A model generated the notes under the pieces. The model saw nothing but the letters and a program-made list of their open reading frames with translations, ran no database searches and was not told the DNA's origin. From Pseudomonadota bacterium (GTDB lineage Bacteria; Pseudomonadota; Gammaproteobacteria; Burkholderiales; Rhodocyclaceae), in NCBI GenBank assembly GCA_008501585.1, contig QQUN01000024.1, positions 1 through 33,344 on the forward strand: a DNA stretch of 33,344 nt, given 5' to 3'. Numbering within the stretch: the stretch's first letter is position 1; every line of letters begins with the position of its first letter. Positions 1-33,344 of this stretch are shown here, piece after piece. The position numbers were made by a program, and so were the translations under genes.

Positions 1-127
1 AGCGACCAGCGCACTGCATGGTTGCCAGCGTTCCTGGCCTACTACAATGCCCGACGGCCTCACTCCGCTCTTGGATACCAGCCTCCAGCTTCCCGAATCC
101 CCGGGAACAACCTATTGCAACTCAACA
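1..127 (+). mobile_element. Right end of an IS481-family insertion sequence
   Basis: The element appears to end at 127. Read inward from 127 on the minus strand the end is TGTTGAGTTGCAATAGGTTG, which starts with the TGT typical of IS481-family ends and shares the core CAATAGGTTG with the IS481 terminal repeat as I remember it. The next six bases, CCTAGG (128-133), fit the NCTAGN target preferred by IS481. The left end is outside the window. Confidence 0.75.
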
Positions 128-132
128 CCTAG
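1..132 (+). CDS. IS481-family transposase, C-terminal fragment (5' end outside window)
   Basis: Frame 1 is open from the first base and ends at TAG (130-132). It encodes the typical C-terminus of an rve-type DDE transposase: the stretch WLPAFLAYYNARRPHSALGY, then a short tail QPPASRIPGNNLLQLNT. The motif YNxxRPHxALG is characteristic of IS481 and IS3-type integrase cores and lies just after the catalytic Glu, which is outside the window. Only 43 residues are visible. The last codons lie inside the terminal inverted repeat, and the stop codon itself comes from the target DNA next to the element. Whether the transposase is intact cannot be judged from this piece. Confidence 0.85.
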   Translation, partial: SDQRTAWLPAFLAYYNARRPHSALGYQPPASRIPGNNLLQLNT

Positions 133-133
133 G
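128..133. repeat. Probable IS481 target site / one copy of the target duplication (CCTAGG)
   Basis: CCTAGG directly abuts the inferred IS end and matches the IS481 target NCTAGN. The second copy would lie beyond the left end of the element, outside the window. CTAG is self-complementary, so it supplies TAG on both strands: the transposase stop at 130-132 and the AsmA stop at 129-131. Confidence 0.6.
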
Positions 134-2201
134 GCACGGCAGCCGCCGCGCCGGCCGCCGGCCGCCACTGCGGTGCCGACAGGGTGCCGGCCAGTTCTAA
201 CGGCACCGTCTTGCCGCGCAGCGTGCGGAAGACCCGTGCGCGCATGCCCTTGGGCGCCTCCGCCAGTTCGGCGTGCAGCGCCAGCGCCAGCGCGCCGTCG
301 GCCAGGCTGACACGCCCGGCCCCGCTCAGCTGCACCCAGTCGCTGCGGATCGACAGCGCCTCGACCTGCGCCACCCCGCCAGCGAGCTGCACGGCGGCGC
401 TGGCGCGGCGGATGCTCAGGTCGGGCGAGGCGTCAGCCGCCGGCCAGGCCGCGGCCAGTGCCGCATCCTGTGCGCGCCAGGCCCCCAGAACATCCATGCC
501 CTGCCAGTGTCCGCCGTTGAGCACCAGCTGCGCCGTGCCCGTCGCGGTTGGCCACGGGTCGTGCGCACGCGCATCGAAACGCAGGCGCACATCACCATCG
601 AGCGCCCCGTCCAGCCCCGGCAGCGCCGCAGCCGCCGCCGGCCAGTGCTCGATCGGCAGTGCGGTCAGCTTCGCCTGCAACTCGCCCGCACCGGCGCCGT
701 CATGCGACACCGAGCCCGACACCCGGCCGGTCGCCACCGCCCCGTCCAGCGGGCCGACACGCAGCGACTGGCCGTCGCTGGCCATGGGCAGCACCAGGGA
801 CTCGACCGCCACGCCACCCACCTCGAGCCGGTCGGCGCGCACCCGCCCGGCGAAGGCCGGCAACGACGCGGCCTGCCACAGGCCGAGCAGCTCGGCGCGG
901 TAGCCGGCCAGCGACAACTGCGGCGTGTGCAGGTCGAACTGCAGCGGCGGCGTCTGTTCGGGGGCGATGCGCACGGCGCCGGCCAATCGGTGCGCACCGT
1001 CGTTGAAGGCCAGCTCGGCATCGAGCGCGCCGGCCAGCGGCTGCCAGGCGAGCTGCCCGGTCAGTTGCAGCCGACGCGCCGGGCCGGCGTCGGCGCTGGG
1101 CCAGCCAAAGCTGGCATCGAGCCCGTTGAGCTGCAGTTGCGCCGTCTCGCCACGCCACAGCGGCACGGCCTGCACGGCCACCGCATGGCTGCGGCCGTCA
1201 CGGCGCAGGTTGCCCTCCACCGACAGGCTGTCGGCCTGCCAGCCCTCGGCGTCGGGCCGCAGGTTGGCCACCCGCGCCGCCAGCGCGCCGCCACGCGCAC
1301 CGTCGCGCTTGAAGCTGGCCGCGGCCTGGGGCAGGTGCAGCCCATCCTGCCATTGCCAGGCTGCGGCGTCGGCCGTGATCTCGCTGGTGCCGGCGCGCCC
1401 CTTGCCGGTCATCTGCAGTGCCAGCTCGCGGCCCTGCCAGCGGCCATCGGCATCGGCCACCACGCCGCCCGAGCTGATCGCCAGGCTGACCTGCTGATAG
1501 CCGCCAGCCTCGCCGGTGAAATCCAGCCCCGCGGCATTGAGGCTCACCACGCCCGCGCGGTCGATGTCGAAGCCGGTGGTCATGCGGAAGCGCCCGGCTG
1601 CGTGCGCTGCACCGACCACGGTGGCGGCGCCCTCCACCCCCAGCGCGCCGCGCACATTGTTGCCGACCGGCCCGACAAAGGCGGTCAGCCGCGACAGCTG
1701 CAGCGTGGTGCCGTGGATGGGGTCGACAATTTCCAGCGCTCCGTCGGTGACGGTCACCCGTCGCACATTGAACGCCACCTTGCGCGCCTTGAGCGTGGCG
1801 GCGTCGCGCAGGCCGTCGAGGGATTCGAGGGTCTTGATGACATCGCGGGTCAGGTACAGGCGCAGGCCGTCGAAGCGGATCTCCTGCACATCGACCTGGC
1901 GCGACAGCAAGGGCAGCAGGCCGACATTGACCCGCACCCGCTGCATCTGCGCGGCCAGCCGGTCGGGGGCGTCGCGCGCCGACAGGCGCACCTGCTGCGC
2001 ATCGAGCGCCAGGCGCGGCCAGAACGAGAGGGTCAGCGGCCCGTCGAAATCCAGCGCGCGGCCGTAGCGCTCGGCCACCGCCTGGCTCAACTCGGCCTTG
2101 ACGCGATCGCTGTCGAAGGTCTCGGCGAGGTACCAGAAGGCCCCCGCCGCCAGCACCAGCAGGCTCAGCGTGACAATGGCGAGGGTTTTGAGCAGGCGCA
2201 T
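129..2201 (-). CDS. AsmA family protein
   Basis: This 690-residue protein is a predicted inner-membrane-anchored AsmA-family protein, a family tied to outer-membrane assembly and lipid homeostasis in the envelope. Residues 1-27 (MRLLKTLAIVTLSLLVLAAG...) form an N-terminal signal anchor. They are followed by the typical AsmA start, with FDSDRVKAELSQAVAERYGR and then FDGPLTLSFWPRLALDAQQVRLS. The rest is a long repetitive beta-rich periplasmic region, and an AsmA C-terminal region with alternating LxLxG strands covers about residues 480-670. E. coli AsmA is about 617 residues, so the length is normal. The ATG at 2201 is the natural start because the hydrophobic segment begins at once. The gene stands alone, and its stop codon lies in the IS481 target site. 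The family is clear; the precise role is not. Confidence 0.85.
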   Translation of the reverse strand: MRLLKTLAIVTLSLLVLAAGAFWYLAETFDSDRVKAELSQAVAERYGRALDFDGPLTLSFWPRLALDAQQVRLSARDAPDRLAAQMQRVRVNVGLLPLLSRQVDVQEIRFDGLRLYLTRDVIKTLESLDGLRDAATLKARKVAFNVRRVTVTDGALEIVDPIHGTTLQLSRLTAFVGPVGNNVRGALGVEGAATVVGAAHAAGRFRMTTGFDIDRAGVVSLNAAGLDFTGEAGGYQQVSLAISSGGVVADADGRWQGRELALQMTGKGRAGTSEITADAAAWQWQDGLHLPQAAASFKRDGARGGALAARVANLRPDAEGWQADSLSVEGNLRRDGRSHAVAVQAVPLWRGETAQLQLNGLDASFGWPSADAGPARRLQLTGQLAWQPLAGALDAELAFNDGAHRLAGAVRIAPEQTPPLQFDLHTPQLSLAGYRAELLGLWQAASLPAFAGRVRADRLEVGGVAVESLVLPMASDGQSLRVGPLDGAVATGRVSGSVSHDGAGAGELQAKLTALPIEHWPAAAAALPGLDGALDGDVRLRFDARAHDPWPTATGTAQLVLNGGHWQGMDVLGAWRAQDAALAAAWPAADASPDLSIRRASAAVQLAGGVAQVEALSIRSDWVQLSGAGRVSLADGALALALHAELAEAPKGMRARVFRTLRGKTVPLELAGTLSAPQWRPAAGAAAAVP

Positions 2202-2278
2202 GTCCGATCCAGACGGGATAGCTTGGGCACCCCGTCATCTTAGCGCCAATACGGACGCCGCGTCGGGCCGATCCGGCC

Positions 2279-2809
2279 TCAGCCGCCCGCGCGCGGCGGG
2301 GCGTGTCGCAGCAGGTAGTCGGCGACCAGGCCGTTGACCGTGCCGAACACCACGGCGGCCAGCGCGAACACCGGCACCAGGTAGAAGATGCCGTCATGCG
2401 GCACCAGCCACAGCCGGGCAATCAGGATCTGCCCGGCAAAATGCCCGAAGGCCGCGAGCACGCTGTGGCTGACCGGCCCGAACCAGCGCGCCGGCAGATG
2501 CCGCGCCAGCGCCAGCACGGCGAGGCTGATCACGGCGCCGCTGAGGCTGAGGAAGAAGCCCGGCGCCAGGAACTGGCCGAGCACCAGCGAAGCGGCGAAC
2601 ACCCGCAGCAAGGCCACCCAGGCGGCCTCGCGCCAGCCCCAGCGCGCCAGCACCACCAGGGTGATGATGTTGCCCAGCCCCGGCTTGACGCCCGGCAGCG
2701 GCAGCGGAATGGCGGCCTCGGCCACCGACAGCGCGATCGCCGCCGCGGCATAGCGGGCGATGCGCACATCGGCGTCGGTGACCGGCAGCTCAGTAGTTGA
2801 GCGTGTCAT
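2279..2809 (-). CDS. Gx transporter family (heptaprenyl diphosphate synthase component I-like) membrane protein
   Basis: A 176-residue polytopic membrane protein with about five hydrophobic segments. The motif PLPGVKPGLGNIITLVVLARWG (about residues 36-57) is the signature of the Hpre_diP_synt_I / Gx family, which resembles ECF-type substrate-binding components. The name comes from an association in Gram-positives; here a small-molecule or redox-related transport role is more likely. The ATG at 2809 ([15 protein letters not shown]) was chosen because a longer reading has a low-quality, basic, out-of-character N-terminus. The gene overlaps the end of the NusG-domain-II gene by 20 bp, so translation is probably coupled. 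This pair often accompanies ApbE-type flavin transferases in proteobacteria, but none is visible here. Confidence 0.7.
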   Translation of the reverse strand: MTRSTTELPVTDADVRIARYAAAAIALSVAEAAIPLPLPGVKPGLGNIITLVVLARWGWREAAWVALLRVFAASLVLGQFLAPGFFLSLSGAVISLAVLALARHLPARWFGPVSHSVLAAFGHFAGQILIARLWLVPHDGIFYLVPVFALAAVVFGTVNGLVADYLLRHAPPRAGG

Positions 2810-3179
2810 AGGTGCTGGTGTCGCCGAGCAGGCGCAGGCTGACCTCGTTGGGCGCACAGATGGCGACGGCGCCGGCACGGGTCAGCCAGCCCTGCAGCAC
2901 ACAGTACTGGCGCGGGCCGGGGTCGCTGTAAACACGGGCGCGGCCGGGTTCGATGTGCACCTCGGTGCGCCCCAGCGGGCCGTCGACATTCAGCTTGGCC
3001 GGCTGGTCGAGGCTCAGCCGCGCCACCACCTTGCCGCCGGCGCGCACTTCGGCCCAGCGCGCCACGCCGCCCTGCCAGAACACCAGCGCAAAGAGTACAC
3101 AGGCCAGCAGCCCGCCGCCCACCACCAGCGCATCGCCCGGCCGGAAGCCGGCGCGCCATTCATGCCAGGCGAGCTTCAT
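2790..3179 (-). CDS. NusG domain II-containing protein
   Basis: A 129-residue protein with an N-terminal membrane segment (about residues 12-32, [21 protein letters not shown]). It is followed by a compact beta-domain ([18 protein letters not shown], then [21 protein letters not shown], then NEVSL). This matches the NusG_II family of single-pass proteins whose domain resembles NusG domain II, with no known transcription role. The two cysteines in YCVLQGW and [10 protein letters not shown] are typical of the family. The ATG at 3179 overlaps the rapZ stop as ATGA, which fixes this start and implies translational coupling. The function is unknown; the constant pairing with the next gene suggests the two work together. 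Confidence 0.75.
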
Positions 3180-4045
3180 GTGTGGCCGTGGCCATCCCGC
3201 GCGCGTCGCGCCGAGGCCCGGTGGCGGACCATGACGCGCACATTGTCGGCAAAGGCGCTGGCCAGCCATTCGGCGAAGTACACCGAGCGGTGCTGGCCGC
3301 CGGTACAGCCGATGGCCACGGTCAGGTAGCTGCGGTTGTCGCGGATGTAGGCCGGCAGCCAGTTGGCGACGAAGGTGCGGATGTCCTCGGCCATGCGGCC
3401 GACCTCGGGGATGCGTTCGAGGAAGTCGATCACCGGCTGGTCCTTGCCGGTCAGCGGGCGCAGCTTGGGGTCGTAGTGCGGGTTGGGCAGGCAGCGCACA
3501 TCGAACACCAGGTCGGCATCGACCGGGATGCCGTACTTGAAGCCGAAGGACTGGAACAGCAGGGTGAGCCCGGCGGTGGCCTCGAGCTTCATGAAGTCCT
3601 TGACCCAGGCGCGCAGGGTGTTGGCCTGGGTGTCGCTGGTGTCCATGCGGTAACCGAGGCGGGCGATCGGGTCGAGCGCCTCGCGTTCGCGCGCGATGGC
3701 CTCGGCGAGGGTGACGTTTTCCTCTGCCAGCGGGTGGCGGCGGCGGGTTTCGGAGAAACGGGCGATGAGCGTGTCGTCGCGGGCGTCGAGGAAGATGAAG
3801 CGCACATCGTCGATCATGCCGCGCAGCCGCTCGACCTCGCCCGGCAAGGCGGCAATCGAGGCGCCGGAGCGCACGTCCACCGCCACCGCCACCCGCTGGT
3901 AACCACTGCTGCGCAGGTTGGAGACCAGTTGCGGCAGCAGCGTGGCGGGCAGGTTGTCGACCACGTAGTAGCCGGCGTCTTCCAGCACGTTGAGGGCGAT
4001 ACTCTTGCCCGACCCGGACAAGCCGCTGATGAGAACGATCTGCAT
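3176..4045 (-). CDS. rapZ: RNase adapter protein RapZ
   Basis: A 289-residue protein matching the RapZ/YvcJ family. Residues 8-15 are a Walker A loop (GLSGSGKS), followed by [21 protein letters not shown]. The C-terminal half carries [17 protein letters not shown], the conserved motif of the RapZ amino-sugar-sensing domain. In E. coli RapZ binds glucosamine-6-phosphate and guides RNase E to the sRNA GlmZ, controlling glmS; in other bacteria the role is less clear. The ATG at 4045 gives the standard start [15 protein letters not shown]. The C-terminus ([11 protein letters not shown]) runs slightly past the usual end. In many betaproteobacteria rapZ follows hprK and ptsN; here it heads its own operon with the NusG-domain-II and Gx genes, divergent from a TRAP transporter. 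Confidence 0.93.
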
Positions 4046-4073
4046 GGCCAGGCTCGTAACAGAATGCGTCGAG

Positions 4074-4101
4074 TGTATAGCGAACGGCCGAGCGATGACA
4101 C
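4074..4101 (-). promoter_or_regulatory. Possible sigma-70 promoter for the rapZ operon
   Basis: On the minus strand a -10-like TATACA (4079-4074) lies 16 bp downstream of a -35-like GTGTCA (4101-4096). Transcription would start near 4067, giving a leader of about 20 nt before the rapZ ATG at 4045. The -35 match is weak, so this is tentative. Confidence 0.35.
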
Positions 4102-4330
4102 CCACCCGCCCGCCAGGCCGCGACAGCGGGTCACATTAGGGAAAACCGACGCAGACAAATCGCATGCACGTTCTAATCTAAAAAGGTTGATGCTGCGAAC
4201 ACCCCGAGATGGGCTGCGGCCCACCCCGGCGCGTTCGATCAACCCCCGGCTGCGGCGACCCTCGCCAAGGCCGCCGGGCGGGCGCAGGCACGGCGCGTCC
4301 GGTCTCGTGACAGACCTGGAGGAGACCTTT

Positions 4331-5479
4331 GTGAAAAAACAAGACCAGTCCCTGGCATCACGGCAATCCACATCCACCACCGACGGCGCGCCCGCACGGC
4401 GCCATTTCCTCAAATCTGCCGCCGCAGGCGGCGCGCTGATCGCCGGCGCACCGTTCATCAGCAATGCCCAGGCGGCCAAGGGCAAGACCTGGAAAGTGCA
4501 ATCGACCTGGGACGCCGGCACCACCGGCTATGCCCTGTTCGAGGCATGGTGCAACGGCTTCCAGGAGGCCACCGGCGGCGAGCTGAGCATCAAGCCCTTC
4601 GGCGCCAAGGCGGTGGCGGCCGACAACAACGCGCTGTTCGAGTCGGTGCAGACCGGCGTGCTCGACGGCATGAACCCCTTCACCCTGTACTGGGCGGGCA
4701 AGATGCCGGCCAGCGTGTTCCTGTCGTCCTACCCGGTGGGGCCGGACCAGCCAGCGCAGTGGGACACCATGTTCTACGGCCTCGGCCTGCTCGAGAAGGT
4801 GCGCGAGATCTACGCCAAGTTCGGGCTGGTGTATGTCGGCCCGATCCAGCATGACGCCAACATCATCCACTCCAAGAAGCCGGTCACCAGCGTGGCGGAC
4901 TTCCAGGGCCTCAAGCTGCGTGTGCCCGGTGGCATGGTGTCGGAGGTGTTCCAGGCCTTTGGCGCCAGCACGGTGAGCCTGCCGGGCTCGGACATTTTCC
5001 CGGCGCTGGAAAAAGGCACCATCGACGCGGCGGACTATGTCGGCCCGGCGGTGAACTGGGACCTGGGCTTTGCGCAGGTGACCAAGTACATCCTGTTCGG
5101 CCCGCCGGGGCTGATGTCGGTGTACCAGCCGGTCGACCTGATGGACTTCACCGTCAACATGCGCGCCTGGAAGAGCCTGTCGCCACTGATGCAGCAAATG
5201 GTGGAAGACCGGGTGAAGACCTATTCGGTGCAACACTTCGTGTCGATCCAGAAGCGCAACGTCGAGGCGCTCGCCAAGTTCGAGAAGGCCGGCAGCGAAA
5301 TCAACCGCATGAGCCAGGCCGACCTCGAAGCCTTCCGCAAGGCCGCCATCCCGATCTGGTTCAAGTGGGCCAAGAAGGACCAGGCCGCGGCCGAGGTGTT
5401 CAAGATGCAGCTCGACTACATGATGAACCCCATCATGGGCTACGTCTCGGCGGCCGACATCAAGGGCCAGAGCCTCTAA
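4331..5479 (+). CDS. dctP: TRAP transporter substrate-binding protein (DctP family, FcbT1/TakP-like)
   Basis: A 382-residue periplasmic binding protein of a tripartite ATP-independent transporter. The GTG at 4331 was chosen because GGAGGAGA lies just upstream and it gives the full leader. Residues 23-28 (RRHFLK), before a hydrophobic stretch AAAGGALIAGA, form a twin-arginine signal, with cleavage likely after AQA near residue 48. Internal motifs include GLKLRVPGGM (the substrate-carboxylate arginine region) and DIFPALEKGTIDAADYVGPA. These place it in the DctP subgroup used for 2-oxo acids, mannitol and chloroaromatic acids. It is the first gene of a dctPQM operon. The exact substrate cannot be read from sequence; an organic monocarboxylate or 2-keto acid is likely. 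Confidence 0.88.
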   Translation: MKKQDQSLASRQSTSTTDGAPARRHFLKSAAAGGALIAGAPFISNAQAAKGKTWKVQSTWDAGTTGYALFEAWCNGFQEATGGELSIKPFGAKAVAADNNALFESVQTGVLDGMNPFTLYWAGKMPASVFLSSYPVGPDQPAQWDTMFYGLGLLEKVREIYAKFGLVYVGPIQHDANIIHSKKPVTSVADFQGLKLRVPGGMVSEVFQAFGASTVSLPGSDIFPALEKGTIDAADYVGPAVNWDLGFAQVTKYILFGPPGLMSVYQPVDLMDFTVNMRAWKSLSPLMQQMVEDRVKTYSVQHFVSIQKRNVEALAKFEKAGSEINRMSQADLEAFRKAAIPIWFKWAKKDQAAAEVFKMQLDYMMNPIMGYVSAADIKGQSL

Positions 5480-5563
5480 CCGCCATCCAGCAAGAACCGC
5501 CGCACCGCCCGGCACGACCGGCGCGGTGCGGCGTGCGCGCGCAGCCCCGAGGAGATGAGCCCC

Positions 5564-6253
5564 ATGAACACGGAACCCGATTTCGGCTTCGTCCTGCCCC
5601 ACATGGTGTACTGGGGCTGGCTGGCCATCATGCCGCTGATCCTGATCATCTGGAGCCGCTGGCAGGAACGCCGGCAGCCGCCCACCCCCACGCCGGACGA
5701 AGAACTGGCCGCCCATCTGCTGGCCGAAGAAGACCCCGCCCTGCACGTGGAAAACGGGCTGACCCGCCTGCTCGACACCCTCAGCACCTGGTCGGGCATC
5801 TTCGTCGCGTTCTGGACGGTCAATGCCGTGGTCGCCTATTTCTACGAGGTGATCATGCGCTATGTGTTCAACCAGCCGACCATCTGGGTGCATGAGTCAT
5901 GCTTTCTGCTCTTCGGCATGCAATACCTGCTCGCCGGCGCCTACACGCTGCTCACCGGCGGCCATGTGCGGGTCGACGTGCTGTACATCAAGCTGCCGCC
6001 GCGCGGCCGGGTGGGCATGGACATCTTCACCTCGGTGTTCTTCTTCATCTTCGCCATCGCCCTGCTCGGCACCTCCTGGGGCTTCTTCATGTCGTCCTAC
6101 GGCATGGGCGAGACCACGGTGGAAACCTGGGGCGTCCAGTACTGGCCGGTCAAGGGCATGATGGTGCTCGGCGCCGTCCTGCTGCTGCTGGCCGGCATCT
6201 CCAAGCTGGCCAAGGACATTGTGCTGTTCCACCGCATGGGCCAGGAGGGCTGA
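5564..6253 (+). CDS. dctQ: TRAP transporter small permease (DctQ family)
   Basis: A 229-residue integral membrane protein, the small permease subunit of the TRAP system. GAGGAG at 5549-5554 is 9 nt upstream of the ATG at 5564, which favours this start over an in-frame ATG at 5555 that would touch the ribosome-binding site. Besides the usual four DctQ helices (in the region TWSGIFVAFWTVNAVVAYFYEVIMRYVFNQP to the C-terminus), there is an extra N-terminal hydrophobic segment (MVYWGWLAIMPLILIIW) and a charged loop. This architecture is seen with FcbT1/TakP-type partners. It sits between dctP and dctM, 3 nt before dctM, so the three are surely co-transcribed. Confidence 0.88.
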   Translation: MNTEPDFGFVLPHMVYWGWLAIMPLILIIWSRWQERRQPPTPTPDEELAAHLLAEEDPALHVENGLTRLLDTLSTWSGIFVAFWTVNAVVAYFYEVIMRYVFNQPTIWVHESCFLLFGMQYLLAGAYTLLTGGHVRVDVLYIKLPPRGRVGMDIFTSVFFFIFAIALLGTSWGFFMSSYGMGETTVETWGVQYWPVKGMMVLGAVLLLLAGISKLAKDIVLFHRMGQEG

Positions 6254-6256
6254 GCC

Positions 6257-7777
6257 ATGACATCTGCCACTGCCTCGCTCAGCGGCCGCCTCGGCACCGC
6301 CGCCCTCATCCTCGCCACCGGCGCCGCGCTGTTCATCTTCGGCGTCGAGCTGATCAACGTGCTGTTCTACGACCCCTGGGGCGACGAGCGCTTCCTGTTC
6401 ACCACCGCTGGCCTGCTCGAAGACGTGGAGATCAAGGAGCTCACCTACATCATGTTCGGCTCCCTGCTGGTGCTGCTCATGCTCGGCCTGCCGCTGGCCT
6501 TCGTGACCGGCGGGCTGGGGGTGGTGTTCATCTACCTCATCGGTGGCCAGGTGATGGTCAACATCATCCCCTCGCGCATCTTCCCGATGATGACCAACTC
6601 CGACCTGGCCGCCATTCCGCTGTTCATCTTCATGGCCTCCATGCTCGAACGCGCGGGGCTGATCGAGGAGATGTTCGACGTCATCTACCAGTGGATGGGC
6701 GGCCTGCGCGGCGGGCTGGCAGCGGCCACCATCATCGCCTCCACCATCCTCGCCGCCATGGTTGGGGTGATCGGCGCCGCCGTGGTGACCATGGGCATCA
6801 TCGCCCTGCCCGCCATGCTCAAGCGCAACTACGACCCGCAGATCGCCATCGGCTCGATCATGGCCGGCGGCACGTTGGGCATCCTGATTCCGCCGTCCAT
6901 CCTCGCCATCCTGTATGCCGTGGTGGCGCAGCAGTCGGTCGGCGAGCTGTATCTGGGCTCGCTGTTGCCGGGCCTGATGCTCTCCGGCCTGTATGTGGCC
7001 TATGTGCTGCTGCGCACCTGGCTACGCCCCGAACTCGGCCCCGCCGTGCCGCGCGAGGAGCGCCTCAACCTCGGCCAGAAACTGCGCCTGCTGCTCAAGC
7101 TGGTGGCGCCGGTGATCCTCGTGGTGCTGGTGCTCGGCCTGCTCTTTGCCGGCATCGCCACCCCGGTGGAAGCCGCCGGCATCGGCTCCTTCGGCGCCAT
7201 CATCGTCGCCATCATGCACAAGCGCTTCAACCTCATCGCACTCAAGGAAGCCTCGGTCAGCACCGTCAAGGCCTCGGCCATGGTGCTGTGGATCATCTTC
7301 GGCGCCTCGATCTTCGTCGGCTTCTACATCCTGCAAGGCGGCCAGACCTTCATCAGCGACGCCATCCTCGGCACGGGGCTATCGCCCTACGGCATCCTGT
7401 TCCTGATGATGCTGCTGCTGGTCATCCTCGGCATGTTCCTCGACTGGGTCGGCATCCTGCTGCTCGCCGTGCCCATCTTCGTGCCCATCATCAAGTCACT
7501 CACCTTCGACGGCCTGCTCGGCCTGCCGCCGGTACCCGGCGACAAGGTGGCCCTGTGGTTCGGCGTGATCTACCTGGTCAACATGCAGATGAGCTTCCTC
7601 AGCCCGCCCTTCGGCTACGCCCTGTTCTACATGCGCGGCGTCACCCCCGACTCGATCAGCATGGCCACCATCTTCCGCTCCGCGCTGGTGTTCCTAGCGC
7701 TACAGGTGCTGGGGCTGCTGCTGTGTATTTTGCTGCCGGGGATCGTCACGTATTTGCCGGGGCTGGTGTATGGGTGA
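6257..7777 (+). CDS. dctM: TRAP transporter large permease (DctM family)
   Basis: A 506-residue membrane protein with about 12-13 hydrophobic segments, matching the large transport subunit of TRAP systems. Characteristic stretches are GGLRGGLAAATIIASTILAAMVGVIGAAVVTMG and GGTLGILIPPSILAILYAVVAQQSVGELYLG, the conserved family signature around the substrate and sodium path. The N-terminus is longer than in many DctM proteins: a first helix and a soluble loop (about residues 33-56) precede the core. It uses the sodium gradient to move the substrate delivered by DctP. The gene starts 3 nt after dctQ ends, and a long palindromic repeat follows it within 11 bp. Confidence 0.9.
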   Translation: MTSATASLSGRLGTAALILATGAALFIFGVELINVLFYDPWGDERFLFTTAGLLEDVEIKELTYIMFGSLLVLLMLGLPLAFVTGGLGVVFIYLIGGQVMVNIIPSRIFPMMTNSDLAAIPLFIFMASMLERAGLIEEMFDVIYQWMGGLRGGLAAATIIASTILAAMVGVIGAAVVTMGIIALPAMLKRNYDPQIAIGSIMAGGTLGILIPPSILAILYAVVAQQSVGELYLGSLLPGLMLSGLYVAYVLLRTWLRPELGPAVPREERLNLGQKLRLLLKLVAPVILVVLVLGLLFAGIATPVEAAGIGSFGAIIVAIMHKRFNLIALKEASVSTVKASAMVLWIIFGASIFVGFYILQGGQTFISDAILGTGLSPYGILFLMMLLLVILGMFLDWVGILLLAVPIFVPIIKSLTFDGLLGLPPVPGDKVALWFGVIYLVNMQMSFLSPPFGYALFYMRGVTPDSISMATIFRSALVFLALQVLGLLLCILLPGIVTYLPGLVYG

Positions 7778-7787
7778 TCCGAGGGCC

Positions 7788-7902
7788 GTAGCCCGGATGC
7801 AGGCCGAAGGCCGGAATCCGGGATGGGTGCTTGATCGGCCCTAGCTGCATCTTGCGCGTGCGGCGACTGCTCCCGGATTTCGCTGCGCTGCATCCGGGCT
7901 AC
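7788..7902 (+). repeat. Long palindromic intergenic repeat, copy A (115 bp)
   Basis: The arms GTAGCCCGGATGCAGG (left) and TGCATCCGGGCTAC (right) are inverted. The left arm continues with GCCGAAGGCCGGAATCCGGG and the right arm is preceded by CCCGGATTTCGCTGCGC, so the two arms differ and give the repeat an orientation. A TTGATC lies in the centre. Copies B, C and D are in this window. The repeat lies directly downstream of dctM and could fold into a strong hairpin in transcripts. Confidence 0.9.
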
Positions 7903-7908
7903 GGCGCG

Positions 7909-8445
7909 CTAACTTCTCCTACCAATAGGGATGTAACTGTCGGAGAACTTTTTCCTCTCTAGAAATTTCGGAACGTCATGCAGCGTAAGCATGTCTCGCG
8001 CGTGGTAGCGCTCCAAAGCCGTCCGGAGTTCCGCAATTTCCTTGTAGCGTATTTTTCCAAACTCCACTAAGCCGCTGTCACTGCCGCCATCGCTAAAAAC
8101 CAACCGATTGAATTCACGAATTTTATCCGACAGATCTTCGCTCAACCACAGAGAGCTAGAGGTCACCACAAAGATCAGCTTATAGACCTCCTCGTGATCG
8201 TCGTCTTTGGAAAACAGCATGTGGTGAGGCCTCATGTCATCGCCCAAAACGGCAGTCTTGAGCATAACGATCAATCGCTCTACCGCATCGTAGGCCTCAA
8301 TTCGTCGCTCAAGTACTAATTTGAAGTACTCGTTTCGATATTGATTTTGGCCTGCGCGAAGCGAAAACCAGCCCGCGACTAAGGCGCTAACTACCGCAGA
8401 AAGCAGAGCACTGGACAGTACAGAGAGCCACAATTGATTCGTCAT
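7909..8445 (-). CDS. Hypothetical membrane-anchored protein, low GC, between two repeats
   Basis: A 178-residue protein that I do not recognise. Residues about 5-28 form one N-terminal transmembrane segment (LWLSVLSSALLSAVVSALVAGWF). A mostly helical, charged cytoplasmic domain follows, with RNEYFKLVLERRIEAYDAVERLI (probably helical or coiled coil) and later DLSDKIREFNRLVF and KEIAELRTALERYHARD. Such single-pass helical proteins turn up as stand-alone accessory genes, but no function can be assigned. Base and codon use is clearly more AT-rich than the neighbours (AAA, TTT, ATA and similar codons are frequent), which suggests transfer. Repeat A ends 6 bp from its stop and repeat B begins about 40 bp before its start. 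The ATG at 8445 lacks a strong ribosome-binding site. Confidence 0.65.
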   Translation of the reverse strand: MTNQLWLSVLSSALLSAVVSALVAGWFSLRAGQNQYRNEYFKLVLERRIEAYDAVERLIVMLKTAVLGDDMRPHHMLFSKDDDHEEVYKLIFVVTSSSLWLSEDLSDKIREFNRLVFSDGGSDSGLVEFGKIRYKEIAELRTALERYHARDMLTLHDVPKFLERKKFSDSYIPIGRRS

Positions 8446-8485
8446 AATGATTGGCTTCTACCCACGATGGAAATACGACGCAAGT

Positions 8486-8601
8486 GTAGCCCGGATGCAG
8501 GCCGATGACCGGAATCCTTGGTGGGTAGCTGATCGACCCGAGTTGCATTTTTGCGCGCACCACCCCTGCCCCCGGATTGCGCTTCGCTCCATCCGGGCTA
8601 C
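8486..8601 (+). repeat. Long palindromic intergenic repeat, copy B (116 bp)
   Basis: It has the same orientation and nearly the same length as copy A, with the same arms (GTAGCCCGGATGCAGG ... CCATCCGGGCTAC). The centre is related but diverged (CTGATCGACCC, TTGCAT, TTGCGCGC). It lies between the orphan gene and the end of the MBL hydrolase gene. Confidence 0.88.
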
Positions 8602-8626
8602 GGCCTACGGGCGATCTCGGTGAGCG

Positions 8627-9538
8627 TCAGGCGGCCACCAGCCACTCGCCTTCGCGCCGCGCGACGCCGGCCTTGACGAGGCTGTCGACGAGCCAGTCGG
8701 CGAGGCGCTCGGGGGTTTCGTGGAGGAAGCGGTCGTTGGCGATGCGGAACAGCGGGGTGCGGTCGAGCCAGGCGGGCAGGTCGGCCAGGGGCATGCGGCG
8801 CATGTCGAGCAGGGAGAAGGTGGTGCAGGCGCGGATGGCGTTGCGGGCCATGCGGCTGCCGTCTTCTTCGAAGGCGCGCAGGCGGGCGTAGGCGGCGGCG
8901 AGGGCTTCTTCGACTTCGACGAAGGGCGCGCCGTGGCCGGGGATGACATGGCGCACCGGCAGGCGGGCGATGGCGTCGAGCGTGCGGCGCGCTTCACCGA
9001 TGCCGTCGCCGGTGCCGAGCACGTCGGCGAAGAGGATGCCGAAGCCGTCGCGCCACAGGGCGTCGCCGGAGATGAGCACGCCGTGGTCGCGGTTGAAGTA
9101 CATCAGCGCGTCCATGTCGTGGCCGGGCGCGGCGAGGGCTTCCCAGTGCAGGCCGCCCATCTCGCGGGTGTCGCCGGGGTGGGCCAGGGTGTCGGCCGAG
9201 AAGCGGTCACCCGCCTGGCCGGCGACCGAGAGCAACAAGGCGTTTTCATCCCATTGCTGGACGGCATCGTGCATACCGGCGGGCACGGTGATGCGGCAGC
9301 CGAAGGCGCGCTGCACGGCGGCGTTGCCGCCGATGTGGTCGGAGTGCGAGTGGGTGTTGACGATGTCGGTCAGGCGCCGGCCGTCGAGCGCGCTGCGCAC
9401 CAGGGCGACAGTCTGCTCGGCATGGCTGACATAGCCGGTGTCGACCAGGATGGCGCGGTCGCCATCGAAGAGCAGGATGTTGTTGGACGACAGCCAGCCG
9501 CGCTCGAGCACATGGAGGGATTCGGGCAGCCGGCTCAT
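8627..9538 (-). CDS. MBL-fold metallo-hydrolase
   Basis: A 303-residue metallo-beta-lactamase-fold protein. The metal-binding motif HSHSDH is at residues 63-68, with later ligands in APGHDMD, ISGDALW and IPGHGAP. Residues up to about 210 form the hydrolase core, and the C-terminal 80 residues (ARLRAFEEDGSRMARNAIRACTTF ... ETPERLADWLVDSLVKAGVA) look like the small helical tail found in lactonase- and thioesterase-like members. The ATG overlaps the stop of the upstream NahD-like gene as ATGA, so the two are translationally coupled. The substrate is unknown; hydrolysis of a thioester or lactone is the likely chemistry for this subgroup. Confidence 0.85.
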   Translation of the reverse strand: MSRLPESLHVLERGWLSSNNILLFDGDRAILVDTGYVSHAEQTVALVRSALDGRRLTDIVNTHSHSDHIGGNAAVQRAFGCRITVPAGMHDAVQQWDENALLLSVAGQAGDRFSADTLAHPGDTREMGGLHWEALAAPGHDMDALMYFNRDHGVLISGDALWRDGFGILFADVLGTGDGIGEARRTLDAIARLPVRHVIPGHGAPFVEVEEALAAAYARLRAFEEDGSRMARNAIRACTTFSLLDMRRMPLADLPAWLDRTPLFRIANDRFLHETPERLADWLVDSLVKAGVARREGEWLVAA

Positions 9539-10176
9539 GACGGGCGCCGCCCCGCGGCCTCGGGCAGGGTGTCGAGCCGGCGGTACTCGGCCGAGGCGAA
9601 ATGCGCAGGGTCGGCCAGCGCCGCCAGCGCCATGCCGGTGGCGTCCGCCCCCCAGAAGGGTTCGCCGTCGACCAGCAGCGTGGGCACGCCAAACACCCCG
9701 GCCGCCAGCGCGGCCTCACCGTTGGCGCGCAGGCGCGCCTTGCAATCAGGCTGCGCCACCGCCTCGCGCGCCGCTTCGGGCGACAGGCCGGCTGCCGCGC
9801 TCAGGGCCGCCCAGCCGGCCTCGGCATTCGGGTCCTGCCCCTCGCCCCAGATGACGCGAAACATGGCCTGGATGGCGGCCAGGTCATCGGCCACCACGGC
9901 CAGGCGCAGCGCGGCGATGGGGTTGAACGGATGGGCGGGCGGGAACACCAGCGGCAGGCCGGCCTGTTCGGCGAGCCAGCGCACATGGCGGTAGGTGAAG
10001 CGCCGTTTGGCCGGAATCTCGGCCGGGCCGCGCTGGCCCCAGTGGTCGAGCAGGCCGGCGAAGACCACCGGCACCGGGCGGATGTCGGCCACGGCAGCGA
10101 CCGCGGCCAGTTGCTGCGATTGCAGGTAGGCAAAGGGCGAGATGAAATCGAAGACCCAATCGACGGTGGGGCGCAT
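9535..10176 (-). CDS. 2-hydroxychromene-2-carboxylate isomerase family protein (DsbA-like, kappa GST fold)
   Basis: A 213-residue protein of the NahD/kappa-glutathione-transferase family. The N-terminal motif VFDFISPFAYL contains the conserved Ser (residue 13) before Pro that activates glutathione in NahD. The C-terminal motif GVFGVPTLLVDGEPFWGAD is the family's cis-Pro loop. No CxxC is present, so it is not a thiol oxidoreductase. NahD itself acts in naphthalene degradation, but many relatives are found away from such pathways and their substrates are unknown. AGGAG lies upstream of the ATG at 10176. It forms a two-gene unit with the MBL hydrolase. A second, different family member is at 18113-18715. 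Confidence 0.82.
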   Translation of the reverse strand: MRPTVDWVFDFISPFAYLQSQQLAAVAAVADIRPVPVVFAGLLDHWGQRGPAEIPAKRRFTYRHVRWLAEQAGLPLVFPPAHPFNPIAALRLAVVADDLAAIQAMFRVIWGEGQDPNAEAGWAALSAAAGLSPEAAREAVAQPDCKARLRANGEAALAAGVFGVPTLLVDGEPFWGADATGMALAALADPAHFASAEYRRLDTLPEAAGRRPS

Positions 10177-10233
10177 GCGTGTCTCCTGTTGGGTGCGGCA
10201 CCGCCTCTGCGGGCGGCGTCCTGGCGCGGGGGG

Positions 10234-10416
10234 TCAGTCGGTGGGCAGCGTGTCGTCCGGCGTGATCGGCACATGGTCCGCCGCTGGCGGCTGGGCGCCG
10301 GCGTCGGTCGGGTCGTCGGTGTGGTCGTTGCCGAAGATTTCGTCGGCCGAGCGGCCACAGCCGATACAGGTTTCAGAATCGGGGTCGATCTCGCAGATGC
10401 CGATGCACTCGGACAT
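10234..10416 (-). CDS. Small DUF1289-like cysteine protein
   Basis: A 60-residue protein. Its N-terminal half carries CIGICEIDPDSETCIGCGRS, the Cys-x3-Cys-x8-Cys-x2-Cys pattern of DUF1289 proteins, which probably bind a metal or an iron-sulfur centre. The C-terminal half is acidic and probably disordered (DHTDDPTDAG ... TPDDTLPTD). It lacks the usual Trp after the last Cys pair. AGGAG precedes the ATG at 10416. It lies between sbtB and the NahD/MBL pair. The function of DUF1289 proteins is not known to me. Confidence 0.7.
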   Translation of the reverse strand: MSECIGICEIDPDSETCIGCGRSADEIFGNDHTDDPTDAGAQPPAADHVPITPDDTLPTD

Positions 10417-10446
10417 GGGCGCTCCTGTGTGGTGAGCCGCGCGGGC

Positions 10447-10758
10447 TCAGAATTTTTCGGGCCGCAGCACCTCGACCTCGCTGACCCACATGATCATCGC
10501 GTAGTTGTCGTAGTACTGCGCCTGCAGGTGGGCCGAGATGGCGGCGGCGGTGTCGGCATTACACACCACCTCGATGCGGATGTTGCTGGAGGCGTCCCAG
10601 CCGGCATTGCGCACGCCGCGGTGGCCTTTGCCACGCGCCTCGGTGATGGTGTAGCCGTGGGCGCCAAGGCGGTCGAGGTCGCGCACCAGCGCGCTCTCGA
10701 TGGCCCCTTCGGTGACGATGGTCAGCAGCTTGCGGATACGGTCATTGGCCAGACTCAT
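10447..10758 (-). CDS. sbtB: PII-like signalling protein SbtB (lacks the C-terminal redox loop)
   Basis: A 103-residue PII-like protein. The features IVTEGAIESALVRDLDRLGAHGYTI, then GKGHRGVRN, then SNIRIEVV and YDNYAMIMWVSEVEVL, follow the cyanobacterial SbtB pattern closely (IVTE, GYTV, GKG, NVR, SN, DYAGIIYICEAEVL, from memory). SbtB binds adenine nucleotides including cAMP and controls the bicarbonate transporter SbtA. The sequence ends with LRPEKF and lacks the CGPxGC redox loop found at the C-terminus of many cyanobacterial SbtBs. The start at 10758 is only 3 nt after the sbtA stop. It is not a canonical GlnB: the T-loop tyrosine region is absent. Confidence 0.85.
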   Translation of the reverse strand: MSLANDRIRKLLTIVTEGAIESALVRDLDRLGAHGYTITEARGKGHRGVRNAGWDASSNIRIEVVCNADTAAAISAHLQAQYYDNYAMIMWVSEVEVLRPEKF

Positions 10759-10761
10759 GGT

Positions 10762-11712
10762 TCAGGCTCCCAGGAAGGCATGCACGCGCTCGGCCATCAC
10801 ATGATAGAGCGGCACGCCGACCAGCACGTTGAACGGAAAGGTGATGCCCAGCGACGCGGTCAGCGACAGCGTGGGGTTGGCCTCGGGCACCGACACCCGC
10901 ATGGCCGCCGGCACCGCGATGTACGAGGCCGAGGCGGCAAGCGTGGCGAGCACCGCCGTGCCGCCCATCGACAGCCCCAGCGCCCAGCCCAGCACCGCGC
11001 CGATCACCGCCGAGAACACCGGCATGACCACGCCGAAGCCGAGCAGGAACAGACCGTACTGGCGCAGCGAGCCGATCTGCGCGGCGGTGATCAGGCCCAT
11101 TTCGAGCAGGAAGATGGCCAGGATGCCCTTGAACAGGTCGAAGAACAGCGGCTTGATCGACACCACGCCCTCGGGCCCGGCGATCCAGCCGATGAGCAGG
11201 CCGCCGAGCAGCAGCACGATGCCCTTGCCGAGGAAAACCTCGTGCATCACCGCGCCCCAGCGCGTCTCGCGGCTCATGCCGCGCGCCAGCACGATGCCCA
11301 CCAGGATGGCCGGCACCTCGAGCACCACCAGCAGCAGCGGCATGTGGGCTTCGAAGAAGATCTCGCGGGTGCCGAAGTAGGCCACCGCCACGGCATAGGT
11401 GCCGACGCTCACCGACCCGTAGTGCGCGGCGATCGAGGCCGCATCGGCGCGCTTGAAACGGCCGAGGTGGCGCAGCACCGGGTAGGCCACCAGCGGCAAC
11501 GCAAAGCCCATCACCAGCACGGCGAGGATCTGCGGCAGCAGGTCGCCGAAAGGCTGCTTGGCCAGTTCGATGCCGCCCTTGAGGCCAATGGCCAGCAGCA
11601 GCAGGATGCTGACGAAGTCGTAGATGGCCGCGGGCAGTCTCAGCTCCGCGCGCGCCAGGCCCGCGATGAGGCCCAGCAGGAAAAACAGGATGATCGGGTC
11701 GATCGGATTCAT
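10762..11712 (-). CDS. sbtA: Sodium-dependent bicarbonate transporter SbtA family
   Basis: A 316-residue polytopic membrane protein with about ten hydrophobic segments in two inverted halves. The segment LRLPAAIYDFVSILLLLAIGLKGGIEL and the second-half SYIAVPAAMRVSVPEANPTLSLTASLGITFPFNVLVG match the SbtA (DUF897) family of sodium/bicarbonate symporters. ASYIAVPAAMR is the conserved half-site around the bicarbonate pocket. The first gene of an sbtA-sbtB pair, it begins at the ATG at 11712 with a weak GTGAGC ribosome-binding site. The neighbourhood (carbonic anhydrase, biotin carboxylase) supports bicarbonate as the substrate. The family is solid; substrate specificity in heterotrophs is less tested. 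Confidence 0.88.
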   Translation of the reverse strand: MNPIDPIILFFLLGLIAGLARAELRLPAAIYDFVSILLLLAIGLKGGIELAKQPFGDLLPQILAVLVMGFALPLVAYPVLRHLGRFKRADAASIAAHYGSVSVGTYAVAVAYFGTREIFFEAHMPLLLVVLEVPAILVGIVLARGMSRETRWGAVMHEVFLGKGIVLLLGGLLIGWIAGPEGVVSIKPLFFDLFKGILAIFLLEMGLITAAQIGSLRQYGLFLLGFGVVMPVFSAVIGAVLGWALGLSMGGTAVLATLAASASYIAVPAAMRVSVPEANPTLSLTASLGITFPFNVLVGVPLYHVMAERVHAFLGA

Positions 11713-11809
11713 GATTGCTCACATGCTTGGATCGGGCATGTTGCCCCGGCGTCGCGGTGCCCTCCCGCACCACGGGCCGGTCTAGAGACTACCGCAGTGC
11801 AAAAAGGTT

Positions 11810-12004
11810 CTACAGTCCTTGCGCCCGGGCCGGTGGCGCAGGCGCCGTCTGACGCTCGGCCACGCGCGCCAGGATGCGACGCTTTTCCGCGTCGCTGGCG
11901 CGGCTCCAGCAGGTGATCTCCTCGAGCGTGCGCGCGCAGCCCAGGCACAGGCCCGAGCGCGCGTCCATCTTGCACACGTTGATGCAGGGCGATTCGACGC
12001 TCAA
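11810..12004 (-). CDS. DUF1289 domain-containing protein
   Basis: A protein of about 64 residues with SPCINVCKMDARSGLCLGCARTLEEITCW, the standard DUF1289 pattern Cys-x3-Cys-x8-Cys-x2-Cys followed by T-x-E-E-I-x-x-W. A basic helical tail follows. The TTG at 12004 is preferred because GAGGGG lies 6 nt upstream and gives MSVESPCINVCK. A GTG at 12022 is also possible; it would overlap the end of the HMG-CoA lyase gene by 8 bp but has no ribosome-binding site. The gene ends the liu strand run. Confidence 0.78.
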   Translation of the reverse strand: MSVESPCINVCKMDARSGLCLGCARTLEEITCWSRASDAEKRRILARVAERQTAPAPPARAQGL

Positions 12005-12014
12005 TGCCCGCCCC

Positions 12015-12929
12015 TCAGACACAGGCGCCGCGCTTGGCCAGCACGGCGCGCGCCACCTTGGAGCCCGGCTCGCGACCGAGCTGGCCGCTGATCCACGCCG
12101 CCGTGTCGACCAGCCGGTTCAGGTCGATGCCGGTGTCGATGCCGAGGCCGTCGAGCAGGTACACCACGTCTTCAGTGGCCACGTTGCCCGAGGCGCCAGC
12201 GGCGTAGGGGCAGCCGCCGAGGCCGCCGACCGAGGCGTCGAACACCGCCACGCCCGTCTCCAGCGAGGCATAGATGTTGGCCAGCGCCTGGCCGTAGGTG
12301 TCGTGATAGTGGCCAGCCAGCTTGTCCGCGGGCACGCGGGCAGCCACGGCGTCGAGCATGCGGCGGGTCTTGCCCGGCGTGCCGGTGCCGATGGTGTCAC
12401 CCAGGCTGACTTCGTAGCAGCCCATCTCGAACAGCGTGGCGGCCACGTCAGCCACCGCGGCCGGGGTGATCTCGCCTTCATACGGGCAACCGAGCACGCA
12501 GGACACATAGCCGCGCACCTTCACGCCGGCGGCTTTGGCGGCCGCCATGACCGGCTCGAAGCGGACCAGCGACTCGGCGATGGCGCAGTTGATGTTCTTC
12601 TGGCTGAAGGACTCGGAGGCCGCGCCGAACACCGCCACCTCCTCGGCCCCGGCGGCCAGCGCCGCCTCGAAGCCCTTGAGGTTCGGCGTCAGCACCGGGT
12701 AGCCGACGCCGGGCAGGCGCTGGATGCGCGCCATCACCTCGGCGTTGTCGCCCATCTGCGGCACCCATTTGGGCGACACGAAGGAGGTCGCCTCGATCGT
12801 CTTGAGCCCGGCCGCGCCGAGCCGGGCGATCAGCTCCACCTTGACCGCGGTATCGATCACCTGCTTTTCGTTCTGCAGCCCGTCGCGCGGGCCGACGTCG
12901 ACGATGCGGACGTGTGTGGGCAGGCTCAT
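12015..12929 (-). CDS. liuE: Hydroxymethylglutaryl-CoA lyase
   Basis: A 304-residue enzyme that splits HMG-CoA into acetoacetate and acetyl-CoA, the last step of leucine degradation. The TIM-barrel start [14 protein letters not shown] holds the catalytic Arg-Asp (about residues 15-16), [12 protein letters not shown] follows, and the signature [15 protein letters not shown] carries the conserved Cys (about residue 240). Its length matches the family. The ATG at 12929 overlaps the stop of the methylcrotonyl-CoA carboxylase alpha gene as ATGA, showing translational coupling to liuD. Confidence 0.95.
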
Positions 12930-14926
12930 GCGCTCACCTCGAACTCGACCAGCTCGTCGCCATCACCCACCTGGTCGCCCACCGCAAAGCGGAAGGCCTT
13001 GACCGTGCCGGCCGCCGGCGCGGCGATGGTGTGCTCCATCTTCATGGCTTCGAGGATCAGCAGCGGCGCGCCCTTCTCCACCGCGGCACCGGCCTGGGCG
13101 ATGAGCGAGATGACCTTGCCCGGCATCGGCGCCAGCAGGCCGCCTTCGGCGCCACCGCCCTCGCCCGAGTGGTGCAGCGGGTCGACATTCGACAGCTGCC
13201 AGGCGCGGCCATGGAAGAACACATGGCGCTTCTCGTTGGCCGCCACCACGGTGGCGTCCATGCGCATGCCGTCGAGCTCGACCCGCATCAGGCCGCGTGC
13301 GTTGAGTTCGCCGCGCGCCTCGACCGACTTGCCATCCACCGTGAGCGTATAGCCGCCGGCGCGGTAGGCCACGTTGACCGCCTTCTGGTCCTCGCCGAGA
13401 CGGAAGATCAGGTCACGCTTGGCGGACGCGTTCAGGCGCCAGCCGTCGCGCGCATGCCAGGGCGAGAGCGGGTCTTCGTCACGGCGGGCTTTGGCCGCGC
13501 CGCGGTTGGCCTCGCGCAGCAACTCGGCCAGCGCAGCCACGTACCAGACCTCGGCCGGCGTGGCCTTGGCTTCGGGGAAGAGGTAGGCCTTCTCGCGCTC
13601 GATCAGGCCGGTGTCGAGGTCGGCATTGGCAAAGGCCGGGCAGGCGGTGAGGCGCGACAGGAAGCTGATGTTGTTCGACACGCCGACCACGCGGTACTCG
13701 GCCAGCGCCTGCAGCATGCGCGCCAGGGCGCGGTCGCGGTTCTGGTCCCAGACGATGAGCTTGGCGATCATCGGATCGTAGTGCGGGCTGATCTCGTCGC
13801 CTTCCTCGACGCCGGTATCGACCCGTACATGCAGGTTTTCGGCCGGCGGCGAGAGGTGCAGCAGCGCGCCGGTGGAGGGCAAAAAGCCCTTGTCGGGGTC
13901 TTCGGCGTAGATGCGCGCTTCGAGCGCGTGGCCGCGGATCTGCAGTTGCTCCTGGGCCAGCGGCAGCGGCTCGCCCGAGGCCACGCGCAATTGCCACTCG
14001 ACCAGGTCGAGGCCGGTGATCATCTCGGTGACCGGATGCTCCACCTGCAGGCGGGTGTTCATCTCCATGAAGTAGAAGGAGCCATCCTGGTTGGCGATGA
14101 ACTCCACCGTGCCGGCGCCCACGTAGCCCACCGCCTTGGCGGCATCGACGGCGGCCTGGCCCATGGCGGCGCGGCGCTCGGGCGTCATGCCCGGCGCCGG
14201 GGCTTCCTCAAGCACCTTCTGGTGGCGGCGCTGCACCGAGCAGTCGCGCTCGAACAGGTACACGCAGTTGCCATGGCTGTCGCCAAACACCTGGATCTCG
14301 ATGTGGCGCGGGCGGGTGATGTACTTCTCGATCAGCACATGGTCGTCGCCAAAGCTGGAAATGGCCTCGCGCTTGCACGAGCCGAGCAGGTCGAGGAAGT
14401 CCTCGGCCTTCTCGACCAGGCGCATGCCCTTGCCGCCCCCGCCGGCGGCGGCCTTGATCAGCACCGGGTAGCCGATGCCGTCGGCCTCGCGCTTGAGCAG
14501 CTCGGGGTCCTGGTCGTCGCCGTGGTAGCCCGGGGTCAGCGGCACGCCGGCCGCGCCCATGATCTTCTTGGCCTCGGACTTGGAGCCCATGGCCTGGATG
14601 GCGGCCACCGGCGGGCCGATGAAGACCACACCGGCCTCATCGCAGGCATGGCAGAAGTCTTCGTTCTCGGACAGGAAGCCGTAGCCCGGGTGGATCGCCT
14701 GCGCGCCGGTCTGCTTGGCTGCAGCGATGATCTTGTCGATCACCAGATAGCTTTCCTTGGCCGCCGCCGGACCGATCAGCACCGCCTCATCGGCCAGGCG
14801 CACATGGCGCGCGTTGGCGTCGGCCTCGGAATACACCGCCACGGTCTTGATGCCCATGCGCCGCGCCGTCTTGATGACGCGGCAGGCGATCTCCCCGCGG
14901 TTGGCGATCAGGATTTTTTCAAACAT
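12926..14926 (-). CDS. liuD: Methylcrotonyl-CoA carboxylase, alpha (biotin) subunit
   Basis: A 666-residue biotin-dependent carboxylase subunit. Residues 1-445 are the biotin carboxylase module: [17 protein letters not shown], the ATP-grasp glycine loop [11 protein letters not shown], and [14 protein letters not shown] with the catalytic region. A linker domain leads to the biotinyl carrier domain at the C-terminus, with the biotin attachment motif EAMKMEH (Lys about 629). It loads biotin from ATP and bicarbonate for transfer to 3-methylcrotonyl-CoA by LiuB. The ATG at 14926 has GGAGAC about 7 nt upstream. Location next to HMG-CoA lyase and near liuB and liuC favours methylcrotonyl-CoA over propionyl- or acetyl-CoA as the substrate. 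A palindromic repeat separates it from liuC. Confidence 0.93.
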
Positions 14927-14960
14927 ATCTGTCTCCGAATTCTTCGTTCTTGGCGTCGGC

Positions 14961-15050
14961 GTAGCCCGGATGCAGCGCAGCGGAATCCGGGGCCGGTCGT
15001 GGATCAACCGAGGCTCCCGGATTCCGGCCATCGGCCTGCATCCGGGCTAC
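14961..15050 (-). repeat. Long palindromic intergenic repeat, copy C (90 bp)
   Basis: It has the same arms as copies A and B but lies in the opposite orientation: the GCGCAGCG arm comes first on the plus strand and the arm with GGCCATCGGCC last. The centre is about 26 bp shorter and contains GGATCAACCG. It sits in the gap between liuD and liuC. Confidence 0.9.
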
Positions 15051-15070
15051 TTTCTTTGCATTCATGGTCG

Positions 15071-15859
15071 TCAGGCCTGCGGCACCCAGGCCGCCGGGCG
15101 CTTGTCGAGGAAGGCGCTCAGGCCTTCCCGGGCTTCGGGCGTGCTGCGCAGTTCGGCGATCCGGCGCGAGGTGTCCTCCACCACGGCGTCGGACACCGGC
15201 GTGTTCGCCACGGCACGGATCAGGTCCTTGGCCGCCGCCTGCGACTTCGGCCCGCCCTGCAGCAGCGCGGCGACGATCTCGGCCACCTTGTCGTCCAGCG
15301 CCTCGGGCGGCACGGTCTCGTGCGCCAGGCCCAGCTCGGCGGCGCGCGCGGCGCTGATGCGCTCGGCGCTCTGGAAGTAGCGATAGCTCTGGCGCTCGCC
15401 GATGGCGCGGATCACATAGGGGCTGATGGCCGAGGGGATGATGCCGAACTTCACCTCCGAGGTGGCGAAGAGGGCCTTCTCGCTGGCCACGCAGATATCG
15501 CAGGCCGAGGCCAGGCCCATGCCGCCGCCCAGGGCGGCGCCCTGCACGCGGGCGATGGTCGGCTTGCTCATCTCCGACAGCGTGCGCAACATGCCGGCGA
15601 GCTTGCGCGCATCGGCGATGTTCTCGTCCACGCTGGCTTCGCCGGCGGCCTTCATCCAGTTCAGGTCCGCACCGGCCGAAAAGCTCTTGCCCCGGCCGGC
15701 CAGCACCACCACGCGCACCGATTCGTCCGCGTCGAGCTGCGCGCAGGCGGCAGTGAGATCGGCAATCAGTTGGGCGTTGAAGGCGTTGTGCACATCCGGG
15801 CGGTTCATCCACACGGTGGCAATGCCGCCGTCGCGTTCGATTTCAAGCGTCTCAAACAT
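15071..15859 (-). CDS. liuC: Methylglutaconyl-CoA hydratase (enoyl-CoA hydratase family)
   Basis: A 262-residue crotonase-fold enzyme. The oxyanion-hole segments are GRGKSFSAGADLNWMK and VQGAALGGGMGLASACDICVAS; SEVKFGIIPSAISPYV is the third family landmark. In leucine degradation LiuC hydrates 3-methylglutaconyl-CoA to HMG-CoA, fitting its place between liuB and liuD. The ATG at 15859 has a very strong AAGGAGGG upstream. It begins 11 nt after liuB ends. A general enoyl-CoA hydratase activity cannot be excluded by sequence alone, but the context is convincing. Confidence 0.92.
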   Translation of the reverse strand: MFETLEIERDGGIATVWMNRPDVHNAFNAQLIADLTAACAQLDADESVRVVVLAGRGKSFSAGADLNWMKAAGEASVDENIADARKLAGMLRTLSEMSKPTIARVQGAALGGGMGLASACDICVASEKALFATSEVKFGIIPSAISPYVIRAIGERQSYRYFQSAERISAARAAELGLAHETVPPEALDDKVAEIVAALLQGGPKSQAAAKDLIRAVANTPVSDAVVEDTSRRIAELRSTPEAREGLSAFLDKRPAAWVPQA

Positions 15860-15870
15860 GGCATCCCTCC

Positions 15871-17478
<1,608 letters not shown>

Positions 17479-17508
17479 GGGTCTCCTCGTCCTTGTTCGT
17501 CCAGCTGC

Positions 17509-18099
17509 TCAGAGCTGTTGTTCGTTCTTGATGCGTCGCTCCCGCACGGGGGCGCGGTACTGCGCCATGGCCCCGAGCAGGGTGTCGATATCGTCGCTGC
17601 GCAGCAGCAGGTCGGCGTTCTCGGGCTTCATGAAGCCCTCATCCACGCCATTGGCCAGCATGCGTGCCAGCGGTGCGTAGTAGTCGTCCACATCGAGCAG
17701 GCCGATGGGCTTGCCGTGGAAGCCCAGCTGCGCCCAGGTCAGCACCTCGAAGAGCTCCTCAAAGGTGCCCAGGCCACCGGGCAGGGCAATGAAACCGTCG
17801 GACAACTCGGCCATGCGCGCCTTGCGGGTGTGCATGGAGTCGACCACCTCGAGCCGGCTCAGGCCCTGGTGGCCCACCTCCCACTCGAGCATGGCCTCGG
17901 GGATGACCCCGATCACCGTACCGCCGGCCGCCATGCAGCCATCGGCCACCACGCCCATGAGGCCGACATTGCCGCCGCCATAGACCAGCTCGATGCCGCG
18001 CTCGGCCAGCGTGCGCCCCAGTGCCGTGGCCGCCGCCGCGTACGCGGGCTTGCTGCCGTGGCGGGCGCCGCAGAACACGCACAGTCGCTTGAATGTCAT
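17509..18099 (-). CDS. LOG family protein (TIGR00730)
   Basis: A 196-residue Rossmann-like protein of the LOG family. It begins with [19 protein letters not shown], has a [14 protein letters not shown] nucleotide loop, MHTRKARM, and the hallmark [16 protein letters not shown]. Plant and bacterial LOG proteins release cytokinin bases from nucleoside 5'-monophosphates and act as nucleoside-monophosphate phosphoribohydrolases. No cytokinin pathway is implied here; a role in nucleotide housekeeping is likely. It lies within the liu run, about 30 nt upstream of liuB, and could be co-transcribed with it. Confidence 0.88.
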
Positions 18100-18112
18100 G
18101 GACCGGTTCCGT

Positions 18113-18715
18113 TCAGAAGCCGCCGGTGTCGAGCCAGCGCTCGATCTGCGGCAGGCGGTCGACGCCCCAGAAGGGCTCGCCGTCGATGATCACGAAGGGC
18201 GAGCCGAACACGCCCTTGCCGATGGCCTCGGTGCAGGCGGCCTTGAGCCGCGCCTTGACCGGCTCGCTCTTGAGCGCGTCGGCCAGCGCCTTGCCATCCG
18301 CACCCAGCGAGTCGGCGATATCCACCACCACCTCGGGCGAGGAGATGTCGCGGCCGAGCTTGAAGTAGGCGCGATACGCGGCATGCGCAAAGCGGCGCGC
18401 CAGCGCGCAGTCCTGCTCGTGCAGCCAGTAGTAGGCGCGGGCCGGCGCCTGGGTGGCGATCGGGAAGGGCGTGGGCAGGGCAAAATCGGCCCCGTGGAAG
18501 CGGGCCGAGCGCACGATGTCACGCACCGCGTAGTCGCCCTTGAGCGGCAGGTCGGTGAGCGGCTTGCCCTCCGAGACGGAATACACCACGCCGAGCAGGA
18601 TCGGATGCCAGCGCACCTTGCGGCCAAAACCGGCGGCGATGCCGTCGATTTTCTCGCTCATGAAGTAGCCGTAGGGCGAGGAGAAATCGAAATAGAAGTC
18701 GATCGGTTCGGCCAT
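18113..18715 (-). CDS. 2-hydroxychromene-2-carboxylate isomerase family protein (second copy)
   Basis: A 200-residue NahD/kappa-GST family protein. [12 protein letters not shown] near the N-terminus holds the conserved Ser (residue 13) before Pro, and [24 protein letters not shown] near the C-terminus holds the cis-Pro loop. It is clearly different in sequence from the copy at 9535-10176, so this is not a recent duplication. GGAG precedes the ATG at 18715. It is 13 nt from the LOG gene and 10 nt from the LysE gene and therefore probably part of one transcript. Its substrate is unknown; a link to acyl or aromatic catabolism is only an inference from location. Confidence 0.82.
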
Positions 18716-18725
18716 GTCGCGTCTC

Positions 18726-19352
18726 CTAGAGGTGTTTCATGCTGGCCACTTTCAGCCCGGAGGCGATGAACGCGCCACCCGCACCGATGTTGAGCCATTT
18801 GATGACCGCCGGCCGCGCCTGCAGGAAGTCGCGCAGGCGGGCCGCGCCGGCGCCCATCAGCGACATCAGCACCACGGTGATGAGCGCGTAGGTGGCGCCG
18901 AGCAGGAAGATCTGCAGCCCCAGGTTGCCCAGCGCCGGCCGCGCGTACTGCGGCAGGAAGGCGAGCATGAACACCGCCACCTTGGGGTTGAGCAGATTGA
19001 CCGTCAGGCTGCTCAGGAACACCCGCTTGAGCGGCAGCGGCGCTGCGCCCTTGAGCGGGATCAGCCCGTGCCGGCGGATGGCCTGGATGCCGACCCACAC
19101 CAGATACACCGCGCCAGCCGCGCGCAGCACGAAGAACAGGGTCTCCGATGTCGCCACCACGGCCGACAGCCCCGCGGCGACCAGCACCGAGGTGATCAGG
19201 ATGCCCAGCGCACAGCCCGCGGCCGCCGCCACGGCGGCCAGCCGCCCCTGGCCGAGGGCGCGGCCGAGCAGCATGATGCTGTCAGGCCCCGGCGCCAGCG
19301 TGAACAGGGCGGCCACCGGGATGAAGAGTGCGAAGAGGTGGAGGTCGAGCAT
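18726..19352 (-). CDS. LysE/RhtB family amino-acid exporter
   Basis: A 208-residue membrane protein with six hydrophobic segments. The start LHLFALFIPVAALFTLAPGPDSIMLLGRALGQGR has the conserved PGPD motif, and VNLLNPKVAVFMLAFLPQYA is the second family motif. LysE/RhtB proteins export amino acids or related metabolites from the cytoplasm. In a leucine-degradation cluster it may relieve excess amino acid, but the substrate cannot be read from sequence. It follows the thioesterase gene by 16 nt. Confidence 0.87.
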   Translation of the reverse strand: MLDLHLFALFIPVAALFTLAPGPDSIMLLGRALGQGRLAAVAAAAGCALGILITSVLVAAGLSAVVATSETLFFVLRAAGAVYLVWVGIQAIRRHGLIPLKGAAPLPLKRVFLSSLTVNLLNPKVAVFMLAFLPQYARPALGNLGLQIFLLGATYALITVVLMSLMGAGAARLRDFLQARPAVIKWLNIGAGGAFIASGLKVASMKHL

Positions 19353-19368
19353 GGGATCGGCTCCGGTG

Positions 19369-19806
19369 TCAGGCGGCCTTGGGCCAGAGAATCATCTGCG
19401 TGCAGCGGAACAGCGCCAGCGTGCGACCGGTGCTGCCGATCACCTCGGCGTCCCACACCTGGGTGTTGCGGCCGGTATGCGCGGCCGTGGCCACGCAGGT
19501 GATGTCGCCCTCGGTCTGGGTGCCGAGGAAGTTGCTCTTCAGCTCGATGGTGGTGAAGCTGTCGGCCCCGACCGGCAGGTGGGCGATGGTGGCAAAGCCG
19601 GCCGCGGTATCGGCCAGCGCGATCACCGAGGCGGCATGCAGGAAGCCGTTGGGCGCCAGCATCTCGGGGCGGAGGGTGATCTTCGCCTCGAGGCGACCGG
19701 CATCGAGCGCGGTCACGGTGACCCCGTACCAGCCCGGCAAGGTGCCGGGGGTGCGGGCGTTGAGCATCGCGATGGACGCGTCGGGGTGCAGTCTGTGGCT
19801 GCTCAT
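19369..19806 (-). CDS. PaaI-type hotdog thioesterase
   Basis: A 145-residue hotdog-fold thioesterase of the PaaI/YdiI type. The active-site region LAPNGFLHAASVIALADTAAGFAT carries the usual Asn-Gly-x-x-His and the Asp of LADTA. It hydrolyses acyl-CoA or aryl-CoA thioesters, releasing CoA. The ATG at 19806 (MSSHRLHPDASIAML) has GAGAG upstream; a longer open frame exists but is only antisense-type noise inside the dehydrogenase gene. A second, different PaaI-type gene is at 25294-25752. Confidence 0.85.
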   Translation of the reverse strand: MSSHRLHPDASIAMLNARTPGTLPGWYGVTVTALDAGRLEAKITLRPEMLAPNGFLHAASVIALADTAAGFATIAHLPVGADSFTTIELKSNFLGTQTEGDITCVATAAHTGRNTQVWDAEVIGSTGRTLALFRCTQMILWPKAA

Positions 19807-19838
19807 GGTTCTCTCTCTGTGCTGGGGGAGCGACCGGC

Positions 19839-20972
19839 TCAGTCGGCCAGCGCGCGGCCGATGACCAGGCGCTGGATATCGCTGGCGCCTTCGTAGATCT
19901 GGCACACGCGCACATCGCGGTAGATGCGCTCGACCGGGAAGTCGGTCACATAGCCGTAGCCGCCGTGGATCTGGATCGCGTCGGAGCACACCTTTTCGGC
20001 CATCTCGGAGGCGAACAGCTTGGCCATCGAGGCCTCCTTGAGGCAGGGGCGGCCGGCGTCCTTGAGGCTGGCGGCATGCCACACCAGCTGGCGCGCGGCC
20101 TCCAGCTGGGTGGCCATGTCGGCAAGGCGGAAGTTCACCGCCTGGTGCTCGAAGATCGGCTTGCCGAAGGTCTCGCGCTCATGGGCGTATTTCACCGCGG
20201 CTTCGAGCGCGGCGCGGGCCATGCCCAGGCACTGCGAGGCGATGCCGATACGGCCGGCTTCGAGGTTGGACAGGGCGATCTTGTAACCCTCGCCCTCGGC
20301 GCCGAGCAGCGCGTCGGCGCCCACGCGGCAGTTCTCGAACAGGATCTGCGCGGTGTCCGAGGCCTTCTGGCCCATCTTCTCTTCGATGCGCGCGACGATG
20401 TAGCCCTCGGTGTCGGTCGGCACCAGGAAGCAGGAGATGCCCTTCTTGCCGGCGGCCTTGTCGGTGACGGCAAACACGATGGCCACATCGGCCTCGCGGC
20501 CGGTGGTGATGAACTGCTTGACGCCGTTGATCACCCAGCCGTCGCCATCCTTCACCGCCGTGGTCTTGAGCGCCGCCGCGTCCGAGCCGACATGCGGCTC
20601 GGTCAGGCAGAAGCAGCCCAGCTTCTCGCCACGGGCCAGCGGCTTGAGCCACTGTTCCTTCTGCGCGTTGTTGCCGTAGCGGTTGGGAATGCCGCAGGCC
20701 AGCGAGTTCTGCACGCTGACGATGGTCGAGGTGGCGCCATCACCGGCGGCGATTTCTTCCAGCGCCAGCACCAGGCTCATGTAGTCCATGCCGGCACCGC
20801 CCCACTGCTCGGGCACGACCATGCCCAGGGCGCCAAGCTCGGCCAGCTCCTTGAGCGCCTCGCGCGGGAAGGTGTGATTGCGGTCCCACTCTTCGGCGAA
20901 GGGGGCCAGGCGCTCACGCGAGAAATCGCGCATCGCGTCGCGGATCATTTCCTGTTCTTGCGTCAGGATCAT
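19839..20972 (-). CDS. Acyl-CoA dehydrogenase (short/branched-chain type)
   Basis: A 377-residue flavoprotein. It has the FAD and CoA motifs [21 protein letters not shown] and [16 protein letters not shown], then the QIHGGYGY segment. The catalytic Glu is in [16 protein letters not shown] (Glu about 361), the short-chain dehydrogenase position. The closest type is short/branched-chain or isobutyryl-CoA dehydrogenase; it is distinct from the isovaleryl-CoA dehydrogenase at 24089. It probably oxidises a branched-chain or C4 acyl-CoA next to the thiolase. AGGAGAG precedes the ATG at 20972. Confidence 0.9.
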
Positions 20973-21037
20973 GGTGCTGCTCTCCTCTTACTCTTTTTTA
21001 TGGCGGGCGATCGGTCACCCGTCCGTGTCTCAGTCAC

Positions 21038-21127
21038 GTAGCCCGGATGCAGCGCAGCGGAATCCGGGAGCGGTGGTTGATCAACCGATGCCCCCGGATT
21101 CCGGCCTGCGGCCTTCATCCGGGCTAC
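21038..21127 (-). repeat. Long palindromic intergenic repeat, copy D (90 bp)
   Basis: It has the same length and orientation as copy C and is very close to it in sequence, with GTAGCCCGGATGCAGCGC on the left and TTCATCCGGGCTAC on the right. The centre has GGTTGATCAACCG, a small inner palindrome. It lies between the acyl-CoA dehydrogenase and thiolase genes. Confidence 0.9.
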
Positions 21128-21141
21128 GCCGGTGTTCAGAT

Positions 21142-22332
21142 TCAGGCCATCTCGATGGCCATCGCCGTGGCTTCACCACCACCGATGCACAGGCTGGCCA
21201 CGCCGCGCTTGAGGCCGCGGGCACGCAGCGCGCCGAGCAGGGTGACCAGGATGCGGGCGCCCGAGGCGCCGATCGGGTGACCCAGCGCGCAGGCGCCGCC
21301 GTTCACATTGACCTTGGCGTGATCGAGTTCCAGTTCTTTCATGGCGGCCATGGTGACCACGGCGAAGGCTTCGTTGATCTCCCACAGATCTACGTCGCCC
21401 ACGCCCCAGCCCACCTTGCCCAGCAGCTTCTGCATGGCACCGACCGGCGCGGTGGTGAACCAGCGCGGCTCCTGCGCGTGGGTGGCGTGGCCGAGAATGG
21501 TGGCGATCGGCTTGAGGCCGAGGGCGTCGGCGGTGGAGCGGCGCATCAGGGTGAGCGCAGCGGCGCCGTCGGAGATCGACGAGGAGTTGGCGGCGGTCAC
21601 CGTGCCGTCCTTGGCGAAGGCGGGCTTGAGCGAACCGATCTTGTCGAGCTTGGCCTTGAGCGGCTGCTCGTCCTTGTCGACCACCACCTCGCCGCCGCGG
21701 CCAGCGACGGTGACCGGGGTCACTTCCCAGTCGAAGCCGGTGCCGTTGATGGCGTCCTGCGCGCGGGTGGTGGAGGTGATGGCGAACTCGTCCTGCGCCT
21801 GGCGCGAGAAGCTGTAGTGGCCGGCGCAGTCTTCGGCGAAGGTGCCCATCAGGCGGCCGTTGGTCTCCTTGCCGTAGCGGTCTTCGAGGCCGTCGAAGAA
21901 CATGTGGTCGATCATCTGGCCGTGGCCAAGGCGGTAGCCGCCGCGCGCCTTGGGCAGCAGGTAGGGCGCGTTGCTCATCGACTCCATGCCGCCAGCGACG
22001 ATCACCTGATTGCTGCCGGCGAGCAGCATGTCGTGCGCCAGCATGGTGGCCTTCATGCCCGAACCGCAGACCTTGCTGACCGTGGCGCAGCCGGTGGACA
22101 GCGGCAGGCCGGCGCCCAGCGCGGCCTGGCGCGCCGGGGCCTGGCCGAGGCCGGCCGGCAGCACGCAGCCAAGAATGACCTCTTCGACCTGCTCCGGCTT
22201 GAGCCCGGCGCGTTCGACGGCCGCCGCGATGGCGGCGGCGCCGAGTTGCGGCGCGCTCAGGCTGGACAGTTCGCCCTGGAAGCCGCCCATCGGGGTGCGG
22301 GCAGCGGAGACGATAACGACGGGATCATTCAT
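21142..22332 (-). CDS. Acetyl-CoA C-acyltransferase (thiolase)
   Basis: A 396-residue thiolase. The nucleophile Cys is in TVSKVCGSGMKA (about residue 89), the His in NGGACALGHPIGASGAR (about 352) and the second Cys in SLCIGGGEATAMAIE (about 382). It interconverts acetoacetyl-CoA and two acetyl-CoA, or cleaves related 3-ketoacyl-CoAs. The ATG at 22332 has AGGAG 7 nt upstream; an open frame extends further upstream but has no protein-like composition. In this cluster it would handle the acetoacetyl-CoA that follows HMG-CoA lyase and could feed PHB synthesis. Confidence 0.93.
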   Translation of the reverse strand: MNDPVVIVSAARTPMGGFQGELSSLSAPQLGAAAIAAAVERAGLKPEQVEEVILGCVLPAGLGQAPARQAALGAGLPLSTGCATVSKVCGSGMKATMLAHDMLLAGSNQVIVAGGMESMSNAPYLLPKARGGYRLGHGQMIDHMFFDGLEDRYGKETNGRLMGTFAEDCAGHYSFSRQAQDEFAITSTTRAQDAINGTGFDWEVTPVTVAGRGGEVVVDKDEQPLKAKLDKIGSLKPAFAKDGTVTAANSSSISDGAAALTLMRRSTADALGLKPIATILGHATHAQEPRWFTTAPVGAMQKLLGKVGWGVGDVDLWEINEAFAVVTMAAMKELELDHAKVNVNGGACALGHPIGASGARILVTLLGALRARGLKRGVASLCIGGGEATAMAIEMA

Positions 22333-22370
22333 GCTGGACTCCTGATTCTCTCTGTGAGTAGGCGCGCCGC

Positions 22371-23510
22371 TCAGCGCAGCGCTTCGAGTGCCGCGGCGTA
22401 GCGCGGCACCAGGTCTTGCGGGCGACTGACGGTCAGCCCGAGATCGTTCATGAGGCCGTCCTTGAGGCCATACACCCAGCCATGGACGGTCAGCTTCTGT
22501 CCGCGCGCCCAGGCATCCTGGACCACCACGGTCTGGCATACGTTGATCACCTGCTCGACCACGTTGAGCTCGCACAGGCGGTCATGGCGCATCTCCGGCG
22601 GCAGCTCGCCGACCATCGACATGTGCTTGGTGTGCACATCCTGGACATGGCGCAACCACAGGTCGACCAGGCCGACGCGGTCGCGGTTGAGCGCGGCGCG
22701 CACGCCGCCGCAGCCGTAGTGGCCGACCACCATGATGTGCTTGACCTTGAGCACATCGACCGCGAACTGGATCACCGACAGGCAGTTCAGGTCGGTATGG
22801 ACCACCACGTTGGCCACGTTGCGATGCACGAACACCTCGCCCGGCAGCAAGCCGACGATCTGGTTGGCCGGCACGCGCGAATCGGCACAGCCGATCCACA
22901 GGTACTCAGGCGCCTGCAGGTGGGCCAGCTTCTCGAAGAACTGCGGATCGACCTCGCCCATCTGGCGTGCCCAGGCGCGGTTGTAGTCGAACAGGTGGAA
23001 CAGGTTCTCGTTTTTGACCGCGTCTTCGGACCAGGTCGACAGATCGAGCGAGAGGAAGATGGTGCCCTCGATCGGTGTCGGGTAATAGGCCGGCGCCTCG
23101 GTGAAGCCCAGCTCGCGGTAGAGCTTCACGGCAATGCGCATGGCCGGCAGGGTGTCGAGCATGATGCGCTTGTAGCCCAGCTCCTGCGCCGTGCGGATGG
23201 CCGCCAGCGCCAGGTCGCGACCCACGCCCTGGCCACGCATCGACGGCTCGACATACAGCCGCTTCATCTCGCACACACCGTCGGAGAACTTGCGGATGCC
23301 CACGCAGCCGGCAGGCCGCCCGTCCACCTCGGCGAGGAACAGCCGGCCGTCCGGCGCCGAGTAGGCGCCCGGCAGCGAGGCCATCTCGGCATCGAAATTC
23401 TGGAAGCACAGATCCACACCCAGCCAGGCCGCGTAGTTGCGGAAAAACTGGCGGACATGGTCGAGTTCAGCGGTATGCGTGGCGTCGAGCACGCGAAGAT
23501 TGATGGCCAT
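22371..23510 (-). CDS. Fused GNAT acetyltransferase / beta-carbonic anhydrase
   Basis: A 379-residue two-domain protein. Residues about 1-157 are a GNAT domain with the acetyl-CoA loop RGQGVG (92-97) and YRELGF near its end. Residues about 165-379 are a beta-carbonic anhydrase of the Can type: the zinc ligands Cys208, Asp210 (in CADSR), His264 and Cys267 (in HYGCGG) are all present. This open-type layout interconverts CO2 and bicarbonate. The single reading frame runs through both domains with no stop or frameshift, and the linker region (LSLDLSTWSEDAVKNENLFHLF) joins them naturally. Similar bifunctional proteins are known in related bacteria. The acetyl acceptor is unknown. It lies in the liu run 39 nt upstream of the thiolase. 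Confidence 0.9.
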   Translation of the reverse strand: MAINLRVLDATHTAELDHVRQFFRNYAAWLGVDLCFQNFDAEMASLPGAYSAPDGRLFLAEVDGRPAGCVGIRKFSDGVCEMKRLYVEPSMRGQGVGRDLALAAIRTAQELGYKRIMLDTLPAMRIAVKLYRELGFTEAPAYYPTPIEGTIFLSLDLSTWSEDAVKNENLFHLFDYNRAWARQMGEVDPQFFEKLAHLQAPEYLWIGCADSRVPANQIVGLLPGEVFVHRNVANVVVHTDLNCLSVIQFAVDVLKVKHIMVVGHYGCGGVRAALNRDRVGLVDLWLRHVQDVHTKHMSMVGELPPEMRHDRLCELNVVEQVINVCQTVVVQDAWARGQKLTVHGWVYGLKDGLMNDLGLTVSRPQDLVPRYAAALEALR

Positions 23511-23577
23511 CAGCAGACTCCCCCCTTGTCAATTGAAGGCCACGAAGATACCCGAGCCTCCGCGCCGGCGCACCACC

Positions 23578-24081
23578 TCATTGGGCGGCCTCCGTCGGCC
23601 GGTGCCACTCGAAACGCTGTTCGCACAGCCGGCGCCCCCAGGTGGCATCCTCGTGCGCATCTGCCAGCTGGAAACCGCTGGCTTCATACAGTCGGCGTGC
23701 CGCATCCAGCCCGGCCACCGTGGTCAGATACATCCGCTCGAAGCCGCAGGCATGGCAGTGCGCCATGGCCGAGTCGATCAAGGCCCGCCCCACGCCCTGC
23801 CCGCGCGCCGCCTCGCTGACGATGAAAAACCGCAGCCGCCCCCAGCCCTGCGGATCGCTGCCGTCGATGGCGACACTGCCGACGCGCTCATCGCCCAGCC
23901 AGGCCACGAACACCGCACTGCGCCCATCCGCCGGCGACAGCACCAGGCTCGCCAGCCCCTCGGCCACCTTGGCTTCGAAGCTCAGCGGCAGGCCGAGCAG
24001 GTCGCGGTAATAGCGCCCGTGCTCGGCCACGATCCAGCCCAGGTCACCGGCCCCCGGTGCGGCGAGTCGGATGGCGGCCAT
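23578..24081 (-). CDS. GNAT family N-acetyltransferase
   Basis: A 167-residue single-domain acetyltransferase. The acetyl-CoA loop is ARGQGVGRALID, followed by HCHACGFERMYLTTVAGLDAARRLYEASGFQL, the standard GNAT motif A/B region. The sequence resembles the C-terminal half of MarR-GNAT fusion regulators but no DNA-binding domain is present. It begins 7 nt after the isovaleryl-CoA dehydrogenase stop, so it is in the same operon. The substrate is unknown. Confidence 0.83.
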   Translation of the reverse strand: MAAIRLAAPGAGDLGWIVAEHGRYYRDLLGLPLSFEAKVAEGLASLVLSPADGRSAVFVAWLGDERVGSVAIDGSDPQGWGRLRFFIVSEAARGQGVGRALIDSAMAHCHACGFERMYLTTVAGLDAARRLYEASGFQLADAHEDATWGRRLCEQRFEWHRPTEAAQ

Positions 24082-24088
24082 GCTCAGC

Positions 24089-25261
24089 TCACAGCGACTC
24101 GGCGAACAGCTCGCGGCCGATCAGCATGCGGCGGATCTCGCTGGTGCCGGCGCCGATCTCGTAGAGCTTGGCGTCGCGCCACAGGCGGCCGACCGGATAC
24201 TCATTGGTGTAGCCCACGCCACCGAGGGTCTGGATCGCCTCGCCGGCCATCCAGGTGGCCTTCTCGGCCGAGTAGAGGATGGCGCCGGCGGCGTCCTTGC
24301 GCAGGGTGCGCGCATGGTCAGCGGCATCGCAGGCGCGGCCCACGGCGTACACATAGGCGCGGGTGGCCATCCAGGTGGAGTACATGTCGGCCAGCTTGCC
24401 CTGCATCAGTTGGAACTCGCCGATCGCCTGGCCGAACTGCTTGCGCTCGTGCACATAGGGCACGACCGCATCCATGCAGGCCGCCATGATGCCCAGCGGA
24501 CCACCGCACAGCACGGCGCGCTCGTAGTCGAGACCGCTCATCAGCACCTTCACGCCGCCGCCGACCTGGCCCAGCACGTTTTCCTCGGGCACTTCGACAT
24601 CATCGAAGAACAGCGGATAGGTGTTCGAGCCGCGCATGCCGAGCTTGTCGAGGTGGGTGCCGCAGGAAAAACCCTTCATGCCCTTCTCGACGATGAAGGC
24701 GGTCATGCCCTTGGGGCCGGCGTTGATGTCGGTCTTGGCGTATACCACCAGGGTGTCGGCGTCGCCGCCGTTGGTGATCCACATCTTCGAGCCGTTGAGC
24801 ACATAGCGGTCGCCCTTCTTCTCGGCGCGCAGCTTCATGCTCACCACGTCGGAACCGGCGTTCGGCTCGCTCATCGCCAGCGCGCCCACATGCTCTCCCG
24901 AGATCAGCTTGGGCAGGTACTTCTGCTTCTGCGCGGCAGTGCCGTTGCGGCGAATCTGGTTCACGCACAGGTTGGAGTGCGCGCCGTACGACAGGCCGAC
25001 CGAGGCCGAAGCCCGCGAGACTTCCTCCAGCGCGATGATGTGCGCGAGGTAGCCCATGTTGGTGCCGCCGTACTCCTCCTCGACCGTCATGCCGTGCAGG
25101 CCGAGGTCGCCGAGCTTTTTCCACAGGTCGGCCGGGAATTCGTTTTTCTGGTCGATCTCGGCCGCACGCGGGGCGATCTCGTTGCTGGCAAAGTCCCACA
25201 CCGCATCGCGCAGCATGTCGATGGTTTCGCCCAGCTGGAAGTTCAGGCTCGGAATGTTCAT
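24089..25261 (-). CDS. liuA: Isovaleryl-CoA dehydrogenase
   Basis: A 390-residue acyl-CoA dehydrogenase. The catalytic Glu lies in [14 protein letters not shown] (Glu about 247), the position special to isovaleryl-CoA dehydrogenases, whereas the usual C-terminal position reads [18 protein letters not shown] and lacks that Glu. [20 protein letters not shown] and [21 protein letters not shown] complete the FAD/CoA motifs. It oxidises isovaleryl-CoA to 3-methylcrotonyl-CoA, the first committed step in the liu pathway. GAGGAG lies 8 nt upstream of the ATG at 25261. An alternative TTG one codon earlier was rejected. Confidence 0.96.
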
Positions 25262-25293
25262 CAAACGGTCTCCTCGTTCGGTCTTGTGCGGCT

Positions 25294-25752
25294 TCAGGCG
25301 ACGCCCTTGCCGTGCATGGTCATGAGTGTCTGTTGCATTGTGGCACAGTGGGTTTTTCCTGCCGGGCCAAGCACATAGACCTCGGCGCGCGACACCACCA
25401 GCGAGCGCCCGGCACGCAACACCTGGCCTTCCGCGATCAGCCGCTCACCCTGCGCCGGGGCCATCAGGTTCAGCTTGTATTCCACGGTCAGCACCCCCGC
25501 ATCGGCCGCCATCAGGGTGTAACCGGCAAAGCCGCCCGCGTTGTCGGCCAGGGTGCCGACGATGCCGCCATGAAAGAAGCCGTTCTGCTGCGCCAGCTCG
25601 GGCCGGAACGGCAATTCGATCACGCAACGCCCCGGCGCGACCGACGTCAACACCGCGCCGATGAACCCCATCAGCGGCTGCGCGTCGAAGCCGGCGCGGA
25701 TGCGCGCGGCGTAGTCCGGGTCCCGCGGAGTGAAGCTCGGGGCGGTGGTCAT
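25294..25752 (-). CDS. PaaI-type thioesterase (first gene of the liuA operon)
   Basis: A 152-residue hotdog thioesterase. The region [24 protein letters not shown] has the typical HGG...LAD active-site layout, and [26 protein letters not shown] is the family's central strand pair. It would hydrolyse excess short acyl-CoA. GAGGAC precedes the ATG at 25752. It lies just downstream of the LiuR palindrome and 32 nt before liuA, so it is the leading gene of the regulated transcript. Confidence 0.86.
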
Positions 25753-25772
25753 GGCGTCCTCGTCATGGCTTG

Positions 25773-25801
25773 TATTTACGTTTACGTAAACGTAAAGTAA
25801 A
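25773..25801 (-). promoter_or_regulatory. Candidate promoter of the thioesterase-liuA operon
   Basis: On the minus strand a -35-like TTTACT (25801-25796) and a -10-like TAAATA (25778-25773) are 17 bp apart. The LiuR palindrome covers the spacer, where MerR-family regulators normally bind. Both hexamers are imperfect. Confidence 0.45.
25775..25796. promoter_or_regulatory. Perfect 22-bp palindrome, probable LiuR operator
   Basis: The half-sites are TTTACGTTTAC and GTAAACGTAAA, with no mismatch across 22 bp. MerR-type LiuR regulators of branched-chain amino acid genes in proteobacteria bind sites of this TTTACGT/ACGTAAA kind. It lies between the end of liuR and the start of the thioesterase-liuA operon. 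No second copy was seen in the window. Confidence 0.8.
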
Positions 25802-25805
25802 TTGC

Positions 25806-25835
25806 AAAAAAAACCAAGGCCTATGTGCCCCGGTT
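25806..25835 (-). terminator. Intrinsic terminator of liuR
   Basis: Read on the minus strand, AACCGGGGC (25835-25827) pairs with GCCTTGGTT (25820-25812) in a 9-bp stem with two G-U pairs and a 6-nt loop, followed by a run of T (25811-25806). The liuR stop codon lies in the loop. It separates liuR from the operon that follows. Confidence 0.65.
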
Positions 25836-26231
25836 TTTGGTTTGATCCGACGTTCGGTGGTCGAGCAGGTCGCGGCACTGGCGCTCGAGCATGTCGATCT
25901 CGCCCAGCACCACCTCGATGTCCTCGAGTTGCTGCGCCAGGGCGGCACGGCGTTCGCCGAGCACCTTGAGGAAGCGGTCGAGCTGCGGCGCGGTGTTGCT
26001 GGCGCCACCGTACATGTCGAGGATCTCCTTGATCTCGGCCAGCGTCAGCCCGAGGCGCTTGCCTCGCAACGACAGCTTGAGACGGGTACGGTCGGCCCGC
26101 GAATAGACCCGGGCACGGCCGGCGCGGTCGGGGGTCAGCAGCCCCTGGTCTTCGTAGAAGCGGATGGCGCGCGGCGTGATGCCGAATTCGCGAGCCAGCT
26201 CGGTGATGGTGTAGGTACGTTCGGCAGTCAT
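25821..26231 (-). CDS. liuR: MerR family regulator of leucine/isovalerate degradation
   Basis: A 136-residue MerR-family regulator. The N-terminal winged helix reads YTITELAREFGITPRAIRFYEDQGLLTPDRAGRARVYSRADRTRL, with the RFYEDQGLL motif. A dimerising coiled coil follows (LKVLGERRAALAQQLEDIEVVLGEIDMLERQCRDLL). No metal-binding cysteine pattern is present; LiuR-type proteins sense pathway acyl-CoAs. The ATG at 26231 was chosen over a TTG one codon upstream. The gene is immediately upstream of the perfect palindrome and the liuA operon, and is divergent from an MBL hydrolase/phaC unit. Confidence 0.88.
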   Translation of the reverse strand: MTAERTYTITELAREFGITPRAIRFYEDQGLLTPDRAGRARVYSRADRTRLKLSLRGKRLGLTLAEIKEILDMYGGASNTAPQLDRFLKVLGERRAALAQQLEDIEVVLGEIDMLERQCRDLLDHRTSDQTKNRGT

Positions 26232-26274
26232 CAATGTTGCGCCGCAAGAAAATCTGCGGCAACCCGGTTAATTA

Positions 26275-26309
26275 ATTGTTTTTTATGAAACAATCGCCTT
26301 CCGGCGATT
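26275..26309. promoter_or_regulatory. Two adjoining inverted repeats in the liuR/MBL divergent intergenic region
   Basis: ATTGTTT (26275-26281) and AAACAAT (26288-26294) form one 7-bp inverted repeat. AATCGCC (26292-26298) and GGCGATT (26303-26309) form a second, with TTCC in the loop on the plus strand and a GNRA-type GGAA on the minus strand. They lie in an AT-rich gap between divergent genes and could be operators or a leader hairpin for liuR. No clear promoter was assigned. Confidence 0.4.
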
Positions 26310-26367
26310 TATTCAGTTAATCAGAATTCAAACAACGAAGCAATCACCCCGGCAAGGAGAATCGCTC

Positions 26368-27408
26368 ATGGCCACCCCAACGCCATTGCACTTCCCGATT
26401 GACGACACCCCCAAGGACGGCCAGTGGCTGGACGTCGCCCCCGGCGTCCGCTGGCTGCGCATGCCCCTGCCCTTCGCGCTGGATCACATCAATCTGTGGC
26501 TGCTCGACGACGGCGATGCGGTCACGATTGTCGACACCGGCTTCGGCCTGCCCGACATCCAGGCGCTGTGGACCGAGGCCCTTGCCCGCCTGGACAAACC
26601 GGTCTCGCGCATCATCGTCACCCACTACCATCCCGACCACCTCGGCCTGGCCGACTGGCTCGCCCAGCGCACCGGCGCGCCGATCTGGATGACCCAGGGC
26701 GAATTCCTGATGGGCCACGCCCTGTGGCACCAGCTGCCGGGCTTCACCACCGACGACATGCTCGCCCAGTTTCGCCGCCACGGGCTCGACGACGCCCGCC
26801 TCGACGCCCTGGCCCAGCGCGGCAACCGTTACCGCAGTGGCGTGCCCAGCCTGCCGCGACGCTACCACCGGCTGATCCACGGCGACCGGATCGCCATCGG
26901 CGGCCATGACTGGCAGGTCATCGTCGGCCATGGTCACGCCCCGGAGCACGCCGCCCTGTGGTGCCCGACGCTGGACCTGCTGATCTCGGGCGACATGCTG
27001 CTGCCGCGCATCTCGACCAACGTCAGTGTCTTTGCTGCAACGCCTCATGACGATCCGCTACGCCGCTTTCTTGATTCAATACGTGACTTCAACGACTTGC
27101 CGGACCGTACGCTCGTGCTACCATCTCATGGCAGGCCTTTCCAAGGGATTCGGGCGAGAGTCGAACAGTTGGCGGCACATCACGGTGAGCGCTGTGATGA
27201 ATTGCTGACCGCCTGCCAGACACCTCGCAGCGCAGCAGAACTGCTCGAAACCCTGTTCCCCCGTCAACTGGACACTCACCAGGTGATGTTCGCGATGGGA
27301 GAGGCCATTGCCCACCTGAACTACCTCGTGCACAGGAGGGAGCTGCGCGAGGTGAGCGAGGGCGGCGATGTGGCCCGCTTTATATCAACCGCTCTACCCA
27401 AGCATTGA
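26368..27408 (+). CDS. MBL-fold metallo-hydrolase with C-terminal winged-helix-like region
   Basis: A 346-residue metallo-beta-lactamase-fold protein. HYHPDH is at residues 86-91; later ligands appear in IVGHGHAPEH, ISGDMLLPRIS and LPSHGRPF. The C-terminal about 90 residues (HHGERCDELLTACQTPRSAAELLETLF ... GEAIAHLNYLVHRREL) look like the small winged-helix tail of LACTB2-like hydrolases, which often act on acyl-CoA or RNA substrates. AAGGAG precedes the ATG at 26368. It ends 11 nt before phaC and probably shares its transcript. From about residue 218 onward codon use is visibly more AT-rich than before. Confidence 0.87.
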   Translation: MATPTPLHFPIDDTPKDGQWLDVAPGVRWLRMPLPFALDHINLWLLDDGDAVTIVDTGFGLPDIQALWTEALARLDKPVSRIIVTHYHPDHLGLADWLAQRTGAPIWMTQGEFLMGHALWHQLPGFTTDDMLAQFRRHGLDDARLDALAQRGNRYRSGVPSLPRRYHRLIHGDRIAIGGHDWQVIVGHGHAPEHAALWCPTLDLLISGDMLLPRISTNVSVFAATPHDDPLRRFLDSIRDFNDLPDRTLVLPSHGRPFQGIRARVEQLAAHHGERCDELLTACQTPRSAAELLETLFPRQLDTHQVMFAMGEAIAHLNYLVHRRELREVSEGGDVARFISTALPKH

Positions 27409-27419
27409 GGACTGAACGC

Positions 27420-29243
27420 ATGGCACCGCCGAAAACAGAAGACCGAACAGTCGAACTGCCCGATCCGAGTGAGCTGGCCCAAACCTATTCCGAAGTCGCC
27501 CAGCGCGCCTCTCACCTCATCAGCGAGCATGTTCAACGTCAACTCAAGAAGGGCGTGTCCGCACCGGCCGACGAGCTGGGCATCGCGCAGGCGTTCATGG
27601 ACATGATGGCCAAACTGCTGGCCAACCCCTACAAGCTGGCCCAGACCCAGATGAATCTGGTGTGGGACTACTTCTCGCTGTGGCAGCACTCCATGCTGCG
27701 CTTCGCCGGCATGCAGGCCCCCCCGGTGGCCGCCCCCGCCAAGGACGACAAGCGCTTCAAGGACGAGCAGTGGCAGGAACACTTCCTGTTCGACTTCATC
27801 AAGCAGTCCTACCTGATCACCGCCCGCCACATCCATGACACCGTCTGTGGCGTCGAGGGCCTGGAAGAGCAGACCCAGAAGAAGGTCAACTTCTACACCC
27901 GCCAGTATGTCGACGCGCTGAGCCCGTCGAACTTTGCGCTGACCAACCCCGAGGTGTTCCGCGAGACGGTCAAGAGCCATGGCCAGAACCTGGTCAAGGG
28001 CCTCAACAACCTGCTGCGCGACGTCGAGGACGGTGGCGGCAACCTGCGCGTCAAGATGACCGACACCACCGCCTTCGAGCTGGGCAAGAACGTCGCCACC
28101 ACGCCGGGCAAGGTCGTCTTTGAAACCGAGATGATGCAGTTGATCCAGTACACGCCGTCGACCGACAAGGTCCTCAAGCGCCCGCTGCTGATCGTGCCGC
28201 CCTGGATCAACAAGTTCTACATCCTCGATCTGCGCGAGAAAAACTCCTACATCAAGTGGGCCGTCGACCAGGGCCATACCGTCTTCGTGATCTCCTGGGT
28301 CAATCCGGACGAAAAGCTCGCCGAGCGCAGCTTCGACGCCTATGTCACCGACGGCATCCTGGCCGCCCTCGACGCCATCGAGCAGCAAACCGGCGAGAAG
28401 GAAGTCAACGCCGCCGGCTACTGCCTGGGCGGCACACTGCTGGCCACCACGCTGGCCTACCTGGCCGCCAAGCGCAAGAAGCGTATCGCCAGCGCGACCT
28501 TCTTCACCACCATGACCGACTTCTCCGAGCCGGGCGAGCTGGGCGTGTTCATCGATGAAGTCCAGGTCTCCAGCCTCGAGAAGAAAATGGCCGAGCGCGG
28601 CTTCCTCGAAGGCTCCGAGATGGCCGGCACCTTCAACATGCTGCGTGCCAACGACCTGATCTGGTCCTTCGTGGTGAACAACTACCTGCTGGGCAAGGAT
28701 CCGTTCCCGTTCGACCTGCTGTACTGGAACTCCGACTCCACGCGCATGCCGGCCAAGATGCACAGCTTCTACCTGCGCAACCTGTACATGGAAAACCGCC
28801 TGGTCCAGCCCGGCGGCATCGAGATCGACGGCACGCCGATCGACCTCTCCAAGATCAAGGTGCCGTGCTACTTCATCTCCACGATCGAAGACCACATCGC
28901 CCCGTGGAAGAGCACCTACATGGGCGCGCGCAACTTCGGCGGCCCGGTGCGCTTCGTGCTGGGCGGCTCGGGCCATATTGCCGGCATCGTCAATCCGCCG
29001 GTGGCCAACAAGTACGGCTACTTCCTGTGCGAAGACCCGGCCCTGCCCGAATCCTCGCAGGAATGGTTCGACGCGTCGGTGCAGCATGAAGGCTCGTGGT
29101 GGACCGACTGGCAAGCCTGGGTGACCGGCCACAACAAGGTCCAGGTCGATGCACGCGACCCCGCCAAGGGCGCACTCCCGGTGCTCGAAGAGGCCCCGGG
29201 CAGCTACGTGAAAACCCGCCTCGACGCACAGAAGGCCGCGTAA
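27420..29243 (+). CDS. phaC: Class I poly(3-hydroxyalkanoate) synthase
   Basis: A 607-residue enzyme that polymerises 3-hydroxyacyl-CoA (mainly 3-hydroxybutyryl-CoA) into storage granules. The N-terminal region about 80-200 is the PhaC_N domain (MNLVWDYFSLWQHS, FFKDEQW-like DKRFKDEQWQEHFLFDFIKQSYL). The lipase-like box GYCLGG holds the catalytic Cys335; Asp491 (in EDHIAPW) and His519 (in GSGHIAGIVNPP) complete the triad. The length and GYCLGG box fit class I enzymes. The ATG at 27420 (MAPPKTEDR) has GAGG upstream; an in-frame TTG at 27405 would overlap the MBL gene. A strong terminator follows. No phaA, phaB or phasin gene adjoins it in the window. Confidence 0.96.
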   Translation: MAPPKTEDRTVELPDPSELAQTYSEVAQRASHLISEHVQRQLKKGVSAPADELGIAQAFMDMMAKLLANPYKLAQTQMNLVWDYFSLWQHSMLRFAGMQAPPVAAPAKDDKRFKDEQWQEHFLFDFIKQSYLITARHIHDTVCGVEGLEEQTQKKVNFYTRQYVDALSPSNFALTNPEVFRETVKSHGQNLVKGLNNLLRDVEDGGGNLRVKMTDTTAFELGKNVATTPGKVVFETEMMQLIQYTPSTDKVLKRPLLIVPPWINKFYILDLREKNSYIKWAVDQGHTVFVISWVNPDEKLAERSFDAYVTDGILAALDAIEQQTGEKEVNAAGYCLGGTLLATTLAYLAAKRKKRIASATFFTTMTDFSEPGELGVFIDEVQVSSLEKKMAERGFLEGSEMAGTFNMLRANDLIWSFVVNNYLLGKDPFPFDLLYWNSDSTRMPAKMHSFYLRNLYMENRLVQPGGIEIDGTPIDLSKIKVPCYFISTIEDHIAPWKSTYMGARNFGGPVRFVLGGSGHIAGIVNPPVANKYGYFLCEDPALPESSQEWFDASVQHEGSWWTDWQAWVTGHNKVQVDARDPAKGALPVLEEAPGSYVKTRLDAQKAA

Positions 29244-29263
29244 GGGCTCACGCCTGAGCGATG

Positions 29264-29289
29264 AAAAAGGGGCCAACCGGCCCCTTTTT
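29264..29289 (+). terminator. Strong intrinsic terminator after phaC
   Basis: A perfect 11-bp stem AAAAAGGGGCC (29264-29274) and GGCCCCTTTTT (29279-29289) around an AACC loop, ending in five T. It is symmetrical, so it could also stop transcription from the opposite direction. It lies 20 nt after the phaC stop. Confidence 0.9.
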
Positions 29290-29302
29290 CACGCCCCGCC
29301 CC

Positions 29303-29737
29303 ATGACTGCCACCGTTCTCGACACCAACACCATCATGGCGCTGTGGTTCTTCAACGACCCGGCGCTGGGCCTGCTGCGCGACTGGATCGCCGCCGGCCA
29401 CACTCGCCTGCTCACCCGCGAGGACGCCCTCGAAGAGCTGCGCCGGGTGCTCGACTACCGTCAGTTTGGCTGCCCGCCGGCACGCCAGGCCGAGATCCTC
29501 ACCCACTATCGCCAGCAGGCGACCTGCGTGCCCGCCGGCACGCCACCAGCTGAACTGCCGCGCTGCCGCGACGCCGACGACCAGAAATTCCTCGAGATTG
29601 CCCACGACGGCGGCGCCCGGTGGTTGCTGACGCGAGACAAGGCACTGCTGCGATCGGGGCGGCATCGCCTGATGCGCGACCGCTGCAGCGTCATCACCCC
29701 CGAAGCCTGGCAGAAGGCATTCGCCGGCAACGCTTAA
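29303..29737 (+). CDS. PIN-domain protein, putative toxin-antitoxin toxin (orphan)
   Basis: A 144-residue PIN-domain protein of the COG1569 type. The start TATVLDTNTIMALWFF has the first conserved Asp (residue 7) and Asn (9). LTREDALEELRRVLDY carries the conserved Glu, and the acidic group CRDADDQKFLEIAHDGGARWLLTRD carries the remaining metal-binding Asps. PIN toxins are ribonucleases cutting tRNA or rRNA. No antitoxin gene is next to it: upstream is the phaC terminator, downstream the convergent BtuF-like gene. The ATG at 29303 was chosen because an upstream in-frame ATG at 29261 would place the terminator hairpin inside the protein. Confidence 0.8.
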   Translation: MTATVLDTNTIMALWFFNDPALGLLRDWIAAGHTRLLTREDALEELRRVLDYRQFGCPPARQAEILTHYRQQATCVPAGTPPAELPRCRDADDQKFLEIAHDGGARWLLTRDKALLRSGRHRLMRDRCSVITPEAWQKAFAGNA

Positions 29738-30555
29738 GCGGGAGGATTCGCCAGCCGCCGGCGCAGCGCCGCCAGTTCGTGCAGCCCGGCCACCGCCCGG
29801 CTGCCGTACCACGAGGTCCATTCCCCATCGATCAACTGCACCGGGCGACCGCTCAGCGCCGCCACCTCGGCCAGGTGCTTATCCTGGAAACGATAGGGCT
29901 CGGTCGACAGCAACACGCGCCGGACCTCGCCGACCCACGGCGCCTGCCAGTCGAAGCTCGGGTAACGCTCGGCGGCCTCGGCCGGTACCGTCTGCCAGCC
30001 CACCGTCGCCAGCGTGGCGGCAATGTAGGTGTCGCGCGAGACAGTCATCCACGGCGCGCGCCAGATCAGGTACAGCACCGGTTCGGGCGGCAGGGCCGCG
30101 CCGACGGCACGTGCCGCATCCAGCGCGGCATCAAGCTCGGCGGTCAAGCGCTCGGCCGCGGCCTGGCAGTCGAACAAATGCCCCATCAAGGCATACAGCG
30201 CCCGGTTGTCTTCCGGCGCAGCGGGATGGGTCACCACCACGTTCGGCACGAAGGCCGCCAGGGCCTCGGCCACCGGGCGCGGGTTTTCGTCCACGTTCAC
30301 GATCACATGCGTCGGCGCCAGTTCGCGGATCCGCTCAAGCTTCACATCCTTGGTGCCACCGACTTTCGGCACCTGACGCAAGGCCTCGCGCGGGTGGATG
30401 CAAAAGCCGGTGCGGCCGACCAGTTGCCCGGTCAGGCCAAGATCGCACAGCAGCTCGGTGATCGACGGCACCAGCGAGACGATGCGGGCGTCGCCACCGA
30501 GGGCCGCATGGCATTGGCCAAACGCGTCGGCCGGCGGGGCAAGGGAAGCAGTCAT
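29734..30555 (-). CDS. BtuF-like helical-backbone metal receptor without signal peptide
   Basis: A 273-residue protein of the periplasmic-binding-protein family used for cobalamin and iron-siderophores. Typical features are RIVSLVPSITELLCDLGLTGQLVGRTGFCIHP, VGGTKDVKLERIRELAPTHVIVN and the C-terminal VLLSTEPYRFQDKHLAEVAAL. However, the N-terminus (MTASLAPPADAFGQCHAALGG) shows no signal peptide or lipobox, so it may stay in the cytoplasm. No BtuC/BtuD transporter is nearby. It starts 4 nt after the LysR stop and is probably co-transcribed. Its stop overlaps the convergent PIN gene stop (TTAA at 29734-29737). A metal or corrinoid-binding role is inferred only from family. Confidence 0.75.
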   Translation of the reverse strand: MTASLAPPADAFGQCHAALGGDARIVSLVPSITELLCDLGLTGQLVGRTGFCIHPREALRQVPKVGGTKDVKLERIRELAPTHVIVNVDENPRPVAEALAAFVPNVVVTHPAAPEDNRALYALMGHLFDCQAAAERLTAELDAALDAARAVGAALPPEPVLYLIWRAPWMTVSRDTYIAATLATVGWQTVPAEAAERYPSFDWQAPWVGEVRRVLLSTEPYRFQDKHLAEVAALSGRPVQLIDGEWTSWYGSRAVAGLHELAALRRRLANPPA

Positions 30556-30559
30556 TGGC

Positions 30560-31504
30560 CTATTCTAGCCCGACGGTGGCGGCGCCCAGGCGCAGCCGGG
30601 TCGCGCCCGACCACCCCCCGGCCTGCGCCGTGATCGTCGCCCGCAGGCCGTCGACCAGCCGGCTGACCAGCACCGACGAAGTCGTGCCCGCCGCCCGCAT
30701 CAGCTGCAACTGGCAGGTGATCGCCGGCGCCAGGGGCTGGCGCAGCACCCGCGCGGGGTCCAGCCCGGCGGCGGTGAAGCTGTCCACAAACGCAAAGCCC
30801 AGCCCCTGGGCGACCAGCGTCGCCGCCAGCGCGTAAGTCTGCACCCGCATCGCCGGCTGGGGCTCCCAGCCCGCTGCGCTCATGGCCTGCGCCAGACGCA
30901 GGCCCAGCGGCGTCTCCTCGGCCAGCGCGATATAGGGCCGGGCATCGAGCCAGTCACGCTCGCCGAGGCGCAACACGCCGGATGCCCACGCCCGCGGCGC
31001 CACCAGCACGATCTCGCCCACGGCGACCGGCGCCAGGCTCATCGTCACCTGGGCCACCGGGTCGATCGCCAACCCCGCGTCGACCTCGTAGGCCACCAGT
31101 GCATCTTCGATCTGCCGGGTATGCAAGGCCCACAGGTCATACACCACCGCCGGATGCTCGGCCCGCAGCCGGGCCAGCGCGCCAGGCAACAGGTGGGTCG
31201 CCAGCGACGGCGTGGCCGCCACCCGCAGCAGACCCGAGGCGCCCCGCCGCAGATTGTCCGCCAGGGCCTCGATGCGCTCGATCTCGCCCCAGGCGCGCTT
31301 GACCTGGGCAAACAGCGCCCCGGCCTCCGGCGTGGGTGAGAGCCGCCCGCCGACGCGCTCGAACAGCGCGAAGCCGAGTTGTGCCTCGGTGTGCTGGATG
31401 ACGCGGGAGACCACCGGCTGCGACACATTCAACCAGCGCGCCGCCGCACTGGCCGAACCGGTGAGCATCACGGCGCGAAATACCTCGATCTGTCGCAGGC
31501 GCAT
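30560..31504 (-). CDS. LysR family transcriptional regulator
   Basis: A 314-residue LysR-type regulator. The N-terminal helix-turn-helix reads MRLRQIEVFRAVMLTGSASAAARWLNVSQPVVSRVIQHTEAQLGFALFERVGGRLSPTPEAG. The effector domain spans about residues 90-300. The helix-turn-helix resembles NocR/OccR-type regulators of opine and amino acid catabolism. It is divergent from the D-amino acid dehydrogenase gene with a 96-bp gap containing a symmetric T-N11-A site, so it very probably controls that gene and itself. It is followed after 4 nt by the BtuF-like gene. Confidence 0.9.
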   Translation of the reverse strand: MRLRQIEVFRAVMLTGSASAAARWLNVSQPVVSRVIQHTEAQLGFALFERVGGRLSPTPEAGALFAQVKRAWGEIERIEALADNLRRGASGLLRVAATPSLATHLLPGALARLRAEHPAVVYDLWALHTRQIEDALVAYEVDAGLAIDPVAQVTMSLAPVAVGEIVLVAPRAWASGVLRLGERDWLDARPYIALAEETPLGLRLAQAMSAAGWEPQPAMRVQTYALAATLVAQGLGFAFVDSFTAAGLDPARVLRQPLAPAITCQLQLMRAAGTTSSVLVSRLVDGLRATITAQAGGWSGATRLRLGAATVGLE

Positions 31505-31509
31505 GAGTC

Positions 31510-31524
31510 ATGCCTTTGGAACAT
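31510..31524. promoter_or_regulatory. Second, imperfect T-N11-A site near the LysR start
   Basis: ATGCCTTTGGAACAT has matching ATG/CAT ends and lies a few bases upstream of the LysR start codon. It may be a secondary binding site but is weaker than the symmetric one at 31544-31558. Confidence 0.3.
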
Positions 31525-31543
31525 GGACAATGCCAAACTTAGC

Positions 31544-31558
31544 ATGCCAGCCAGGCAT
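31544..31558. promoter_or_regulatory. LysR-type operator candidate between lysR and dadA
   Basis: ATGCCAGCCAGGCAT is a 5-5-5 inverted repeat (ATGCC/GGCAT) with the T-N11-A core of LysR boxes. On the minus strand it fills the 17-bp spacer between TTATCA and TAAGTT, a weak promoter for the LysR gene, so it would suit autoregulation as well as activation of the divergent gene. Confidence 0.55.
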
Positions 31559-31600
31559 TGATAAGCCGACACTAGGCCCGACCCCTTTCTGGAGCGGAGC

Positions 31601-32899
31601 ATGGACATCACCGTCGTCGGCGCCGGCATCGTCGGGCTGGCCACCGCCTGGTTTCTTCGCCAGGACGGCCACACCGTCACCGTCATCGACCGCCGCCACA
31701 CCGTCGGCCAGGGCACCAGCCAGGCCAACGGCGGCCAGCTGAGCTATCGCTACATCGCCCCGCTGGCCGACCCCGACGTGCTGCCCAAGGTGCCCGGCTG
31801 GATGCTGCAGGCCGACTCACCCATCCGCTTTCAGCCGCAGTTCGACGGCGCCCAGTGGCGCTGGATCGCCGCCTTCGTGAAGGCCTGCAACAACAACGAC
31901 AAGCAACGCACCGTCGCGGCCCTGCTGCCGCTGTCCTTGCTCAGCCAGCGGCTGGTCAACGACTGGGTCGAGCGCGACGGGCTGGCCTTCGACTTCCGTC
32001 GCAACGGCAAGCTGGTGGTCTATCGCAACGCGGCCGCCTTTCGCAGCGCGCGGACACTGATTGAATCGCGCCCGGAACTGGCCACACAGCAACACGCGCT
32101 CGACCGCGCCGCCTGCCTGGCCCTGGAGCCCGCCCTGGCCGGCATGGGCGCCGATGTGGCCGGCGGCATCCACACCCCCTCCGAGGAGGCGGGCGACTGC
32201 CTGAAGCTGTGCCAGGCGCTCGCCGAGCGCATGACCGACGGCGACAACCCGGTGCGCTTCCGGCTGGGCGTATCGGTCGACGCGCTGGTGTGCAGCAACG
32301 GCCGGGTGGCTGCCGTGCGCACCGCCGAGGGCGAGTGGCCGACGGAGGCCTGCGTGGTCGCCGGCGGCGTCGAGGCCGTGGCCTTGCTCCGTCCGCTGGG
32401 CATCGACGTCCCCATCTACCCGCTCAAGGGCTACAGCATCAGCGTCCCGGTCACCGACGCGGCCCGGGTACCCGACATCAGCATCACCGACTTTCAGCGC
32501 AAGATCGTCTATGCCCGCCTCGGCCAGCAGCTGCGCGTGGCCGGCATGGCCGACATCGTTGGCCATGACGACAGCCTACAGCCCGACCGGCTGGCGACGC
32601 TGCGCCGCGAGACGCAGCACAACTTCGGCGCCGGCGTGGCGCTCGACACGCTCAGCCCCTGGGCCGGCCTGCGCCCGGCCACCCCCACCGGCCGGCCACT
32701 CGTCGACGCCACGGCGCTGCCCAACCTGTGGCTCAATCTCGGCCACGGCGCGCTGGGTTTCACCCTGGCCGCCGGCTGCGGCCGGCTCATCGCCGACCGC
32801 ATCGCGATGCGCCCGCGCGCCATTCCGGACGACGACTTCACCCTCGCCCGCAGCACCCCGTCCGGGTGGAGAGCGCGCGCCGAGAGGGCGGCCCGTTGA
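31601..32899 (+). CDS. dadA: D-amino acid dehydrogenase, small subunit type (FAD)
   Basis: A 432-residue FAD-dependent oxidoreductase. The N-terminus TVVGAGIVGLATAWFLRQDGHTVTVIDR is the dinucleotide-binding fold; GTSQANGGQLSYRYIAPLADPDVL is the DadA-specific segment; the C-terminal HGALGFTLAAGCGRLIADRI contacts FAD. DadA oxidises D-amino acids to 2-oxo acids and ammonia at the inner membrane. The ATG at 31601 has a GGAGCGGAGC upstream. It is divergent from a LysR gene likely to control it. The C-terminal tail (about residues 410-432) is longer than usual and basic. The substrate range is not decided by sequence. Confidence 0.88.
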   Translation: MDITVVGAGIVGLATAWFLRQDGHTVTVIDRRHTVGQGTSQANGGQLSYRYIAPLADPDVLPKVPGWMLQADSPIRFQPQFDGAQWRWIAAFVKACNNNDKQRTVAALLPLSLLSQRLVNDWVERDGLAFDFRRNGKLVVYRNAAAFRSARTLIESRPELATQQHALDRAACLALEPALAGMGADVAGGIHTPSEEAGDCLKLCQALAERMTDGDNPVRFRLGVSVDALVCSNGRVAAVRTAEGEWPTEACVVAGGVEAVALLRPLGIDVPIYPLKGYSISVPVTDAARVPDISITDFQRKIVYARLGQQLRVAGMADIVGHDDSLQPDRLATLRRETQHNFGAGVALDTLSPWAGLRPATPTGRPLVDATALPNLWLNLGHGALGFTLAAGCGRLIADRIAMRPRAIPDDDFTLARSTPSGWRARAERAAR

Positions 32900-32936
32900 C
32901 CCACAAATTCACAATCGATCCGTCGCTGAGCCGCAC

Positions 32937-32981
32937 CACACAAGGCGCTCCGGGGTTTGGCTTTCACCCGGGCATTGTGTA
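32937..32981 (+). other. Imperfect hairpin downstream of dadA / upstream of the TAXI gene
   Basis: ACACAA (32937-32942) and TTGTGT (32976-32981) enclose CCGGGG and CCCGGG segments that can pair. It may end the dadA transcript or be part of the leader of the next gene. No U-tract follows, so a classic terminator is unlikely. Confidence 0.3.
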
Positions 32982-33094
32982 AAGTTGGGCGACATCGCGA
33001 CCGCCAACCCAGAGCGTCGCGACCCTTCGAGATCCCAAACGGATACCGATTCCGTTCTTCGCAGTCAGGACCAGACCCACAAGGAGTCAATCAG

Positions 33095-33344
33095 ATGAAG
33101 AAGCTCACCGTACTCGCTGCCGCCCTCGCCTTCGGCGCCGGCTTTGGCACCCCGGCCCAGGCCGAAACCAAGTTCGTCACCATCGGTACCGGCGGGGTCA
33201 CCGGCGTGTACTACGCGGCCGGTGGCGCCATCTGCCGCCTGATGAACAAGGACCGCGCCACCCACGGCATCCGCTGCTCGGTCGAGAGTACCGGCGGCTC
33301 GGTGTACAACGTCAACACCATCCGCGCCGGCGAGCTGGACTTCG
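33095..33344 (+). CDS. TAXI family TRAP transporter solute-binding protein (3' end outside window)
   Basis: The first 83 residues are visible. [23 protein letters not shown] is a Sec signal peptide with cleavage after AQA. It is followed by [27 protein letters not shown] and [24 protein letters not shown], the hallmark N-terminal segment of TAXI binding proteins. These deliver substrates, often glutamate or similar acids, to fused DctQM permeases. AAGGAG lies 8 nt upstream of the ATG at 33095. The 195-bp gap before it holds only the weak hairpin noted above. Confidence 0.88.

What the first reader, a model, noticed from the sequence alone, without database searches (positions are those of the whole stretch)
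10447..23510. Bicarbonate supply genes (GNAT-carbonic anhydrase fusion, SbtA, SbtB) linked to biotin-dependent leucine degradation
Methylcrotonyl-CoA carboxylase (liuB, liuD) uses bicarbonate. The same strand run carries a beta-carbonic anhydrase with all zinc ligands, and directly after the last liu gene come sbtA and its PII-like partner sbtB. Together they would capture, import and regulate bicarbonate for the carboxylation step. The genes and their families are seen; a functional link is an inference. I am not aware of SbtAB being described as a partner of leucine catabolism.
Basis: partly seen in the sequence, partly recalled or inferred. Interest (0 to 1): 0.72.

Follow-up and report, generated by a model that had tools for sequence, protein, structure and literature searches.

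The report
Carbonic anhydrase in leucine-breakdown gene cluster
In this Denitromonas genome the leucine-breakdown genes carry a gene for a bicarbonate-making enzyme, an arrangement shared by many relatives, while the bicarbonate importer next door is a lineage-specific arrival in part of the genus and probably serves the whole cell.

Summary
liuA, just outside the stated range, belongs too. The interpretation splits. (1) The carbonic anhydrase link is real and old: a Can-type anhydrase lies within 20 kb upstream of liuB on the same strand in 16 of 59 family genomes that hold both genes and in 12 of 52 order genomes (about 0.7 and 0.5 expected); many family members have the GNAT-fused form. (2) The sbtAB link is not general: 5 of 10 genomes of the genus have it. 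In the other five a DUF1289 stretch and the metallo-hydrolase follow liuE. None of 65 other named sbtA loci has liuB or liuD in the flank held. sbtAB came with its own leader; sbtA is under purifying selection and does not track RuBisCO in the genus. Most likely the anhydrase turns CO2 into bicarbonate for methylcrotonyl-CoA carboxylase and other carboxylases, as proposed for mitochondrial anhydrases, and SbtAB is a general bicarbonate importer inserted downstream. No expression or growth data were available.

The parts
   Evidence: closest solved chains are isovaleryl-CoA dehydrogenases, E 4.7e-188; next to the CA gene in relatives
23578..24081 (-). free-standing GNAT acetyltransferase
   Evidence: Acetyltransf_1 1.9e-15; 34% identical to the GNAT half of the fusion over 128 positions
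22371..23510 (-). GNAT - beta-carbonic anhydrase (Can type) fusion, 379 aa
   Evidence: Pro_CA 7.2e-52 at residues 203-353, Acetyltransf_1 at 49-136; NF007756 carbonate dehydratase above cut-off; CADSR and HYGCGG motifs
21142..22332 (-). acetyl-CoA C-acetyltransferase (thiolase)
   Evidence: Thiolase_N 4.8e-84; NF005404 above cut-off; start chosen at the ATG of MNDPVV
19839..20972 (-). acyl-CoA dehydrogenase (AcdX), part of the conserved order
   Evidence: Pfam; conserved order
19369..19806 (-). hotdog thioesterase (4HBT)
   Evidence: 4HBT 5.6e-11
18726..19352 (-). LysE-type exporter
   Evidence: LysE 1e-26
18113..18715 (-). DsbA-fold oxidoreductase, recurrent before liuB
   Evidence: DSBA 2.3e-35; recurrent
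17509..18099 (-). LOG-like (Lysine_decarbox) protein
15871..17478 (-). liuB, methylcrotonyl-CoA carboxylase beta subunit
   Evidence: Carboxyl_trans 2.2e-156; MCC beta 3u9r 2.5e-261, second to 9tps labelled propionyl-CoA carboxylase beta 1.3e-264
15071..15859 (-). liuC, enoyl-CoA hydratase family (methylglutaconyl-CoA hydratase by position)
   Evidence: ECH_1 3.9e-55; start chosen at the ATG
12926..15031 (-). liuD, methylcrotonyl-CoA carboxylase alpha (biotin carboxylase, MCC BT and biotinyl domains)
   Evidence: 3u9s 3.3e-215
12015..12929 (-). liuE, hydroxymethylglutaryl-CoA lyase
   Evidence: NF004283 4.8e-146, above cut-off
11810..12004 (-). DUF1289 small cysteine protein between liuE and sbtA
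   Evidence: PF06945 3.7e-20
11713..11810 (-). leader of sbtA, starting GAACC-N16-GTC (its G is the last base of the DUF1289 stop codon); a possible ECF-type promoter (motif class recalled); comes with the sbtAB insert
   Evidence: present in 5 of 5 sbtAB loci of the genus, absent from the 5 loci without sbtAB; the only exact match of the searched pattern in the genome, with one match of the reversed control
10762..11712 (-). sbtA, Na+-dependent bicarbonate transporter family
   Evidence: Sbt_1 1.6e-115; 7cye 1.7e-27; dN/dS 0.04-0.16
10447..10758 (-). sbtB-like PII protein, 3 nt after sbtA
   Evidence: P-II 2.7e-24
10234..10416 (-). second DUF1289 gene after sbtB
   Evidence: PF06945 3.4e-09
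9535..10176 (-). second DsbA-fold protein, found at this site in the window and G103 only among the fetched loci of the genus
8627..9538 (-). metallo-beta-lactamase-fold hydrolase: the next large gene after liuE where sbtAB is absent
   Evidence: Lactamase_B 1.9e-25

Best explanation
Two separate things meet here. First, an old liu neighbourhood of the order that includes a Can-type beta-carbonic anhydrase. The anhydrase hydrates CO2, including the CO2 released earlier when the leucine keto acid is decarboxylated, to bicarbonate, which methylcrotonyl-CoA carboxylase (LiuB/LiuD) and the cell's other biotin carboxylases use. In many members of the window's family a GNAT domain is fused to its N terminus. 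Second, an sbtA-sbtB cassette with its own leader, inserted downstream of liuE in one part of Denitromonas and probably lost again in two species. It is a general PII-controlled Na+/bicarbonate importer rather than a leucine-specific part; its place may bring some read-through from liu transcripts. Shown: gene content, synteny, distribution, the insertion, and selection on sbtA. Inferred: transport activity, regulation, and the flow of bicarbonate to MCC.
For: CA within 20 kb of liuB in 16 of 59 family genomes and 12 of 52 order genomes with both, each time upstream and same strand, against about 0.69 and 0.53 expected (coordinates). Order liuA-CA-thiolase-AcdX-liuBCD(E) seen in families f197, f204, f2 and f177, and from the CA on in f214, and in the genus with or without sbtAB. 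In R. eutropha can is H16_A0169 (PMC3904209, passages) and the next tag, A0170, is a KT gene named in P(3HB) synthesis (PMC3734047, one passage), the same CA-thiolase pair by tag number; growth of a can deletion strain on fructose was fully recovered by added CO2. Human CA VA deficiency lowers bicarbonate supply to MCC (PMC10107955, abstract and passages), and plant beta-CA6 is proposed to feed MCC (PMC13103436, passages). sbtAB beside liuE in 5 of 10 genomes of the genus at one site, with about 415-480 nt between liuE and the metallo-hydrolase in the other five. Non-carriers G102 and G107 group with carrier G104. dS of sbtA 0.19-0.37 (5 genomes), of liuB 0.24-0.33 (4 genomes); sbtA dN/dS 0.04-0.16. 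Cyanobacterial SbtA replaces carbonic anhydrase in an E. coli mutant (PMC4275256, passages).
Against: 43 of 59 family genomes and 40 of 52 order genomes with both genes do not show CA within 20 kb of liuB on one contig (many assemblies are drafts). Of 16 class genomes outside the order with both genes, none is linked (counted by eye). The deep branches of the genus tree are weak (supports 65 and 60), so the single gain is not firmly placed. The one SbtA-like protein from a non-cyanobacterium in the passages seen, from Labrenzia, gave no bicarbonate uptake in E. coli. No expression data.
Confidence: 0.62

Rival explanations
1. One reading: CA, SbtA and SbtB form one dedicated bicarbonate supply for leucine degradation, co-regulated with liu.
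For: Same strand, short gaps (liuE to DUF1289 10 nt, to sbtA 97 nt, sbtA to sbtB 3 nt; and coordinates); sbtA kept under purifying selection in 5 genomes; MCC needs bicarbonate (established).
Against: sbtAB is absent from the liu cluster in 5 of 10 genomes of the genus and, outside the genus, not within 20 kb of liuB on one contig in the 21 other family genomes with both; own conserved leader; 0 of 65 other named sbtA loci have liuB or liuD in the flank held.
Confidence: 0.12
2. The CA-liu gene order is an inherited arrangement without functional meaning; Can is simply a housekeeping enzyme parked there. (Not exclusive of the second half of the best explanation.)
For: R. eutropha Can matters on fructose too; among the samples drawn the linkage is seen only within one order.
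Against: Distances to liuB range from 22 nt to about 18 kb, yet each linked case is upstream and same strand; linked copies exist both with and without the GNAT half.
Confidence: 0.3
3. SbtAB serves pH or Na+ stress or general low-CO2 growth unrelated to any neighbour gene, as a mobile module. (Overlaps the best explanation.)
For: A block of about 14 kb holding sbtAB, a LysR regulator, an M48 protease, a cation ATPase and a Na/Ca exchanger is 99.8-99.9% identical between two Luteimonas, one Azoarcus and one Pollutimonas record; Actinomycetota sequences nest among Pseudomonadota.
Against: The Denitromonas copies are a separate branch and lie between liuE and the metallo-hydrolase, not in that island; sbtAB also stands beside purE-purK in two loci and beside a CA-like frame in G004, which fits bicarbonate supply for carboxylation.
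Confidence: 0.3
4. SbtAB supports RuBisCO.
For: The window's genome has a full RuBisCO large-subunit match.
Against: In the genus 2 of 5 sbtA carriers and 4 of 5 non-carriers have a strong RuBisCO match (G105 and G106 are only 86% complete).
Confidence: 0.06

Closest known systems
Cyanobacterial SbtA-SbtB (Synechocystis slr1512-slr1513)
   Same: Sbt_1 transporter followed at once by a PII-like gene
   Different: No RuBisCO gene among the genes identified around it; transport untested; SbtB-like protein closest to Thermus TTHA0516 and it ends without the C-terminal cysteine loop of some SbtB proteins (that loop is recalled)
R. eutropha H16 can (H16_A0169)
   Same: Can-type beta-CA directly before a ketothiolase (KT) gene by tag number
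   Different: No GNAT domain mentioned in the passages seen; whether liu genes surround it in H16 was not read here
Mitochondrial CA VA/VB and plant beta-CA6 supplying MCC
   Same: Anhydrase thought to feed bicarbonate to methylcrotonyl-CoA carboxylase
   Different: There the link is by shared compartment; here by gene neighbourhood
Proteobacterial liu (leucine/isovalerate utilisation) cluster
   Same: liuA, B, C, D, E families all present
   Different: Carries CA, GNAT, thiolase, a second acyl-CoA dehydrogenase and, in some Denitromonas, sbtAB

Membership tests
Liu leucine-degradation cluster | isovaleryl-CoA dehydrogenase, MCC alpha and beta, enoyl-CoA hydratase and HMG-CoA lyase together | tested here: met
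Liu leucine-degradation cluster | induced by leucine or isovalerate | not testable with these tools
   no expression data
Can-type beta-carbonic anhydrase | zinc ligands and Asp-Arg pair (C-D-x-R ... H-x-x-C) | tested here: met
   CADSR at 208, HYGCGG at 264; NF007756 above cut-off
Can-type beta-carbonic anhydrase | CO2 hydration activity | not testable with these tools
   -
SbtA bicarbonate transporter | Sbt_1 family with similarity to Synechocystis SbtA | tested here: met
SbtA bicarbonate transporter | Na+-dependent bicarbonate uptake | not testable with these tools
   in the passages seen, one SbtA-like protein (Labrenzia) was inactive in E. coli
SbtB | PII-like gene next to sbtA, similar to solved SbtB | tested here: met
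   3 nt downstream; SbtB 6mm2 E 6.8e-12
SbtB | binds SbtA and adenine nucleotides | not testable with these tools
   5 of 10 in the genus; 1 of 22 in the family sample with both genes, the own genome
   43 of 59 family genomes with both genes do not show it within 20 kb on one contig

The most novel reading that the evidence does not exclude
Leucine catabolism in this bacterial order has a built-in CO2 recycling step: the CO2 lost from the leucine keto acid is caught by the clustered carbonic anhydrase and handed as bicarbonate to methylcrotonyl-CoA carboxylase, with the fused GNAT domain tuning the enzymes by acetylation; part of Denitromonas added a PII-gated bicarbonate importer to the same gene run.
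Probability: 0.15. Interest if true: 0.6.

Novelty: new variant of a known kind. Interest (0 to 1): 0.38.

Why it matters
It gives a bacterial counterpart, open to genetics, of the human and plant link between carbonic anhydrase and leucine breakdown, and separates that old link from a lineage-specific transporter insertion that a single-genome reading would mistake for part of it. It also shows SbtAB as a travelling module outside the cyanobacteria, whose role in heterotrophs is open.

Tried and rejected
RuBisCO as the partner of sbtAB: not supported by distribution in the genus. A regulon for the leader motif: one exact match of GAACCTTT-N12-14-GTCT in the genome, with one for the reversed-pattern control, so no support. 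Promoter or terminator between liuE and sbtB: no sigma-70-type site; two terminator-like sites (0.5 expected), of which the one on the genes' strand lies inside sbtA. Plasmid records with the GNAT-CA fusion: 65 records matched, 0 cover 80% of the query. The full fusion was not searched for in genomes outside the family; the order and class searches used the CA half only. Papers on CA within bacterial liu clusters: the listings (10 of 20 papers listed) show none that I could recognise from titles and abstract starts; the library lacks most subscription journals, so absence from print is not claimed. The first SbtA tree held L062 read in a broken frame; it was rebuilt without L062, L070, L074 and L082. 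The sbtAB neighbour survey took 141 of 148 picked ORFs from 38 loci (7, several of them long, left out by hand to shorten the call); the ORFs came from a crude longest-ORF script, so wrong-strand ORFs are among them. Five members matched Sua5, of which I identified three (L022, L037, L102); L037 and L102 carry the same island. The CA-like frame next to sbtA in G004 has one TGA inside and was not followed further. The first chosen strand for liuA was wrong (no hit); liuA was then compared with solved structures only.
Full report
What is there. The window is contig 36 of a 4.29 Mb genome. Its genus is inferred to be Denitromonas: SbtA is 96-97% identical in D. ohlonensis and D. iodatirespirans. 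On the minus strand, from 25261 down to 8627, runs one series of genes: liuA, GNAT, GNAT-CA, thiolase, acyl-CoA dehydrogenase, hotdog thioesterase, LysE, DsbA-like, LOG-like, liuB, liuC, liuD, liuE, DUF1289, sbtA, sbtB, DUF1289, DsbA-like, metallo-hydrolase. Gaps are at most 169 nt (with the thioesterase filling the long one). sbtA starts 97 nt after the first DUF1289 gene; sbtB starts 3 nt after sbtA. The carbonic anhydrase keeps the C-D-x-R and H-x-x-C motifs, and the GNAT half keeps a GQGVG motif at residue 93 (its role in acetyl-CoA binding is recalled).

The carbonic anhydrase. In a family sample of 101 genomes, 89 have a match to the fusion query and 67 a close liuB. Of 59 with both, 16 have the CA within 20 kb of liuB, each time upstream on the same strand; about 0.69 would be expected by chance for a 4 Mb genome, while 43 do not show it. 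One more, G014, has a CA fragment and a partial liuB on one contig but fell below the liuB threshold and is not counted. In an order sample of 200 genomes, 12 of 52 with both are linked in the same way, 9 of them outside the family. Fetched stretches show liuA-CA-thiolase-AcdX-liuB-C-D, with liuE following where the stretch reaches it; in L109 liuA is not in the stretch. In those stretches from other families the CA match starts at residues 160-173 of the fusion query, so no GNAT half is seen there. Within the family 25 of 101 genomes match over nearly the whole fusion (counted), while some linked copies lack the GNAT half (L095, L096, L097). In G010 a lone GNAT sits between liuD and liuE. In 16 class genomes outside the order that hold both genes none is linked (counted by eye; CA threshold 1e-25).

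SbtAB. In the genus 5 of 10 genomes have SbtA, each time between liuE and the metallo-hydrolase. In the other five about 415-480 nt lie between those two genes, aligning to the DUF1289 region. The extra DNA begins with a leader GAACC-N16-GTC, present in 5 of 5 carriers. Of 45 named sbtA loci examined, the 3 Denitromonas have it close to the start; of the other 42, two have a match further upstream. On a tree of four liu-cluster genes, non-carriers G102 and G107 group with carrier G104 (support 100), and G060, G101 and G106 form a separate branch; the branches that join G105 and the outgroup G067 have supports of 65 and 60 only. This fits one gain and a later loss, but a transfer into G104 is not excluded. 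sbtA has dS like liuB and dN/dS of 0.04-0.16, so it is maintained. In the family sample 22 genomes have both sbtA and liuB, and only the own genome has them within 20 kb. Of 68 named loci, the 3 from this genus carry liu; the other 65 show no liuB, liuD or CA in the flank held, which is short for some. In the genus 2 of 5 carriers and 4 of 5 non-carriers have a strong RuBisCO match.

Where sbtAB lives elsewhere. Neighbours are mixed (141 ORFs from 38 loci). In L046 purE-purK precede sbtAB and in L055 purK-purE follow it; PurK uses bicarbonate (established knowledge). In G004 a CA-like frame with one internal TGA lies 43 nt upstream of sbtA. A block of about 14 kb around sbtAB is 99.8-99.9% identical between two Luteimonas, one Azoarcus and one Pollutimonas record. 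These fit a module that moves and is useful in several settings. They do not prove transport: in the passages I saw, an SbtA-like protein from Labrenzia was inactive in E. coli, while six cyanobacterial ones replaced carbonic anhydrase there (PMC4275256).

How it most likely works. Leucine breakdown releases CO2 at the keto-acid step and consumes bicarbonate at MCC (established pathway). Uncatalysed hydration is slow, so a clustered anhydrase would close the loop; reduced bicarbonate supply to MCC is reported for human CA VA deficiency (PMC10107955, abstract and passages), and a supply role is proposed for plant beta-CA6 (PMC13103436, passages). The nearest studied bacterial case, R. eutropha Can, acts beyond leucine use (PMC3904209, passages), so the window's CA probably serves all carboxylases, with leucine use as one demand. 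The window's genome also has a second, more distant CA match on contig 70 (40% identical). SbtAB would add uptake of external bicarbonate when CO2 is scarce. The step from neighbourhood to function is inference throughout. The explanations listed are not mutually exclusive, so their odds do not add to one.

Verdict. Observation confirmed. Interpretation partly supported: yes for the anhydrase as a conserved neighbour, no for SbtAB as a conserved partner of leucine catabolism.

Noticed in passing
L037:6692-20945 (also L038, L039, L040; L102 is probably the same contig as L038): A block of about 14 kb with Sua5-like, LysR, sbtAB, M48 protease, P-type cation ATPase, TerB-like and Na/Ca exchanger genes is 99.8-99.9% identical between Luteimonas, Azoarcus and Pollutimonas records: a recent mobile island, unless shared contamination.
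   Followed up: partly
L046:8252-10933 and L055:10001-12944: sbtAB stands next to purE and purK, which come before it in one locus and after it in the other; PurK consumes bicarbonate.
   Followed up: partly
L022:8732-9778: A Sua5-type threonylcarbamoyl-AMP synthase gene, also a bicarbonate user (recalled), lies just upstream of sbtA in Pseudomonas sp. CC6-YY-74.
   Followed up: no
L111:3589-4071: In G010 a lone GNAT gene related to the fusion's GNAT half sits between liuD and liuE, without a CA in the stretch fetched.
   Followed up: no
window 20973-21141: The 169-nt gap between thiolase and acyl-CoA dehydrogenase holds an imperfect inverted repeat with GTAGCCCGGAT ends, like a dispersed palindromic repeat (seen by eye in the sequence printed).
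   Followed up: no
window 9535-10176: A second DsbA-fold gene is present after sbtB in the window and G103 but not at this place in the other fetched loci of the genus.
   Followed up: no
L035, L051 and L053, just upstream of sbtA: An amidohydrolase gene ends within 45 nt of the sbtA start or overlaps it in these three proteobacterial loci.
   Followed up: no
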